Positions 1-64,000 of a DNA stretch of 64,000 bases are shown in pieces. Within the stretch, counting starts at the first letter, position 1. Every line of letters begins with the position of its first letter. The DNA lies in assembly GCA_016178705.1 (NCBI GenBank), contig JACOST010000009.1:248001-312000 (forward strand), given 5' to 3'. This DNA is from Deltaproteobacteria bacterium. Its GTDB lineage: Bacteria; Desulfobacterota; Binatia; HRBIN30; JACQVA1. The position numbers were made by a program, and so were the translations under genes. The notes beneath the pieces are model-generated. The model was not told the DNA's origin. It searched no databases and was given only the letters and a program-made list of their open reading frames with translations.

Positions 1-595
1 TTTCGATCATCGCCTCACCGTGGATGGCGTCGGCTCCCAACGGATTGTCGCTTGCACCGTCGGTCGTGTAGCAAACCAACTGTCCGCGGAAGCCAGCGGC
101 CGTGGGCGAGATTGCCGAGGTGATATCGTCCGTGCTGCCGGGGCACTTCTGGCTGAGGCCATCCGCCTGGCATTCACCCGGGCTGAACGTGTCCGACGGA
201 TCGTTCGGCTGGCGACCGGTTGAAGCGCGCCACACGAACGGCTGTTGGCGCGTCAGGCTAAATTCGAAGTCCGAAAGACCCCAAGTCACGCCCTGGATCG
301 CGTCGCAGGCCTGGCCGGCCGGGCAGTCCGCGTTTACCGAGCAGATGTTTCCGTTGACGCTGCAGCGACCACTGCCGTTGATGTACTCGCAGTGGATCGT
401 CTGCACCATCGAGGTGCTGTTCGTAATCTGAATGAGGGTGTCGCGCGTCCCATCCGCGATTACCTTCGGAAAGAACAGCACCGACGCCAGTTGGTCGGTG
501 GTGGCGTCGGCTTGGGCGCTGCCCCACCATAGCCCCAGCAGTGACAGCACGGTTCCCAGGCCGGTCAGCCAAGGATTTCGCTTCAGCACACGCAT
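1..595 (-). CDS. Secreted cysteine-containing protein, 3' end beyond the window
   Basis: The open frame starts at ATG 595, seven bases after an AAGGAGG ribosome site, and runs off the left edge, so only the first 198 residues are visible. Residues 1-29 form a signal peptide with a hydrophobic core and an AQA cleavage site. The mature part contains a Cys-rich stretch (CSVNGNICSVNADCPAGQAC, about residues 70-90) and further cysteines around 145-175, which suggests a disulphide-stabilised exported protein. I recognise no enzyme family. It points the same way as the dockerin-like protein at 843-3095 and may belong to the same exported set. Function unknown. Confidence 0.75.
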   Translation of the reverse strand, partial: MRVLKRNPWLTGLGTVLSLLGLWWGSAQADATTDQLASVLFFPKVIADGTRDTLIQITNSTSMVQTIHCEYINGSGRCSVNGNICSVNADCPAGQACDAIQGVTWGLSDFEFSLTRQQPFVWRASTGRQPNDPSDTFSPGECQADGLSQKCPGSTDDITSAISPTAAGFRGQLVCYTTDGASDNPLGADAIHGEAMIE

Positions 596-842
596 CGCAC
601 GCCTCCTTTTCGTCAGTACGCCATCAACGCATCCCGGGTTGGCGACCGTCGCCCCCGGAAAAATGCTAACGCTGTATCGCTCATTTGCCCTAACGTGTCA
701 AGAGAAAAAAGAAAAGCCGTCCACCTTCGGATCATCCTCGCACCACCTCACCGTCAAACCTGCAGACGCACCGTTAGCGCGACCTTATGGTCGATCTCGC
801 CCACGTTGTCAATAAAATCTCGCACCGAACGCCGTGCCGCCA
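596..842. other. Intergenic gap without a gene
   Basis: These 247 bases separate two leftward genes. The AAGGAGG of the downstream gene lies at 602-608. A purine-rich stretch around 700-720 is the only compositional oddity. I see no convincing open frame, tRNA or clear terminator hairpin. Confidence 0.5.
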
Positions 843-3095
843 TCATGGGCCCGGGGTTGGCGACGGGAGCACGCGGACGATGATCTGAGCGGTCGGCCCA
901 AAGTTCGGGCTCGCGCCCCCCGGCCCCGCCGGAGGCGGATCGTCGCGCAACTGCACCGTGAGCAATGTGTCGCCGACCGGGAAGCGCTGTAGCGTATCGA
1001 CGGCATCGCAGAACTGCGCCGTGGAAAGTGGATTGACGATGGAAGGGTTGCCGAATGGATCGCGCGTGCACGCGGTGCTCGGGACTTGCGTGGCGAATCG
1101 GCATGCGAACACTTTCAGCGCGTTCGTGATCGCGGCATCGCCATCGGTGAACGCCGGGGTCGGAATCGCCGGGATGATGCCGTTGATTACGCACGACGCC
1201 GTGCTGCCGGGGCCAAGTTTGTTGTTCGATTGAATCTGCAAATCGGGCCGATCGTAAGGCGACGTTGCGCTCTGTGCGACCAACGAGGTTCCGACGGACG
1301 GACTGCCGGGTTTCGGGAACCCTTCCACCACGATGATCCCGGCGCGCTCGTCGCGGACCGTGAACACACGCACGTTGCCGACGAACTCCGGTGTGGCCGT
1401 TGGTGTCCCGCTGCAGCAGGCGGCTTCTTGGCAGCCAAGCGCGCAACCATCGGGGCGGTAGATACCAAAAAATCCGATGCGCGGGCCCGCCTGTGGCGGC
1501 GTCGGCGTGCGCGTCGGCGTAACCGTGCGTGTCGGGGTCGTGGTGCGCGTCCCGGTTGCGCTCGGTGTCGAGGACGGCGTGCGGGTGAATGTTTGCGTTC
1601 GCGTCGCGGTCGGCACCAGCGTGAGCGTCGCTGTCACTGTCTCGGTTGTCGTCTTCGTCGGGCTCGCGGTCCACGTGATTGTGGCGCTCTGCGTCGGGGT
1701 ACGCGTATCCTTCGATGTGCGTGTCGGAGTGGTGGTAACGGTTGCCGTCGGAACCGGCGTGTCGGTGGCGGTGCGGGTACCGCTGCGCGTCGCGGTCTGA
1801 GTGCGCGTGCGAGTTTCCGTCAATGTTGGGAACGGCGTAAACGTTTCGGTCGTCGTGCGCGTTGCGGTGCGCGTGAGCGTCGGCGACGGTGGTAATGTTT
1901 GCGTGACCGTCCGCGTCGACGTGCGCGTCACGGTCGCGCTGGCCGAAGCGGTGGCGCTGCCTGTTGCGGATGGCGTCGCGGTATTTGTCACGGTCTTCGT
2001 GCCCGTTCCGGTGCGGCTGGGCGAACTCGTCGCGGTTGCCGTCGCCGTACCGGTCTCCGTACCGGTCGCAGTCGCGGTCCGCGTCGGCGTGCGCGTAACA
2101 GTGGCGGTGTCCGCAGGGGTGCCGAAGGGCGTCTCCGTAGGGGTGACCGTTTGAGTGGGCGTATCAGTCGGCGTGCGCGTGATCGTCTCGGTCCGCGTGA
2201 TCGTGGGAGTTCGGGTGAATGTAGGAGTCAGCGACGGGGTCAACGTCAGAGTAAACGTCCGCGTCTTGGTATCGGTTGGTGTCGGCGTCGGCGGCCCCGG
2301 CGTATCGGTGATCGTCGGCGTCGCGGTGATCGATGGTGTGCGCGTCGATGTGCGGGTGCTCGTCAGACTCGGCGTTGCCGTGAACGTCCTGGTCAGCGTC
2401 GGCGTCGGCGTAAACGTAAGCACGGCTGACCGCGTTGGCGTTCCGGTGAGCGTCGATGTGCGCGTCACTGTGCCGGTGCGTGTCGGTGTCGCACTGATCC
2501 CTTGGGTGGCCGTCGGCGAGATCGACGGCGTCGTGGTCGAGGTCGCGCTCGGTGTCGGTGTCTCTGATGGTACCGGCGTGAGTGTCGGCGTCGCGGACTC
2601 ATTCGGCGAGAGCGACACCGTCGCAGTCGGCGTGTCGCTCGGAGTCAGTGAATGCGCCGGGGTCAACGTGTGACTTGGTGTCACCGAGTCAGTAGCCGTC
2701 GGCGACGACGTGATGGTTTCGGATCCGGTCGGTGTCGCCGTGTGCGGAGGCGTGACGCTCGACGTGCCGGTCGCGGACGCCGTGGCGCTCGCGGTTGACG
2801 ATGGGGTGCTAGTCGAAGTCGCCGTTGGCGGCGTCGTGGTGAGTAGAACCTCCAGTGCCGTCAAGTCGGGGCTGCTATTGCGGCCGTCTTGGTTCACATC
2901 CGAGGCGGCGCACACACTACCGTTGAAGATGGCGGTGACGACGGCGCCAAGGTCGCGTTGGTCTACGACGCCGTCGCAGTTCGCATCACCGCCCAGCGCG
3001 TGGGCGCGCGAGACACTCGTGACGCTCAGGAGCACCGCCAGCAGTGGCCCCGACCAGGACCACCGCCGACCGGTGCGCCATCTCTCCCCCGTCAT
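843..3095 (-). CDS. Secreted dockerin-like protein with a very long Thr/Ser/Pro repeat region
   Basis: The start is placed at ATG 3095 because GAAAGAGG sits just upstream and a signal peptide follows (residues 1-33, ending AHA). Residues about 36-84 resemble a type I dockerin, with two Asp/Asn calcium-loop motifs (DANCDGVVDQRDL and DVNQDGRNSSPDL). Residues about 86-536 are low-complexity TPTxTxT repeats, which fits an extended, possibly glycosylated stalk. The last 214 residues (from GPRIGFFG) form a Cys-containing domain I cannot name. The protein is 750 aa. It probably sits at the cell surface. Binding of a cohesin partner is inference; a cohesin-like protein is encoded at 23443-24258. Confidence 0.85.
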   Translation of the reverse strand: MTGERWRTGRRWSWSGPLLAVLLSVTSVSRAHALGGDANCDGVVDQRDLGAVVTAIFNGSVCAASDVNQDGRNSSPDLTALEVLLTTTPPTATSTSTPSSTASATASATGTSSVTPPHTATPTGSETITSSPTATDSVTPSHTLTPAHSLTPSDTPTATVSLSPNESATPTLTPVPSETPTPSATSTTTPSISPTATQGISATPTRTGTVTRTSTLTGTPTRSAVLTFTPTPTLTRTFTATPSLTSTRTSTRTPSITATPTITDTPGPPTPTPTDTKTRTFTLTLTPSLTPTFTRTPTITRTETITRTPTDTPTQTVTPTETPFGTPADTATVTRTPTRTATATGTETGTATATATSSPSRTGTGTKTVTNTATPSATGSATASASATVTRTSTRTVTQTLPPSPTLTRTATRTTTETFTPFPTLTETRTRTQTATRSGTRTATDTPVPTATVTTTPTRTSKDTRTPTQSATITWTASPTKTTTETVTATLTLVPTATRTQTFTRTPSSTPSATGTRTTTPTRTVTPTRTPTPPQAGPRIGFFGIYRPDGCALGCQEAACCSGTPTATPEFVGNVRVFTVRDERAGIIVVEGFPKPGSPSVGTSLVAQSATSPYDRPDLQIQSNNKLGPGSTASCVINGIIPAIPTPAFTDGDAAITNALKVFACRFATQVPSTACTRDPFGNPSIVNPLSTAQFCDAVDTLQRFPVGDTLLTVQLRDDPPPAGPGGASPNFGPTAQIIVRVLPSPTPGP
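1488..2840 (-). repeat. Coding tandem low-complexity region (TPTxT repeats)
   Basis: About 1.35 kb of imperfect short tandem repeats, GTC/GGC/GCG-rich on the plus strand, encode the Thr/Ser/Pro stalk of the dockerin-like protein. The units are degenerate, but the 6-bp Thr-X dipeptide periodicity persists throughout. Such regions are prone to length change and misassembly. Confidence 0.85.
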
Positions 3096-3295
3096 CCGTA
3101 CCTCTTTCCGCGCAACCTCATAACCGTTCGATTGCCCGCGCACACAGCGGGCGCACTTGAGGATGTTTCGTATGCGTGATGGGCGACGCCTTTGCAAGCG
3201 ACGCGGCGCCATTTTGCTGCGCGGCCAACACAATTTCACTTGCCAAACGACGCGCATTTTGTTCCGTCTACCGCGACCCGCCGAAGGAGACATCG
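3096..3295. other. Divergent intergenic region
   Basis: These 200 bases separate the leftward dockerin-like gene from the rightward LLM oxidoreductase gene and must hold promoters for both. No strong -35/-10 pair stands out. The oxidoreductase ribosome site GAAGGAGA lies at 3283-3290. Confidence 0.4.
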
Positions 3296-4282
3296 ATGAA
3301 CCTGGGAAAATTGGCGCTGAGCTTGCCCCTACCACCAAACGTACCCGCCTGTCTCGATTGGGCGCGACGCTCCGAGCAACTCGGCTACGAAAGCATCTGG
3401 ATCGCCGAAACCGGCGGCGCCGATCCGTTCGTGCTCGCCGGCGCGGTCGCGCAAGTCACCGCCACCGCGCGCATCGGACTTGCGGTGTCACCTGTTTACA
3501 TTCGAACCCCGGCGACCATCGCCGCCGCCAGCGGCACCGTGTCGCAACTGGCACCCGGTCGTTTCATTCTTGGCCTCGGCTCGTCGAGCCACGCGATCGT
3601 CGAGAACTGGCACGGCACGCCGTTTCACAAGCCCGTCACCCGCGTGCGCGAAACCGTGCAGATCGTGCGCGCGATGCTGGCGGGCGAGAAGCTCAAATTC
3701 AACGGCACAACACTCCACACTCAGGGCTACCGCCTGATGGCGCCGCCCGCCGGCTCGGTGCCGATCTACGTCGGCGCCCTGCGCCCGCCGATGCTCGAAG
3801 TCGCGGGCGAGGTCGGCGACGGAGTTGTGGTGAATCTCTTTCCCGCTGCGGCGCTGCCGACCATGCTCAAGCACGTCGCCGTCGGTGCGCGGCGCGCTGG
3901 CAAAGACGCGGCGCGATTCGAGGTGGTATGCCGCCACCAAGTCTTGGTCACCAACGACAAGAACGGGGCGCGCGAAGTGTTTCGCGCCGGCTTGACCGGC
4001 TACTTCGCGACGCCGGTCTACAATAAATTTGCGGCCTGGTACGGCTTCGAAGAAGAAGCCGCGTTGATCGCCAAGGGATTCAAGACCGGCGACCGCGAGA
4101 TGACCCGCAAAGGCATGACCGATCGCTTCGTCGACAGCCTCGGAATCTTCGGCTCGCTCGAAGAATGTCGCGAGCGCATCGCCGAGTTCGTCGCCGCCGG
4201 GGTGACGACAACCATCATCAGTCCGCTCGCCTTCGATCCCGAAGCCATTCGCGCGACGATCGAAGGGCTCGCGCCGCGCTGA
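3296..4282 (+). CDS. LLM-class (F420-dependent type) flavin oxidoreductase
   Basis: The 328-aa protein is a bacterial-luciferase-like (TIM barrel) oxidoreductase. It has the family N-terminus with the conserved xxWIAE strand (residues 35-38) and the GRFILGLGSSS loop (88-98) that approaches the cofactor. ATG 3296 is chosen because GAAGGAGA lies five bases upstream and the family N-terminus begins there. Members reduce or oxidise diverse substrates using F420 or FMN; the substrate cannot be read from sequence. The gene converges on the WS/DGAT gene with a 10-bp gap. Confidence 0.88.
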   Translation: MNLGKLALSLPLPPNVPACLDWARRSEQLGYESIWIAETGGADPFVLAGAVAQVTATARIGLAVSPVYIRTPATIAAASGTVSQLAPGRFILGLGSSSHAIVENWHGTPFHKPVTRVRETVQIVRAMLAGEKLKFNGTTLHTQGYRLMAPPAGSVPIYVGALRPPMLEVAGEVGDGVVVNLFPAAALPTMLKHVAVGARRAGKDAARFEVVCRHQVLVTNDKNGAREVFRAGLTGYFATPVYNKFAAWYGFEEEAALIAKGFKTGDREMTRKGMTDRFVDSLGIFGSLEECRERIAEFVAAGVTTTIISPLAFDPEAIRATIEGLAPR

Positions 4283-4292
4283 GCGATCGCGG

Positions 4293-5783
4293 CTAGCTCG
4301 CGGCCTGCGCCGGCGGTACCGTCTTCGCTCCCGCCGCACGGGCACGCTTACGCGCCGACGCCGCCGCGGAACGCGACGCGGCCTTCTGCGCCGCCACCTG
4401 CAACTCTTTGAACGACGACTCGAGCGCAACGATGAAATCGTGCAGATCGGGGATCTGCTCCCAATCCGCGTTGACGCCCCAGTAGAGTCCTCCGTTGTAA
4501 CTGAACAGACCCACCACCAGCGCGAGATTCTCGAACACCGGTACAACGGGATACGACGTGCGCATCGTCGCCCCCTGCATGTAGAGCGGAATCTGCGGCC
4601 CCGGCACGTTGGTCACGATCAAGTTGTACGGCCGCGCCCGCGACGCCAGCCGCACCGCTTGCACGAGCAGATTGGGAACAGTCCACTCGCCAATCGCGGT
4701 GAGCACTTCACCGCCCAAGGCTTGCTTGGATTCCTTCAGGCCCGCCGTTGTTGCGTGCACCGCGCGCAGCCGCTCGACCGGATCAGCCAAGCGCACCGGC
4801 AGCGGCGCGGTGAGTTGGGTTACTCGGTTGCCAAGGTGGCCGCGCTCGTCACTCGTCCGCACGCTGACCGGAATCATCGCGCGAATGTCCAGCTCGCCGG
4901 GATCCAACCCGCGTTGCGCGAAGAATGTTCGCAGGGCGCCGCTCACTGTTGCCAACACGACATCGTTGAGCGTGCCGCCCAGCTCATTCTTCACCGCCTT
5001 CAAGTCAGCGACCTTCATTTCCGTCCAATCGAAGCGCCGATACGGCCCCACCTCGACGTTGAGCGGCGACGGCGACCCGGGATTGAGTGCCGGCGCGAAG
5101 GCCTCGACCACACCCGCCGCCGATTCGGCAATCTCGCGCAGCCGCATCGCCGGCTCGCGGACGATGTCGTAAGCCGCGCGCAATGCCTCGACGGGTTGCC
5201 CGACGCGACGCACCGCTTCGTCGATGATCAGGCGCGTGCGGGTCGGCGCCCGCCGCGGCCGCCACTCTTGCGGCACACCCACTTCCGCGTCCGGATTCGG
5301 ATCCATGATCACCGACATCAGATCCGCCCCCGAGATGCCGTCGATCATGCAGTGATGGGTCTTGCTCACCAGCGCGAAGCGATCGCCGTCCAACCCTTCG
5401 ACCACCCACATCTCCCACAGCGGCCGCTTGCGATCGAGCGGCTGCGACATGATGCGCCCTACCAAGCGCTTCAACACCCGTTCGTCGCCCGGTTGCGGGA
5501 GCGCGGTGTGCCGCACGTGGTAGGCCAGACGGAAGCGATCGTCGTCGATCCAGATCGGGATCTGCTCGTACGGAATGTGCGCCAAGCGTTGGCGGAAGCG
5601 CGGCACAAGATGCAGGCGCGCATGAATCGCGCGGCGAATGCGATCGATATCGATGCCGCCGGCGGGCAACCGAAGCGGAGCCGCGTCGAAAATCAACACG
5701 CCGCCCACATGCATGTGGCAATTGCCGTCTTCGATCCCCAAGAACGATGCGTCCAAGGCACTCAGCCGTTCGTAGTACGCCAT
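4293..5783 (-). CDS. Wax ester synthase / diacylglycerol acyltransferase family protein
   Basis: The 496-aa protein shows the WS/DGAT hallmark HHxxxDG (HHCMIDG, residues 143-149), the active-site motif for transfer of an acyl group from acyl-CoA to an alcohol or diacylglycerol. The N-terminus (MAYYERLSALDASFL) and the later NVVLATVSGALR-type region also fit. The last 30 residues are Ala/Lys/Arg-rich and probably disordered. ATG 5783 is preferred to the GTG three bases earlier because GGAGG then has a seven-base spacing. Storage-lipid synthesis or another acyl transfer is likely; the acceptor is unknown. Confidence 0.9.
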   Translation of the reverse strand: MAYYERLSALDASFLGIEDGNCHMHVGGVLIFDAAPLRLPAGGIDIDRIRRAIHARLHLVPRFRQRLAHIPYEQIPIWIDDDRFRLAYHVRHTALPQPGDERVLKRLVGRIMSQPLDRKRPLWEMWVVEGLDGDRFALVSKTHHCMIDGISGADLMSVIMDPNPDAEVGVPQEWRPRRAPTRTRLIIDEAVRRVGQPVEALRAAYDIVREPAMRLREIAESAAGVVEAFAPALNPGSPSPLNVEVGPYRRFDWTEMKVADLKAVKNELGGTLNDVVLATVSGALRTFFAQRGLDPGELDIRAMIPVSVRTSDERGHLGNRVTQLTAPLPVRLADPVERLRAVHATTAGLKESKQALGGEVLTAIGEWTVPNLLVQAVRLASRARPYNLIVTNVPGPQIPLYMQGATMRTSYPVVPVFENLALVVGLFSYNGGLYWGVNADWEQIPDLHDFIVALESSFKELQVAAQKAASRSAAASARKRARAAGAKTVPPAQAAS

Positions 5784-5859
5784 CACTTCGCCTCCAATGA
5801 CCGGGCCGCTTTCCTAGCACGAGCACCGGGCCGACGAACAGCGGAAACTCGCCGAAGCC

Positions 5860-6681
5860 CTACCGCTGACAGCGCGGGCAGTAGAAACTGCCGCGGCCAC
5901 TCTGCACCACCCGCCGGATCGTCGCGCCACAGTCGAGGCACGGTTCGCCAGAGCGGTCGTAGACGCGCAAGCGCAACTGGAAATAGCCGGGGCGTCCGTC
6001 GCCATCGCGATAGTCCGAGATCGAGCTGCCGCCGAGATCGACCGCTTCGTTCAGCACGGCGCGCAACGCGTCGAAGAGCGGTTCAACTTCGGTCCGCCGA
6101 ATGCGCTGCGAGCGACGTGTCGGGCGAATGCGCGCGCGGAACAGCGCTTCGTTGGCGTAAATGTTCCCCACGCCGCCGAGCACCGCCTGATCGATGAGCA
6201 GATTCTTGATCGCGCGCTTACAGCGCCGCAGCAGCGCATCGAATTGCTCCGCGGTGAACGCCGGATCGAGCGGATCGGGGCCGAGTACGGTGAGCTCTTT
6301 CCACTCGTCAACATCGGCGGCACTGCCGACCTCAAGCAGACCGAAGCGGCGCGGATCGTTGAAGACCAGCTCGGTGCCGTCGTGCAAGCGTACGCGCACG
6401 TGGTCGTGCCGCTCCGCGGTAGCGATGGCGTCGCGCACCAGTAGCGCACCACTCATCCCCAAATGGGCGAGCACGCGGTCGCCGTTGTCGAGATGAAATA
6501 GCAGATACTTTGCCCGTCGCTCGACATCATCGATACGCCGGCCGATCAGGCGCGCCGCGAAGTCTCGCTGAATTGGACGGCGCAGCCGCCGTTCGCGAAT
6601 CTTCACCGCAACGATGCGCCGCCCCACCACGCGCGGCAGCAACGACCGGCGCACGGTCTCGACTTCAGGCAACTCGGGCAT
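5860..6681 (-). CDS. mutM: Formamidopyrimidine-DNA glycosylase
   Basis: This bifunctional base-excision enzyme removes 8-oxoguanine and formamidopyrimidines and cleaves the abasic site. The 273-aa protein has the catalytic N-terminus PELPEVE with Pro2 and Glu3, Lys58 in RAKYLLF, the helix-two-turn-helix segment GGVGNIYANEAL (169-180), and a C-terminal zinc finger with Cys248, 251, 268 and 271. All key residues are present and the length is typical. It lies nine bases downstream of rsmA, probably in the same leftward operon. Confidence 0.97.
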   Translation of the reverse strand: MPELPEVETVRRSLLPRVVGRRIVAVKIRERRLRRPIQRDFAARLIGRRIDDVERRAKYLLFHLDNGDRVLAHLGMSGALLVRDAIATAERHDHVRVRLHDGTELVFNDPRRFGLLEVGSAADVDEWKELTVLGPDPLDPAFTAEQFDALLRRCKRAIKNLLIDQAVLGGVGNIYANEALFRARIRPTRRSQRIRRTEVEPLFDALRAVLNEAVDLGGSSISDYRDGDGRPGYFQLRLRVYDRSGEPCLDCGATIRRVVQSGRGSFYCPRCQR

Positions 6682-6690
6682 CGGCGGATG

Positions 6691-7533
6691 CTATCCCAAC
6701 GGCGTAGCGGCGTCGGCGAGTTGAGCGAACTCTTCGAGCGTCACCGTTTCGGCTCGCCGCTTGTAGTCAATGCCGACCGCGGCCAACACACCCGCCGGGT
6801 CCGCTAACGCAGCGCCCAGTGAATTGACGAGTTGCTTGCGGCGTTGCTGGAACGCGGCCCGCACCACGCGCCGCAACATCGACGGGTCGCGCACCGAAAT
6901 CGGCGGCGTCGCGTACGGTTCGACGACGATGACCTCCGACTGCACCTTGGGACGCGGCACGAAGGCGGCGGGATCGACGTACACACCGTGACGCACGTGC
7001 GCCCGAAACTGCACCAGCACCGACAGCGCGCCGTACGCGTCGTCGCCCGCTTGTGAACGAATGCGATCGGCGACTTCGCGCTGCAGCATCAGCACCAGTT
7101 TGGAGAACAGATCGGCGCAATCGAGCAGCTGGAACAGCACCGGTGTCGAGATGTTGTACGGCAGATTGGCGACGACGATGGTCGGCGCGACGCACAGCGC
7201 GCGCAGATCGGCCTTGAGCACGTCGCGCTCGACCACCGTCACGTGCGTGTGGTCGGCGAAGCGCTCACGCAACCGCGCTGCGAAGTCCCGGTCGAGTTCG
7301 ATCAGACACAAGCGGCGGCAACGTCGCGCCAGTTCGTCCGTCAATGCGCCCAGGCCAGGTCCGATTTCGAGCACGGATTGCGTGCCCGTCAAGTGCGCCA
7401 AATCAACAATGCGACGAATGACGCCGGGATCGGCGAGCAGGTGTTGCGCCAGCCGTTTGCGCGGACGCCGGTCGATGGCGGCCAGTTCGCGTCGTAACTT
7501 GCCGCGGGGCGTCGCGCCTGCGTGACGCGGCAC
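6691..7533 (-). CDS. rsmA: 16S rRNA (adenine1518/1519-N6)-dimethyltransferase
   Basis: RsmA (KsgA) dimethylates two adjacent adenines near the 3' end of 16S rRNA during late 30S assembly. The 280-aa protein has the SAM-binding motif EIGPGLGALT (56-65) and the catalytic NLPY (123-126). The start is taken as GTG 7533, which shares one base with the tsaD stop (TAGTG) and has GGAG five bases upstream. A longer frame to 7638 lies inside tsaD and adds non-family sequence. Coupling to tsaD is likely. Confidence 0.95.
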   Translation of the reverse strand: MPRHAGATPRGKLRRELAAIDRRPRKRLAQHLLADPGVIRRIVDLAHLTGTQSVLEIGPGLGALTDELARRCRRLCLIELDRDFAARLRERFADHTHVTVVERDVLKADLRALCVAPTIVVANLPYNISTPVLFQLLDCADLFSKLVLMLQREVADRIRSQAGDDAYGALSVLVQFRAHVRHGVYVDPAAFVPRPKVQSEVIVVEPYATPPISVRDPSMLRRVVRAAFQQRRKQLVNSLGAALADPAGVLAAVGIDYKRRAETVTLEEFAQLADAATPLG

Positions 7534-8534
7534 TACAGCTCCAGATCCGCCGCGGCGTTGAGCGTGAAGGGATCGCAGTCGCCGCGCGCCAAGCGCCACC
7601 CGCCGGCGTAGGCGATCATCGCGGCATTGTCGGTGCAATAGCGAAACGACGGCATGCTCACGGCGAGCCCGAATTTCGCGCCAGCCGCGAGCGCGCGTTC
7701 ACGCAAGCGCGAGTTCGCCGCCACACCGCCGGCAATCACCAGCCGGTGCGCGCCCACGTCGTTGGCCGCCGCCAGCGTGGTGTCGAGCAACTGATCGACG
7801 ACCGCTTCCTGAAAGCTCGCGGCAACGGCGGCGATCGCGTCGCCCACGAGCGCCTGATCACGCACGTATTGCCACACCGCGGTCTTGAGCCCGCTGAAGC
7901 TGAAGTCGAATAGTCGCCCGCTGCGCCCGGGCTTGATGCGCGCGCGCGGAAAGCGGATCGCCTCACGATCGCCGGTGCGTGCAAGCTCGTCAATCGCGCG
8001 GCCGCCGGGAAAGCCTAGGCCGAGAATCTTCGCAACCTTGTCGAACGCCTCGCCGGCCGCGTCATCGCGCGTCAGACCGAGACAGCGATAGCGGCCGTAT
8101 CCCTCGGCCCAGTACACGCTGGTGTGGCCACCCGAAACCAACAACACCAGATACGGGAACGCCACCTCGCCTTCGAGTTGCGGTGAGAGCAGATGACCTT
8201 CGAGATGATTGACGCCGACCAGCGGCAACCGGCGCGCGAAGGCGATCGCCTTCGCCGTGCTCAGTCCGACGAGCAGCGATCCCACGAGCCCCGGTCCCGC
8301 TGTGACTGCGATGCCGTTGACATCCGCCAGCGTCACGTGGGCCTGGCTCAGCGCCTGTTCGATCACCGGAACAATCGCGCGCAGGTGTGAGCGCGACGCC
8401 AGCTCCGGCACGATGCCGCCGTATTTCTGGTGGACGGCATCCTGCGATGCCACCACACTCGATCGCACTTCACGATCGACCAAGACCGCGGCGGCGGTAT
8501 CGTCACACGAGCTTTCAATGCCGAGGACGATCAT
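7533..8534 (-). CDS. tsaD: tRNA N6-adenosine threonylcarbamoyltransferase
   Basis: TsaD transfers the threonylcarbamoyl group to A37 of ANN-decoding tRNAs, working with TsaB and TsaE, which are not in this window. The 333-aa protein starts MIVLGIESSCDDT, typical of the family, and carries the metal-binding HLEGH (110-114) and the nucleotide-binding LLVSGGHTS loop. It starts three bases after the stop of the TPR lipoprotein gene, and its own stop overlaps the rsmA start. Confidence 0.97.
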   Translation of the reverse strand: MIVLGIESSCDDTAAAVLVDREVRSSVVASQDAVHQKYGGIVPELASRSHLRAIVPVIEQALSQAHVTLADVNGIAVTAGPGLVGSLLVGLSTAKAIAFARRLPLVGVNHLEGHLLSPQLEGEVAFPYLVLLVSGGHTSVYWAEGYGRYRCLGLTRDDAAGEAFDKVAKILGLGFPGGRAIDELARTGDREAIRFPRARIKPGRSGRLFDFSFSGLKTAVWQYVRDQALVGDAIAAVAASFQEAVVDQLLDTTLAAANDVGAHRLVIAGGVAANSRLRERALAAGAKFGLAVSMPSFRYCTDNAAMIAYAGGWRLARGDCDPFTLNAAADLEL

Positions 8535-8537
8535 GGG

Positions 8538-9203
8538 TCACGGTGCCGTCGCATTCCCTCCCAGCCGAGTGATGCCGGCGGAGGCAGCGCCGCTGTGCGG
8601 ATCCATCGCGAGGGCTTTGCGATAGGCGGCGCGGGCATCGGGGAAGCGGCCGACCGCCTCGAACGCCGCGCCCTGCAACGCGTACGCGCGCGCGGCCCAC
8701 GGGCGATCATCGCGGGCGCTGAGCAGCGCAGCCTTGTCGGCAAATGCGATGGTCTGATCATAGTTGTGCTTCTCGTAGTGAACGCGGGCGAGAAAGTAGT
8801 AACCGTAAGCGTTGGACGGATCAATGGCGAGCGCGCGCTCGAGGCGATCCAACGCGTGATCGTAGTCTTCCTGCACCAGCAGGGTACGTCCGTCCTCGAT
8901 CAAGCGCAGCGACGCGGCGACGTTCGGACGCGTGGCGTCGGTGATCTTGGGGAGCAGCGACGGCGGCTCGACCTCTTCCTCTTCCGCTTCCGCTTCCGGC
9001 GATTGCTCGGGCGTCGCCGTCGCGGTGGGTGTCGCCTCGTCGGCCGCCGGCGGGTTGGTTGGCGTCGCGGTGGCCGCGGGCGTGCGCACCACCAGCGGCG
9101 TGGCAGCGAGACGTTCGCGCTGTGGCCGCGGCGGGGCCAGGCAGCTCGCCAGCGCGAACACAACCAATAGTGACAGTCGGTCACTCAACGTAGTCAGGCG
9201 CAT
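8538..9203 (-). CDS. TPR-repeat lipoprotein
   Basis: The 221-aa protein has a lipoprotein signal peptide with lipobox LASC (Cys21). A low-complexity Thr/Pro/Glu segment (about 30-85) follows, then tetratricopeptide helices (about 100-215) containing repeats such as ALAIDPSNAYGYYFLA and AYRKALAMDPHSG. It is probably an envelope scaffold. ATG 9203 is chosen because the lipobox then falls at the normal place; the frame overlaps the end of the upstream penicillin-binding protein gene by 23 bases, which suggests translational coupling and perhaps a link to cell-wall synthesis. Confidence 0.8.
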   Translation of the reverse strand: MRLTTLSDRLSLLVVFALASCLAPPRPQRERLAATPLVVRTPAATATPTNPPAADEATPTATATPEQSPEAEAEEEEVEPPSLLPKITDATRPNVAASLRLIEDGRTLLVQEDYDHALDRLERALAIDPSNAYGYYFLARVHYEKHNYDQTIAFADKAALLSARDDRPWAARAYALQGAAFEAVGRFPDARAAYRKALAMDPHSGAASAGITRLGGNATAP

Positions 9204-11508
9204 GGGTAATCGGGGCAACGCCGGGTGTTTCTTCGCCGAGGGGATGTAGATGACATGGCTGCGTCGGTTCGTAGCCGGTGAGAAAGGCTTCTTCAATCAC
9301 CTCGACGCAACTCGGCGTCGCCACCTCGCCGCTCAGATCGTCGATGTTGACCAGCGTGACGCCCGGCGGCGGCAGAAAGGGCGTCTCCGGTCGCCCGGCG
9401 GTCGCGCGCTTCATGAAGTCCGTCCAGATCGGCAACGCGGCTTCGCCGCCGGCGAGGCCAACCGGTTTATTCTGATCGAAGCCGACCCAGACGACGGCGA
9501 GCAGATCCGGCGTAAAGCCCGCGAACCAGGCGTCGTGGTAGTCGTTGGTGGTGCCGGTCTTTCCCGCGGCTGGGCGTTTGAATCCGAGGCGACGCGCCGC
9601 CCTGCCGGTGCCGTGATCGAGCACCCCCTCCATTATATGGATGAGCAGATACACCGGCGCGGGATCGACGACGCGCTCGACCGCGATCGGATTGCGCTCG
9701 ATCGGTGTCCCGCTGCGATCGAGGACGCGTTTGACCGACAGCGGCGTCGCCTTGAGGCCTTGATTGGCGAGCACGCCATACGCCCGCGCAATTTCCAGCG
9801 GGGTCACCTCCACCGCGCCGAGGGCCAACGAGGGCACTGCTGGCAAGTCGCTGGTGATGCCGAGTTGCTGCGCCACCTCGCGCACGGCGGGAATGCCGAG
9901 GTCGCGCGCCAAATGCGAGGTCGCCGCGTTGAGTGAGAACTCGAGCGCGTGGCGCACGCTGACTTGGCCGAAGTAGCGGTTCTTGTAATTGGCCGGCGAC
10001 CACACCTGGTTGTCGAACGCCCACTCGAACGGCTCGTCGTCGAGCGTCGAGGCCGGCGTAATGACCGGACCGCGGTCGCCGCTGCGCAGGAATGCGGTGA
10101 GGTAGACGAACGGTTTGAACACCGAACCCGGTTGCCGCTGCGACTGCACGACGCGGTTGAACTGCGTCGAGCGGTAGTCGCGCCCACCCATCATCGCCTT
10201 GATCTCACCGGTCTGCGGCTGCAGTGCGATCAGCGCACCCTGCAGCGCTTCGTTGGCCTTGTCGCTGCGCAATCGTTTGTGGTTCTTCTCCAGCTCCTCG
10301 AGGCCGTGGCGCAGCGTCGCTTCGGCCGCGCGCTGCATCTGCATGTCGAGCGTGGTGAAAATGCTGAGACCCTCCGAGGTCAAGACCGACACCGGGTAGG
10401 TGCGCGCCAACTCTTGGCGCAGGAAGTCGACGAAGTAGGGCGCGTCGTTACCGGCGGGCTTGGGCGCGGCCAAACGCAACGGCTCGGCGATGGCGTGCGC
10501 GTACTGCTCGTCGGTGATGTCTCCCCGCGTGTGCATCAGCGACAGGCCGTAGTTGCGCCGCCGCAGCGCGCGGTCGGGATCGCGGAATGGCGAGTAGCGA
10601 TTGGGCGCCTTGATGACCGCGGCGAGTAACGCCATCTCGGCCACCGACAGGTCTGCGAGCGGTTTGGCAAAGTAGAAGTTCGCGGCCTCCCATACACCGA
10701 AGATGCCCTGCGCCCCGCGCTGGCCGAGGTAGATTTCGTTGAGATACGCTTCGAGGATCTCACGCTTCGAGTAGCGGCGCTCGACCACCAGCGCCATCGC
10801 GAACTCCTTCAGCTTGCGACTCAGGCTGCGTTCCGGCGTGAGGAGAAAATTCTTCACCAGTTGCTGCGTCAGCGTGCTGCCGCCCTGCACGGTCTGGCCA
10901 CTGCGCAGGTTAACCCACAGCGCGCGCGCAATGCCGAGCGGATCGACCCCGTGGTGTTCGTAGAAATGCTGATCTTCGATCGCCATGATCGCGCGCACCA
11001 GCAACGGCGGCACTTCGTCGAGAGTGACGAGGCGCCGCTCCTCCCAGATGTTCTCGTACAAACCGGTGATCAGCTCAGGTTCGAGCTCGACCTCGAACAG
11101 TTCGTCGTGGCTGTCGAGACCCTCGATACGAGTCACCGTCGATCCGCTCCGCAGCAAGCGAATGCGCGCGCCAGTGCGGAGCCCGCTCGCAAGCAGAAAG
11201 TCGTGCAGATAAATGTCGGTGGTGTTGCCCTCCACCGCAAACTCACCCTGGTGCGTCAACTCGCCCTTCACTTCATGGTAGTTCAGGCGTTGCAAACGAT
11301 CGGTGAAGCCGATGCCATCGAGGTCCAATCCGGCGAAGATGAGACACGAGTCCGAGTAGATCTTCGACGGGAAGTCCCACCGCTTGCCGGCAAACTTCTC
11401 CGCGACGACTGCGTCGAGTTGGCGGAAGTACGGCACCGCGAGAATCGCGGCAACGCCGACGACTCCGACGAGCAGGACCAGCACGCCGAGTATGAGCCGT
11501 CGCAGCAT
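9181..11508 (-). CDS. mrcB: Class A penicillin-binding protein (PBP1b type)
   Basis: This bifunctional murein synthase has an N-terminal membrane anchor (residues 8-27) and a domain before the glycosyltransferase resembling UB2H of PBP1b. The GT51 glycosyltransferase carries EDQHFYEHHG (catalytic Glu178) and QGGSTLTQQLVKN (208-220). The transpeptidase has SxxK at 462-465 (SVFK), SLN at 525-527 and KTG at 650-652. The length (775 aa) fits. It polymerises and cross-links peptidoglycan in the periplasm. A strong hairpin separates it from the upstream htrA-type gene. Confidence 0.93.
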   Translation of the reverse strand: MLRRLILGVLVLLVGVVGVAAILAVPYFRQLDAVVAEKFAGKRWDFPSKIYSDSCLIFAGLDLDGIGFTDRLQRLNYHEVKGELTHQGEFAVEGNTTDIYLHDFLLASGLRTGARIRLLRSGSTVTRIEGLDSHDELFEVELEPELITGLYENIWEERRLVTLDEVPPLLVRAIMAIEDQHFYEHHGVDPLGIARALWVNLRSGQTVQGGSTLTQQLVKNFLLTPERSLSRKLKEFAMALVVERRYSKREILEAYLNEIYLGQRGAQGIFGVWEAANFYFAKPLADLSVAEMALLAAVIKAPNRYSPFRDPDRALRRRNYGLSLMHTRGDITDEQYAHAIAEPLRLAAPKPAGNDAPYFVDFLRQELARTYPVSVLTSEGLSIFTTLDMQMQRAAEATLRHGLEELEKNHKRLRSDKANEALQGALIALQPQTGEIKAMMGGRDYRSTQFNRVVQSQRQPGSVFKPFVYLTAFLRSGDRGPVITPASTLDDEPFEWAFDNQVWSPANYKNRYFGQVSVRHALEFSLNAATSHLARDLGIPAVREVAQQLGITSDLPAVPSLALGAVEVTPLEIARAYGVLANQGLKATPLSVKRVLDRSGTPIERNPIAVERVVDPAPVYLLIHIMEGVLDHGTGRAARRLGFKRPAAGKTGTTNDYHDAWFAGFTPDLLAVVWVGFDQNKPVGLAGGEAALPIWTDFMKRATAGRPETPFLPPPGVTLVNIDDLSGEVATPSCVEVIEEAFLTGYEPTQPCHLHPLGEETPGVAPITHAPDYVE

Positions 11509-11521
11509 GACGGAAACCAGC

Positions 11522-11552
11522 GGGCCGGGAATCCGTTCGGGATTCCCGGCCC
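11522..11552 (-). terminator. Hairpin downstream of the HtrA-type protease gene
   Basis: A perfect 13-bp inverted repeat (arms 11522-11534 and 11540-11552) with a five-base loop lies 19 bp after the protease gene. Only a weak T-run (GGTTTCC) follows on the transcribed strand, so it may be an imperfect terminator or an mRNA-stabilising hairpin. Confidence 0.6.
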
Positions 11553-11570
11553 GGCTAGCGGTTGCGCAGG

Positions 11571-13157
11571 TTACTTACCCGGTTTGACTGCCAGGAAGAT
11601 GGTGTTGTCGCCGCGACGCACCAGGAACAGCAGGCTCTTGCCCTTCCCAGCCTCGAGCGCCTTGCGATACGAGGCGATGTCCTTCACCGGCTCGCGGTTG
11701 ACCTCGACGATGACGTCGCCGCGGCGCAGTCCGGCATCATCCGCGGGGCTCCCAGGTTCGACCGCAGAGACCACCACACCTTTGATGTCCTCACCCAGGC
11801 CGAGGCTTTCGGCAATCTCCGGCGTGAGCGGTTGCACCGTGAGGCCGAAGTCTTGCGTGCCTTTGCCGGCCACCGCGACTTCTTCTTCTTTCAGCTCGCC
11901 GATTTTCACCGACAACGTTTCGGTCTTCTTGCCGCGCAAGAGTTTCACCGGCACGCTGCGGCCGATCGGCGTCCGCGCGACCTGCAATGGCAACTCGTTG
12001 GAGTCTTTGATCGGCTTGCCGTCGAACTCGACGATCACGTCGCCGACTTTGATGCCGGCCGCCGCGGCCGGGCCATCCTTCATCACGTCAGCCACCAACG
12101 CACCGTGAGCGTCTTCCAAGGTCATCGACTCGGCGATCTCCGGCGTCACCTTCTGAATCAGCACGCCGAGCCAGCCGCGACTGACGCGCCCCTTTTCCTG
12201 CAACTCGGGCAGCTCCTCCTTGGCGATGTTGATCGGCGTGGCGAAGCCGATGCCGATGCTGCCACCGGAGCGGCTGTAGATGGCGGTATTGATGCCTACC
12301 ACTTCACCCTTCAAGTTGATGAGCGGGCCGCCCGAGTTACCGGGATTGATGGCGGCGTCGGTTTGAATGAAGTTGTCGTAGCTCCCTTGACCGATGAAGC
12401 GCTTCTTGGCGCTGACGATGCCGGCGGTGACGCTGTGATCGAGCCCGAAGGGGCTGCCAATCGCCATCACCCATTCACCCACGCGCAACGCATCGGAATC
12501 TCCCAGCGTCGCCGGCACCAAGTCGGTCGCGCCCTCGATCTTGATCACGGCGATATCTGTCTTGGGATCGCGGCCGACAACCTTCGCCTTGTATTCCTTC
12601 TCGGTCGTGAGCAGGACAACGATGTCTTCGGCGTTCTCGACGACGTGGTTATTGGTCAAGATCAGCCCATCGCGATTGATGATGAAGCCGGAACCCAAAC
12701 TCTTCTGCTTGAACGGTTGGTGCGGCATCGGGCCGAAAAACCGCTCGAACGGTTCCCAAAACTCATGCGGCTGATCGCCTTCACCGCCGCCGCCACCCCC
12801 ACCGCCGCCGAACGGACTGCGCGGACCACCGGGACCACCTGGTCCACCCGGACCGCCAGGTCCGCGTCGCGTTGGCGCTTCTGCCGTGGAGGTGGTCGAG
12901 ATGTTGACGACTGAAGGACTGAGTTGCTCGGCGAGCCGCGCGAAATCGGGCAATCCCGACAACGCCGCGGAAGGGGCGGGGGCACCACCGACCGCCGGTG
13001 CTGGCGCCGCGTCGGTCTTCGGCGTTTCTTCTTTCTCGCCCCAGAAGCTGATGGCGTGCGCGACGGGTGCGCCGACGAGCGCGCTGCCCATCAAGGCGCC
13101 CACAATCAACCGTCTAACGCGGCTCCCCGTGGGGGATGGCCGCTCGTGCGAACTCAT
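11571..13157 (-). CDS. degP: HtrA/DegP family periplasmic serine protease
   Basis: The 528-aa protein has a signal peptide ending near AHA (residue 35) and a trypsin-like domain with the full triad: His171 (TNNHVV), Asp201 (KTDIAV) and Ser275 (GNSGGPL). Two PDZ domains follow (about 310-400 and 425-520). It should degrade or chaperone misfolded envelope proteins. A glycine-rich linker (about 99-125, GGP repeats then nine Gly) replaces the usual N-terminal loop. The start has AAGGAGG four bases upstream. Which paralogue (DegP, DegQ or MucD) is uncertain. Confidence 0.93.
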   Translation of the reverse strand: MSSHERPSPTGSRVRRLIVGALMGSALVGAPVAHAISFWGEKEETPKTDAAPAPAVGGAPAPSAALSGLPDFARLAEQLSPSVVNISTTSTAEAPTRRGPGGPGGPGGPGGPRSPFGGGGGGGGGEGDQPHEFWEPFERFFGPMPHQPFKQKSLGSGFIINRDGLILTNNHVVENAEDIVVLLTTEKEYKAKVVGRDPKTDIAVIKIEGATDLVPATLGDSDALRVGEWVMAIGSPFGLDHSVTAGIVSAKKRFIGQGSYDNFIQTDAAINPGNSGGPLINLKGEVVGINTAIYSRSGGSIGIGFATPINIAKEELPELQEKGRVSRGWLGVLIQKVTPEIAESMTLEDAHGALVADVMKDGPAAAAGIKVGDVIVEFDGKPIKDSNELPLQVARTPIGRSVPVKLLRGKKTETLSVKIGELKEEEVAVAGKGTQDFGLTVQPLTPEIAESLGLGEDIKGVVVSAVEPGSPADDAGLRRGDVIVEVNREPVKDIASYRKALEAGKGKSLLFLVRRGDNTIFLAVKPGK

Positions 13158-13210
13158 GACTCCTCCTTCACTGAACTCGAGTGCAGATGTGCAGCGGGGC
13201 CACCGCGGGC

Positions 13211-13636
13211 TCAGCGCCGACGTGCGGACTCAACGTAGCGCATGCGCAGGTCGTACAACATCCCCTCCAGCAGGTTGTGTTCGGCGCTATCGAGATTGCC
13301 CTTGGTCTTTTCCTGCAGGATACCGAGAATGTCGATCATCTGTCGGGCGGCGCCCAGATCGGTGGCGCCCGAGTTGTCGATCGGGTTCGGGATCTCGCCC
13401 AAGTAGGCCAGCGCCTGCGTACTGAGGCTGACGATGAACGTAGAGAAATTCATCTCGACGTCTGCCGGCGCCTCCGCACTCGCGGGGTCAGCAACCGGCT
13501 CCGCTGCGGGCGCAGGTGGCGGCACACTCTCCGCATCGGCGGTATCGCTCCGCGTGTCACCAGACTCCGCAAAGCGACGCCGATCCTGCACCTTGAATCC
13601 GCGCTGCGCTTCTTTTTCCTCGTCTTCGCTAGTCAT
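13211..13636 (-). CDS. DUF1844 domain protein
   Basis: The 141-aa protein has a charged, Pro/Ala-rich N-terminal third, then a well-conserved DUF1844 block (about 62-138) with NFSTFIVSLSTQALAYLGE, IDILGILQEKTKGNL and LLYDLRMRYVE-like segments. The family function is unknown. In many delta-proteobacteria-like genomes it lies near translation or quality-control genes, as here beside htpX and an HtrA protease. No signal peptide is evident, so it is probably cytoplasmic. Confidence 0.88.
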   Translation of the reverse strand: MTSEDEEKEAQRGFKVQDRRRFAESGDTRSDTADAESVPPPAPAAEPVADPASAEAPADVEMNFSTFIVSLSTQALAYLGEIPNPIDNSGATDLGAARQMIDILGILQEKTKGNLDSAEHNLLEGMLYDLRMRYVESARRR

Positions 13637-13709
13637 CGTAGAGATTCGGCCGCCACGCTCGCTACCACACGCAATCGGCGCGGCGAGGGGGGATCATACT
13701 CGGGTCGGG

Positions 13710-14558
13710 TCACGCCGTCATCGCTCTGAGCCGGCGAATGCGCTCTTCCATCGGCGGATGTGTACTAAAGAACCGGCTGAAGGATTTGCCGGTCAGTGGG
13801 CTGACGATGAACAGGTGCGCGGTCTGAGGATTCGCCGCTAGCGGAATGCTCTGCGAAGCGATCTCGAGCTTCTCGAGCGCCGAGGCCAACCCCAACGGGT
13901 TGTGCGTGAGGCGTGCGCCGGTGGCATCGGCCTCGAATTCGCGCGAGCGCGAAATGGCCAACTGGATCAACGTTGCGGCAATCGGCGCCAGAATGGTCAT
14001 CGCGAGCAACCCGAGCACCCCGCCGCCCTCCTCGCGTTCATCACGCTGGACACCGCCGAAGATCGCTGCCCAGCGCAACATGTTTGCCACCATCATCACC
14101 ACACCCGCCAGCGTGGCGGCGACCGACCCAATCAGAATGTCGCGGTTCTTCACATGTCCGAGCTCGTGCCCCAGCACCGCTTCAAGCTCTTGCGGCGTGA
14201 GGATGCGCAAGATGCCTTCGGTCACCGCCACCGCCGCGTGCTCCGGGTTGCGACCAGTGGCAAACGCGTTCGGCGCGTCGGAGGCGATGATGTACACGCG
14301 TGGCATCGGCAAGCCGCTTTGCGCGCACAGATTGCTGACGATGCGATACAGCTCCGGCGCTTCGTTCATATCGACCGGGCGGGCGCCATACATCGCCAAC
14401 ACGATCTTGTCCGAAAACCAGTAGCTCCCGAAGTTCATCATCGCGGCGAACACGAACGCGATGGTCATCCCTTGACTGCCGCCCACGTACTGGCCGATCG
14501 CCATGATCAGGCCAGTCATCAGACCGAGCAATACGGTGGTCTTCAGGCCGTTGGACAT
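13710..14558 (-). CDS. htpX: Membrane zinc metalloprotease HtpX
   Basis: HtpX is an M48 inner-membrane protease that degrades damaged membrane proteins. The 282-aa protein has two N-terminal membrane helices (about 7-45), the zinc motif HELGH (131-135), two further hydrophobic helices (about 143-190) and a downstream Glu in [14 protein letters not shown] as third metal ligand. ATG 14558 is preferred to GTG 14564 because AAGGAG lies five bases upstream of the ATG. It leads a quality-control group with DUF1844 and the HtrA protease. Confidence 0.95.
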
Positions 14559-14649
14559 GGACACTCCTTCTGCGCTGGTTGGACGCTGAGCTGAGATTTT
14601 TATTTGACCATCCAGAGCGATTTAGCGCAGAGTAGCGATGGCGCGAAAC

Positions 14650-14675
14650 GTAATATGCACCCCCCACCTTGTCAA
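14650..14675 (-). promoter_or_regulatory. Candidate htpX promoter
   Basis: On the minus strand a perfect TTGACA (14670-14675) is followed after only 14 bases by TATTAC (14650-14655). The -35 is consensus but the spacing is short, so the -10 assignment is uncertain. It lies about 90 bp upstream of the htpX start. Confidence 0.35.
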
Positions 14676-14734
14676 GGCAGGTGGCGCGGGCATGTCCCGC
14701 TCCATCGCGGCTGACGACGACTGAGTTGTCAACC

Positions 14735-16240
14735 ATGCCGCTGCTCGCCACCTCGCTACGCGCGATGACCGATCCGAGCTTTCGCGATCGCCTGCGCTGG
14801 GCGGTGCGCGTGCGCTGGCTGGTCATCGTCGGCTTCCTCGGCCTTGGCGCGGTGGCCCGCGCCGCGGGGTTGTTCGTGTCCCTGCAGCCCTGCGTGCTCG
14901 CCGCCGGCGTGGCCACGGTGATGAACACCCTCAATCACTGGAGTGTCGCTCGCTGGCGGTGGGTGTTGCCCGTATCCCTCGCGGCGCTCAGTGTCGATCT
15001 CATCGGCATCACCTACGTCACCCTGCACACGGGTGGTGTCCACAGCCCGTTCATCAGTATGTACATCTTGCAGGTGCTCGCCACGGCGATGCTGGTGGAC
15101 ACGGCAGTCGCCGCGGTGACCGCAGGGCTGGCCGTGGCACTGTTCGGCGCGGCGCTCACGGCCGATGCCCTCGGTGTCTATCCTGGCCAGCCGGTTGGCC
15201 CGCCCGCCATCGAGAACTCCGCAGTGTACCGTGTCGTCTGGTCGGCGTTTTTTTTCTATGCACTCGGTCTGCTGGTCTACTTGGGCGGGTACATCTCACA
15301 GCGTCTCGGCACCAGCGAGCGTGACCTGGCGGAGAAAAACCGCCGTCTCGAAGAGGCGGTCGGGCAACTAGGCACCACCAACCGTGAACTCGTGACCGCC
15401 TACGAGCGTCTGAAGCAAACCGAAGCGCATCTGATCCAATCGGAAAAGATGCACGCGCTCGGGCAACTGGTTGCAGGGGTCGCGCACGAGCTGAACAATC
15501 CGATCAGTTTTGTCTCCGCCAACATCGAGCATCTGCGCCTCTATGTGGATCGCCTCACCCAACTGCTCAACGCCTATGATGTCGCCGACCTGCCCGCCGC
15601 CGCGCGCGACCGGATCGCGACGCTGAAGCAGGAGTTGCGGCTCCCGGAACTGCTCGCCGACCTCCCCGGCCTCCTCAACGACTGCGAGGAGGGCGCTCAG
15701 CGCACCAAACGCATCGTCACCGAACTGCGCACGTTCTCCCGCAGCGATGAGTACGATCGCTGGCGGCGCATCGACGTTCATCAGTGCATCGAGAGCACGC
15801 TGGCGCTGCTGAGCTACCGGCTCAAAAACCACGTCGCGGTGCATCGTGACTTCGGCGACGTGCCGGAAATCGAATGTCTACCCGGTCAGATCAACCAGGT
15901 GCTCATGAACCTGCTCGCCAATGCCGCCGATGCGATCGGCAACGCCGGCAATATCTGGCTGACCACGCGCGTCAGCACCTCGGCCACCACCAGTGATCAG
16001 CCCGAGATCACCATCAGCGTGCGTGACGACGGCGGCGGGATTGCACCCGCCGCGCAAGCCCGCATCTTCGACCCGTTCTTCACCACGAAGGACGTCGGCA
16101 AGGGCACCGGCTTGGGCTTGAGCGTCTCGTACAGCATCGTCGCCCGCCACAACGGATCGCTTCACGTCGAGTCGGAACCGGGCCACGGGGCCACTTTCGT
16201 GCTGCGACTTCCGGTGCAGCAGCCTCCCGCCGCGGCGTGA
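14735..16240 (+). CDS. Membrane sensor histidine kinase
   Basis: The 501-aa protein has about six N-terminal membrane helices (27-185), a coiled coil (193-238), an H-box with phospho-acceptor His251 (GVAHELNNP), the N-box NQVLMNLLANAADAI and the ATP-binding G-boxes DDGGGI and GKGTGLGLSVSYSI. It should autophosphorylate in response to a membrane or extracellular cue. The start is uncertain: ATG 14735 (MPLLATS) and ATG 14765 (MTDPSF) are both possible and neither has a clear ribosome site. The NtrC-type regulator at 21033-22391 is a possible but unproven partner. Confidence 0.88.
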   Translation: MPLLATSLRAMTDPSFRDRLRWAVRVRWLVIVGFLGLGAVARAAGLFVSLQPCVLAAGVATVMNTLNHWSVARWRWVLPVSLAALSVDLIGITYVTLHTGGVHSPFISMYILQVLATAMLVDTAVAAVTAGLAVALFGAALTADALGVYPGQPVGPPAIENSAVYRVVWSAFFFYALGLLVYLGGYISQRLGTSERDLAEKNRRLEEAVGQLGTTNRELVTAYERLKQTEAHLIQSEKMHALGQLVAGVAHELNNPISFVSANIEHLRLYVDRLTQLLNAYDVADLPAAARDRIATLKQELRLPELLADLPGLLNDCEEGAQRTKRIVTELRTFSRSDEYDRWRRIDVHQCIESTLALLSYRLKNHVAVHRDFGDVPEIECLPGQINQVLMNLLANAADAIGNAGNIWLTTRVSTSATTSDQPEITISVRDDGGGIAPAAQARIFDPFFTTKDVGKGTGLGLSVSYSIVARHNGSLHVESEPGHGATFVLRLPVQQPPAAA

Positions 16241-16244
16241 CGCA

Positions 16245-17063
16245 TCAGCTGTCGCCGCGCACATCCAACGCGTCGCGCAGGCCGTCACCGAGCGCGTAGA
16301 CCCCCGCGACGGTCAGGATCAACGCGAGGCCGGGAAAGATCGTCAGATGTGGCGCGATCAGCAAGAACGCGCGCGCCTCGTTGATCATCGCGCCCCACGA
16401 CGGCGTCGGCGGCTGGACGCCGAGCCCGAGAAAACTCAGCCCGGCTTCCGCCAGCACCGCGCCTGCCAAACCAAACGTCGCCTGCACCACCAACAACGGG
16501 AGCACTTGTGGGGCGAGGTGCCTGCCAATGATCCGCAGCGGCGTCGCCCCGAGGCCGCGCGCCGCGGCGACGAATTCGCGCTCGCGCAGCCACAGCACCT
16601 CGGCACGCACCATCCGAGCGTAGCCGGTCCAGCTCATCATGCAGAGCGCCAACACGACGTGGCGCACACTCGGACCCAGCACCGCCGACACTGCGATCGC
16701 TAGCAGTAGACCGGGAAACGCGAGCAGCACATCCACCACGCGTAGACAGATCTCGTCGACCCAACCGCCGCAGTAACCCGCGGCCAGACCCATCGCTAGG
16801 CCGAGCACCACTGACACCAACGCGGTCACCACCCCCACGAACAACGAGACGCGGGACCCGTACATCACGCGACTCAGCAAATCTCGGCCGAGCGCATCTT
16901 GACCGAACGGATGGTCGGGTGATGGCGGCCGCAACCCTTCATCGAGGCGTTGGGTTGTGGGGCTGTGCGGCGCCAGCACAGGCGCAAACAGCGCGACGCC
17001 AGCCAACGCCGTCACCAGCACGAAGCCCGCAAGCAGCAGCGGGCGCAGCCGTTGCCGCTTCAC
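16245..17063 (-). CDS. Oligopeptide/dipeptide-type ABC transporter permease (DppC-like)
   Basis: The 272-aa membrane protein matches DppC/OppC: an N-terminal helix, the FGQDALGRDLLSRVMYGSR segment, and the EAA loop with EFVAAARGLGA that contacts the ATPase, followed by FGLAGAVLAEAGLSFLGLG. The start is GTG 17063, whose GTGA overlaps the stop of the upstream permease gene; a much longer frame to 17558 lies inside that gene. It is the last gene of a three-gene operon. No ATPase gene follows: the next gene converges four bases away. Confidence 0.9.
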   Translation of the reverse strand: MKRQRLRPLLLAGFVLVTALAGVALFAPVLAPHSPTTQRLDEGLRPPSPDHPFGQDALGRDLLSRVMYGSRVSLFVGVVTALVSVVLGLAMGLAAGYCGGWVDEICLRVVDVLLAFPGLLLAIAVSAVLGPSVRHVVLALCMMSWTGYARMVRAEVLWLREREFVAAARGLGATPLRIIGRHLAPQVLPLLVVQATFGLAGAVLAEAGLSFLGLGVQPPTPSWGAMINEARAFLLIAPHLTIFPGLALILTVAGVYALGDGLRDALDVRGDS

Positions 17064-17992
17064 GCCGGGTCTCCCCCCAGCCGGACGCGTGGGTCGACCC
17101 ACGCATAGAGCAGGTCGAGCGCCAGATTGAGCGCGACATACGTCAGCGCAATCACCAACACGCAGCCCTGCACCAACGGGTAGTCGCGCGTCTGAATGGC
17201 CAGCAGCAACAGTCGCCCAATCCCGGGCCAGCTGAAGATCGTCTCGGTGATGATCGCGCCGCTCAACAACGCGCCGGCCTGCAAACCCACCGCGGTGATG
17301 ACCGGCAGCAGCGCGTTCGGCAGCGCGTGAGCCACGACAGCGCGGGCGCGGCCGGCACCCTTCGCGCGCGCGGTGCGCACGAACTCTTCGTGCAACCGCT
17401 CCAGCAGCGTCGCTCGCAGCAAGCGCGCTAGCAGCGCCGCCATCCCGATGCCGAGCGTGAGCGCGGGCAGCACAAGATGTGCGAGCGTGCCGCGACCCGA
17501 CACCGGCAGCCAATCGAGCCAGACGGCAAAGACCAACATCAGCATCGGTCCGAGCCACAGGCTCGGCACCGCCGCACCGAAGAGCGCGACGCCCGCGCTG
17601 ATCAGGTTGACGAACGAGCGCGGCCGCGCCGCCGCCGCAACGCCGAGTGGCACCGCGATCACCAGCGCCAGCACCAGCGCCGCTGCCGCTAGCTCGATCG
17701 TCGCCGGATAGCGCGCCACGATCATCCGTCGCACCGGCCGGCCACTGTGCAGACTGCGGCCGAAGTTCCCGTGCCCCAACCGCTGCAGATAGCGGCCGTA
17801 CTGAACCGCAATCGAGCGATGCAGCCCGAGCTGATGGCGCAGCGCCTCCTTGTCAGCCGCCATCGCGGTCTCACCCAACATGGCGTCGACCGGATCGCCG
17901 GGAATTACGTGGATCAGGAGAAACACCAGCGTCACCACGCCGAACACCGACAGTCCCGCCAGACCAAGCCGTCGCAACAGGTACGCCGCCAC
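17060..17992 (-). CDS. Oligopeptide/dipeptide-type ABC transporter permease (DppB-like)
   Basis: The 310-aa integral membrane protein begins AAYLLRRLGLAGLSVFGV, typical of DppB/OppB, and has six predicted helices. The EAA loop EFVRTARAKGAG precedes LPNALLPVITAVGLQAGALLSGA. The start is GTG 17992: GAGGAG lies seven bases upstream and the family N-terminus begins here, whereas the longer frame adds unrelated residues overlapping the binding-protein gene. It is translationally coupled to the downstream permease. Confidence 0.9.
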   Translation of the reverse strand: MAAYLLRRLGLAGLSVFGVVTLVFLLIHVIPGDPVDAMLGETAMAADKEALRHQLGLHRSIAVQYGRYLQRLGHGNFGRSLHSGRPVRRMIVARYPATIELAAAALVLALVIAVPLGVAAAARPRSFVNLISAGVALFGAAVPSLWLGPMLMLVFAVWLDWLPVSGRGTLAHLVLPALTLGIGMAALLARLLRATLLERLHEEFVRTARAKGAGRARAVVAHALPNALLPVITAVGLQAGALLSGAIITETIFSWPGIGRLLLLAIQTRDYPLVQGCVLVIALTYVALNLALDLLYAWVDPRVRLGGDPA

Positions 17993-17993
17993 T

Positions 17994-19568
17994 TCAGCGC
18001 TCCTCGATCCAGGCATCACGCAGCGATTGCAAGCTACCGTCGGCGCGCAGTTCGAAGCCGCGCAGCCGAGTATCGAGCACCGCGACGTTGGTATTCCACC
18101 ACAACGGAATCACCGGCAGCAGTTCGGCAACTCGTTGCTGCGTTTCGGAGTAGAGCCGCGCCCGTTCATCACGATCGAGCGTGTGGCGCGCGCGTTCGGT
18201 CAGCGCGTCGACCGAGGCATCGACGAAGCGGCCCCGGTTGTTGCCGACCGGTGGCACCTGCGAGGAGTGACAGGTGAGAAAGTAAATGTCCGGGTCGGCT
18301 ACGCCCACCCACGACAGCGAATAGAGCTGAAAGTTGCCGCGCTTGATGTCTCCATAAAACGTCCCCCATTCGTACGAGCGAATGTCGAGGGCGATGCCGA
18401 CGCGCGCGAGCTGCGCCTGAATCGCCTCGGCGATCCGCTTGCGCAGGTCGACGGTGGTGGTCTTGTACGAGAGCCGGAAGCGCGGCGCCGGCCCATCGCC
18501 GTCGGGATCGAGATACCCGGCTTCGTCGAGCAGCTCGGCGGCGCGCTTGGGGTTGTAGCCGTAGGTCGGCACGTCGCCGCTGTACGCCCAATGGCCGGGT
18601 GCGAGCAACCCGCTGGCGGGCGTCGCCAGCCCGCGCAACAGCGTGCGGATCAAGGCATTGCGATCAAGCGCGTAGGCGATGGCGCGCCGAACTCGGACAT
18701 CGCTCAGCCGCGGATCGCTGAGGTTCAGGCCGAGATACTGAAAGCCGGTGCCGGGCCGCGTCAGCACTTCGGTATGCGGCTGCTGGCGCAACCACGCCAC
18801 CGCGTCGGGTTCGATCGCGCTTTGTATCAGATCCAACCCACCACGGCGGAACTCGAGCAGACGGACGAGTCCGTCGGGCACAACCTTGAAGATCACGCCA
18901 GCCAAGCGCGCTGGGCGCGCGGCGTATTGTTCAAATCGCATCAGCACCACACGCTCGTCTGGTGCAAACTCGACCAATCGAAACGGCCCCGAACCCACTG
19001 GCGCCGCGATCGCCGTCGCCGGTGATGTCGCCACCGCGTGGGCGGGCAAGATACCCATCGTGGTGGCGTCGAGAAACGGGGCGAAGGCCTCGCGCAAATG
19101 GAAGCGCACGGTGAGCGGATCCGGCGCATCAATTGCCTCAATCACGGCCAGCGACGCGCCCTTGGGCGAGTGCGAATCTGGCGCGCGGACCGAATCGAAG
19201 GTGGCTTTCACGTCGGCGGCAGTCACCGGCGTCCCGTCGTGAAAGAGCACGCCTTCCCGCAAATGGAACTCGAACGTGAGCGGATCAGGCGTGTTCCAAT
19301 CGGCAGCGAGGTGCGGAAAGTAGCGCGCCTGGTCGTCCAGGCGAGTGAGGCCGTCGAAGAGCAGATCGCCGATCTGACTGCCGATGGCGTCGGTGGCGTA
19401 ACGCGGATCGAGGGTCACCGGCCCATTGTCGAGCCCGACGACGGCGTAGCCCGGCGGCGCCGTGGAGGCATCGTGCTCGCAACTGGCGACACATAGCGCC
19501 AGGCACAGCGCTGCGCCCATGACGAGAAATGTTGACAGCGCCGAAACGCGTCTGGTACCGTCAGCCAT
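17994..19568 (-). CDS. Solute-binding lipoprotein of an oligopeptide-type ABC importer
   Basis: The 524-aa protein has a lipoprotein signal peptide with lipobox VASC (Cys30). The SBP family 5 fold includes VTLDPRYATDAIGSQIG, LTFEFHLREGVLFHDGTPV and RRAIAYALDRNALI. It should capture peptides, nickel or other solutes in the periplasm and deliver them to the two permeases encoded immediately downstream. The ligand cannot be inferred. It is divergent from the lytic transglycosylase gene across a 59-bp gap. Confidence 0.9.
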   Translation of the reverse strand: MADGTRRVSALSTFLVMGAALCLALCVASCEHDASTAPPGYAVVGLDNGPVTLDPRYATDAIGSQIGDLLFDGLTRLDDQARYFPHLAADWNTPDPLTFEFHLREGVLFHDGTPVTAADVKATFDSVRAPDSHSPKGASLAVIEAIDAPDPLTVRFHLREAFAPFLDATTMGILPAHAVATSPATAIAAPVGSGPFRLVEFAPDERVVLMRFEQYAARPARLAGVIFKVVPDGLVRLLEFRRGGLDLIQSAIEPDAVAWLRQQPHTEVLTRPGTGFQYLGLNLSDPRLSDVRVRRAIAYALDRNALIRTLLRGLATPASGLLAPGHWAYSGDVPTYGYNPKRAAELLDEAGYLDPDGDGPAPRFRLSYKTTTVDLRKRIAEAIQAQLARVGIALDIRSYEWGTFYGDIKRGNFQLYSLSWVGVADPDIYFLTCHSSQVPPVGNNRGRFVDASVDALTERARHTLDRDERARLYSETQQRVAELLPVIPLWWNTNVAVLDTRLRGFELRADGSLQSLRDAWIEER

Positions 19569-19627
19569 CGTGCGCGACGGGAGCCGCGAAAGCGGTGCCG
19601 CAGACGCAGTCGCGGCGGTGGAGGACG

Positions 19628-21031
19628 ATGGTGATACGGCGCGGGATTCGATTTACTCCCTCATGGGCATGCGCAGCCGCGCTGCTGGTGCTGGCAACCG
19701 CCGCGAGTGCCGACGCGCCGCATCGTGCTTCGCACGTTGACCAGAGCCCGTTCACCGTACCACCCGGCCTCCGCTCCCAGGTCGAGTTTTGGAAGAACAT
19801 CTTTGCCACCTATTCAACGCACCAGGTGGTGATCCACGACGCGCTCCACTTGGATCGAGTCTACGCGGTTTTGGACTTCCGTCCGCTGGCCGCGGCAGGC
19901 ATGAGCGAAGTGGAAATCGACCAAGTACGCCACCGCACCGTCGACGATGAGGTCCACAAGATCCGTTCGACCCTCATCCGGCTGCACCAACTCGGCCCGG
20001 ACTTCCAAGCGGCATCCCACCTCACTGACGAGGAGCGGAAGATATGGGCGCTGTTTGCGGGTGTCAAGGAACAGAACAAATTCCTTCACGCGGCGGAACC
20101 GGATCGTCTACGCACCCAGTCGGGGCTACGCGAGCGCTTCATTCGCGGGCTTGAAGTGGGCGCACGTTTCTGGCCGGAGATCGAGCGCATCTTCCGCGAA
20201 GAGGGCGTGCCGATCGAGCTGACCCGGCTCCCGCTGGTGGAGTCGTGCTTCAACATCCACGCGTACTCGAAAGCCGGCGCAGCCGGAGTGTGGCAATTCA
20301 TGCCGTTCACCGCGCGGCGCTTCATGCGCGTCGACAACGCGGTGGACGAGCGACGCGATCCGATCGTCGCCGGACGCGCGGCGGCACGCTACCTGCGCAG
20401 CGACTTCGAAGGACTCGGCACGTGGCCACTCGCCATCACCGCCTACAACCACGGGCGCGCCGGCCTCGCCCACGCCGTCGCCACCGTCGGCTCCACCGAC
20501 ATCGTCGATATCGTGCGCCGGTACCACGGTCCGGCCTTCAAGTTCGCCTCGCGCAACTTTTACGCCGAGTTTCTCGCCGTGCTGGAAGCGCAGCAGGACG
20601 CCGCCCGCCGCTTCGGGGATCTCCACTACGAGCGCCCGATTCCGGCCACCACCGTGCGGGTGCCCGACTATGTGAAGCTGTCGACGCTTGCGAGCTGCGC
20701 CGGCACCAGTGCGGAAGCCCTCGCCGAGCTGAACCCCGCCTTCAGCCGCGCGGTCGTCGACGGCAAGCTGCGCGTGCCGCCCGGGTACATGCTGCGGCTG
20801 CCGGCAGGCAGCGAGCGTGGCTTTCAAGAACGCTACGCCGCGCTCGGTCCGCAACACAAGGCATCGAGTCAGACCACCACCTACATCGTCCATCGCGTGA
20901 AGCGTGGGCAAACACTGGTCACCATCGCCCGCCAGTACGGCATCACGGTGTCGGCGATTCAGAAGCGCAACAACTTGAGTCGCCGCGCGAGTGTCCGCGC
21001 GGGACAAGAGCTGCGGATCCCACAAGGCTGA
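19628..21031 (+). CDS. MltD-like lytic transglycosylase with LysM
   Basis: The 467-aa protein has a signal peptide (residues 1-30) and a long helical N-terminal region. An SLT-type domain carries the catalytic Glu205 in RLPLVESCFN, followed by GAAGVWQFMPFTARRF and AITAYNHGRAGLAHA. A C-terminal LysM domain (about 420-465, IVHRVKRGQTLVTIARQYGI) binds peptidoglycan. It cleaves glycan strands to 1,6-anhydro products. ATG 19628 gives a clean signal peptide and is preceded by GGAGG. The gene ends one base before the convergent regulator gene. Confidence 0.9.
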   Translation: MVIRRGIRFTPSWACAAALLVLATAASADAPHRASHVDQSPFTVPPGLRSQVEFWKNIFATYSTHQVVIHDALHLDRVYAVLDFRPLAAAGMSEVEIDQVRHRTVDDEVHKIRSTLIRLHQLGPDFQAASHLTDEERKIWALFAGVKEQNKFLHAAEPDRLRTQSGLRERFIRGLEVGARFWPEIERIFREEGVPIELTRLPLVESCFNIHAYSKAGAAGVWQFMPFTARRFMRVDNAVDERRDPIVAGRAAARYLRSDFEGLGTWPLAITAYNHGRAGLAHAVATVGSTDIVDIVRRYHGPAFKFASRNFYAEFLAVLEAQQDAARRFGDLHYERPIPATTVRVPDYVKLSTLASCAGTSAEALAELNPAFSRAVVDGKLRVPPGYMLRLPAGSERGFQERYAALGPQHKASSQTTTYIVHRVKRGQTLVTIARQYGITVSAIQKRNNLSRRASVRAGQELRIPQG

Positions 21032-21032
21032 G

Positions 21033-22391
21033 TTAGGGCTGCAACGCGATCTCGAGTTCCTCGAGCTTGCGATACAGCGACGACAGACTGAGACCGAGCA
21101 GTTCGGCGGCCCGCTTCTTATCCCAGCTCAGTTTGCGCAGCGTGGTCTGAATGTGAGCGCGCTCGTACACGCGTACGGCCTCCTTCAGATTGTCGGCGGC
21201 GTACGGGATCATGTCCTGGTCGTCGCCGATGACGCGCGGCAAGTCGTTCACCGTCACCCACTCGCTATTGCCGAGGATCATCGCGCGTTCCAACACGTTG
21301 TCGAGTTCGCGGACATTGCCCTTCCACGGCAACGCCATCAGCGTCTTCATCGCCGCGTTGTCGACTCCCTTGTAGTTTTTCTTCAGCTCCTCGTTGTGCT
21401 GGCGCACGAGGTATTCCACCAGTAGCGGGATATCGTCGCGCCGCTCGCGCAGCGGTGGAATTTCAATGCCGACCACGTTGAGCCGGTAGAACAGGTCTTC
21501 GCGGAAGCGGCCGGCGTCGACTTCGGACTGGAGGTCCTTGTTACTGGCCGCGATGATGCGAATGTCGATGCGGACCGGCGTCCCGCTGCCGAGCGGCAAC
21601 ACTTCCTTCTCTTCGATGGCGCGCAACAACTTCACCTGTAGACCAAAAGGCAAGTCCCCGATCTCGTCGAGAAAGATGGTCCCGCCGCGCGCGCGCAGAA
21701 ACAACCCTTCCTGATTCGCCACCGCACCTGTGAACGCACCGCGAAGGTGACCGAAGAGTTGGCTTTCAAGCAGGCTCTCGGGGATCGCGCCGCAATTGAC
21801 CGGCAGGAACACCTTGTCGCGCCGATCGCTGGTGGCATGAATCGCGCGGGCGACGACCTCTTTGCCAACGCCGCTCTCACCGGTGATCAGCACCGTGGCT
21901 TTGGTCGGGGCGACCTTGTGGATCAGGTCGACGATCGCCCGCATCGCCGCGCTGCGGCCAACGAGGTTCTCGAAATCAAACCCCCGCGCCACTTCGCGCC
22001 GCAACAACTGGACCTCCCAGGCGAGGTGTTTGAAGTCGAGCAGCCGCCGCACTTTGCCGAGCACGTCCTCGAAGATCAGTGGCTTGATGATGTAGTCTTG
22101 CGCGCCTTCGCGCAGAGCCTCGACCGCGGTATCAATCGACGCGTACGCCGTGATCAGCAGAACCAGACTCTGCGGCGCGACCCGGCGGGCGTGGCGCAAG
22201 ACATCGATACCCGAGGCGCCGGGCATCCGCAGATCCGCGATGACGAGGTCGACCTCCGACTGTTCGATCGCCTGGATGGCCGCCTCGCCGTCGGCGACCT
22301 CGACCACCGTGTACCCTTCGTCCCGCAGCAGTTCGGCGAGGCTCTCGCGAATCGCGGTTTCGTCATCGGCCAATAGAATCGTTCCCGGCAC
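21033..22391 (-). CDS. NtrC-family sigma-54-dependent response regulator
   Basis: The 452-aa protein has a receiver domain with phospho-acceptor Asp53 (IADLRMP), an AAA+ domain with Walker A GESGVGKE and the sigma-54 contact motif GAFTGA, and a Fis-type HTH at the C-terminus (LSWDKKRAAELLGLSLSSLYRKL). It should activate sigma-54 promoters on phosphorylation. GTG start 22391 has GGAGAG upstream. No kinase is adjacent; the orphan kinase at 14735-16240 is a possible partner. Confidence 0.95.
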   Translation of the reverse strand: MPGTILLADDETAIRESLAELLRDEGYTVVEVADGEAAIQAIEQSEVDLVIADLRMPGASGIDVLRHARRVAPQSLVLLITAYASIDTAVEALREGAQDYIIKPLIFEDVLGKVRRLLDFKHLAWEVQLLRREVARGFDFENLVGRSAAMRAIVDLIHKVAPTKATVLITGESGVGKEVVARAIHATSDRRDKVFLPVNCGAIPESLLESQLFGHLRGAFTGAVANQEGLFLRARGGTIFLDEIGDLPFGLQVKLLRAIEEKEVLPLGSGTPVRIDIRIIAASNKDLQSEVDAGRFREDLFYRLNVVGIEIPPLRERRDDIPLLVEYLVRQHNEELKKNYKGVDNAAMKTLMALPWKGNVRELDNVLERAMILGNSEWVTVNDLPRVIGDDQDMIPYAADNLKEAVRVYERAHIQTTLRKLSWDKKRAAELLGLSLSSLYRKLEELEIALQP

Positions 22392-22415
22392 GTGCGGTCT
22401 CTCCGTTTGCCGGCG

Positions 22416-22444
22416 ATCCTTTCTGGCCGCAGCCGTGCTGTCAA
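22416..22444 (-). promoter_or_regulatory. Candidate promoter of the NtrC-type regulator
   Basis: A consensus TTGACA (minus strand, 22439-22444) lies 17 bases before AAGGAT (22416-22421), 25 bp upstream of the GTG start. The -35 and spacing are good and the -10 is weak. Confidence 0.35.
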
Positions 22445-22488
22445 GGTAAGCGGCAAGCGCTCAGATGTTGAGATTGTCGGGGGGCACG

Positions 22489-23268
22489 CTAGGTCGACGC
22501 GGGCAGCGCGATCATGATCGTCGCGGTCACGTCCGCCGCGTTGATACGCGTGTCGATGTTCGCGTCCGCACCACGGCGGTCCGGGTCCGTGAGGTCGCAG
22601 CGCTTGCCGGCTTCGAACAGCACGGCGACTTCGTGGTCGAGATCCGCAACGTCAATGTCGCCGGTTCCGTCCGGGTCGCCCGGCGTGCCGTCGATTTGCC
22701 CCATCTCACCGCTGTTGTTCTTGGGCGCCGGATCATCGAGCGTGAAGGCCGTTGCATTGTTGTTCGTGCTGTCGACGCGGGTAAGCGCCTTGCCAAAAAC
22801 GGGCCGCACCGCGGGCTGACCGAAGATGCCATTGGCGCCGGTGAACGACCCGTAAGCGACGCAGTCGACCGGCTTGCTGGCAAAGACGCCGAAGCAGGTG
22901 CGCCCATCGGGAAACACCAGTTGTCCGGTCACGAGCTGGTCCATCGCGACACAATAGAGGTCGTGCGCTTCCTGAGTCCCCGCGAGGATTGCGACCCCTT
23001 CGTCGCCGTTGGTTAGCGCTATGTCCATATCGAAGCGCCCGAAGTTCGCCGCCGCCGTACCATCCGCAGTTTGCGTCGTCATCCGCTGGCCGCCGACGAA
23101 CACCTGGCCGGAGGCCAGAGTGCGCAGTTGCATGTACTGCGCGCCGGGCGCGTTGCTGGTACCAAACGACAACTCCTGAATCGCCATCAAGTGAAACGGC
23201 GCCCACGCCGGCCGCGCAACGACGAGCGCCACCACCATCAACAGAGCAACCACCAACCGCTTGGCCAT
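22489..23268 (-). CDS. Secreted protein with dockerin-like C-terminus
   Basis: The 259-aa protein has a signal peptide (residues 1-23, ending AWA) and then about 170 residues starting FHLMAIQELSFG that I cannot assign; a lamin-tail-like or other beta fold is possible. The last 60 residues hold two Asp-rich calcium-loop motifs (DPDGTGDIDVADL and a second around ADANIDTRINAADV) that resemble a dockerin. ATG 23268 is chosen for GAAGGAGGG upstream and the signal peptide. It neighbours a cohesin/dockerin-like gene on the same strand. Confidence 0.8.
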   Translation of the reverse strand: MAKRLVVALLMVVALVVARPAWAPFHLMAIQELSFGTSNAPGAQYMQLRTLASGQVFVGGQRMTTQTADGTAAANFGRFDMDIALTNGDEGVAILAGTQEAHDLYCVAMDQLVTGQLVFPDGRTCFGVFASKPVDCVAYGSFTGANGIFGQPAVRPVFGKALTRVDSTNNNATAFTLDDPAPKNNSGEMGQIDGTPGDPDGTGDIDVADLDHEVAVLFEAGKRCDLTDPDRRGADANIDTRINAADVTATIMIALPAST

Positions 23269-23442
23269 GGTCGATCCCTCCTTCGCCGAATCCCTGAGAA
23301 GCCGCGCAACCTTCGCTGAGGCGGTCACCTATGTCAACCAATCACGTCAACCGATCATCGGCGTGGCCGGCAAAAGGGGAGATCCAGGGTGGCTCGCGAG
23401 CCGTGACGGCCAGCCGGCGAAGCGCAACTTCGTGGTTGCCGA

Positions 23443-24258
23443 CTATCCTTCGCACATGGTCAGCGCCTCGTTCACCGCCGTGACCAGTTCGTCCACGGTC
23501 ACGTGCGAGTCGTGATCGCGATCGAACGACGGGCAGCGATCGAGCGGCATACTTTCCAGCGCGATGTCGACACCGATGACAAGTTCGTCGACCGTGACCG
23601 CGTGGTTGCCATCACAGTCGCCGGTACATACCGGAGTCGGTGTCGGGGTTGGTGACACCGTCGGGCTCGGGGTCGCCGTGAGGGTTGGTGATGCGGTCGG
23701 CTTCACGGTCAACGTTACGGTCGGACGCGGCACGACTCGAACGCCGCCGTCCGTACCCGTCGCCGGCAGCGCTGCCCCCTTGGGATCGCTTGCGCGCACA
23801 TCGGCATTGTGGAGCGGATAGGTTCCGAGCGGGAGATCGGCAGCGAGTCGGATGGTACAGGTGTACAGCTCCGAGCCATCGGGGATCGGGTCCACGTTCA
23901 CGGTGAAGATGATCACTTGCGCCGAGCTGCAATCGAGCCCAGGCGTGCACTGGAGTGGTTGGAACCCCGCCGCTGCGATCTTGTCGATGTCCGGGTTGAC
24001 ACGGCAATCCGGCCGGCCGCCGGGCGTGGAAGCGATCAGGATGTGCGGATCGAAGACAATGTCGTTCTGCGTTGCCACGACCGTGCGTCCCCCCGTTTCG
24101 AGACTGACAGCAACGTTCACCACATCACCGGGCGAACCGGTTGCCGAGCCGATCTTGACGATCACCGTCTGCGCCTGTCCCTCGATCGTTTTGAGCACTG
24201 AACTCAGCACGAGCAGACTGACTACCAACCCGACTCGAATTCTTCGCACCTTCGTCAC
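23443..24258 (-). CDS. Secreted cohesin-like protein with EF-hand/dockerin-like C-terminus
   Basis: The 271-aa protein has a signal peptide (about 1-30) and then a beta-rich domain (about 31-180) that opens like a cohesin, with a [18 protein letters not shown] strand pattern and an FDP motif. A TPTxSPT linker (about 183-207) follows, then two Asp-loop repeats ([14 protein letters not shown] and [14 protein letters not shown]) paired with conserved cysteines. Combining a cohesin-like and a dockerin-like module suggests self-assembly or surface display; this is inference. GTG 24258 is the start used; a second GTG nine bases later is possible. Confidence 0.78.
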
Positions 24259-24392
24259 GCGTATACTCGCCCCGATTCATTAGCCGCAAATCCCGCGTTC
24301 GACCACTGGTATCTCAGGCGGCGGTTGAGTATGGAGAAGCGGCCCGCGCGCTTTCGCGCCGCGGCTCACAAATCCATCTGGAGGATGTTCTC

Positions 24393-25160
24393 ATGAAGAT
24401 CGAAGGCAGTGTGGCAATTGTCACCGGCGGCGCATCGGGGTTGGGCGAAGCTACAGTGAGAATGTTAGTCGCCAATGGCGGCCGCGCGGCGATCCTCGAC
24501 CGCCCGCAGTCGAACGGCACGCAAATGGCCGCCGAGTTGGGCAAGAACGTGATCTTCACGCCGGCGGATGTGACCAACGAGGGTGAAGTCAGCGCCGCGG
24601 TCGCCAAAGCCACGGAAGCGTTCGGCACGGTGCACGTCGCCGTCAACTGCGCGGGCGTCGGCGCCGCGATGCGTACGGTGAGCAAGTCGGGGCCGATGCC
24701 GTTGGAGATCTTCACCAAGGTGATCGAAATCAACCTGATCGGCACGTTCAACGTCATCCGCTTGGCCGCGGCGCAGATGCAAAAGAATCAGCCCAACGAC
24801 GAGGGCGAGCGCGGCGTGTTGATCAACACCGCGTCGATCGCCGCGTTCGACGGCCAGATCGGCCAGGCCGCCTACTCCGCGTCGAAAGGCGGCGTGGTCG
24901 GCATGACCCTGCCCATCGCGCGCGATCTCGCGTCGCTCGGCATCCGCTGTCTGACTATCGCGCCGGGCACCTTCGACACTCCGATGCTGGCGATGTTGCC
25001 CGAGCCGCAGCGCCAAGCGCTCGGCGCGCAGATTCCGTTTCCGTCGCGCCTCGGTCGTCCGAGCGAGTACGCGGCGCTGGCGCGCCACATCATCGAGAAC
25101 CCGGTGCTCAACGGCGAGACCATCCGCCTCGACGGCGCGCTACGCTTGCCGCCGCGATAG
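24393..25160 (+). CDS. SDR-family 3-hydroxyacyl-CoA dehydrogenase-like protein
   Basis: The 255-aa short-chain dehydrogenase has the nucleotide-binding TGGASGLG (11-18), NCAG, and the catalytic Ser plus YSASK. Overall it resembles type 2 3-hydroxyacyl-CoA dehydrogenase (HSD10-like): the GVGAAMRT and [20 protein letters not shown] segments fit that subgroup. It probably oxidises a 3-hydroxyacyl-CoA with NAD+, but other alcohol substrates cannot be excluded. GGAGG lies eight bases upstream. Confidence 0.88.
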
Positions 25161-25165
25161 CCTTC

Positions 25166-25258
25166 TCGCGCCGCTCCGGGAATCGGTTCGTCTTCGGGAA
25201 TTCGAATCCGTTTGCCCGAGTAGATCGCGAAGCGATCGTATCGACGGCCTGCTTGCGC
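25166..25258 (+). repeat. Interspersed repeat, copy 1 (related copy at 55738-55815)
   Basis: This stretch shares AATCCGTTTGCCCGAGTAG followed by a near-palindrome (tCGCGaAGCGA) and CGTATCGA with the reverse complement of 55738-55815. It fills the gap between two convergent genes. Confidence 0.7.
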
Positions 25259-25265
25259 GAGATCG

Positions 25266-25628
25266 CTACCCTTGACGGTGTACGCTGCCGGGGGCGAACG
25301 CCGGCAGACATACGGCGATGTATTCCGTCCCTTCATCCAGCGGCGTGCTGTAGCGCACTGCTTCGCCGGGCGCGGCGATGATCGCTTGGCCGGCCTGCAC
25401 ATCGATGGTGCCGGCGTCGCACTCAACCCGCAGCATGCCTTTGAGTACGATGGTGTACTCGTGAAACTCCGGCCGCTGCGGCGGTTCGACCCAACCGCCT
25501 GGTGAACGCATATGCGCGATGCTGAGCGCGGTGGTCTGCGAGTTCACGCGGCCGACGTACTCATCGATCAGCTTCGGCTTGTTGCCGGCCGCTTCGATCC
25601 GTGTCGGTGCTTTGATGTGTGTGGGCAT
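25266..25628 (-). CDS. Small cupin-domain protein
   Basis: The 120-aa protein is a single cupin beta barrel, with the first motif around FHEYTIVLKGMLRVE and the second around GQAIIAAPGEAVRYS. The metal ligands are only partly conserved: one clear His lies in motif 1 and none in motif 2, so metal binding is doubtful. Small cupins of this type bind sugars, acids or signalling molecules; the ligand is unknown. It converges with the SDR gene. Confidence 0.8.
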   Translation of the reverse strand: MPTHIKAPTRIEAAGNKPKLIDEYVGRVNSQTTALSIAHMRSPGGWVEPPQRPEFHEYTIVLKGMLRVECDAGTIDVQAGQAIIAAPGEAVRYSTPLDEGTEYIAVCLPAFAPGSVHRQG

Positions 25629-25700
25629 GGGTGAGTATTGCCAGGCTCATCGCCGGTTGCGCAAGCCCCGCGTGCTCATCACCCCGTTGAAGAAGTGCGG

Positions 25701-25839
25701 CGCCCCCTTCGACGGGGCTCAGGACAGGCTTCGAGATGGCGCTGCGCGCCTCCTCAGGGCGAACGGGAAAGTGTTGGGCACATAGGAGGAACCGCTCATG
25801 CTGAGGAGCGCCGACAGGCGCGTCTCGAAGCATGCGGGG
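25701..25839. repeat. Composite palindromic repeat, copy 1 (inverted copy at 46249-46361)
   Basis: The two arms are TCGAAGC...CTGAGGAGCGCC-like and CTCAGGGCGAACGGG-like blocks. The reverse complement of 25795-25839 is almost identical to 46249-46300, and the reverse complement of 25710-25765 resembles 46310-46361. It lies between the cupin gene and rnr. Confidence 0.75.
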
Positions 25840-25905
25840 TTTTTTCGACGGGTTGTGACGACTCGTTGACACGGGCCACCAGAACGGAGCACGCTGCGCC
25901 GCACG

Positions 25906-28251
25906 ATGGCCCTCCGCAACACGATCGCACCCGATCCATCTCTGTTTTTGCAACTGCTGGAACAGCGCGCGCCGCGTCCGCTCTCGATCAACGATCTGAC
26001 CCGGCTGCTCGATCTCGCGCACTACGATCGCAAACAGATCCGCGCGGCGTTGGACGCCGCCGTCGCCAATCGCACGCTGCGCCGTATCGGCAAGACGCGC
26101 TATCAATGGATACGTGACGCTGGGATACGTGACGTCGATCGCCCGCCACGCAGCGAGCGAGCAACGCGGACACCGAAGGGTGCCAGCCGCGCCCGCACGA
26201 TCGAAGGAACCTACACACGCGTACGCGCGGGCTACGGCTTCGTCGAAGTAAGCGGACGCCCGGCGGAGCATTTCGCGCGCGACATCCTGATTCCCGCCGG
26301 CATGGAAGGGGGCGCGTTGCACGGCGATCGCGTTGCGGTCGAAGTCGTCCGCCGCGACGTGCGGGTGCGGCGTGTGGTTGGACGCATCGCGTCGGTCGTC
26401 GAGCGCGTCCACGAACGCATCATCGGCACCCTCGAATACAGCCGGCACGGCTGGCGACTTATCCCCGAGAGTGAGTTGCTGCCGCCCGTGGAGATCTTCG
26501 GCGACCCGCTGCCGCAACGCGAGGATGCGGGCTTGGTGGCGCTGGTGCAAATCACTCGCGCGCCCACGCCACGCCTGGCGATGGGCGGCACGCTCGTTCA
26601 AGTGCTCGGCACCGCCGATGATCCGGAAGTGCAGTTCCTCAGCCTCGTCAACGAGTACGGACTGCGCGTGGACTTTCCGGCCGACGTGCTCGCCGAAGCC
26701 GAGCGGCTGCCGCCCGATCCGTCGCCCGACGACTTCGCCGGCCGTGAAGACCTGCGCGCCCTGCCCTTCGTCACCATCGATGGCGAGACCGCGCGCGACT
26801 TCGACGATGCCGTGTGTCTGGAGGCGGCCGCGGGCAACGGATACCATCTGTGGGTCGCGATCGCCGACGTCTCGCACTACGTTCGACCGAACTCCGCGCT
26901 CGATACCGAAGCCGCGCGCCGCGGCACCAGCGTCTACTTCCCCGATCGCGCCATCCCAATGCTGCCGCCGCAGCTCTCCAACCAACTCTGCTCGCTCAAC
27001 CCACAGCGCGATCGATTGGTGCTGGTCGCTGAGATGACTTTCGATCGCGCCGGGCATCGGCACAACGCACGGTTCTATCGCGCCGTCATCAGCAGTCGGG
27101 CGCGGCTGACCTACACCAAAGTTGCGGCCGTCTTATCGCAAGCCGCCACGCCGGAGATTCACGCCTGGCGCACCGAGCTGGGCGCACTCATGCCGCAACT
27201 GCGGCTCATGTGCGAACTGATGGGCACGCTCTACCGCAACCGCGTGCAAGCCGGCTCGCTCGATTTGGATTTGCCCGAAGCGCTGGTCGATCTCTCCGAC
27301 GAGGGCCGCAGCATCGGCGTGCGGTTGTCGCACCGCAACGACGCGCATCGGCTTATCGAAGAGTTCATGCTCGAAGCCAACCGCGCGGTGGCGAGTTTCC
27401 TCACCGATGAGCAGCTCCCCTTTCCCTACCGCATCCACGAACCGCCCGACCCCGACGACATCGACGAGCTGAATCAGTTCCTCGGCCCGTTCGGCTTCAA
27501 CGTCGAGTATGACGGCAAGGTCCGGCCACCCGACGTGCAACGGCTGCTCGATCGCTTACAGGGACATCCGCTGGCGCGCGTGCTAACGCGGCAGGTGCTG
27601 CGTTCGCTAACGCAAGCGCAGTACCGCACCACCAACGCCGGACACTTCGGCCTCGCGTTTCCGACCTACTGTCACTTCACCTCGCCGATTCGCCGCTATC
27701 CCGATCTGCTCGTGCACCGCCAGCTCGGCCGCTTGTTCGACTGCGAAGCCGAAGCCGCCCGCAGCGAAGCCGATGCCATCGAAGCCGCGAGCGTGCAAAG
27801 CTCGCAGCGCGAGCGCGGCGCAATGGAAGCCGAGCGCGCCATGCTCGACTTGAAGAAGGCCGAGTTCATGCTCGATCACTTGCTCGAACCCGAACCCGGC
27901 ACCATCGTGTCCGTCACCAACTTCGGTTTCTTCGTCGAGCTCGACGCCTATCCGATCGAAGGACTCGTCCGCCTCGACGACCTCGCCGACGACCGCTACA
28001 CCTTCATCGAGGCCGAGCGCGCGTTGAAGGGTCTGCGCAAAGGCCAGCGCTTCCGCTTGGGCGACCGCGTCCGTGTCGAGGCCACCGACATCAATCTGCG
28101 CCGCCGCCAGATCAACTTCGCACTGCTGGAACGATTGGGGTCAGCCGCGGGTCTCAAGTCCCCGCGTAAGGCAAAACGCGATCAAAGAGAGCGACCGGAC
28201 GTGCGGAGAGCCAAGAGTACGGGCACGCGGGCTCGCAAGAGAAAGTCGTAA
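25906..28251 (+). CDS. rnr: Ribonuclease R (RNase II/R family 3'-5' exoribonuclease)
   Basis: The 781-aa protein has an N-terminal winged-helix region (about 15-70), cold-shock-type RNA-binding domains (about 95-250), and the RNB catalytic domain (about 285-610) with the Asp-rich site in DGETARDFDDAV and CHFTSPIRRYPDL. A C-terminal S1 domain (about 660-740) and a basic tail follow. It degrades structured RNA processively from the 3' end. The start is ATG 25906; no strong ribosome site is visible. The fhs-like fragment begins 73 bp downstream. Confidence 0.95.
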   Translation: MALRNTIAPDPSLFLQLLEQRAPRPLSINDLTRLLDLAHYDRKQIRAALDAAVANRTLRRIGKTRYQWIRDAGIRDVDRPPRSERATRTPKGASRARTIEGTYTRVRAGYGFVEVSGRPAEHFARDILIPAGMEGGALHGDRVAVEVVRRDVRVRRVVGRIASVVERVHERIIGTLEYSRHGWRLIPESELLPPVEIFGDPLPQREDAGLVALVQITRAPTPRLAMGGTLVQVLGTADDPEVQFLSLVNEYGLRVDFPADVLAEAERLPPDPSPDDFAGREDLRALPFVTIDGETARDFDDAVCLEAAAGNGYHLWVAIADVSHYVRPNSALDTEAARRGTSVYFPDRAIPMLPPQLSNQLCSLNPQRDRLVLVAEMTFDRAGHRHNARFYRAVISSRARLTYTKVAAVLSQAATPEIHAWRTELGALMPQLRLMCELMGTLYRNRVQAGSLDLDLPEALVDLSDEGRSIGVRLSHRNDAHRLIEEFMLEANRAVASFLTDEQLPFPYRIHEPPDPDDIDELNQFLGPFGFNVEYDGKVRPPDVQRLLDRLQGHPLARVLTRQVLRSLTQAQYRTTNAGHFGLAFPTYCHFTSPIRRYPDLLVHRQLGRLFDCEAEAARSEADAIEAASVQSSQRERGAMEAERAMLDLKKAEFMLDHLLEPEPGTIVSVTNFGFFVELDAYPIEGLVRLDDLADDRYTFIEAERALKGLRKGQRFRLGDRVRVEATDINLRRRQINFALLERLGSAAGLKSPRKAKRDQRERPDVRRAKSTGTRARKRKS

Positions 28252-28323
28252 GGCAGGGTGGTCAGGCCAACAAACGAAGTGCGTACGCCACAGGAAGTCA
28301 CTTCCGGCAACGGAGAGACCATC

Positions 28324-28545
28324 ATGCCCAACGTTGAGATCGCGCAGTTGGCTTCCCTTCGCCCGATCACCGAGATCGCGGCATCGCTCGAAGTGACGCC
28401 CGCCGACTTTACATTCCGCTACACGACAGGCGAGAGCGCCACACTAGTCAAGGGAGAGGAACGGACGGAGTCGGCGTACGACACGTCCGGGAGCGCGAAG
28501 TTCGCACTGCCAAATGACGAGAACACGAAAGCCTCGGGCACGTAA
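28324..28545 (+). pseudogene. fhs: Fragment resembling the N-terminus of formate-tetrahydrofolate ligase
   Basis: From ATG 28324, with GGAGA seven bases upstream, the frame reads PNVEIAQLASLRPITEIAAS. This looks like the conserved first residues of formate-THF ligase (usually about 555 aa). After about 28-30 residues the similarity ends (near 28410) and unrelated sequence continues to a stop at 28545, overlapping the convergent vsr gene. No P-loop or other ligase segment occurs elsewhere in the window. It therefore looks like a ligase gene truncated at the edge of the accessory island. The assignment rests on a short stretch recognised by eye. Confidence 0.6.
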
Positions 28546-28857
28546 CGCGCCCACCACTGTCCGATCGCGCGCCCGATTCATTCGGAGCTTTCTCCGCCAA
28601 TAGACCTTGTTGCTCTTCGGGCTCATCGCCTTCGGGCAGCCCAGATGCGCATGCCAGAAGCAGCCGTGAACGAAAATCGCCCACCGTCTGGACCGATTCG
28701 CGAGGTCGGGAGAACCCGGAAGCCCCCGATTCGCGAGGCGGAAGCGTGCTCCAAGCGCATGCGTCATCGAACGCACCGCACGCTCCGGTCCGGTATCAGT
28801 CGACCTTACCGTCGCCATGCGGCGCGACACCGTCTCGGCGCTCTGGGGGCGAGGCAT
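28444..28857 (-). CDS. vsr: Very short patch repair (Vsr) endonuclease
   Basis: The 137-aa protein has the Vsr core: RRMATVRSTDTGPE near the N-terminus, catalytic Asp51 in GSPDL, FVHGCFWH (62-69) with the conserved metal/intercalation residues, and VIWQCEL near the end. Vsr nicks 5' of T in T:G mismatches produced by deamination of 5-methylcytosine, protecting Dcm sites. ATG 28857 shares one base with the dcm stop (TGATG), so the two are translationally coupled. It is the last gene of the four-gene operon. In the context of a GHKL ATPase it could instead be the restriction nuclease (inference). Confidence 0.93.
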   Translation of the reverse strand: MPRPQSAETVSRRMATVRSTDTGPERAVRSMTHALGARFRLANRGLPGSPDLANRSRRWAIFVHGCFWHAHLGCPKAMSPKSNKVYWRRKLRMNRARDRTVVGALRARGFRVLVIWQCELRAPGRVVRRLRPFLSLD

Positions 28858-30011
28858 CACGTCGGGCTCGCGAGAGCCTTCATCACCTCATTGGCGACTG
28901 CGTGGGCCAGCGCCGGAGGAACGGAGTTACCGATCTGCATAAACCCGTGCCACTTAGTTTCGTGAAAGACGAACCAGTCGGGGAACGAGTGCAAGCGTGC
29001 GGCCTCGCGCAGGCAGATGCAACGAGGGTAGTCCGGGTGGATCGGTCGCGGCGCCATGAACCGCCCATTCTCGAAGCCCGTCCCGGCGCGGAGCGTGGGC
29101 GCCAGCCCGGAACGTTTCAATCGAATGAAGCGGCTCACGGGATCGACGGCGCCTGGCTCGACCCGCTTGAATCTCTCGGTGGTCTTCAGCGAGTGCTCAG
29201 TACGCGCGAAGCCCGTGATCACTCGTGAACCGTTCTTCGCGGCTCCGCGCGATCCTCGGAGCTGACGCGCATAGGCACTAGGAGTTTCCAAACGTCCCGC
29301 ATAACCATCGCCATCCACGAGATCAGCTGGCTCGACGCACTTCAGATCGTCGATCGCAGCGCCGACGGTCACGCGCTTCTTGATGGGCTCCGGATACGTC
29401 GGCGCGATCTCTCCGCCACGGTAGCCTAAGATGAAGGCTCGCTTGCGTCGCTGCGGAACCCCGAAGTCAGCGGCATTCAAGCTGAGGATCGGGCCCACGA
29501 TCGAATAGCCGCCCTTTCGGAGGCGGCACTTGAACCTGGCAAGAATGGGCGCGTGCTGCGGCCGAAGCAGACCTGCGACGTTCTCCATGACAAAGTACCG
29601 CGGGCTCAGCTCAACGACGAGGCGCGCGAACTCCAGGACCATGAGGTTTCGCGGGTCGCGCGCGTTCCTCTTGCCGCCGATCGAGAACCCCTGGCAAGGA
29701 GGCCCGCCGAGGACAACTGCGATTTTCTCGCGCCCGAGGCCGGCCTTCCTTCTGATTGTCGCGCCCGTGAGATCCTTCACATGCTCGCAGATTGTCGTCG
29801 CGTTCGGGAAGTTTTTCTCGTGGACGTCAGTGCTGATCTTGCTCAGGTCGACCGCCGCAGCCAGGCGAAACCCAGCACGCTCAAAGCCGAGGGACATCCC
29901 GCCTGCGCCGCAGAACAGATCGATCGCGATCGGTCCACTCGATCTGGACCCTACCCTCCTTGAACGCTTCGACCGAGGAAGCGCCTTGGACGCGCGACGC
30001 GGCTTTTTCAC
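28857..30011 (-). CDS. dcm: DNA (cytosine-5)-methyltransferase
   Basis: The 384-aa protein shows the ordered m5C methyltransferase motifs: I DLFCGAGG (31-38), IV GGPPCQGFS with catalytic Cys106, VI ENV (143-145), VIII QRRKR (187-191) and X QIGNSVPP near 361-368. The target-recognition region lies about 215-330. The N-terminal 25 residues are Lys/Arg-rich. The GTG start at 30011 overlaps the upstream stop by four bases (GTGA). The recognition sequence cannot be predicted. The operon supplies no conventional restriction endonuclease apart from Vsr. Confidence 0.96.
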   Translation of the reverse strand: MKKPRRASKALPRSKRSRRVGSRSSGPIAIDLFCGAGGMSLGFERAGFRLAAAVDLSKISTDVHEKNFPNATTICEHVKDLTGATIRRKAGLGREKIAVVLGGPPCQGFSIGGKRNARDPRNLMVLEFARLVVELSPRYFVMENVAGLLRPQHAPILARFKCRLRKGGYSIVGPILSLNAADFGVPQRRKRAFILGYRGGEIAPTYPEPIKKRVTVGAAIDDLKCVEPADLVDGDGYAGRLETPSAYARQLRGSRGAAKNGSRVITGFARTEHSLKTTERFKRVEPGAVDPVSRFIRLKRSGLAPTLRAGTGFENGRFMAPRPIHPDYPRCICLREAARLHSFPDWFVFHETKWHGFMQIGNSVPPALAHAVANEVMKALASPT

Positions 30012-30973
30012 AGCTCGACCTCAGCAAAGAGGGGATAATAGCGATAGAGGTCCGCGTAGGACTCGATCTGCTCCTGCGCTAACGGGAACGGTAGATTCAC
30101 GTTCCTGCTCGGTAGGCGGCGATCGAGCTCTGTTCGCTCCTTTTGCGTCAGCGGGGGGATCGCGATCCGAAACAGTGCCTCTCCGCGGAGATACGGCAGA
30201 TGGCTCGAGAGTTCGCCCTCGTGGACATGCAGGGCATCATGGGGATTTAAGAGCGCGGCACCGATGGTGACCATCGGTGCGCCATCCCGATAGTGAAACG
30301 AGAAGAGCGGAGCCCAGGTGGGCTTCTCACTGACCGCGCGTCCGTTTTGAACCAGCAAGTTCTTGAGATGTGTCCACAGCAGCGAGACGAGCGTCGGCAT
30401 ATACTCGCTCTGGTGGGTCAATCCTGGACCTGGTTTCTGGGTTTTCGCGCCAGTCCTCTTCTTTGACGTGAAGGGCACAGCATCTCCGAAGACTCGTCGG
30501 AGCGCAGCCTCCCGTGCCTTCGCCTTGTCGCCGTCCTTCCAAGGTGGGCGGGCGTCATACGTGACGATCAGGACGCTGCCTGACGCGAGCTTCGAGGCAA
30601 GAAGTGCTATGTCTTGGAGCGATTCGCTCTCCGGCACGTAGTCGTAGTCGAGCCAGACGATGGACGCGTCTTTCCAGCTCAGCGACGGCAGGACTTCGGA
30701 GGAATTTCCCTCGACGACCCGCACGCACTTGAACGGTCGGTTGAAGACCGCCCGGCGGTATCCCTCTGTCCGCTCGACGGATGTGAGCGTCTTCACACCG
30801 AGCCGACGATGCGCGTAGAGAAAGTCGGAGAACCACATCGAGCCGAAGCCCACATAGCTGAAGCGCCTCTTTGGAAAGACTGACACGTAGCGGGCGAGCG
30901 CCTCGAAGATCATCTTGCGCTGAGTCCGCTTGTTGGGCCGAACCGCGTAGTTGAACTTCTCGTACGACTCCAT
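30008..30973 (-). CDS. Unknown Rossmann-like protein of the GHKL-Dcm-Vsr operon
   Basis: The 321-aa protein belongs to no family I can name with confidence. Residues about 35-115 look like a class I SAM-methyltransferase core: YVGFGSMWFSDF (40-51) in place of motif I, an acidic SVE (65-67) after strand 2, VVEGN (87-90), and WLDYDY (107-112) where motif IV would be. The later Lys-rich region (about 150-185) and an all-beta-looking C-terminus are unassigned. It starts seven bases after the GHKL gene stop and ends overlapping dcm, so it is an integral member of the operon. It could be a second modification enzyme or a methyltransferase-fold adaptor. Confidence 0.75.
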   Translation of the reverse strand: MESYEKFNYAVRPNKRTQRKMIFEALARYVSVFPKRRFSYVGFGSMWFSDFLYAHRRLGVKTLTSVERTEGYRRAVFNRPFKCVRVVEGNSSEVLPSLSWKDASIVWLDYDYVPESESLQDIALLASKLASGSVLIVTYDARPPWKDGDKAKAREAALRRVFGDAVPFTSKKRTGAKTQKPGPGLTHQSEYMPTLVSLLWTHLKNLLVQNGRAVSEKPTWAPLFSFHYRDGAPMVTIGAALLNPHDALHVHEGELSSHLPYLRGEALFRIAIPPLTQKERTELDRRLPSRNVNLPFPLAQEQIESYADLYRYYPLFAEVEL

Positions 30974-30980
30974 TGAGCAC

Positions 30981-32390
30981 TCACTCGACTTTGTTCGCGT
31001 AGAAGTAGTCGAACGTCTTGATTCCGACCTGCGCGGCGGGAAGCGCTGGATCCCCGAGGGCCGCCGCCGCCTTCGCCACTTGGCGCTTTGGCTTCTGATA
31101 GAGAATATTGACGGTCCCCTGGGTTGTGCCCGGGACAGCGGGGGTCTTCATCTGCTGTTGTGTAGAAACTTCGGTCGCCCTCACCGGCGGCGCCGAGCGT
31201 TCGATCTTCTTGGCGCCCTCAAGGTTGGCCTTGCGAGTCCGTGAGTAGCTGATGTACGCGCGCGCCGCCTCCTGCATTCGTGCGCGCGCGCGCCGGTAGA
31301 CGATGCTATCTACATCGATGTCGTTCTTCGTCGTCGTCCACGGCAACGCATATGGCTCCTCAGAGCGAAACGACACGATTCCAATGAAGCCATTGTACTG
31401 CGGGTGCCATTGAGGAAACCTAGTAAGGCCCCAACCCGTTCGTTCTGTCTTGTCGGCAGAAAGGACAACCCGGTTGTTGCAGAGCACATACCAGCCCCAC
31501 GCCGAAGCGTCCTCGTCTTCTTCCGAGTCGGGCCGCGCGCCAGCGGCAGTGGTCGCCGCCCCCGCCCATATCTCTCCCTCGACCTCTACCTTGGATGGCT
31601 TCGCTGATGGCCTCGGGACAGACTCCTTCCAACGCTGATGGAGCGGCTGGAATCCCCTCCCTTGAAGGAACGTGAACTCGGTCGGCTTGACCTTCGCGCC
31701 GTTGATTCGAAGTTCAAGTCCCTGATCGAGAAACACCGCGTATGTGCGCGCAGCTGCCTCAATCAAGCGCGTCACGAATGCGTCCGTGTCGAGTTCTTGT
31801 GCCACGCTCGGGTGGAGGTTCTTCACCTCGATGGTCGTGCCGGGGTCGTTCGATGAAGGTTTCGCAGTCGTGAGTTCCAGATTCCAGTCCTGGGGCTTGG
31901 CTGCCCAGGCGTCGACGTCGACGTTCATCACAAACCCGTCGTCGATCGTGTTCGATTTGACCTCGAACTCCTTGCCCAGTTTGAAAAGCGCACGCTTCAT
32001 ACCGATGCCGTAGATCCCGATACCCGCCTCCGTATCTGCGTCAGTATGCTCGCTCGGGTCCCGCCCGAAGTTGAATGCGTATTCGCACGCGATGTCGACC
32101 GGAATGCCATCGCAGTTGTCGCGAATGCGAAACGACGACCTCGAACACTTGAGCTCGATCTTGTAGCCTCTGTACCTGGAGCTCCCAGAACTCAGCGGAT
32201 GCGGCTTCGGCGACTTTGCGCGTCTCTGCGCCGGCGACTCGTCGGTCGCGCGCGTTGCCCCGTCGACCGAGTTGTCGATCAAGTCCAAGACGCAGGCTCC
32301 GAGTGAGATGTCGCGGGTGATCATGTCGATGAAGAAGCGTTTGTGCGGCGTCGCCTTGACAGGCATGACCTTACCGGCTTCCAAAGACAT
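30981..32390 (-). CDS. GHKL-fold (MutL/MORC/Hsp90-type) ATPase
   Basis: The 469-aa protein has a Bergerat ATP-binding fold: N-box VLDLIDNSVDGA (34-46), G1 motif DNCDGI (91-96) and the glycine-rich G2 lid GIGIYGIGMKRALFKLG (123-139). A probable transducer domain follows (about 190-370), then a low-complexity tail. The usual catalytic Glu of the N-box is replaced by Asp. GHKL ATPases of this sort are known from restriction-modification loci related to eukaryotic MORC proteins. ATG 32390 is preferred to ATG 32396, which abuts the GGAGG. It is the first gene of the operon. Confidence 0.88.
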   Translation of the reverse strand: MSLEAGKVMPVKATPHKRFFIDMITRDISLGACVLDLIDNSVDGATRATDESPAQRRAKSPKPHPLSSGSSRYRGYKIELKCSRSSFRIRDNCDGIPVDIACEYAFNFGRDPSEHTDADTEAGIGIYGIGMKRALFKLGKEFEVKSNTIDDGFVMNVDVDAWAAKPQDWNLELTTAKPSSNDPGTTIEVKNLHPSVAQELDTDAFVTRLIEAAARTYAVFLDQGLELRINGAKVKPTEFTFLQGRGFQPLHQRWKESVPRPSAKPSKVEVEGEIWAGAATTAAGARPDSEEDEDASAWGWYVLCNNRVVLSADKTERTGWGLTRFPQWHPQYNGFIGIVSFRSEEPYALPWTTTKNDIDVDSIVYRRARARMQEAARAYISYSRTRKANLEGAKKIERSAPPVRATEVSTQQQMKTPAVPGTTQGTVNILYQKPKRQVAKAAAALGDPALPAAQVGIKTFDYFYANKVE

Positions 32391-32459
32391 CGCCATCCTC
32401 CCCCCATTTTGGAGCGCTAGTCGTGGAGCGTGTCGCCTGCACCCCGACTGTTACCGCGC

Positions 32460-32488
32460 ATCTGACGTGGATTCGCTCAAGACGTCAA
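32460..32488 (-). promoter_or_regulatory. Candidate promoter of the GHKL-Dcm-Vsr operon
   Basis: TTGACG (minus strand, 32483-32488) and TCAGAT (32460-32465) are separated by 17 bases. The -35 matches consensus at five of six positions and the -10 at three. It would leave a leader of about 60-65 bases before the GHKL start. Confidence 0.3.
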
Positions 32489-32536
32489 GCTGCCGGCCGA
32501 CTTGTCTCTCTTGTGCGCGCGCGTCGGGCGGCGGAC

Positions 32537-32860
32537 TCAGTGCCCGACGCCTTGGCCTTCGCCCCACTCGCTCGCGCGCACGGCAAACGCTTCGGCGTAG
32601 CGCGGCCAGTCGTGCAAGGTTTCGGGATCGAAGTCGGCGCCACTGGGCCAGACGAGAGTTTTCACCTCGCGGTCAAGGCGCACTTGGTTGAACACGGATA
32701 GCTCCCGGAGTGGTCCGTAGATTTCGCCCGCGAGCACTGGCTTGAAGTTGATAGCTTGCTCGGTTCCGTCGTCAAAATGGACACGCAGGGTGTAGGGCGC
32801 GGTGATCTCGAACGACGCGACACGGTAGATTTGATGCCCTGTCTCGAACAACACCCTCAC
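32537..32860 (-). CDS. DUF2442 domain protein
   Basis: The 107-aa protein matches the DUF2442 pattern: a strand LRVHFDDGTEQAINF, a Leu/Phe-rich middle (LRELSVFNQVRLD) and the near-invariant LVWPSGADFDPETL close to the end. These small proteins are common in accessory regions and are often paired with another small gene; their role is unknown, with an antitoxin-like role sometimes suggested. GTG 32860 follows a GGGAG. It lies between the defence operon and the ORF6N genes. Confidence 0.8.
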   Translation of the reverse strand: MRVLFETGHQIYRVASFEITAPYTLRVHFDDGTEQAINFKPVLAGEIYGPLRELSVFNQVRLDREVKTLVWPSGADFDPETLHDWPRYAEAFAVRASEWGEGQGVGH

Positions 32861-32959
32861 TTCAGCATCTCCCAGTCGCCGCGGTTCCTATTGCGGTGAT
32901 GCCGGAACGCGCTGAGTACCAAATGGCAAGGTCCGAGCGAACCAGTCGTGTCACCGAAA

Positions 32960-33475
32960 TCACGGCGCCTCGCGAAAGCCAATCCGCCGCGGCTTGACCT
33001 TCGGCGGCGTCATCAACTGTCGGATCGCATCGAAGACCACTTTGAACTGCGCGTCGTACTTCCGCTCCAACGCCTCCAGCTTGCGGGCGAGGTCTTTGTG
33101 CGTCGCCAGCATCTCGCGCAGCTTCACGAAAGCACGAACGATCTCGATGCTTGCGGCCACAGCCACCGGGCTGTTGAGCACCGACGCGAGCATGAGCGCC
33201 CCATGCTCCGTGAATGCATACGGGCGCACCGGAGAGAACTTCAAGCTCCGGAGGTAGTCGCAATCTGCGACCACCTCCGCTTTCTCCTCACCTGTGAGCT
33301 GAAACATGAAGTCCGCAGGGAAACGAGCGCGATTGCGCTTCACCTGCTCGTTCAGGCGCTTCGTAGGAACCGCATAGACACGCGCCAGATCCATATCCAG
33401 CATCACGCGCTGCCCACGAAGCACGAAGATCAGTTCGACAACGTGCTCGACCGTCAGCATGGGCGGTTGGTTCAT
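32960..33475 (-). CDS. ORF6N-domain protein (phage antirepressor-like)
   Basis: The 171-aa protein carries an N-terminal ORF6N DNA-binding domain (about 8-95), with [33 protein letters not shown] and the YAFTEHGALMLASVLNS block. A C-terminal coiled-coil-like helix (about 120-150) follows. ORF6N/KilA-N proteins are typical of phages and mobile elements, where they act as antirepressors or regulators. Its ATG overlaps the decayed stop of the frameshifted paralogue upstream (ATGA), so the two were once a tandem pair. Confidence 0.9.
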   Translation of the reverse strand: MNQPPMLTVEHVVELIFVLRGQRVMLDMDLARVYAVPTKRLNEQVKRNRARFPADFMFQLTGEEKAEVVADCDYLRSLKFSPVRPYAFTEHGALMLASVLNSPVAVAASIEIVRAFVKLREMLATHKDLARKLEALERKYDAQFKVVFDAIRQLMTPPKVKPRRIGFREAP

Positions 33476-33901
33476 CGTCGCAACTCGCGGAGCTTCAGCA
33501 ACGCGCGCATACCGCGACGTTCACCTGCACCGCTCGCTTGCTCCGCAACACGCTGGACAGCATCGCCACGCCCTGCTCCGTGAACGCGTAGGGCAGTACC
33601 GCCGCCCGCCACGGCCGGCGTTTGAGGTCGCAGATTGCGACCTCAAATTTGAGGTGCCAATTTGGTACCTCAAACGCTCGGACTCCTCCGGTGTGAGCTG
33701 GAACATGAAGTCGGCCGGGAACCTCGCGGTGTTGCGACGCACTGCTCGATTCAATGTCTTGGTTTCGACGCCGTAGAGTTCCGCGAGGTCCGCATCGAGC
33801 ATCACCTTGTGCCCACGGATCAACAGGATCGCCCGCTCGATGCGCTCGCTCGATACGTCCACATCGATGCTGTCGCCCGGCTTGGTCATATAGTCCACCA
33901 C
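33472..33901 (-). pseudogene. Frameshifted ORF6N-domain paralogue
   Basis: The first 95 or so codons read a normal ORF6N N-terminus ([34 protein letters not shown]). Near 33600-33612 the reading frame shifts: the conserved [19 protein letters not shown] block is intact but in another frame. Near 33510 a second one-base shift separates it from [11 protein letters not shown] and the original stop, which overlaps the neighbour's ATG. Two single-base frameshifts make it a pseudogene unless they are assembly errors. Its start is GTG 33901 or ATG 33889. Confidence 0.8.
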
Positions 33902-33955
33902 GACGGCAGGTCTCGGCGAAGGCCTGTCAGCGGATCGGCCTCGTGAAACCCGCGC

Positions 33956-34765
33956 TCACTCCGGATCGTTGAACCGCGGTGCGCGCTTCTGCATGTTCGC
34001 CTGCACGGCTTCGAGCTGGTTCGGCTGGCCGATCAGGCTGAGCTGCAGCGACTCTTCCAGCTTCAGCCCTTCCGCAACGCTCACGAGGCCGGACTGGTTG
34101 AACAGCCGTTTGCCGGCGCGGATCGCGTTCGGCGACTTGCCGGCGATCTCGTGCGCAAGCTTCATCGCATCGTCGAGCGGATTTTTGCTGACGTGCGTCG
34201 CCAGGCCGAGGTCGACCGCTTCGGTCCCCGAAATGACTCGGCCGCTGAAGGTCAGCTCCTTGGCGATGTCGAGCCGGACCAGGCGACGCAGCGTCTGCGT
34301 GCCGCTCATGTCGGGGATCAAGCCCCACTTGATCTCCATCACCGACAGTTGCGCGTCCGCTGTGACGAAGCGGATGTCGGCGCCGAGGGCGATCTGCAGT
34401 CCACCGCCAAAGGCGACGCCGTGAACGGCGGCGATCACCGGCACGGGCAATTCCTGCCACACCCACCCGGCCAGTTGCGCGTGATTGGCGGGACTGTTCG
34501 GATCGCGATCGGTGAGGTTCCGTTCCGGACGCTCGCGTTCGCCACCCGCCATCGCCATGAAGCTGCTGAAATCGAGCCCGGCGCAGAACGCGCGCCCTTC
34601 ACCCGACAACACGACCGCGCGAACAGAACGATCCGTGGCGAGCGCTCTGCCGGTTTCTACCAGCGCCGCGAACATCGCCGTATCGAGCGCGTTCATTTTC
34701 TCCGCGCGGTTCATGCGCACGTCGGCGACGCCGTCGTGTTTGGAAACAATCACTCGTTCAGCCAT
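33956..34765 (-). CDS. Enoyl-CoA hydratase/isomerase family protein
   Basis: The 269-aa crotonase-fold protein has the CoA-binding/oxyanion segments AFCAGLDF and HGVAFGGGLQIALGADIRF. The acidic position expected after MEIKWGLIPDMSGTQTL is occupied differently from classical hydratases, so the reaction (hydration, isomerisation or hydrolysis) is uncertain. ATG 34765 has AAGGAGG five bases upstream. The frame remains open further upstream only because it reads through an interspersed repeat (SFRRKPESR-type peptide), which is not part of the gene. Confidence 0.88.
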   Translation of the reverse strand: MAERVIVSKHDGVADVRMNRAEKMNALDTAMFAALVETGRALATDRSVRAVVLSGEGRAFCAGLDFSSFMAMAGGERERPERNLTDRDPNSPANHAQLAGWVWQELPVPVIAAVHGVAFGGGLQIALGADIRFVTADAQLSVMEIKWGLIPDMSGTQTLRRLVRLDIAKELTFSGRVISGTEAVDLGLATHVSKNPLDDAMKLAHEIAGKSPNAIRAGKRLFNQSGLVSVAEGLKLEESLQLSLIGQPNQLEAVQANMQKRAPRFNDPE

Positions 34766-34814
34766 AGAGACCTCCTTCGATCGCGTATCAGTATGCAGCG
34801 CTTTACCTTTACTT

Positions 34815-34998
34815 GCCCTCACCCTAGCCCTCTCCCAGAGGGGGCTTTGCACAAGGGCTCGCCGCGGTGGGTCCGTCATACCGGCGAAAGCCGGTATCCA
34901 GGCGGGGCGTGGGGGCGCGACCCTGGATTCCGGCTTTCGCCGGAATGACGAGTGGGAAGGTCGCTCCATTCTTGTGCAAGGCTGCCAGAGGGAGAGGG
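34815..34998. repeat. Nested interspersed repeats
   Basis: An outer inverted repeat (CCCTCACCCTAGCCCTCTCC... at 34815-34842 and CCAGAGGGAGAGGG at 34985-34998) encloses GCACAAG/CTTGTGC arms and an inner element of CCGGCGAAAGCCGG type (34876-34950). The outer family recurs at 42585-42681 and the inner at 57331-57397. Confidence 0.8.
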
Positions 34999-35020
34999 AA
35001 CGCGGCGTGCATCGGCGGTT

Positions 35021-35887
35021 TCACTTCCTCGCCGTGACGATCCATGCGGCCGACGGCATGCGAACGCCCTGCGGCGTCTGATACGCGCGCAACGCCTCCG
35101 CGATGGCGGCCGACACGGCCGCGAGATTCACTTCGCCGGCCGCTTGCCGCAGCGCATTGCCGGTTGGACCCATTTGCAGCAGGAAGTCGACGGTGCGGTC
35201 GAGGTCGAGTCCGGCGCCGATCGCCAGGACCTCGTTGTGGGGATCGATCGCGACATCGACGAATCCCGCGCCGGTGAGAATGCCGCGCACGCGCTCGGCA
35301 TCCGCAAACGCAAACGGCCCCGGCGCTCCCGGTTCAGGCGGCGCTGGAAGCTGAATGTACTGCGCCGCCGCCATCAGCGGCACAAACATCCAGGGATTCT
35401 CCGGCAGCGCCTGCCAGCACACGAAGGCGACGCGGCCGCCCGGACGCAGCGCCGATTGCAGATTGGCGAACGCCGCGGTCGGGTCGGAGAAGAACATCAC
35501 CCCGAAGCGCGAAAACACCAGATCGAAGTGCGCTCGCGGTAACGCGTGCGTTTGTGCATCCGCCTCTTCGAACTGCGCGTTGTGGAGGCCAGCCGCCCGC
35601 GCGTCTGCACGCGCCCGATCGAGCATCGTCGTTGAGATGTCCACGCCCAACGCTGAACCGGTCGGACCGACCCGGCGCGCGAGTTCGAGGGTCGTATGAC
35701 CGCAGCCGCACCCGACATCGAGCACGCGCTCGCCGGCTGTTACCCGAGCACGGTCCATCGCCGCGCGACCGAGCGGCTCGATCTGCGCGTTGATGAAGTC
35801 GTGCAGCGCGACCCACTTGGGCCCGGCTTGTTCGTTCCAATACTGAATCTGCTGCGCATTCGGTCCGGAAAATTCCAACGTTGCCAT
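35021..35887 (-). CDS. Class I SAM-dependent methyltransferase
   Basis: The 288-aa protein has motif I VLDVGCGCG (55-63), an acidic residue after strand 2 (GVDIS), and a motif IV-like region FDLVFSRFGVMFF, typical of small-molecule methyltransferases of the UbiE/COQ5-like type. The substrate is unknown. ATG 35887 is chosen because GAAGGGA precedes it and the domain begins soon after; the longer frame to 36118 reads through intergenic repeat. It is divergent from the ferritin-like gene. Confidence 0.87.
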   Translation of the reverse strand: MATLEFSGPNAQQIQYWNEQAGPKWVALHDFINAQIEPLGRAAMDRARVTAGERVLDVGCGCGHTTLELARRVGPTGSALGVDISTTMLDRARADARAAGLHNAQFEEADAQTHALPRAHFDLVFSRFGVMFFSDPTAAFANLQSALRPGGRVAFVCWQALPENPWMFVPLMAAAQYIQLPAPPEPGAPGPFAFADAERVRGILTGAGFVDVAIDPHNEVLAIGAGLDLDRTVDFLLQMGPTGNALRQAAGEVNLAAVSAAIAEALRAYQTPQGVRMPSAAWIVTARK

Positions 35888-36010
35888 CGGCGTCCCTTCA
35901 GAGGCACACAGATGACCACAGATGCACGCGGATGAGAAGAGTCTCCGCGGATTGGCTTTCGGCAAAGGCGCCACCCATGTACTATGACCGGGTATCGCAG
36001 GAGGCCCGGC

Positions 36011-37126
36011 ATGGAGCGCGTCGCATACTCCGAAGAAGAGCTGCTCAGCAGCATCACGTACGATGAACCCTTGATCGCCGACGGCGTGCGCTGTCACGGC
36101 GGCTTCGTCGCCGGCCACTACCAGTCACCACGCACTGCCAACCGCACCCCTGCAATCGCGGCGTGGCAAGCGCAGCTCGCGGCGCGCGGGCTGCCGCTGC
36201 TCGACATTCCCAGCGAGTTGGTTCCGCCGCACTTCCCCAACCCCGCGCAAGCCAAGCTGCTACTGCGCGAGGGCGTGCGCGACCCGCTGGCGCGCACGCT
36301 CACCACTATCGCGATCATCGAAGGCTTCGGGGCGATGATCCGCGATCAGCCGGTGCCCAACTGGGCGCGAGTGGTGAAGGAAGCCGTCGACGGCACCGCG
36401 ATCGCGCATCTGCGTACGGGATTGTTCGAAGCCCATGCCCGCGATGAGGCTGGTCATCGCAGCGAGGGCGGTCACAAACAGATGTGGGAGGCGGCGCGCG
36501 ATCTGGCGCTCGACCATCCCGCAATTCCGTCCGACGTGTTGATGCGGCTGATGACCGGCCGGCGCGGCAGCGGCCGCCAGCGCTTGTTCCCTCAACTCGA
36601 CGACGCCTTCGAGGAGCTGCTCACCACGATGGCGAACGTGCTGGTGATCGAGGTCTTCGCTGCCGACACCTTCGCCTGGGCCGAGGAGGTGCTCGGCGAT
36701 CCTGAAGTGTCGGCCCGTCCGACCGAGGCGGCGGCGATGGTCGGCTACATCCGCAGCGACGAATCGCCACACGTCGAGTATTTGCGCACGGCGCTCAGTG
36801 AGTTGCGCGCGCACACGCTGCTCGGCGCGCACGGCGAAGAGCTGGCCGGCAGCGAGGTTGTCGATGGCCTGCTCAATCGCACCCTGCGAGTTCTCACGAC
36901 GCAGCGCCCGCAGTTGCAGCGCGAGGAGGCCCGCGCCGACATTGCCGCCGCCTGCGCCACGCATCGCGATGCCGCCGGCCTGCAACGCCGCTTCGATGCG
37001 CTGGAGACGGAATGGACGTCGCCGCGGACGGAGGGAAGTTTGATCAGGCTGGCGATGCCCTCTTCCGCTCTCCCAGAGATGTCCCATTCCTCCGTAGGGG
37101 CGACGCATGCGTCGCCCGCGAAGTGA
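36011..37126 (+). CDS. Ferritin-like/diiron-type protein of unknown function
   Basis: The 371-aa, mostly helical protein has two motif clusters that could bind a metal pair: EAHARDEAGHR (140-150) and SDESPHVEYL (about 245-254). The spacing resembles ferritin-like diiron oxidases or haem-oxygenase-like diiron oxidases. ATG 36011 follows GGAGG by seven bases. The last residues (VGATHASPAK) are encoded by an interspersed repeat, so the native C-terminus has probably been replaced. I cannot assign a reaction. Confidence 0.7.
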   Translation: MERVAYSEEELLSSITYDEPLIADGVRCHGGFVAGHYQSPRTANRTPAIAAWQAQLAARGLPLLDIPSELVPPHFPNPAQAKLLLREGVRDPLARTLTTIAIIEGFGAMIRDQPVPNWARVVKEAVDGTAIAHLRTGLFEAHARDEAGHRSEGGHKQMWEAARDLALDHPAIPSDVLMRLMTGRRGSGRQRLFPQLDDAFEELLTTMANVLVIEVFAADTFAWAEEVLGDPEVSARPTEAAAMVGYIRSDESPHVEYLRTALSELRAHTLLGAHGEELAGSEVVDGLLNRTLRVLTTQRPQLQREEARADIAAACATHRDAAGLQRRFDALETEWTSPRTEGSLIRLAMPSSALPEMSHSSVGATHASPAK

Positions 37127-37174
37127 CGTGCCCACCCCGGAGAAGACGGAGGGCGATGCATGCATCGCCCCTAC
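37094..37174. repeat. Inverted repeat pair (GGGGCGACGCATGCGTCGCC family)
   Basis: Arms at 37094-37117 and 37151-37174 are each self-complementary (cgacgcatgcgtcg and cgatgcatgcatcg) and together form a larger inverted repeat. The left arm is translated as the end of the ferritin-like protein. A further arm occurs inside the cyclase gene at 54529-54551. Confidence 0.85.
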
Positions 37175-37206
37175 ACTTCAGAGATCGCACGTAGGCATGA
37201 CACACC

Positions 37207-38514
37207 ATGACTGACGGACTCACCGCGCCGTTCACCCGCATCGCCCGCGGCGCACGCGTCGCGCACGTCGCTGCGACGGTGTACGCCAGCTACAAGATCC
37301 CCGACGCGATGGATTGGCTGCTGGGGCGTCGCAACGGCGCGGCGGATCGCCCGCGCCGCCGTAGCGCGATCCATCGCCGCAACGCGCAGCGCATCTTCGA
37401 TGCCGCCATCGCCTTGCGCGGCCTGCTCATCAAGATGTGCCAAGTCATCGGTACGCGCTCGGACATCTTTCCGCCCGAGTACGTCACGGTGCTGTCGCAG
37501 TGTCATGACCGCCTACCGCCGCGCGAATTTTCAGAAATCCGCGCACAAGTCGAGCGTGAACTCGGCGGGCCGCTCGAACGCTTCTTCACAGAGTTTGAGA
37601 CGCAGCCGCTTGCGGCCGCATCGCTCGCCCAAGTGCATCGCGCCCGTCGCGCCGACGGGAGGATCGTCGCAGTCAAGGTGCAGTATCCGGATATCGAAGA
37701 GATCGTGCGCACCGACATCACCAGCATGACGCGCATCTGCCGCATCTATCAGCTCGTCGATCGCGAACCGCTCGAACTCTTGCCGTTGTTGCAGGAGCTG
37801 ACTCGCCACCTGGCGCTCGAACTCGACTTCCGGCGCGAGGCTGACAGCGCCGACCGCGTGCGCGCCTTGTTCAAAGACGATCCGCACGTGCTGGTGCCGG
37901 CGATGCACCGCGACCTCTCAACCCGCCGCGTGCTGACAATGGAGTTCGTCGACGGCATCAAGGTCACCGACCTCGCTGGTTTACGCGCCGCCGGACTCGA
38001 TCCGGCGGTGGTGGTGCAAACGCTGATGCGCATCTACGTCCGCATGATCCTCGCGTACGGATTTTTTCAAGCCGACCCGCATCCCGGCAACCTCTTCGTT
38101 CGCCCCGACGGGCAGATCGTGTTGCTCGACTTCGGGTTGGCAAAGGATCTGCCGCCCGGGTTCGGGCTCGGCCTGTTCGAGTTGATGTTCTCGATGATGA
38201 CGATGAACGAGACGGCGATGCTGAAGGCATTCGACGCGCTCGGGTTCGAAACCAAGACCGGCGATCCGCGCTGGCTCGTCGAGGTTGCGCACCGCATGGT
38301 CGATCTTTCGGGCCGACGCTTCGAGGGTGAGTTCACCGAAGACATGACTCAAGAGTTGTTCAACGCGGTGCGCGAGAACCCGGTGGTGAAAGTTCCCAGC
38401 GACTTTGTCTTGGTCGGCCGCGCGTTCGGATTGCTCAGCGGCATTGCGCACACACTCGGCGCGCGCGCCAATGTGCTCGACGCGATGTCGCCGGGGGCAA
38501 CGCGGCCCGAATAA
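37207..38514 (+). CDS. ABC1/UbiB/AarF atypical kinase-like protein
   Basis: The 435-aa protein has the family's Ala-rich nucleotide loop (PLAAASLAQVHRA), the invariant Lys in VAVKVQYP, the E-D-R segment LELDFRREADS, and a catalytic-like ADPHPGNLFV and LLDFGLAK. Family members act as ATPases or kinases in ubiquinone and isoprenoid-lipid metabolism. The diagnostic KxGQ motif reads KMCQ here (LLIKMCQVIGTRSDIFP), an unusual Gly-to-Cys change. No hydrophobic tail helix is obvious. The carboxylase gene follows on the same strand. Confidence 0.9.
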   Translation: MTDGLTAPFTRIARGARVAHVAATVYASYKIPDAMDWLLGRRNGAADRPRRRSAIHRRNAQRIFDAAIALRGLLIKMCQVIGTRSDIFPPEYVTVLSQCHDRLPPREFSEIRAQVERELGGPLERFFTEFETQPLAAASLAQVHRARRADGRIVAVKVQYPDIEEIVRTDITSMTRICRIYQLVDREPLELLPLLQELTRHLALELDFRREADSADRVRALFKDDPHVLVPAMHRDLSTRRVLTMEFVDGIKVTDLAGLRAAGLDPAVVVQTLMRIYVRMILAYGFFQADPHPGNLFVRPDGQIVLLDFGLAKDLPPGFGLGLFELMFSMMTMNETAMLKAFDALGFETKTGDPRWLVEVAHRMVDLSGRRFEGEFTEDMTQELFNAVRENPVVKVPSDFVLVGRAFGLLSGIAHTLGARANVLDAMSPGATRPE

Positions 38515-38625
38515 GTCCAAAGCCCAAAGTCCCAAGTCCAAAGCCGGAGTGCCTGTCCGGTGACCTTGGACGTTGGACTTTGGACGTTGGACCTTAGACT
38601 TCCGGCTCGCTATCTTCCCGCCGCG
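38515..38625. repeat. TCCAAAG/GGACTTTGG direct and inverted repeats
   Basis: The gap holds several copies of a TCCAAAGtCC-type unit (38517-38542) and its inverse GGACgTTGGAcTTTGG (38568-38600). They could pair as an imperfect hairpin between the ABC1 and carboxylase genes. Confidence 0.7.
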
Positions 38626-40233
38626 ATGCGCCGTATTGAATCGAAGGTCCGTCCGACCGATCCCGACTTCGTCGAAAACCGGCAGCGCATGGAGGCGCTC
38701 GTCGGCGAGCTGCGCGAGCGCGTGCGCGGCGCACAGCAAGGCGGACCGGAAGAGCAGCGGCGGCGGCATAAGGAACGCGGCAAACTGCTGGCGCGCGAGC
38801 GCATCGATGCGTTGATCGATCCCGGCACCGCGTTTCTCGAGTTGTCGACGCTGGCCGCGTTCGGCTTGTACGACAACGGCGCGCCCAGCGCCGGCATCGT
38901 CACCGGTATCGGCACCATTCAAAGCCGGCCGACGGTCATCGTCGCCAACGACGCCACCGTGAAAGGCGGCACGTACTTCCCGCTGACGGTGAAGAAGCAC
39001 CTGCGCGCGCAGGAGATCGCGCTGGAGAACAAGCTGGCGTGCGTTTATCTCGTCGATTCCGGCGGAGCCTTTCTGCCGCTGCAAGCGGAGATCTTTCCCG
39101 ATCGCGAACACTTCGGGCGCATCTTCTACAACCAGGCGCGGCTATCAGCGCTTGGTGTGCCGCAGATCGCCGTCGTGCTCGGCTCGTGTACAGCAGGCGG
39201 CGCGTATGTTCCGGCGATGTGTGACGAGAACGTGATCGTGCGCGGCACCGGCACGATTTTCCTCGGCGGTCCGCCGCTGGTAAAGGCGGCGACCGGTGAA
39301 GAAGTCACCGCCGAAGAACTCGGCGGCGGCGATGTCCACACGCGCATCTCGGGGGTGTCGGATTATCTGGCCGGCGACGATCGCGACGCCATCGAGATCA
39401 CGCGGCGTATTTTCGAAAACCTCGGCGGGCCACTGCCGCCCCGCGTCGAGCGTGACGAGCCGGAAGATCCCGCCTACGATCCGTCCGAGTTGTACGGCAT
39501 CATCCCAAGAGATCCACGCAAGTCTTTCGACGTGCGGGAGATCATCGCGCGCATCGTCGACGGCAGTCGCCTGCACGAGTTCAAGCCGCTCTACGGTTCG
39601 ACGCTGGTGACCGGCTTCGCGCGCATTCACGGCTATCCGATCGGCATTGTCGCCAACAACGGCGTCCTCTTCTCCGAGTCGTCGCTGAAGGCGACGCACT
39701 TCATCGAATTGTGTTGTCAGCGCAAGACGCCGCTGCTGTTCCTGCAAAATATAACCGGCTTCATCGTCGGCAAGAAGTACGAACACGGCGGCATCGCCAA
39801 AGACGGCGCGAAGATGGTCCACGCTGTCGCCAACGCCGCCGTGCCGAAATTCACGGTCATCATCGGGGCGTCCAACGGCGCCGGCAATTACGGTATGTGC
39901 GGGCGCGCGTACAGCCCGCGGCTGCTGTTCATGTGGCCGAACGGACGGATCTCGGTGATGGGTGGCGAGCAAGCCGCGCAGACGCTGTTGACCGTGAAGC
40001 TGCAACAACTCGCGCAACGCGGCGAGGCCATGTCGCTCGAAGAACAGCAGCGCTTCACCGCGCCGACGCTGGCCAAGTACGAAGAAGAAGGCAGCCCGTA
40101 CTACTCGACCGCGCGCTTGTGGGATGACGGCGTGCTCGATCCGGTCGAGACCCGCGACGCACTAGGACTCGCCCTCGCCGCCGCGCTAACGCAACCGATC
40201 CCCGATACCCGCGTCGGCGTGTTCCGGATGTGA
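38626..40233 (+). CDS. Acyl-CoA carboxylase carboxyltransferase subunit (3-methylcrotonyl-CoA carboxylase beta-like)
   Basis: The 535-aa protein closely follows MCC beta subunits: [19 protein letters not shown], the SGGAF oxyanion region, [32 protein letters not shown] and [17 protein letters not shown] in order, then the C-terminal carboxyltransferase half. It should transfer CO2 from biotin to a branched acyl-CoA such as 3-methylcrotonyl-CoA in leucine or isoprenoid catabolism. ATG 38626 avoids the repeat-derived N-terminus of the longer frame. The partner biotin carboxylase and carrier genes follow. Confidence 0.92.
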
Positions 40234-40445
40234 GCTGATGGCATGAACCGTTCATCCTGCAGCTATGAGAGTCCTTCCAGCGCAACGTTCTGCCGCGAAT
40301 GCCCCGCAGCGGTGGGTGCATCCGCCGCGCGCCACCTGAAGGACGCAAGGATCTTACTCGATGAACTCTCCTGACCAAAACGAGTCACGCTTCAACAAGC
40401 TCAGGGCAGACTCGAAACGGCCCACGATGAGGAGGCGCTGAACTG
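40234..40445. other. Intergenic gap within the carboxylase cluster
   Basis: These 212 bases contain no convincing gene. Around 40388-40415 there is a CTTCAACAAGCTCAGGGC block related to the composite repeat family. The biotin carboxylase ribosome site GAGGAGG lies at 40429-40435. Confidence 0.5.
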
Positions 40446-41941
<1,496 letters not shown>

Positions 41942-41942
<1 letters not shown>

Positions 41943-42433
41943 TGCGCATATCGCTCCGACACAAGCAGCATCACCTCGCCGTCGACGTTCACCCCGAAGG
42001 TGGCGCGTATCGTATTGGCATCGGGGACAGCGAGCACGCGGTCGAAGCCCATTACATCGACGAGACCACGATGATGCTTGTCGTCGACGGCGTGCGCCAC
42101 CACGTTGCCATTGTGCGCAAAGGTAAGGAGCAATTGGTCGCGATCGGCGGCGAGATCTACACATTCGCGCCGGAGAGCAGCAGCACGGCGGGACACATGG
42201 CCGTACTCGCGCCACCGGAGATCATCGCGCCGATGCCCGGCAAGGTCTTGCAGGTCTTGGTGAAGGCCGGCGACCAGGTCGCCGCCGGCGACGGTTTGCT
42301 CATCCTCGAAGCGATGAAGATGGAGAATCGTCTGGTCGCTGAGGCCGCCGGCACCGTCACCGACGTGCGTGTCACCGAGGGAGCCATGGTCGACGGCGGG
42401 CAGGTGCTCGTGGTGATGCGGTACGACGAGTAA
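41942..42433 (+). CDS. Biotin carboxyl carrier protein of the acyl-CoA carboxylase
   Basis: The 163-aa protein ends in a biotinyl-lipoyl domain with the biotinylation motif EAMKMEN (Lys126) preceded by PMPGKVLQVLVKAGDQV. The N-terminal 85 residues resemble the BT (BC-CT interaction) domain normally fused to it. ATG 41942 shares one base with the upstream stop (TGATG). Together with the two preceding genes it gives a complete three-subunit carboxylase. Confidence 0.93.
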
Positions 42434-42902
42434 GCGCAACTAAGCGGGTGTATAGAATCGCAAACTGACCGTACTGGCCAGCAGCAGCGAGGATGGGCCC
42501 GTCGGTCATCATGCTCCATCTCCACGACGCCTCGGTACCGGGCGAGGTCCAGCAGATGCTCATCCTCGCTTGCAGTGAGAACCAGCCCTCACCCTAACCC
42601 TCTCCCAGAGGGCGAGGGGACCGGACAGGATGCCGCTCGTATCCGCTCCCTCTCCCTCTGGGAAAGGGTAGGGGTGAGGGCTCCGTGATTGTCGGTGTAG
42701 ATCTCGGCGAGGTGCTTGTACTTATCGCTCGATACATCCCTGTGGTCGCGGTGAGCGGTGCCAGCCAGCGCGAGCATCGCCGCATACGGACCTTCACGCG
42801 GTTTCCGAGCGGCGGGCCTCCTTCTCGGCGTAGCGGTGACGATCGCCTTCACCTCACCCGTGCTCTCCGTCAAGTGCCGCGCGCCTTCCAAACCGGCACG
42901 CG
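42434..42902. other. Intergenic gap with a repeat and no gene
   Basis: These 469 bases separate convergent genes. No frame with a recognisable product is present. The inverted repeat at 42585-42681 occupies the middle. Confidence 0.55.
42585..42681. repeat. Inverted repeat (CCCTCACCCTAACCCTCTCC family)
   Basis: The left arm 42585-42613 and right arm 42648-42681 are near-perfect reverse complements and could form a long hairpin. The related arms at 34815-34842 and 34985-34998 belong to the same family. Confidence 0.85.
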
Positions 42903-43808
42903 CTACCCCAACCGAGTCCCCACTGACAGCCCGTGCTCGGCCGCGAACGCGGCGGCATCCACCTTCTTGTCGCCCAGGCGCACACGCTTGACACGGATGG
43001 CGGCACCGCGGCCGCCGATGAGCATGCCATCGCCGGTGATCTGCTCGACCACACCGGCGCGCAAGACGCCGTCGACGCAACGCGCATCGTAGAGTCGCAG
43101 CTTCTCGCCGTTGAACATCACATACGCGCCCGGCTGCGGATCGCAGCCGCGAATCAAATTGTAGACTTGCGCGGCAGGACGAGACCAGTCGATGCTGGCG
43201 TGCTCATCGCGACAGAGCGGATCGTAGGTCGCGTGCGACTCGTCTTGCGCGAGGCGCGGCGCGTTACCGGCCGCGATCAATTCGACCGACTCCAGCACGG
43301 CGTCGATACCGAGTGGAAACAGCTTGTTGAAGTACAGCGTTCCGGCGGTCTCGTCCGGTCCGATGTCGGCCTGTCTCTGCAAGAGGATCGGGCCAGTGTC
43401 GATGCCCGGATCGACCCAAAAGACGGTGACACCGCCGTGCGTCTCGCCCCTGATGAGCTGCCAGGGGATCGCGCTGCCGCCGCGATACTTCGGAAGCAGC
43501 GACGGATGGAAGCAGATGCTGCCGAGCCGCGGCACGCTGAACACGCTCTCGGGCACGATCTGCGTGACGTAGGCGAGCACCGCAAGGTCACTGCGGAGGT
43601 CAACGAACTCTTGGCGCGCTTCGGGACGTTTGAGTGACGCGTGTTGCCGCACGGGAATGCCGAGCGCTAGGGCGCGCGCCTTGACCGGATCGGGTTTGGC
43701 CCCGGCATCGGGTGGGCAGTACACCGCCGCCACGTCGTGACCATTGCCACGCAGGCCGTCGAGCACTTTCTCGGCAAACGCCGCCTGGCCGATTAGAATG
43801 ATGCGCAT
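42903..43808 (-). CDS. Stand-alone formyltransferase/10-formyl-THF hydrolase-domain protein
   Basis: The 301-aa protein has a formyl-transferase N domain (1-200) with GSICFHPSLLPKYRGGSAIP (His101) and GIDTG (Asp137), and a C-terminal Fmt_C-like domain. Its overall pattern (MRIILIGQAAFAEKVLDGL start, ATYDPLCRDEHASIDW, IRGCDPQPGA) is closer to the hydrolase domain of 10-formyltetrahydrofolate dehydrogenase than to methionyl-tRNA formyltransferase. It may deformylate 10-formyl-THF or formylate a sugar or amine. ATG 43808 avoids the repeat-derived extension. Confidence 0.85.
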   Translation of the reverse strand: MRIILIGQAAFAEKVLDGLRGNGHDVAAVYCPPDAGAKPDPVKARALALGIPVRQHASLKRPEARQEFVDLRSDLAVLAYVTQIVPESVFSVPRLGSICFHPSLLPKYRGGSAIPWQLIRGETHGGVTVFWVDPGIDTGPILLQRQADIGPDETAGTLYFNKLFPLGIDAVLESVELIAAGNAPRLAQDESHATYDPLCRDEHASIDWSRPAAQVYNLIRGCDPQPGAYVMFNGEKLRLYDARCVDGVLRAGVVEQITGDGMLIGGRGAAIRVKRVRLGDKKVDAAAFAAEHGLSVGTRLG

Positions 43809-43814
43809 GGAAGC

Positions 43815-43864
43815 GTGACTCGTGATTCGTGAATCGTGACGCGTGAATCGTGAGTCGTGAGTCG
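43815..43864. repeat. Short degenerate tandem repeat (GTGAaTCGTGA)
   Basis: Five or more copies of a 7-11-base unit (gtgattcgtgaatcgtgacgcg...) lie in the gap between two leftward genes. A similar ACGAGTCACGA pair lies at 58878-58900. Confidence 0.7.
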
Positions 43865-43881
43865 GGTTGGAACGCTGGTCA

Positions 43882-44607
43882 TCAGATTGATTCGTCCTCC
43901 AGGATTGTGCGTAGCGCAACTGCGACCTGTGTCGCAATCGATCGCGCTGCGGCGTCGTCGCGCACCAGGCCGTTGTTCACTTCCAGTTCGAGGTAACGCA
44001 GGGCGTGACGTTGGCCGTGGGTGCGGGCGCTGAAGATTAGGCCGTCCAAGCCTGAGTAAGGCTGGTTGTAGCGCACGCGCAGCCCAGTGGCGGCGAGCGC
44101 CGCGCCAAATCGCTCGGCATCGTCCGCGTGGTCGTCAAAGAGCACGCCGGCGTCGAATCGGCGGGCGCGCCCATTCAATTCTGGCGTGAAGGTGTGCACG
44201 CTGAACAGAAAGGCCCCGGGCCGGCGCGTGAGCACCGCGTCGATCGCCTCATGATATGGTCGATAGAAATCGCGAATGCGCCGCTGACGATCGGCGGCAT
44301 CCACATCGGCATTGCCGGGGACACGTACGCCATGGCTCTCGGCCACAATCAAGTCATGATCAGAGAGATCGCGATTGCAATCGATCACCAAGCGCGACAC
44401 GCCGCTGAGCACTGCTGTCGCGTTGAACGTCTGCGCCAGCGCTTCGGTCACGGCACGGGCGCCGATGTCCCAGCCGATGTGGTCGCGGATCTCGTGCTCG
44501 TCGAGACCGAGGTCGTCGTACTCGACCGGCATCGCATACGAGGCGTGCTCGCAGGTAAGCACGAGGCGCGCGCCGCTGGCCGGATTGATGATGTCGACCG
44601 AGGTCAC
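43882..44607 (-). CDS. N-formylglutamate amidohydrolase family protein
   Basis: The 241-aa protein fits PF05013: LVLTCEHASYAMP near the N-terminus, the metal-associated NRDLSDHD and FSVHTFTPELNGRAR segments, and LELEVNNGLVRDD at the end. Family members hydrolyse N-formylglutamate to formate and glutamate (histidine degradation), but related proteins act on other N-acyl amino acids. GTG 44607 overlaps the dienelactone hydrolase stop by four bases. It lies between a formyl-THF hydrolase-like gene and a hydrolase gene. Confidence 0.87.
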   Translation of the reverse strand: MTSVDIINPASGARLVLTCEHASYAMPVEYDDLGLDEHEIRDHIGWDIGARAVTEALAQTFNATAVLSGVSRLVIDCNRDLSDHDLIVAESHGVRVPGNADVDAADRQRRIRDFYRPYHEAIDAVLTRRPGAFLFSVHTFTPELNGRARRFDAGVLFDDHADDAERFGAALAATGLRVRYNQPYSGLDGLIFSARTHGQRHALRYLELEVNNGLVRDDAAARSIATQVAVALRTILEDESI

Positions 44608-45341
44608 GCCTGGAGGTGCTTGGCGAAAAATTTGACTAGTCGCTCCCACGCGTCCTTGGCCGCGTCGGCGCGATAGGAGTCGCGCTCGCTGCAGAAAAAG
44701 CCGTGCGGCGCGCCCGGGTAGACCACGGTCTCGGCGTTCTTCTTCAGCTCGGCAAGCCGCTGCTTGATCTTCTCGGCTTCGTCGAGCGGAATGAACGGAT
44801 CGTTTTCACCGAAGAACAACAGCACCGGTGCGCTCAATCCAGCGGCGTATTCGAGCGGTGCCTTCGGGGTCTTCTCGCTCGGCTGCGCGCTGCCAATGCC
44901 GCCGCCGTAGAACGGTACCGCGGCTTTGACATCGCTGTTGCGGCACGCGGTGAGGAAGGTAACCCGCCCGCCCATGCAGAAGCCGGTGACGCCGATACGA
45001 TCGGCGCGCACAAACGATTGCGCTTTGAGGTGATCGATGGCGCCCTTCATGTCGGCAACGATCTTGTCATCGTACAGCCCCATCATCAGGCGGATGGCGT
45101 CCTGAAGATTGTCGTAACCGACTACCGCACCTTTTTCGCGATAGTAAAGATCGGGCGCCAGCGTCACGTAGCCTTCGCCAGCGATGCGCGCTGCCACATC
45201 CTTAATGTGTTGGTTGAGCCCGAAGGCTTCCTGCACGACCACGACGGCCGGATGTTTGCCGTCACGCCGGGGGCGCGCCAGATATCCGGGCATGGCACCA
45301 CCCTCACCCTTCACCTCGACCATTCCCGACGTGATTTCCAT
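44604..45341 (-). CDS. Dienelactone hydrolase family protein
   Basis: The 245-aa alpha/beta hydrolase has the dienelactone hydrolase triad: nucleophile Cys122 in GFCMGG, Asp in GENDPFIP and His in APHGFF. Family members open dienelactones in aromatic degradation or act as carboxymethylenebutenolidase-like esterases; the substrate here is unknown. GGAGG lies six bases upstream of ATG 45341. It leads a leftward group with the amidohydrolase and formyl-THF hydrolase genes and is divergent from an IclR regulator, a likely controller. Confidence 0.92.
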   Translation of the reverse strand: MEITSGMVEVKGEGGAMPGYLARPRRDGKHPAVVVVQEAFGLNQHIKDVAARIAGEGYVTLAPDLYYREKGAVVGYDNLQDAIRLMMGLYDDKIVADMKGAIDHLKAQSFVRADRIGVTGFCMGGRVTFLTACRNSDVKAAVPFYGGGIGSAQPSEKTPKAPLEYAAGLSAPVLLFFGENDPFIPLDEAEKIKQRLAELKKNAETVVYPGAPHGFFCSERDSYRADAAKDAWERLVKFFAKHLQA

Positions 45342-45368
45342 GCGTTACCTCCGGCGTGCGATGCGATC

Positions 45369-45397
45369 CCTATAGAAACTGTGACGCCGCATTGCAA
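45369..45397 (-). promoter_or_regulatory. Candidate promoter of the dienelactone hydrolase gene
   Basis: On the minus strand TTGCAA (45392-45397) and TATAGG (45369-45374) are separated by 17 bases, each matching consensus at four of six positions. The start codon is 27 bases beyond the -10. It lies in the divergent region shared with the IclR gene. Confidence 0.5.
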
Positions 45398-45455
45398 GCC
45401 GGTTTGACTTACCCCGGTTCAGCGTTTACCTAAAACGTCTTTTCGGAGTGACCAC

Positions 45456-46232
45456 GTGCGGCGTGAAAAGACCAACTACGTCATCCAGTCCGTCTCCCAC
45501 GCGCTCGACGTCATCGAGCAGTTCGATGGCGAGCGTGACGAGTTGGGTGTCACCGAATTGAGCAAGCGGCTCAAGCTCCACAAGAACAACGTCTTTCGGC
45601 TGCTCGCCACGCTCGAAGCGCGCGGCTACATCGAGCAGAACAAAGCCACCGACAACTATCGTCTCGGCATCCGCTGCCTGCAGATCGGCCAGAACTACGT
45701 GTCGCAGGTCGGACTGCTCCGGCAGGCGCGGCCGATTCTCGAGCAGCTCGCGCGCGCGTCGCACGAAACCACGTTGGTCGCGGTGCTGCGGCGCGGCGTC
45801 GCTGTGCCCCTCGATGCCGTCGAATCGGATCAAGCGGTGCGGTTGGTATCGCGCATCGGCGAAGCGCTCCCGCTCCACTGCACGGCGATCGGCAAGGTCT
45901 ACCTCGCGTTCTCGTCCGAAGATGAACTCCGCGAGCTGTTGCCGGATGGCGGCATGAAGTTTACCGATCGCACCATCACCGACCGCTCGGCGCTGCTCAC
46001 CCAGATCAAACACATCGCCGACAAGGGCTACGCCATCGACTTGGGCGAGCATGTTGCCGATGCCGCCTCGGTCGCCGCGCCGGTACGCGACTACACGCGC
46101 AACGTCGTCGGGAGCATCGCCATTTCCGCACCGCGCTATCGGTTGTCGGAGGAGCGCGCGCAAAAGGAGGTCGCACCGTTGGTGACGAAGGCGGCGGCGG
46201 AGTTGTCGAGCCGCCTTGGTTTCAAACCCTAG
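45456..46232 (+). CDS. IclR-family transcriptional regulator
   Basis: The 258-aa protein has an N-terminal winged helix-turn-helix (about 8-70; TELSKRLKLHKNNVFRLLATLE) and a C-terminal IclR effector domain (about 80-255), with LPLHCTAIGKVYLAF and the GYAIDLGEHVADAASVAAPV region. It probably controls the divergent hydrolase operon in response to an aromatic or small organic acid; this is inference from position. GTG 45456 follows GGAG by eight bases. Confidence 0.93.
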   Translation: MRREKTNYVIQSVSHALDVIEQFDGERDELGVTELSKRLKLHKNNVFRLLATLEARGYIEQNKATDNYRLGIRCLQIGQNYVSQVGLLRQARPILEQLARASHETTLVAVLRRGVAVPLDAVESDQAVRLVSRIGEALPLHCTAIGKVYLAFSSEDELRELLPDGGMKFTDRTITDRSALLTQIKHIADKGYAIDLGEHVADAASVAAPVRDYTRNVVGSIAISAPRYRLSEERAQKEVAPLVTKAAAELSSRLGFKP

Positions 46233-46248
46233 AAGGTCGTTAGCCCAA

Positions 46249-46361
46249 CATGCTTCGAGACGCGCCTGTTGGCGCTCCTCAGCATGAGCGGTGTCCCTCT
46301 GCTGCTACCACGTTTCCCCGCTCACCCTGAGGAGGCGCGAAGCGCCGTCTCGAAGGGCGCC
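46249..46361. repeat. Composite palindromic repeat, copy 2 (inverted copy at 25701-25839)
   Basis: The left block CATGCTTCGAGACGCGCCT continues into GGCGCTCCTCAGCATGAGCGG, matching the reverse complement of the copy at 25795-25839. The right block CCCTGAGGAGGCGCGAAGCG is an inverted version of the left. It lies between convergent genes. Confidence 0.78.
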
Positions 46362-46385
46362 CCACCTTCCGACGGGATGCTAGTT

Positions 46386-47159
46386 TTACAATCCGAAGCG
46401 TCGCCCGTACCAATCCAAGAGCGACGGCGCGATCCCATGCAACGCGGCGACGAATCGCACGCTGCCGGGAATGAATACGCGCGGACGCCGCCGCGCAACG
46501 CCAGCCAACGTCTTCTGCACCACGACATCCGGGGGCAGCCGCCGCCCCTGCCGCAGTATCCGCGGGATATCCGCGCCCTGCAGCAGCGGCGTATCGATCA
46601 GCAATGGGAACACCGACGTCAGCAGTACGCCGTCGCGGGCCAGCTCTGGTCGCACCGCGTCGCAGAACCCCGCGACTCCAAACTTCGCCGCCGAGTACGC
46701 GCCCAGGCCCGGCCACCCATGCACCGCAGCGGTCGAGGCCAAACACACGGCCGCACCACGCGACCGCTTGAGCGCGGGCAGCGCGGCGCGCAAGACGTTC
46801 GCCGTGCCGATCAAATCAATACGAATCACCCGCTCAAAGCTGTCGGGAGACTGATTCGCCCACTCGCCTGGTCCGAGAATCGCCGCGCAGTTGATCACCA
46901 GATCGAGTCCGCCAAGCGCGGACACCAACTCCTCGATCGCCGTAGCGAGGGGCGCGGCGGCACTCACATCCGCTACCCGCATCTCGGCACGGCCGCCGTT
47001 GGCGCGAATCGAGTCCGCGGTGGCGGCCAGCCCGTCGGCGGATACGTCGACCAGTCCGACCACAGCCCCCTGCTGCGCCAGCGCCTGCGCGAACGCTCGG
47101 CCAATGCCGCTCGCCGATCCGGTTACGATCGCGTGTCGCCAAGCCACGAGCGTGCGCAT
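46386..47159 (-). CDS. Short-chain dehydrogenase/reductase
   Basis: The 257-aa SDR has TGSASGIG (13-20), NCAA in the NAG position, a catalytic Ser in CLASTAAVHG and YSAAK. The C-terminal part (PRVFIPGSVRFVAALHGIAP) is typical of SDRs acting on hydrophobic alcohols or ketones. The substrate is unknown. ATG 47159 is chosen because the nucleotide-binding strand begins ten residues later; the ribosome site is weak. Transcribed leftward on its own. Confidence 0.85.
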   Translation of the reverse strand: MRTLVAWRHAIVTGSASGIGRAFAQALAQQGAVVGLVDVSADGLAATADSIRANGGRAEMRVADVSAAAPLATAIEELVSALGGLDLVINCAAILGPGEWANQSPDSFERVIRIDLIGTANVLRAALPALKRSRGAAVCLASTAAVHGWPGLGAYSAAKFGVAGFCDAVRPELARDGVLLTSVFPLLIDTPLLQGADIPRILRQGRRLPPDVVVQKTLAGVARRRPRVFIPGSVRFVAALHGIAPSLLDWYGRRFGL

Positions 47160-47269
47160 AGTTCCAAGTGGGTTGCGCGTCAAGCGCGTTCGGTTGACCA
47201 GAAAACTGGCGTGAGACGCCAGCACCTACGTCCCGGGCGTTCCGGCGTAGGTGGTACGCCGATGTGATC

Positions 47270-49078
47270 TCACGTGAGGGACGCGGCCAACGTCTGGGCC
47301 TCGTCAACCATCGCGCGAATAGGAGTCAGCCCGAGCTGCCAGAACTCCGGCTGGCTGACATCGACGCCGATGCGCTGCAGCAGCGTGGCCGGCGCTTCGG
47401 CGCCGCCAGCGGCGAGCAGGTCGAGATACTTGGGCACGAACGCGCGGCCCTCGCGTTGGTACCTCGCGTAGAGCGCGAGCACGAGCAACTCGCCGAAGCC
47501 GTACGCGTAGCAGTAGAACGGCGAGTGGACGAAGTGCGGGATGTACGCCCACCACCAGCGATAGTCATCGGTGAGCTGCACGGCGTCACCGTACACGGCA
47601 ACGTTGGCCTGCAGCCACAGCTCGCCGATTCGCGGGGCGGCCAACTCGCCTTCACTGCGCCGTGCGGCGTGTAGGTGCTGCTCGAAACGCGTGAGCGCGA
47701 TCTGCCGGAACACGGTGGCAAAGGTGTCTTCGATCTTGCCGCACAGCAACGCCAGCCGCGCCTTCGGATCTCGCTCTTGGCGGCGCAGGCGATCGAATAC
47801 CAGCATCTCGCCAAACACCGACGCGGTCTCCGCCATCGTCAGCGCCGTGCTCTGCTGGAAGAAGCCGCGGTCGCGGGACAGGTACTGATGAACTCCGTGC
47901 CCCAACTCGTGCGCAACCGTCATCACGTCGCGGGCGCGGCCGGTGTAGTTCACCAACACGTAGGGATGCACGCTCGGCATGGTCGAGGCGCTGAACGCGC
48001 CACCGCGCTTGCCATCGCGCGGCTCGGCATCGATCCAACGGCGCGTGAAGAACTCCGCGGCGATCTCGCTCATCCGCGGTGAGAAATCACGGTACGCCTC
48101 GAGCACGAGGTCGCGGCACGCGTGCCACCCCGTGGCGTTGCCTTCGAGGGAGATCGGCGCGTAGCGATCGTAGTCGTACAGCACATCAAGGCCCAGCAAC
48201 CGCCGCTTGAGTTCATAATAGTCGTGAACGACGGCGCTGCCGGCCTCCGCCGCCGTCATCAACGCATCCACCGTGGCGGTGTCGATTTCGTTGGCGAGGT
48301 GCCGCGACTGCATCGGATCGCCAAACGCGCGCAATCGATCGTTGACCGCGTGATCCTGCACCAAGGTGTTGAAGATGAACGTGATCACCAAGCTGTTGGC
48401 TTGCAACCCGGCCGTCAGCCCGCGCGCCGCCGCGTGGCGCGCCTCGCGTCGCGAGTCGTAGAGCAGCGCGAGCACGGCGCTCTCGTTCAACGATTGCCGC
48501 TGGCCGTCGAGTTCCACATCGAACTGGAGCGAGGACAGCAGCTCGTCAAACAGCCGCGAGAACGCTCGCCCCCCCGTGTTGGCCTTCTCTTCGAGCAACT
48601 TCTCCTCGACCTCGGTCAGTGTGTGCGGCCGATAGCGCCTGAGACTCGCCAGGTAGTGGCGATATCGCGCACAGGCGTCCGACTCGATCACGCGGCGCGC
48701 CGGCTCGTCGGCCAATGCGAGCCATTCGAGTTCAAAGAAGAGTACCTGATTGCTGATCGCGGTGCCGCGCTCCTGCGTCATCGCCACCAGTGCGCCGTGC
48801 GCGGGCGGACGGACATCCGCCGCGTGCCGCAATCCGGCATAGATCCCAGCGCGCGCCGCCTGCTCGGCGATCGCTTCCAACTCGGCCATCGCGGTGGCCA
48901 TCCACTGCGGATCGGGACCGGCGGGGACGTTGACGGTGCCGCGATACTTCTCAGCAAACGCGGCAGCTCGCTGACTGGCGCGGTCGAGATCGGCGCGCAG
49001 AGCGGGATCATCGGGCGAACGGTACAAATCCCCCAGGTCCCAGGTCACACCGGTCGCGTGCAAGTCGTCAGCGCTCAT
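47270..49078 (-). CDS. pepF: Oligoendopeptidase F family (M3) metallopeptidase
   Basis: The 602-aa cytoplasmic zinc peptidase has the HELGH motif (390-394) in VMTVAHELGHGVHQYL, with the downstream Glu in MAETASVFGE completing the metal site. An N-terminal M3B helical domain (about 110-180) and the MPSVHPYVLVNYTG strand also fit. It cleaves short peptides. ATG 49078 is selected because the domain starts soon after; upstream residues do not fit the family. Confidence 0.93.
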   Translation of the reverse strand: MSADDLHATGVTWDLGDLYRSPDDPALRADLDRASQRAAAFAEKYRGTVNVPAGPDPQWMATAMAELEAIAEQAARAGIYAGLRHAADVRPPAHGALVAMTQERGTAISNQVLFFELEWLALADEPARRVIESDACARYRHYLASLRRYRPHTLTEVEEKLLEEKANTGGRAFSRLFDELLSSLQFDVELDGQRQSLNESAVLALLYDSRREARHAAARGLTAGLQANSLVITFIFNTLVQDHAVNDRLRAFGDPMQSRHLANEIDTATVDALMTAAEAGSAVVHDYYELKRRLLGLDVLYDYDRYAPISLEGNATGWHACRDLVLEAYRDFSPRMSEIAAEFFTRRWIDAEPRDGKRGGAFSASTMPSVHPYVLVNYTGRARDVMTVAHELGHGVHQYLSRDRGFFQQSTALTMAETASVFGEMLVFDRLRRQERDPKARLALLCGKIEDTFATVFRQIALTRFEQHLHAARRSEGELAAPRIGELWLQANVAVYGDAVQLTDDYRWWWAYIPHFVHSPFYCYAYGFGELLVLALYARYQREGRAFVPKYLDLLAAGGAEAPATLLQRIGVDVSQPEFWQLGLTPIRAMVDEAQTLAASLT

Positions 49079-49126
49079 AGCCGGGCAGCTTACCGAGAAG
49101 TCCGGCTCGCGCAAGCGTGCGCGCGA

Positions 49127-50509
49127 CTACGCGTTGGCCTGGCCGTCGAGGCCTTCGGAAGCCGGTCCAGGTATGACCTCGTACACGCTCACCGGATGCT
49201 CGAAACCCTTCACCTGAATCTCGCCTTTCGGAGCGCAAGCGATCTCATCGCTGACCAACATGTAGGTTGAATGGCTGAGCAGGATGCGACTCGGCACGCA
49301 GTGGGCCTGCAACCTGGCCGCGAGATTCACCTGCCGTCCGATCGCGGTGTAGTCCATGCGGTCGGTCGAACCGAAGTTGCCGATGGTGGCCTGGCCCGTG
49401 TTGATGCCCATGCGGACCTCCACGTCGTGCTCAACCCCATCCCGATGCCACTTCTGCCGCAGCGCCACCAGCCGCTCCTGCATCTCGGCCGCCATGCGAA
49501 CGGCGCGCGCCGCCTGATCGCCGTCGGTTGTCGCCACCGGCGCACCGAACAGAATCATAATGGCGTCGCCGACGAACTTGTCGATCGTGCCACCGTGGCG
49601 GTTGGCGATCGCCGACATCTCGGAGAGGTACTCGTTCAACAGCGCGGATAGATCCTCAGGTTCGAGTCGCTCCGCGATCACCGTGAAGTCTTTGATGTCG
49701 GAGAAAAAGAGCGTCAGCTTGCGCCGTTCGTGCCGCTCCACATCCTCGTAGTGTCCGGAGCGGATCTTGTCCGCGAGTTGGCTCGCGACGTATCGGCTGA
49801 TCATCTCGTTGGCGCGCGCCAGCTCGTTGGACGTCTGCGAGAGCGCGAGGTTCGTAGCCTCCAGGTGGCGTTGCTGACGTTCCCTCACCGACACAGAGAG
49901 TTGCACGAGGAGGCTTACATAACCCAGGACGCTGAATACAAACGTGTAGACCCCGATGTACCACCCGGGCATTCGCAGCGCCTCCAGCGTCCGACCGCGC
50001 ATTATAGGCGCGAGGGGCATGAGTTCGGAAAGCTCGAGGACCGAAAGCGCGGTGAGCATCGCAAATGCAAAGGCGAAGGCGACACCACCAGCTCTTCTGT
50101 CGAAGTAGAGGGGGACGAAGAGGATCACTAACGGCAGGATTGAAAGCCAAGGAGAAGTCGCCGTCCCGAACAGCCAGAGAACCACGATGACGAACGTCCC
50201 ATACGCAAAGATCAACAAGTAGAACGTCCAGCGGCCCTCTCGCCCTTTCCGGGCGACCACCAACGACACGCCGAGGATGACCGCAATGACCAACACCCAG
50301 ACCGCGAAGAAGCCAGCGACTCGCGGTACGTCCACCAGGCCGGGCGCCCACCAGGTGAACGCAAGCAGCGTCATCGTGGGGACCACAACGTGAAAGGCCA
50401 GCGCAGTAGCCATGGCGAAGGCGGTTTTCTTCGCCGTCGGCCACGTGGTCATATCGGCGTAGCGGTCGACGAGGCGATCGAAGCGGGTGGGACTCGGCGA
50501 TTGCACCAT
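49127..50509 (-). CDS. Membrane class III adenylate/guanylate cyclase
   Basis: The 460-aa protein has about six N-terminal membrane helices (25-205), a linking helix (about 215-265) and a C-terminal class III cyclase domain (about 275-450), with metal-binding FFSDIKDFT and DKFVGDAIMILFGAP and the transition-state-type VNLAARL. It probably makes cAMP. The start is uncertain: ATG 50509 is used, but ATG 50608 would add 33 residues and neither has a clear ribosome site. Divergent from a LarA-type gene. Confidence 0.88.
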   Translation of the reverse strand: MVQSPSPTRFDRLVDRYADMTTWPTAKKTAFAMATALAFHVVVPTMTLLAFTWWAPGLVDVPRVAGFFAVWVLVIAVILGVSLVVARKGREGRWTFYLLIFAYGTFVIVVLWLFGTATSPWLSILPLVILFVPLYFDRRAGGVAFAFAFAMLTALSVLELSELMPLAPIMRGRTLEALRMPGWYIGVYTFVFSVLGYVSLLVQLSVSVRERQQRHLEATNLALSQTSNELARANEMISRYVASQLADKIRSGHYEDVERHERRKLTLFFSDIKDFTVIAERLEPEDLSALLNEYLSEMSAIANRHGGTIDKFVGDAIMILFGAPVATTDGDQAARAVRMAAEMQERLVALRQKWHRDGVEHDVEVRMGINTGQATIGNFGSTDRMDYTAIGRQVNLAARLQAHCVPSRILLSHSTYMLVSDEIACAPKGEIQVKGFEHPVSVYEVIPGPASEGLDGQANA

Positions 50510-50662
50510 GGCGCGCTCGTACCATGAGGACCCGACTGGCCACAAACGCAGAGCGCGGAGTCGGCGCCACCACGCAAGGACGCCAACATCCCTTGGGACG
50601 CGTCTCATAGATGGAGGCTTCCCCTTGCCCCGCTCGTGCGTGGTGGGTAAACAGGTAGCTCA

Positions 50663-51976
50663 ATGGAGATTCGGCTCGACTATGGTCGCGACGGCCTTAC
50701 GATCGACCTGCCAGATGGTCTGAACGTGTCGGTGATCGAGCCGGCGAAGGGGACACCGCTGCCCGATCCGACTGGTGCGATCGCTGATGCCCTCGCTCAT
50801 CCGATCGGCACCCGTCCGCTCGCCGAGATTGCGCACGGACGGCGCGACGCTGTCGTCGTGATCTCCGACAAGACCCGCCCGGTTCCAAACGGCCTGACGC
50901 TGCCCGTCATCCTGCGCACCATCGAGAGCGCCGGCGTGTCACGCGATCGTATCGAGATCCTCGTTGCCACCGGTTTACACCGCGCGAACACGACCGATGA
51001 ACTGGTCGCGATGATTAACGCCGAGATCGTCGCCAACTATCGCATCCGCAACCACGACGCCCGCAATGCCGCTGAGCACGTTCATCTCGGCCGCACCGCT
51101 CTCGGCACGGAGATCTGGCTCGATCGCGGCTTCATCAACGCCGATCTCAAGGTGTGCTGCGGCCTGATCGAGCCGCATTTGATGGCGGGGTATTCGGGCG
51201 GTCGCAAAGCGGTCGCGCCGGGACTCGCCGGCGTCGACACGATGCGCAGCGCGCACGGTGCGGCAATGCTCGAAGGCAACGTCGGGCCGGGCATCATCGA
51301 GGGCAATCCGTTCCACGACGACTTGCTGGAGATCGCGCGCCTGGCGCGCGTCGACTTTCTCGTCGACGTCACCATCAACCGCACGCGCGAGCTGACGGGA
51401 GTATTCGCCGGCGACATCGTCGCGGCGCACGCCGCCGGCGTCCGCTTCGTCGAGCACGAGGTCTGCGTCGCGCTCGACGCGCCCGCCGACATCGTGATCA
51501 CCTGCGGCGGCGGCTTTCCGCTCGACGATACCTATTATCAGTCCATCAAGGGAATGGTCGCCGCGCTCAACATCGTGAAACGCGGCGGCACGATCATTCT
51601 CGCGGCGGCCCTCACCGAAGGGATTGGCAGCGAAGCCTTCCAACGGTTGCTGCGCGAGACGCGCGGCGACAACGACTTCATGGCCCGCATCACCGCGCCC
51701 GGTTTCTTCAACATCGATCAATGGATGGTGCAGCATCTCTGCCAGGTGCTGCGCAAAGCCAACGTCATCGTCGTTACCGACGGTATGTCAGCGGACACAG
51801 TGCGGACGTTACTCGTCGATCACGCGCCCACGGTCGAAGAAGCACTTGTGCGCGCGCGCGGCCACGTCGGAGCGAATCCGCACGTCGCCGTGCTGCCGCA
51901 AGGCCCCTACGTCCTCGCCACTGTCCGTGGCCGCAAGCTCTCGCTCGGCCGCGCGTGGATGGACGCAGCGGCGTAG
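50663..51976 (+). CDS. larA: LarA-family (nickel-pincer) racemase/epimerase
   Basis: The 437-aa protein keeps the functional residues of lactate racemase: His106 (ATGLHR), His172 (IEPHLMAGYSGGRK), the cofactor-tethering Lys182, and His198 near RSAHGA. LarA uses a nickel-pincer nucleotide to racemise lactate, but many homologues act on other 2-hydroxy acids. The cofactor genes larB, larC and larE are not in the window, so activity depends on genes elsewhere. It lies between two cyclase genes. Confidence 0.9.
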   Translation: MEIRLDYGRDGLTIDLPDGLNVSVIEPAKGTPLPDPTGAIADALAHPIGTRPLAEIAHGRRDAVVVISDKTRPVPNGLTLPVILRTIESAGVSRDRIEILVATGLHRANTTDELVAMINAEIVANYRIRNHDARNAAEHVHLGRTALGTEIWLDRGFINADLKVCCGLIEPHLMAGYSGGRKAVAPGLAGVDTMRSAHGAAMLEGNVGPGIIEGNPFHDDLLEIARLARVDFLVDVTINRTRELTGVFAGDIVAAHAAGVRFVEHEVCVALDAPADIVITCGGGFPLDDTYYQSIKGMVAALNIVKRGGTIILAAALTEGIGSEAFQRLLRETRGDNDFMARITAPGFFNIDQWMVQHLCQVLRKANVIVVTDGMSADTVRTLLVDHAPTVEEALVRARGHVGANPHVAVLPQGPYVLATVRGRKLSLGRAWMDAAA

Positions 51977-52032
51977 CGCGTCTGGTCTCTGGTTCCTGGT
52001 CGGGGCCTACTGTCTATGCCGCCCCGATGTGT

Positions 52033-54711
52033 TCACAGCGGCAACGCGTACACCGTCTCGATCTGCGCACGGCCGCGAATGGCGAGTTCCGCGTGGCGCA
52101 CGAACTTGACGCACACCTCCCGGCCGGCGCGGCGATACGTTGTGTCGTCAATGGCGACGGCAGCATTGAGCTCGCGCGTCATGCTCTGCAGGCGCGCGGC
52201 GAGATTGACGGTGTCGCCGATCACCGTCCAGATGAACCGATCCGACGACTGGATGTTGCCGACAAACGCCGGCCCGGTGCCGATGCCTACACCCACCGAG
52301 AGCGGCGGCTGACTGCTCGCGCCCAGCGCGGCCATCGCTGCGATCCCTGCGATGATCTCGCAGCCGACCTGCACCGCGGCGCGCTCTTTCATCGCCATCT
52401 CATCGGGAGCGCCGAAGACCGCCAGCAGCCCGTCGCCGTGGAACTCGACGACGCTGCCACCGCGCGCCCGTACCACCTGCGACACCATCTCGGTGTAGCG
52501 GTTGACGGTGTGGAAGATCTCCTCCGCCTGACGCGCTTCGGAGAAGCCCGTATAGCCGCGGATGTCCACGAACAGTACCGTCACCTCGCGCTCGCCGGCC
52601 TCGATGTCCTGGCCGCTGGCCAGGCGCGCGGCGACCGCCCCGGGCACGTAGCGGCGCAGCGCCGCCTGCATGGCACGCGCCTGCTCCGCCACGGCGGTGG
52701 CGTCGAGCGCGAGCAGGCGGTCGGAGACCTTGCCCGCGGCGGCGCCGAGCCAGGCGAGGTCGGTCGGCGTGTAGATGTCGCCGGAGCGCTTCGGTCCGAG
52801 ACACACAAAGGCGATGAGATCAGCGCCGCGGCGAAACGGCACCAACACCGCGACCTCGAGGGTCTCGATCGCGGCGCGCTCGAAGGGCGTGAGGGAGGTC
52901 GACCGGCGCGCCGTCCAGCGCTCGGCGGCCAACGGCGTTGTGCGCTCTTGGAGCGTCGTGATCAGCGTGCTCTGCGCGGCGAAGGCGGGCGGCGCCGTGC
53001 GCCCGCGCACCGCCAGCGGCGTGAACACGTCACCAGCCCGGGCGTAGACGACAGCGGCCGCCGGCTCGAGCAGCGCATCGAGGCGCTCGCCCACCACGCG
53101 CGTCAGCTCCTGCATGTCGGCGCAGCCCGAAATCGCCATGAGCAGGTGCTCGAAGCCCTGTTCGAGGGCGACGCGCTGCGGGAAGAGAAGTCGGTCGATG
53201 CGCGGCCGCACGACTCGGTGCGCCGGCACGACGATCGCCGCGAGGGCGAACGCGAAGAGCATCTGCCCGTAGGCCGGGGCGAGTCCGAGGGCGTCGCTGG
53301 CGGCCTGCGAGGCGGTCGGCATCACGCCGAGCACGAGGGCCAGGCCGAGGATCGCCAGCACGCTGTACGAGAGCGTCGCACTGAACAGCCGGTCGATGTC
53401 GAGGAACTGGTAGAAGGCAATTGCGAGAAGGATACCGAGCGGGCACGCCACCAAGGCAATCGTTGCAACAGCAAAGAGCACGCTGACCCCCTCGAGGGCG
53501 ACGCCCAATGGAACGAGGGCGAAGGCGAGGCTCAACGGCAGCAGTCCCACGTAGAAGCCGTAGATCACCCACTTGATCTGCCGGCGCCCGAGCGGGTCCG
53601 CGCGTTGGTACACGCGCGTGATCGCCACGAGGAAGGCGATGATGAAGGCAGTCTGTATGAGCCCACCCTTCCCCTTGAATATCGCTGCCGGTCCCCCATC
53701 CGGCAACCAAAGAGCGGCCGCGGTTGACGCCGAGAGCAGGAGCGCGAGTGCCCAGGCCACCGCTCGCTGTCCGCGACCCCACAGCCGGAGGCCCGGGAGG
53801 AACTCGTTGAGGTTCCAGAGTGTGAGCCCGCAGGCCAGCGGGATAACCAGCACGAAAAGTGTTATTCCGGCCCGGGGTGCGACCGGGGCCAAAAAGTAGG
53901 GCGTGAAGCAGAACGCCAGAAGCAGGCTCGACACGTACCAACGTCGCGCGAGGTGCCGGTGGGTGGCGCGCAGGAGCAGCAGCAGCGCGGTGCCAGCGAT
54001 GCCGACGGTGAACGGGAGCGGCGTCCACCAACGACTCAGCGACGTGCTATACCCGGGAACGAGAAGCACGCGGACGTCGGAGCGCGTGCTGTCGCGTTCG
54101 ATCGTCAGCAGCAGCGAGCGTGCACTGGCCTGCGCCGCTTGCGACCAGCGCAGTATCAATCCGGCGAACGACACGCCGCGCAGGTCGCTTCCGTCCAGGC
54201 GCAGCAGACGGTCGCCCACTGCGAGCGGGCTCGCCTCCGCACTCGGCGACGACAGAACTCGTCTCACCACCGGATACGACTGCGCGTCTGGCGCCGACGA
54301 CGCATAGAACGGGGCGATCACGAAGTCGCCGCGGACGCCGTGGACCACGGTCATGACGACGCCGAACATGCAGACGGGCAGCAGCGTGCCGAGCAGCAGC
54401 CAGTCGACTGCCGCCAGTCGATGCCGGGGCGATCGGGAGAGGTTGTTAGTTGTTAGGTTGTTGGTTGCTAGGGGCGAAGGGACCTGCCTCGCCCGTCCGT
54501 CATCACCCGCACCACTTCGCGCAGCGGAGGGCGACGCATGCGTCGCCCCTGCACCGGACGCCGTCGCCGCCGCCCCGCAGCCGCCGCAGAAGCGCGCCTC
54601 CGGCTTCAGCTCGTGACCACAGCTCGCACACACGTGGGCCAGCTTCGTGCCGCACGACTCGCAGAAGCGGAGGCCGTCGTCATTCTCCGCGCGGCACTGT
54701 CGACACTGCAT
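52033..54711 (-). CDS. Zinc-ribbon, PDZ-like, multi-TM, GAF class III cyclase
   Basis: The 892-aa protein begins with two zinc-ribbon motifs (Cys3/6/17/20 and Cys28/31/42/45). A linker (50-97) is encoded partly by interspersed repeats. A membrane helix (about 104-124), a PDZ-like loop region (about 145-215) and about eight membrane helices (225-500) follow, then a GAF-like domain (about 525-670) and a C-terminal class III cyclase (about 705-885), with LFVDIRGYTGF and FHGDGLLAVFGAP. It should make a cyclic nucleotide under membrane and cytosolic control. Confidence 0.88.
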   Translation of the reverse strand: MQCRQCRAENDDGLRFCESCGTKLAHVCASCGHELKPEARFCGGCGAAATASGAGATHASPSAARSGAGDDGRARQVPSPLATNNLTTNNLSRSPRHRLAAVDWLLLGTLLPVCMFGVVMTVVHGVRGDFVIAPFYASSAPDAQSYPVVRRVLSSPSAEASPLAVGDRLLRLDGSDLRGVSFAGLILRWSQAAQASARSLLLTIERDSTRSDVRVLLVPGYSTSLSRWWTPLPFTVGIAGTALLLLLRATHRHLARRWYVSSLLLAFCFTPYFLAPVAPRAGITLFVLVIPLACGLTLWNLNEFLPGLRLWGRGQRAVAWALALLLSASTAAALWLPDGGPAAIFKGKGGLIQTAFIIAFLVAITRVYQRADPLGRRQIKWVIYGFYVGLLPLSLAFALVPLGVALEGVSVLFAVATIALVACPLGILLAIAFYQFLDIDRLFSATLSYSVLAILGLALVLGVMPTASQAASDALGLAPAYGQMLFAFALAAIVVPAHRVVRPRIDRLLFPQRVALEQGFEHLLMAISGCADMQELTRVVGERLDALLEPAAAVVYARAGDVFTPLAVRGRTAPPAFAAQSTLITTLQERTTPLAAERWTARRSTSLTPFERAAIETLEVAVLVPFRRGADLIAFVCLGPKRSGDIYTPTDLAWLGAAAGKVSDRLLALDATAVAEQARAMQAALRRYVPGAVAARLASGQDIEAGEREVTVLFVDIRGYTGFSEARQAEEIFHTVNRYTEMVSQVVRARGGSVVEFHGDGLLAVFGAPDEMAMKERAAVQVGCEIIAGIAAMAALGASSQPPLSVGVGIGTGPAFVGNIQSSDRFIWTVIGDTVNLAARLQSMTRELNAAVAIDDTTYRRAGREVCVKFVRHAELAIRGRAQIETVYALPL
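54422..54551. repeat. Interspersed repeats translated inside the cyclase gene
   Basis: GTTGTTAGTTGTTAGG-type repeats (about 54441-54473) and a GGGCGACGCATGCGTCGCCC arm (54529-54551) lie in frame in the cyclase linker. They encode TNNLTTNNL and GATHASP on the minus strand. Confidence 0.8.
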
Positions 54712-54836
54712 TGTGCCGCTTGTCTCCCAGATCGATCACCAGGCTGTCAAGCTGGGTTGTATTTCGGGTCCCAGGTTCGTAGTTTCTGGTCCGTGGTTTC
54801 TCTTACTGCCTACTGCCCACTGCCCTCTGCCTACTG

Positions 54837-55721
54837 ATGTCCACCCTTCATCTCCTCGACGCCACGTTCGAATTATTCCGCGCCTACTTCGCGATGCCGT
54901 CGGAGACCGCACCCGATGGTCGCGAAGTCGGCGCGATTCGTGGCCTGATCGGCTCGACACTCGCGTTGCTGCGCGAACCGGATGTCACCCAGATCGGCGC
55001 AGCCACCGACCACGTGATCGAATCGTTCCGCAATCAGCTCTTCGCCGGCTACAAGCGCGGCGACGGGATCCCGCCTGATCTGTGGGCGCAGTTCCCGTTT
55101 GCGGAAGACGCGCTGCGCGCGCTCGGCGTCGTCGTCTGGCCGATGATCGAGTTCGAAGCCGACGACGCGCTGGCCACCGCGGCGGCACGCTTTGCCGACG
55201 CGGTCGAGCAAGTCGTCATCCTGTCTCCCGACAAGGACCTGATGCAATGCGTCGTCGGGCAACACGTCGTAACCTACGATCGCGTCCGCCAAAAGCGGTA
55301 TGACGACTCCGCCGTACGCGCGAAGTTCGGCGTGGAGCCGTCATCGATCCCCGATCTGCTCGCACTCGTCGGCGACAGCGCCGATGGCATCCCCGGCATT
55401 CAGGGTTGGGGCATGAAGTCCACCGCAGCCGTGCTGTCCGTGTATCGCACGATCGACGCGATCCCGCTCGACGCGCGCGAGTGGCGCGTGCCGCTCCGGC
55501 GGGCCGCTCGCTTGGCGGCGACGTTGGCAGAGCATCGCGACGATGCCCGGCTGTACAAGACGCTCGCCACCTTGCGCACCGATGCGCCGATATCACCAAC
55601 GTTGGCCGAGATGGAGTGGAAGGGCGTGCGCCGCGACTTGTTTCTCCCGCTCTGTCAGCGCTGCGGCTTCGGCGATCTCGCCAGCCGGCCGACGCGGTGG
55701 GACGAGGAGTCGGCGCGGTAG
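54837..55721 (+). CDS. Stand-alone 5'-3' exonuclease (PolA N-domain/FEN-like)
   Basis: The 294-aa protein matches the PIN-like 5' nuclease domain of DNA polymerase I. The ATDHVIESFR segment stands in for the Asp/Arg helix, FEADDALAT and SPDKDLMQ give acidic metal ligands, and the helix-hairpin-helix ALVGDSADGIPGIQGWGMKSTAAVL binds DNA. There is no polymerase domain. Such proteins process RNA primers and flaps. The first ATG (54837) is used; no clear ribosome site is visible. Confidence 0.9.
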   Translation: MSTLHLLDATFELFRAYFAMPSETAPDGREVGAIRGLIGSTLALLREPDVTQIGAATDHVIESFRNQLFAGYKRGDGIPPDLWAQFPFAEDALRALGVVVWPMIEFEADDALATAAARFADAVEQVVILSPDKDLMQCVVGQHVVTYDRVRQKRYDDSAVRAKFGVEPSSIPDLLALVGDSADGIPGIQGWGMKSTAAVLSVYRTIDAIPLDAREWRVPLRRAARLAATLAEHRDDARLYKTLATLRTDAPISPTLAEMEWKGVRRDLFLPLCQRCGFGDLASRPTRWDEESAR

Positions 55722-55737
55722 TCCCTGCCAGGACGGC

Positions 55738-55815
55738 CCTCGATACGTTCGCTCCGCGAACTACTCGGGCAAACGGATTTTGAAATGATTCGCGTAGGAA
55801 CCGCTTCCCCGAGTA
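55738..55815 (-). repeat. Interspersed repeat, copy 2 (related copy at 25166-25258)
   Basis: The reverse complement contains AATCCGTTTGCCCGAGTAG followed by TCGCGGAGCGA and CGTATCGA, matching the copy near 25207-25243. Further CGAGTAG and GTACCGAG units continue to about 55865, filling the gap between convergent genes. Confidence 0.75.
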
Positions 55816-55875
55816 GCCGTACCGAGTAGAAGCCAAAGGCTTCGTACCGAGGGGCGGCGTATCGAGGGGCTCTAT

Positions 55876-57246
55876 CTATGTGGTCTCGGCCTTGAGTCGT
55901 TCGAGGTCCGCGCGCGTCACCGCTTTCACTGGCTCGCGTCGCAGCAGCAGCCAGACACCGCCGGGAATCGACAGCGGAACCTTTTCGATCCAGAAGCCGA
56001 GGTGTCCAATCAAGAAGGCCTTCACCGCACCCGCCTTCGATCCCAGCAACCAGACGAACACGACTTCGCGCACGCCTTCCCCGGACGCGGATGGCAGGAC
56101 GAAGGTGCCGAGCGTCATCACCGCGCTGGCGAAGAGCACTTCGAGCGGCTTGACGTTGCCGGTGCGGATCGCCAGCGCGTTGCAGAAGTACATCAGCGTG
56201 GTCGTCACCTGCCCGAACACCGCGAGCGCCAACGCCGCGACGAGATAGCGGCGGCGCGTCGCATACGCCGTCGCGGCGTCGATGACGCCGGAGAGAAAGC
56301 GGCGCGCGCGCGCCGACGGCACCAGATTCAGCAGGCCGCGAAACCAGGTTGGCTGCAGCAACACCAAGAGCGCAAACACGATCGCGCCGGCGAACGGGAT
56401 CTTCATCGCGCCGATCAATTCTCCCAATGATTGGCCGTGCGTCACCGCGGCGGCGAACGGCATGAACAGCAGGATCACGACGAACAGCGCGACCAAGCCG
56501 ATCACGCGCTCCACCGCCAGCGCCGTCGTACACTCGATCGGTTTGCGCGTGACACGGATCGTGTCGTAGAGGCGCCAACCATCGAGGCCCATCGTCGACG
56601 GCGTCACGATGCCGAAGTAGCGGCCGATGAAGTACGTGCGGTTGAGGTAGCCGAAGCTGAGTTGGATGCCCTGCCCTTGCAGCAAGATCTGCCAGCGCCA
56701 GACGTTGGCGAAGATGCCGGCGAGCTTGACGACAATGGCGAGCGCGAACCAGGGCAGGAACACCGCCATGTCGAGCGCGCGCACGGCGTGCCAGAGATCG
56801 ACGAGATCGATCGGCACCAACTGAAAGCCTTGGATGCTGAAGTACGCGCTGTCGCCCGCATCGACGAGCGGTACCACGACGAACTCACCGTCGCGCAGAA
56901 CGAAAACGCGCGCCAAGCGGCCGTCCGTGCAGTGCCGCAGCGCTTTGAACGGCTGCGCGACACCCGCGATGCGCACGAACACCGTGCGATCGGCGCTGGC
57001 GTCGCATACGTCGGCGAGGCTGACCGTCACGCGCGCCGGTGGCAGCGTGCGGCCCGTCAGTCGTGCCGTGATGCGCCCGACGATACCCGGGTACTGTGGG
57101 TTGGCGGCTTCAAACGTCCCGGGCCGATCGATCTCAACGACGGGTACCGGGCGATAGCCACCGCCGATCTCGACGAAGATTGCCACAAAAATTCCGACGG
57201 TGACTGCGAGCTTCGCAGCACTCTTGACAACCGACGCCACGCTCAT
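55876..57246 (-). CDS. Lysylphosphatidylglycerol-synthase-TM/flippase-like membrane protein
   Basis: The 456-aa protein has an N-terminal anchor (about 12-29), an exported-looking beta domain (about 30-140), then about eight membrane helices (from about 155). The UPF0104/AglD-type motifs GRYFGIVTPSTMGLDGWRLYD and SGEGVREVVFVWLLG are present. This family is linked to flipping of lipid-linked substrates or modified phospholipids, but no MprF synthetase domain is present. The substrate is unknown. Leftward and apparently monocistronic. Confidence 0.82.
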   Translation of the reverse strand: MSVASVVKSAAKLAVTVGIFVAIFVEIGGGYRPVPVVEIDRPGTFEAANPQYPGIVGRITARLTGRTLPPARVTVSLADVCDASADRTVFVRIAGVAQPFKALRHCTDGRLARVFVLRDGEFVVVPLVDAGDSAYFSIQGFQLVPIDLVDLWHAVRALDMAVFLPWFALAIVVKLAGIFANVWRWQILLQGQGIQLSFGYLNRTYFIGRYFGIVTPSTMGLDGWRLYDTIRVTRKPIECTTALAVERVIGLVALFVVILLFMPFAAAVTHGQSLGELIGAMKIPFAGAIVFALLVLLQPTWFRGLLNLVPSARARRFLSGVIDAATAYATRRRYLVAALALAVFGQVTTTLMYFCNALAIRTGNVKPLEVLFASAVMTLGTFVLPSASGEGVREVVFVWLLGSKAGAVKAFLIGHLGFWIEKVPLSIPGGVWLLLRREPVKAVTRADLERLKAETT

Positions 57247-57330
57247 GATTGGCGGTTGCTATACGGGCGCGTCGGCGGGAAAGCAACGTTGGGCGTTCGG
57301 CTTTGCACGGAAGATGGAGACATCCCTCTC

Positions 57331-57397
57331 GTCATACCGGCGAAATCCAAGACGACGCCCCATGCTCCGCCTGGATACCGGCTTTCGCCGGTATGAC
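57331..57397. repeat. Interspersed repeat (CCGGCGAAAGCCGG family), copy 2
   Basis: GTCATACCGGCG at 57331 and GGATACCGGCTTTCGCCGGT to 57397 form an imperfect inverted repeat of the same family as 34876-34950. Confidence 0.8.
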
Positions 57398-57420
57398 GGA
57401 CTCATTGCCGAGTTGAATCC

Positions 57421-57488
57421 GTAGGGTGGGCACTGCCCACCATCCAATCGACCGGAATCGATCGGACGGTGGGCGATGCCCACCCTAC
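57421..57488. repeat. Long inverted repeat (GTAGGGTGGGC...GCCCACCCTAC)
   Basis: The arms 57421-57441 and 57468-57488 are near-perfect reverse complements (GTAGGGTGGGCactGCCCACC) around a 26-base centre. It sits just downstream of the decahaem gene and could act as a bidirectional terminator or a mobile palindrome. Confidence 0.82.
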
Positions 57489-57506
57489 ATCCCTTTCAAC
57501 AGGCCG

Positions 57507-58832
57507 TTACGGCTGCGCGCGCACGAGCTGCTCGATCGTGAGCGGTCCGTTCGGATCGCGTTCGCGCGTCTTGTCGTGGTAGCGATGGCACTCGACGCAA
57601 CTCACACGCGCGCCCCCCGCCTCGTGGCACTTGCGGCAGGTGTTGATCCGGGGCAGCAGCACATCAGCGGTGTCGCGACTCGTGGCGGTCTTCTCGTGAC
57701 AGGCGACGCAGCGTAGCTCGCGATGCGTGCGGTGGTCGAAACTTGCATGGGCAAACCAGCGTTGGGGGATGCCGGTCGCTGCGACGCGCGGCAACCCGCC
57801 CGCATCGCTGCCGTCTTCCATCACGTGACAGTACTGGCACCCCTTGCTCTTGGTGCGATAGAGCAGCGTCTCCCCCGCCTCGATCTGGGTCGCGATCCAT
57901 TGTTCCGGTGGCGCGCCCGGCGTCTCATCATCATCGCGGCCGCGGCGCAGACCGCCGTTGTCCTCGGGCTCGCCGTGCAAGTCGTCCGGGTGCGCGGCGG
58001 CATAGTCGAGATAGAAGAGCCGCAGGAACGCGCGCACGACCTCGGGCTTGTCGTGCGGCACGGCTTGCGTTGTCCGCTCATCGAATCCCAGCGGGTGGCA
58101 GCCGACACACTGATCGGCGTAGGCGATCCGATTCATGTACGCCCCACGCACGTAGGGTAACGGCGCGCTGGCCGACGTGTCGGGTTTGCCGTACGGCCAG
58201 GTGGCGCGAGCGCTAGCCGCTCGATGACAGTCGCCGCACTCCATCTGCACCGGCCCGTTGGGACCGCGCAGCCCGGCCTTCAGATGTACCTCGTGATTGA
58301 GCTTGATCTGCGCACTATCTCGCGCCCCAGTGCGCAGCATCGCAAACTCGGGATGAACCACCGCGAAGTTGCTCACCCGCGCCTCGATGTGCAGATCCCC
58401 TCGTTTGACGACAAGGTCGTCGTGACACCGCGTGCAATGCTCGTCGCTCAGGTCAGCGAGCACATCGTGGCCCTTGTGCTCGACGTGACAGCTCACGCAT
58501 TCGGGCGTGAAGACCTGACTGTCGTGGTGCGTCGGTCCGTCATGACACGCGAGACAGGCCTTGTCGGTGGTGCGCAGGAAGAAGCGACTCCCCTCCGGCT
58601 TCACATGGCAGGCCTCGCACTGCGCGCCGAAGACGGCGTGGCGCACCGACAACGGGCCGCTGTTGTATATCCTTTGATCGCCGCGCAGCCAGGCACTCGC
58701 CAGCCACAGCGCGGCGAGGCCCGCCGCACCCAGCGATGCGGTACGACGCCAGCGCCGCCAGCGATCGGGCCGGCGGTAGTAGTCCAGCTCGATGCGTTTG
58801 GCGAGATCCTTGGTTGTGCGCGGGCGTGCCAT
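57507..58832 (-). CDS. Membrane-anchored decahaem c-type cytochrome
   Basis: The 441-aa protein contains ten CxxCH haem-binding motifs (starting at residues 72, 93, 112, 133, 199, 242, 332, 375, 399 and 412). A single membrane helix near 32-48 after a basic N-terminus looks like an uncleaved anchor. It should carry electrons in the periplasm between a quinol-side partner and terminal acceptors or outer-surface conduits. The adjacent cytochrome-b-like membrane gene upstream could be its quinol partner. I cannot identify the exact respiratory complex. Confidence 0.92.
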   Translation of the reverse strand: MARPRTTKDLAKRIELDYYRRPDRWRRWRRTASLGAAGLAALWLASAWLRGDQRIYNSGPLSVRHAVFGAQCEACHVKPEGSRFFLRTTDKACLACHDGPTHHDSQVFTPECVSCHVEHKGHDVLADLSDEHCTRCHDDLVVKRGDLHIEARVSNFAVVHPEFAMLRTGARDSAQIKLNHEVHLKAGLRGPNGPVQMECGDCHRAASARATWPYGKPDTSASAPLPYVRGAYMNRIAYADQCVGCHPLGFDERTTQAVPHDKPEVVRAFLRLFYLDYAAAHPDDLHGEPEDNGGLRRGRDDDETPGAPPEQWIATQIEAGETLLYRTKSKGCQYCHVMEDGSDAGGLPRVAATGIPQRWFAHASFDHRTHRELRCVACHEKTATSRDTADVLLPRINTCRKCHEAGGARVSCVECHRYHDKTRERDPNGPLTIEQLVRAQP

Positions 58833-58900
58833 GGCGGATCAGTAGGCAGAGGGCGGTAGGCAGTAGGCAGCCGAGCACGAGTCACGAACACGAGTCACGA

Positions 58901-59755
58901 CTAGTACCTCAGCGCGATCACCGCGTGCGCCAGGGTGAGCACGAGCAGGGCGATCGACAGCGGGACGTGGACGAACAGCCAGCCGTGTAGCCAATGGTGC
59001 AATCGGCGCTGGACTTCGAGTTGACGGTGTTCTTCGCAGAGCGCTTCCAACTCACCAACGATGTCGTGCGCCGCCGCCGGCAAGAGCGTGCGCCACTGCG
59101 TGAACAGGGCAGCGCGCTGTTTCGCGCTCACCCACGCTCGCCGCCGTGCCGTCTCTTTTCCGAGTAATGGCCGCACGTCACGGTGATACAACTCCTTCAG
59201 CCGGTCGCTGCCCTCGATCGCCGGCTCGGGCGCGTGCTTGCGTTCCCGGGCTTCTTCGCCACAGGCGATCGCTATCAAGTGGTCGGCCTCGGCCCGCAGT
59301 TGCGTGGAGACGTGATCGATCTGTTCGAAGATGGTTTCGAGCGGGGCTTGCGAGGTCATCGTGCGCGGCAGGATCTGTTGCAGCACCACGCCGAAGATGC
59401 CGCTCGCGACGATGGTGCCGAACAACAGCATCATCACGGTGGTGAGCGCGCCCCCTAATGCGAAGCGCGCGTGCAGCAGGATCAGCACGGCACTCAGCAG
59501 TCCCAGCCAAATGTGTCCTTTGAGCCAGGTTTGCGCGCGGCCGACTCGCCAGGTCGGAACTTTCTTGCGAGCGCCGAGGAGCGCCGCATAGATCATCAAG
59601 CCCGTTCCGGCGACGCCGTAGGCGAGACCAGGCCAGCTCCCCCCGCTCGGACCATTCAGCGACCAGCGGGCGTAGGGCACGTACGCAACGCCCGCCACGA
59701 TCGCCAGACCGACACTCGCGCCGAGCCACTTCTTGTGACTCGCATCAATTAGCAC
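58901..59755 (-). CDS. Cytochrome-b-like membrane protein
   Basis: The 284-aa protein has four to five hydrophobic helices (about 12-30, 42-60, 78-96, 103-125 and 255-280) and conserved His in KGHIWLGLLSAVLILLHARF and RLHHWLHGWLFVHVPLSI. These positions suit bis-His haem b ligation. A cytosolic or periplasmic helical loop (about 130-240) separates the two halves. It may oxidise quinol and feed the decahaem cytochrome encoded 68 bp downstream. No family name is certain. Confidence 0.75.
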   Translation of the reverse strand: MLIDASHKKWLGASVGLAIVAGVAYVPYARWSLNGPSGGSWPGLAYGVAGTGLMIYAALLGARKKVPTWRVGRAQTWLKGHIWLGLLSAVLILLHARFALGGALTTVMMLLFGTIVASGIFGVVLQQILPRTMTSQAPLETIFEQIDHVSTQLRAEADHLIAIACGEEARERKHAPEPAIEGSDRLKELYHRDVRPLLGKETARRRAWVSAKQRAALFTQWRTLLPAAAHDIVGELEALCEEHRQLEVQRRLHHWLHGWLFVHVPLSIALLVLTLAHAVIALRY

Positions 59756-59848
59756 GCAGCACCCTGCCCCCTCTCGCCGCGCTCAGCACTAATATGGTAC
59801 GAGAGGCCGCGTCAACCTGATTCGCACAACCTGTCGAGGAGGCCGAGC

Positions 59849-61042
59849 ATGATGCGTCGTTCGTGGGAGATTGTAGCGCTAGCCATCGTCCTCGCCGCGC
59901 CGAGCGTATGGGCAGCCGACACCAGCAAGTACACCGGCGTCGGTTCGTGCAGTGCAAGCAACTGCCACGGTGCGGCGCAGCCAGCGCAGAAGCAGGGCGA
60001 CGCCGACAACACGTCCACGACTTGGTCGACCAAGGATCATCACGCGAAGGCGTTCACCAACCTCACCAACGAGCGGCTCAAGTCGGGATTCTCGCCCGGC
60101 AAGATGGCCAAGGCCCTGAAGATCGACAGCGCCGACAAGAGTGACAAGTGCCTCACCTGTCACGCTGACAATGCGCCTGCGGCGCAACGTGGCCCGAAGT
60201 TCGACGTCGCCGACGGGGTTGGCTGCGAGAGCTGTCACGGCGCCGCCGAGAAGTGGTTGGAGCCGCACGCCAAACCAAAGGAAGCCAACTGGAGCCACGC
60301 CAAGTCGATCGACAGCGGCATGTCCGACATGCTCGATTTGGTGAAGCGAGCGGAAAAGTGCGTGTCGTGTCATCTCGCGATCGATCACGCGCTGGTGACC
60401 GCAGGACATCCGCAGCCGGTATTCGAACTGGAAGAGTACAGCCTATCGATGCCCAAGCATTGGCCGGCGCCGTACGACAAGGGCCGCGAAGTCGGCTTCT
60501 TCGGCCCCCGCGCGTGGGCGACCGGGCAAGCGATCGAGTTGCGCGAAGCGCTCGTTCAGCTCGCGAAGCGGAGCAGCGACGGCGCACCCGCCAATCTCAT
60601 CGAGAACAGTTGGCGGCAAGCCTGGGCGCACTACGCCGTGCTGAATCGCGTCTCCCCCAATCCCGCGGGACTCGACGGAGCGATCAAAGACAAAGGCAAG
60701 GCCGCCAGCGCCGCGAAGGGCGCCGCCAGCCCGCTCGCACAACTCGCGCAGCAGCTCAGCAAGAAAGAATTCGATAAAGACGCGACCAAGTCGCTACTCA
60801 TCGCGATTGCGGGTGACAGCGAAGGCGTCTCCAGTATCGGCGCGAACGCCGCCGCGCAGACGGCTTTCGCGCTCGATGTTCTCTATCGCGCCTACGCCAG
60901 CGCCGATCCGGCGAACAAGAAGGAGATCAACGCCGCAATCGGAAAACTCTTCGACGATGCCGGCGACCCAATGAAGCCGGAGACCTTCAAGAAGGAGCAG
61001 TTCACCAAGGATCAGCAAGCGGTGGCGGCGTTGCTCAAGTAG
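59849..61042 (+). CDS. Tetrahaem c554-like cytochrome
   Basis: The 397-aa exported protein has a signal peptide (to about residue 22), an unusual CX4CH haem site (CSASNCH, 34-40) and three CxxCH sites (101, 126 and 171). This arrangement is seen in cytochrome c554-like multihaem proteins. The rest is helical and Ala/Lys-rich, without further haem motifs. It should move electrons in the periplasm. GAGGAGG precedes ATG 59849. It is divergent from the cytochrome-b-like gene, sharing a 93-bp regulatory gap. Confidence 0.88.
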   Translation: MMRRSWEIVALAIVLAAPSVWAADTSKYTGVGSCSASNCHGAAQPAQKQGDADNTSTTWSTKDHHAKAFTNLTNERLKSGFSPGKMAKALKIDSADKSDKCLTCHADNAPAAQRGPKFDVADGVGCESCHGAAEKWLEPHAKPKEANWSHAKSIDSGMSDMLDLVKRAEKCVSCHLAIDHALVTAGHPQPVFELEEYSLSMPKHWPAPYDKGREVGFFGPRAWATGQAIELREALVQLAKRSSDGAPANLIENSWRQAWAHYAVLNRVSPNPAGLDGAIKDKGKAASAAKGAASPLAQLAQQLSKKEFDKDATKSLLIAIAGDSEGVSSIGANAAAQTAFALDVLYRAYASADPANKKEINAAIGKLFDDAGDPMKPETFKKEQFTKDQQAVAALLK

Positions 61043-61312
61043 CGCCGGTAGGCACTCACCGGCGTCGTACAAGAAGGCCAGCAGCCGCGCTTCGCCACCT
61101 CCGCGCAGCGGTTGAAACCGCGCGCTACAAAAGGCACCAAGCCTGCCTGCGCAGGCCCCTCGCCCCGACACCACCGATGCCTTCGGGCGGGGTCGGGAGT
61201 CGCCGGAGGGCGACTTGGCGCTCCTCATAGCGCGCAAATTCATTTGCCGCGTCGGCTGCAGGTCGCGCCCTTCGACCTTCTTGTGCAAAGCCGCGCCTGC
61301 CCGTTACAAGCT
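61043..61312. other. Intergenic gap made of repeat fragments
   Basis: These 270 bases separate convergent cytochrome genes. They contain a GCGGTTTCAACCGC-like palindrome (around 61108-61120, GCGGTTGAAACCGCGC), a CCTGCCTGCGCAGG palindrome (around 61142) and a CTTGTGCAAAG unit (around 61282) related to the arms near 34850 and 34973. No gene was found. Confidence 0.55.
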
Positions 61313-64000
61313 CTACTCGCTCTCGGGCCGCAACAGACCGTGTCGTGCCTCCACATCCGTGCGTGACGATGTCGACTCGCGCGTCGGTGGACCTGGCGGC
61401 GTATCGGTCACCGTGTACAGCTCGCCGTTGCGCAGATACATGCGCTGCATCTCTTCGCGATTGAATGGACGGGCACCGAGGCGATTGAAGACGGCGATCT
61501 GGTTGCCGCTCTCGTCGACGGCGCGGTCGCGGTCGGTGCCTTTCGACAACGCCAGCGCGGGGCCGCGCGTGGGATAGTTCGCGATCAGTCGCGGCGATGG
61601 TAGCGGGCTGAAGCCGTAGTTGCCCGGCGTGGTCTCTGGTGACGTGAGCTGGAGCACCCGCAATCCGTTGCGGCCGTCGGCGACGTAGGCGAACAGACTC
61701 ACGTTGGTCATGCCGATCTTCACGTCGCGCGCGTCGTTGATCGCACCGCCGCCGTCGTAACGGGTCGCGATGACGGGATGCTCCGGGCGCTCGACGTCGA
61801 TGATCACCAGGCCGTCATGTCCCGCAGCAACGTAGGCGTAGGTGCGCCCGACGTAGATGCCGCGCGCGTCAGCGAGCGGAACAACCGCGCCGTCGACGAC
61901 TCGCGGCGACTCGGGGTGGGTCACGTCGAGCACCTTCATGCCTTCGGCATCGGTCACGAACGCGTAGCGGAACTGCACCGCCAAGGCGCGTGGCTTCATG
62001 ATCGCCGGCGCGCCGACGGTCGCCACGATCCGCGGCTGTAACGGATCGTCGATGCTCACGACCACGACGCCGCGATCGCACAGAACATACGCATACGTAC
62101 CGGCGATCGTGACGTTGACGGCGCCGCGCAGGGCATTGTCTGGATTGAAGGTGACCGCGCGTTCAAGGAAGTTGTTGTCGGGATTGCCGTCGAGCAGCGT
62201 GGCGGCGTTCACCAGGATCAGCCCCTCCTCGCGATCGGCGACGTAGAGATAGGCGTAGAGTGGATGGATTGGCTGCTCCTGATTGTCGGGATTGCGCGCG
62301 CGAGCGGGATCAACCGCCACGGTCGCCGGCGCAGCCACGGCGGTCGCGTACTTCGTGCGCACATACAATCGCTGGCCCAGCGGCGACACGGGTGCGGTGA
62401 CGATGCGTTCGGAGAATCCTTTGTTGTCGATGTTCGCGACGTCGTACACGCGCAGGCCGCCGGTGCCGTTGGCGGTGTAGAGATACTCGCCACGCAATTG
62501 CAAGCTGAGCACTTCGTCGCGCCCCTGCCAGCCGAGCAGATTGAGAACGTCGTTGCCGGGATGCTCGTACGCTTCGGCGAGCACGCGACCCCGGGCTTCG
62601 TGATCGCGATAGTGCGCCGGATACGCGAGGCGATGCAGATCGCTGCCGATGACCGCTTGCGGTTCGTCACGCTCGCTCACCACCACCGCATCGAGCCCCT
62701 CTTTGCCTTGCGCGACGTAGACGTAGCGGCCCAGGAAGTTGACGAAATTACTGCCCTGCAGCAGCAACTGCGCCATGATCGCGTTGTTGTCGCCCGCGGC
62801 CGAGACGTGGCAGTCGGTACACGTCTTCGTTTCGGTGGCGCGCACCGTGTGTGGAACGTGCGGGCTGAACGCGTGGCCGCTGAATCCCTCGGCCGAGACG
62901 GTCTGCTGCTGCGAGTAGACCCACTCGCGATTCTGGTTCTGTGAACCGACCAACACCGCGCACGCGGAGCGCACGGGCGCGACCCGATGCCCGGTGGCAG
63001 CACCGTCGATGCCGAGCATGTAGACGTCGTCGCGAATCGTTTGGAAGTCGTACGACGTCCAATTGCGCGTAGTCTCGCCCTCGTTGTGCAACATCTCGCG
63101 GCGTTGGTTCGCGCGCATCGGCAGATGGCATCCGAAGCAGCTCGCCATCCACGACGAGTGGCACGTGAAACAAGCGATCTGCCTGTCCGCGTGCGCCAAC
63201 TCGGCGTCGGCTACCGGTGCGCCCCAAGTGACGCCGTCTCGCCGCATCGTCTTCGCCACGCGCGACCGTTCGCTCTGTTGCGGATGCGCGGCCGCCCATG
63301 CGGAAGTTGGATCGATGGTGTCGCGCACTTGCACGACTTCCCACTCGACGCCTTCGCTGACCATCGAGCGCTGGATGAGCGAGTCACCGCGCCACTGGAA
63401 GCGGCGCTGGCCAAAGGGTGTCTTCAACGCGCTCAGATCGCGCCCGCCGCTCTGCGCCGCTGGGCCGGAGGTCGTCAGCGCCGCGCGCTCGCGAATCGTC
63501 CCGTGGCAATCGATGCAGGTTATCTCAACCGCCGCGCGTGTTTCGCCGTAGAGCGCACCGTTGCCGTGCACGTCGCCGTCGAAGTGGCAGTCGATGCAGT
63601 GCATACCCTTTTCGAGATGAATGTCTTGCAGGTGAACCGCTTTGCGGAAGCGATCGGGATCATCGGCAGCGACCGCGTTGCCGCCGGCATCGAGCAAGGT
63701 GCCGTGTCGATCTTTCTTGAAGACCTTCCGGAACACCCAGCCGTGGCCGTTGAAGTCACCGAACTGCGTGCGCTGCAATTGCGGATTGAGGGCGGCGACA
63801 TCATCGAGGAAGTCCGGATCGCCCCACCGACCGCGCAGGTTCGCCGCCTCAGGATTCGCTTGCAGGCGCTGCGACTCTTCTCTCGAACTCAACGCGGGAG
63901 GCTCGGGCGGATACATCAGCTTGCCATCGGTCTCGTTGTCCCACCACGTGTAGCCGAGGTACGTGTTCGTCACCGTCGTGCCGGGATGCACGTGGCACAC
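61313..64000 (-). CDS. Multihaem cytochrome fused to LVIVD-repeat propeller, 5' end beyond the window
   Basis: At least 895 residues are visible and the start lies beyond the right edge; the first visible residues (VCHVHPG) may be the end of another haem site. Complete CxxCH motifs begin at visible residues 135, 162, 277, 288 and 394. The C-terminal half (about 405-840) has repeats of LVIVD type such as [15 protein letters not shown] and [15 protein letters not shown], a beta-propeller. A haem domain joined to a propeller suggests a surface or periplasmic redox protein. Convergent with the c554-like gene. Confidence 0.88.

What the first reader, a model, noticed from the sequence alone, without database searches (positions are those of the whole stretch)
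28444..32390. Four-gene GHKL ATPase / Rossmann-like / Dcm / Vsr operon: candidate restriction or anti-phage system
Seen: four leftward genes with a 7-base gap, a GTGA overlap and a TGATG overlap, so they are made together. Established: Dcm and Vsr often pair for mismatch repair, and MORC/MutL-like GHKL ATPases occur in some restriction-modification loci. Inference: adding an ATPase and an unassigned methyltransferase-fold protein makes this more than Dcm-Vsr repair. It may sense unmodified or methylated DNA and restrict it, with Vsr or an unknown domain as nuclease. No type II endonuclease is present.
Basis: partly seen in the sequence, partly recalled or inferred. Interest (0 to 1): 0.85.

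Follow-up and report, generated by a model that had tools for sequence, protein, structure and literature searches.

The report
MORC ATPase–methyltransferase pair with Dcm-Vsr
A four-gene bacterial operon pairs a MORC-type ATPase and an unstudied methyltransferase-like protein with a DNA-cytosine methylase and its repair enzyme; the first two genes travel together across many bacteria and some phages, next to very different DNA-marking systems, which suggests a portable system that tells self from foreign DNA and carries no recognisable DNA-cutting enzyme of its own.

Summary
The four-gene operon is real and its family assignments hold: MORC-type GHKL ATPase, Pfam Methyltransf_35 (MT35, PF20553), C5-cytosine methylase, Vsr. 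The core is the GHKL-MT35 pair, not Dcm-Vsr. All 57 MT35 loci counted have the GHKL beside it, and so do all 13 carriers found by sampling genomes with the Pfam model (three of these 13 are also among the 57). The neighbour is nearly always a DNA-modification system, but its chemistry changes: Dcm (41 of 57), N4/N6 methylase (8), Dnd phosphorothioation (4), DISARM (1, plus one in the sample). Vsr is near 26 of 41 Dcm loci and 0 of 12 loci with other modification genes, so it is best read as Dcm's repair partner, not the general effector. GHKL and MT35 co-diverge (r 0.93); Dcm does so weakly. The GHKL carries the published MORC signature. No nuclease family was matched in either protein, though the GHKL's last 66 residues were not tested alone. 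Two lineages of Pf-like filamentous phage carry the set. Best reading: a modification-guided, restriction-like defence whose ATPase may clamp unmodified DNA. Function and mechanism are inferred. MORC-containing restriction operons were predicted in 2008; the obligate MT35 partner and partner-swapping look new in what I could search.

The parts
30981..32396 (-). MORC-type GHKL ATPase, P0001, 471 aa (start 32396 or in-frame ATG 32390)
   Evidence: PF13589 37.9 bits; model pLDDT 89.3; best VIA matches MORC3 Z 22.6 and MORC4 Z 22.0
32271..32285 (-). Motif N1 of the ATPase, residues 38-42 (D-L-I-D-N), Asp where many GHKL proteins have Glu (that comparison is recalled)
   Evidence: D38 in 51, E in 4 and gap in 2 of 57; N42 in 55 of 57
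31464..31496 (-). MORC family signature GhXhhpXXRhl, residues 301-311
   Evidence: strict match in the window; 53 of 57 aligned sequences (window included) at the same column; motif as printed in PMC2292703
30008..30973 (-). MT35: Methyltransf_35 (PF20553) protein, P0002, 321 aa, class I methyltransferase fold
   Evidence: 268.6 bits; model pLDDT 90.7; the listed fold matches are nearly all SAM-dependent methyltransferases or proteins of that fold
30839..30850 (-). MT35 motif-I-like loop, residues 42-45 (G-F-G-S)
   Evidence: G42 57 of 57, G44 56 of 57, S45 55 of 57
30641..30655 (-). MT35 motif-IV-like W-L-D-Y-D, residues 107-111
   Evidence: W107 and D109 57 of 57
28857..30011 (-). C5-cytosine DNA methyltransferase (Dcm-like), P0003, 384 aa, GTG start
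   Evidence: PF00145 194.3 bits; PADLOC MTase_II 417 bits; only PF00145 match reported in the genome
28444..28857 (-). Vsr endonuclease, P0004 (ATG 28857, or GTG 28860)
   Evidence: TIGR00632 120.4 bits; only PF03852 match reported in the genome

Best explanation
The operon is a modification-guided, restriction-like defence against foreign DNA. The GHKL (MORC) ATPase and MT35 form one functional unit, the 'restriction half'. The DNA-modification gene beside them is the 'marking half' and can be exchanged: here a C5-cytosine methylase. Vsr repairs the T:G mismatches that deaminated 5-methylcytosine leaves, so it comes with Dcm only. Proposed mechanism: the MORC ATPase dimerises on ATP binding and loads as a clamp on DNA that lacks the self mark. 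MT35 senses, or adds a second mark to, DNA or the clamp. The clamped or compacted foreign DNA cannot be replicated or transcribed, with no nuclease needed; in branches that carry HNH, Pbe or DISARM genes a nuclease or helicase may finish the job. Shown: the operon, families, fold models, conserved catalytic-type residues, MORC signature, obligate pairing, partner swapping, purifying selection in phage-borne copies. Inferred: anti-foreign-DNA function, reading of the self mark, clamp action, the role of MT35.
For: GHKL with MT35 in 57 of 57 loci and in 13 of 13 carriers among 1,484 genomes sampled by the PF20553 model, own genome and the three genomes chosen as centres left out; ten of the 13 are new and are not copies of earlier loci. 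DNA-modification genes in the neighbourhood in 54 of 57: Dcm 41, N4/N6 8, Dnd 4, DISARM 1; the three others are two loci near contig ends (L013, L040) and one with an incomplete GHKL (L031). In the Pfam-sampled 13: Dcm 6, N4/N6 5, DISARM 1, and an SNF2-like helicase with an N4/N6-type methylase 4.2 kb away in 1. Mirror-tree r 0.93 for GHKL-MT35 versus 0.32 and 0.41 with Dcm. At least 5 partner changes on the tree. MORC fold and signature. No nuclease family matched in P0001, P0002 or their aligned relatives. dN/dS 0.055-0.065 for GHKL and MT35 in two close inovirus-type pairs, 0.12 for Dcm in one. Precedents: modification-guided defence without DNA cleavage, PbeABCD (PMC6459918, passages read); a paraMORC in phage defence, VcSduA (PMC12137116, passages read).
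Against: No assay exists here. Clamp action is borrowed from eukaryotic MORCs. MT35's substrate is unknown and it might be catalytically idle. GHKL residues 406-471 were not folded or searched alone, so a small DNA-acting domain there is not excluded. Seven loci have an HNH-type ORF nearby, one of them a weak match, and the Dnd and DISARM loci carry helicases and nuclease-type genes. The window locus itself shows no mobile element beyond two ORF6N ORFs. D38 in place of Glu could mean slow or absent hydrolysis. The Hsp90 fold matches lie within about 2 Z of the MORC ones. Partner changes on the tree could partly be one gain and later losses.
Confidence: 0.6

Rival explanations
1. Self-contained very-short-patch repair kit: the GHKL is a MutL substitute that stimulates Vsr at T:G mismatches made by Dcm.
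For: Dcm and Vsr are adjacent and are the only copies reported in the genome; MutL works with Vsr in E. coli (as stated and cited in PMC2292703, passages read).
Against: The genome has its own MutL with N- and C-terminal matches in one frame. The same pair occurs with N4/N6 or Dnd modification and no Vsr nearby, 0 of 12. The GHKL carries the MORC signature. MT35 has no place in the scheme.
Confidence: 0.08
2. In the Dcm branch Vsr is the effector nuclease, recruited by the MORC ATPase to unmodified DNA.
For: Vsr is a nuclease near the pair in 26 of 41 Dcm loci; ARMADA helicases carry Vsr-type nuclease domains (PMC12458937, passages read).
Against: 15 of 41 Dcm loci show no Vsr within 3.5 kb (one of them, L004, has one at 4.2 kb; some flanks are cut), including the five inovirus-type ones; Vsr is absent with other modification types. 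Within Dcm loci the Vsr label changes at least 9 times on the tree.
Confidence: 0.1
3. The set protects or regulates mobile DNA: Dcm (and MT35) modify phage or prophage DNA against host restriction, or the MORC silences genes epigenetically, with no attack on foreign DNA.
For: Carried by Pf-like filamentous phages and plasmids; eukaryotic MORCs act in silencing (recalled, and starts of abstracts listed).
Against: The 44 genome contigs records are bacterial or archaeal contigs, not shown to be prophage, and the pair also sits inside DISARM and Dnd loci, where marks serve self/non-self discrimination.
Confidence: 0.14
4. A modification-dependent (type IV-like) system: the pair attacks modified invaders and the local modification gene is an unrelated neighbour.
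For: Partner chemistry varies widely.
Against: A system attacking 5mC, N4/N6-methylated or PT DNA next to the gene that makes that mark would attack self; partner presence in 54 of 57 fits protection better.
Confidence: 0.08

Closest known systems
Prokaryotic MORC/paraMORC restriction-modification operons (Iyer, Abhiman, Aravind 2008, PMC2292703; passages and sections 4 and 5 read)
   Same: MORC-type GHKL+S5 ATPase with the family signature, beside DNA methylases and Vsr; a minority type without helicase is mentioned; DNA looping proposed.
   Different: The text read does not mention a methyltransferase-fold partner other than DNA methylases, nor Dnd, DISARM or phage-borne copies. The figure (with uncharacterised X1-X3, Z1-Z3) and the supplement were not visible, so overlap cannot be excluded.
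VcSduA, paraMORC3-Shedu (PMC12137116, passages read)
   Same: GHKL ATPase of the MORC/paraMORC radiation with shown anti-phage activity.
   Different: Fused DUF4263 nuclease in one protein, as the passages describe it. No nuclease family matches in P0001.
DndCDE-PbeABCD (PMC6459918, passages read)
   Same: Modification marks self; restriction half blocks replication without cutting; the authors note that pbe cassettes may pair with methylases.
   Different: Pbe proteins are a PLD-helicase, an SMC-like protein and two small proteins as described there; three of four Dnd loci here carry PbeA-like genes in addition to GHKL-MT35.
DISARM class 1
   Same: Two loci (L003, L091) hold GHKL-MT35 between DrmMI and DrmA.
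   Different: The window has no Drm gene beside the operon.
MZA (MzaABCDE)
   Same: MutL-like GHKL component; weak matches of 14 of 51 GHKLs to MzaB.
   Different: 26.2 bits against an equivalog cut-off of 850. The other Mza parts are recalled, not searched for by name.
HEF_HK / Response_reg_2 two-component-like elements (PMC8011034, passages read)
   Same: HATPase_c_3 genes with C5-methylases, Vsr and HNH_2 nearby.
   Different: Partner there is Response_reg_2, not Methyltransf_35; neither of those Pfam domains was matched by P0001 or P0002.

Membership tests
MORC ATPases | GHKL ATP-binding motifs N1, N2, G1 | tested here: met
   D41/N42, D93, G97, G127, G130, G132 conserved in 55 of 57; the window has all
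MORC ATPases | S5 domain with conserved basic residue | tested here: met
   K357 57 of 57; model aligns with MORC3/4 and MORC2 entries over 291-343 residues, Z 19.2-22.6; Hsp90 entries reach Z 20.6, TopoVI-B and GyrB lower
MORC ATPases | Signature GhXhhpXXRhl in the S5 domain | tested here: met
   Window 301-311; strict in 53 of 57; not matched in L017, L041, L043, L049; shuffled 35 of 5,700; 5 of 375 other ORFs of 300-700 aa
Methyltransf_35 (PF20553) | Profile score over cut-off | tested here: met
   268.6 bits versus 27; 55 of 55 A7 members match at E 0.001
Methyltransf_35 (PF20553) | Methyltransferase activity | not testable with these tools
   Fold and SAM-type residues only
Trm1 tRNA methyltransferases | TRM (PF02005) sequence family | tested here: not met
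   No PF02005 match; hhalign to one archaeal Trm1 probability 0.4%; only the fold resembles it, Z 15.3, 3.8 A, 216 residues
Type II restriction-modification | DNA methyltransferase gene | tested here: met
   P0003
Type II restriction-modification | Recognisable cognate restriction endonuclease in the operon | tested here: not met
   Only Vsr found among the four proteins; six neighbouring ORFs: RNB exonuclease, DUF2442, two ORF6N, enoyl-CoA hydratase, one with no match
Dcm-Vsr very-short-patch repair | Dcm with Vsr | tested here: met
   explains two of the four genes
paraMORC3 / Shedu type | C-terminal DUF4263 nuclease | tested here: not met
   No such match in P0001; at E 0.001 the only PADLOC family matched by any of 51 GHKLs is MzaB
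MZA | MzaB equivalog score | tested here: not met
   26.2 versus 850 bits
DISARM | DrmA, DrmB, DrmC beside the operon | tested here: not met
   Flanking ORFs are other families; met only in relatives L003 and L091
Anti-phage defence system | Reduced phage plating or plasmid entry | not testable with these tools

The most novel reading that the evidence does not exclude
A bacterial MORC plus a dedicated methyltransferase-like partner form an exchangeable, nuclease-free silencing engine that reads any of several self marks (5mC, N4/N6-methyl, phosphorothioate, DISARM's mark) and topologically clamps unmarked invading DNA. That would be a prokaryotic counterpart of MORC-based silencing, carried even by filamentous phages as a cargo weapon.
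Probability: 0.27. Interest if true: 0.9.

Novelty: new variant of a known kind. Interest (0 to 1): 0.68.

Why it matters
Restriction-modification usually means a methylase with a cognate nuclease. Here the invariant half is a MORC ATPase with a methyltransferase-fold partner, and the mark changes from cytosine methylation to phosphorothioation. If it works, the system would make the long-open question of what bacterial MORCs do directly testable with three genes (the PfAC20 set), would link bacterial defence to MORC-based silencing in eukaryotes, and would give a function to Methyltransf_35 (no matching PADLOC model; no paper holding the family name or accession in the searched library). It would also show that the Pf phage PfAC20, reported as carrying only one gene of an incomplete system (a cytosine methyltransferase; PMC11878078, passages read), carries the conserved three-gene core.

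Tried and rejected
Tried: P0002 alone in genome contigs found no relatives; the six-row alignment A2 was too divergent for that scan; A3 worked. PDB sequence search with the MT35 profile: 0 hits at E 1. A Trm1 origin for MT35 looked attractive by fold but failed at sequence level, with the caveat that a single archaeal Trm1 was compared; the four Trm1 rows (Z 14.1-15.3) stand little above the next methyltransferases (Z 14.0 and below). VIA rows cover MT35 mainly to residue 247 and GHKL to about 420; the remaining ends were not predicted alone. No match for the PfAC20 GHKL-MT35 DNA in E. coli genomes, which is a test at DNA level only. Only two plasmid records and one phage record matched MT35 queries by tblastn. 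PfAC20 ORF4, at the place of Vsr, has no PHROGs match. Considered and rejected as the main reading: VSP-repair kit and Vsr as general effector (see rivals).

Results against the reading: the MORC signature is missing in 4 of 57 (L017, L041, L043, L049; in L049 the contig begins inside the GHKL); L031 has an incomplete GHKL; L004 has 3 kb between GHKL and MT35, with ORFs there whose starts look like a transposase to me; L090 has MT35 split into two ORFs. dN/dS could be computed for two close pairs only; three more distant pairs were saturated at synonymous sites. My ORF calling is mechanical (no gene caller), so starts and some overlaps are approximate, and a missing Vsr may be a missed short ORF or a cut flank. 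The tree is a quick one with 9 of 51 inner branches open.

Rows dropped before counts: L001 (the window), L005, L006 and L056 (100% copies of L028, L051 and L023), L009 (contig starts at MT35; 98% like L015). L047 and L048 share 5,366 identical bases yet count as two among the 57 and among the 8 N4/N6 loci; with 7, the Vsr contrast is 26 of 41 versus 0 of 11, p 2.6e-4. L058/L061 and L002/L015 are close relatives (93% and 92% over about 4 kb) and count separately. Of the Pfam-sampled 13, three (L005-L007) are genomes or loci already in the 57.

Literature limits: only the open-access library was searched (all 10 searches used); supplements could not be read. 'Not described' means not seen in these.
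Full report
Observation. Profiles identify a GHKL ATPase (HATPase_c_3), a Methyltransf_35 protein (PF20553, here MT35), a C5-cytosine DNA methyltransferase and Vsr. The neighbours are an RNB-type exonuclease gene on one side and DUF2442, two ORF6N ORFs and an enoyl-CoA hydratase gene on the other. The genome (6.1 Mb, 33 contigs) gave one match each for MT35, Dcm and Vsr, and a MutL elsewhere. It probably belongs to Candidatus Binatota: a genome placed in the same class as the window's has a carrier contig of the same length (43,182 bases) as the one titled Candidatus Binatus soli, and the two loci are identical where they overlap (L006 and L051). That the window's genome is therefore in that phylum is an inference.

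The core is a pair. A profile-guided scan of genome contigs (one genome for each of 84,980 species) gave 44 loci, and two scans of viral contigs gave 11 distinct loci. With one phage, two plasmid and one genome search locus, 57 remain after dropping the window and copies (named under Tried and rejected). In all 57 a GHKL on the same strand lies beside MT35; in 56 the two ORFs overlap or lie within 9 bases. The exception is a Sinorhizobium plasmid (L004) with about 3 kb between them, probably an insertion. In one further locus (L031) the GHKL is incomplete. As a check that does not depend on my alignment, the PF20553 model was run on genomes sampled across four phyla. Leaving out the window's own genome and the three genomes chosen as centres, 3 of 296, 4 of 397, 3 of 397 and 3 of 394 carry it. 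All 13 have the GHKL directly beside MT35. Ten of the 13 are new. It is rare (about 1%) and scattered.

The partner varies. Within 3.5 kb of the pair: Dcm with Vsr 26, Dcm alone 15, N4/N6-type methylase 8, Vsr alone 1, none of these 7. The N4/N6 loci were called with models built here; Pfam or PADLOC confirmed those I scanned (L005, L050, L054; L092). Of the 7, two lie near contig ends (L013, L040). Four (L027, L029, L035, L041) sit with DndC/DndD phosphorothioation genes, three of them also with PbeA-like genes (in L041, and for DndC in L029, the names rest on clustering with L027 and ORF order, not on a PADLOC scan). One (L003, a Microvirga plasmid) is inside a class-1 DISARM locus in the order Dcm-Vsr-DrmD-MmeI-type-GHKL-MT35-DrmA-DUF1998-DrmC. 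The Pfam-sampled set gave a second DISARM case in the same order (L091: DrmD-DrmMI-GHKL-MT35-DrmA-DrmB-DrmC), 6 Dcm, 5 N4/N6 (three of them L005-L007) and one locus with an SNF2-like helicase and an N4/N6-type methylase 4.2 kb away. In the first set, beyond 3.5 kb Dcm was found once and Vsr twice, so the near counts are not background.

Vsr follows Dcm. Vsr is within 3.5 kb of 26 of 41 Dcm loci and of 0 of 12 loci with N4/N6 or Dnd modification (Fisher p 1.0e-4; 1.1e-3 for N4/N6 alone). The loci are related, so these p-values are indicative only. This fits Vsr's known job of repairing deaminated 5-methylcytosine and argues against it as the general effector.

Evolution. Pairwise distances of GHKL and MT35 correlate at r 0.93 over 41 sets that have Dcm (window included). 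With Dcm the values are 0.32 and 0.41. On a joint GHKL-MT35 tree of 55 rows the partner label needs at least 5 changes, and the four Dnd loci stand at three separate places, which could be separate gains or a gain with later replacements. The window's nearest relatives are in Acidobacteriota and Myxococcota, which speaks for lateral transfer.

Phage carriage. The P. aeruginosa filamentous phage PfAC20 carries GHKL-MT35-Dcm. L015 (Pseudomonas yangonensis) and viral contigs L058, L059 and L061 share PfAC20's replication-initiation and integrase genes; L015's Zot-like and integrase genes match PHROGs. PfAC20/L015 and L058/L059/L061 lie far apart on the tree, so at least two acquisitions are likely. 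dN/dS between close copies (L002/L015, L058/L061) is 0.055-0.065 for GHKL and MT35, so the genes are maintained. PHROGs holds both families as unknown function (phrog_19983, phrog_20521). The PfAC20 paper lists only a cytosine methyltransferase from an incomplete system (PMC11878078, passages read).

What the proteins are. GHKL: model mean pLDDT 89.3. The best VIA matches are MORC3 (Z 22.6, 4.0 A, 299 residues) and MORC4 (Z 22.0), then MORC2 and Hsp90 near 20.5. The signature that the 2008 study uses to define MORCs (GhXhhpXXRhl) is present at residues 301-311 and strict in 53 of 57 aligned sequences. Nucleotide-site residues and a lysine of the S5 domain are conserved. The protein ends with two helices after a lower-confidence stretch; no nuclease family was matched. 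MT35: model pLDDT 90.7, a class I methyltransferase fold; R12, K15, R19, Y40, G42, D50, R74, N78, P80, W107, D109, E279 and P314 are invariant in the 57-row alignment, consistent with SAM binding and a polar substrate. Trm1 tRNA methylases top the VIA list by a small margin, but no sequence link was found. No PDB chain matches by sequence. No PADLOC model matches any of 55 MT35s at E 0.001.

How it most likely works. Obligate pairing, weak co-divergence with the methylase, exchange of the marking chemistry and near absence of pairs without a marking gene are what one expects of a restriction half that needs a self mark. The pair plus methylase alone (PfAC20) has no nuclease family recognised here. 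I therefore favour action by an ATP-gated MORC clamp on unmarked DNA, as was proposed in general terms (DNA looping) in PMC2292703 (passages read). PbeABCD is a precedent for modification-guided defence that stops replication without cutting (PMC6459918, passages read). VcSduA shows that a paraMORC can be part of phage defence (PMC12137116, passages read). MT35's role as sensor or second marker is a guess. Defence as such: about 0.6. Nuclease-free clamp with a general mark reader: about 0.27.

Novelty. MORC/paraMORC genes with DNA methylases and Vsr were predicted as R-M systems in 2008, so the kind is known. What I did not find in the searched library is the obligate MT35 partner, the exchange among Dcm, N4/N6, Dnd and DISARM, and the recognition of the set in inoviruses. 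The figure and supplement of the 2008 paper were not visible to me.

Noticed in passing
window 32960-33475 and 33521-33901 (-), 32537-32860 (-): Two ORF6N-domain ORFs and a DUF2442 ORF directly upstream of the operon, between it and an enoyl-CoA hydratase gene; possible remnant of a mobile element.
   Followed up: partly
L019:6369-8117, L037:6736-8490, L045:6230-8047: A second, longer MORC-signature GHKL (582-605 aa) near Dcm in three loci; function of the extra C-terminal part unknown.
   Followed up: partly
L018:12516-13427 and homologues in L031, L032, L038, L053; L085:11468-12400; L086:3233-4015 (weak): HNH-type endonuclease ORF near the pair in seven loci (Pfam HNH_2 scanned in L018 only, the others by homology), a candidate nuclease in that branch.
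   Followed up: partly
L003 and L091: Class-1 DISARM loci with GHKL-MT35 between DrmMI and DrmA in the same order, a possible DISARM subtype.
   Followed up: partly
L035:3327-8648: Dnd locus without a PbeA call, where the genes between DndD and GHKL-MT35 include an ORF matching mad8, DndH and HerA models.
   Followed up: no
L087:11411-16552: Operon divergent from GHKL-MT35 with an unassigned 469-aa ORF, an SNF2-like helicase, a 276-aa ORF with weak PD-T4-1 and PDC-S36 matches and an N4/N6-type methylase; may be an unlisted R-M type.
   Followed up: partly
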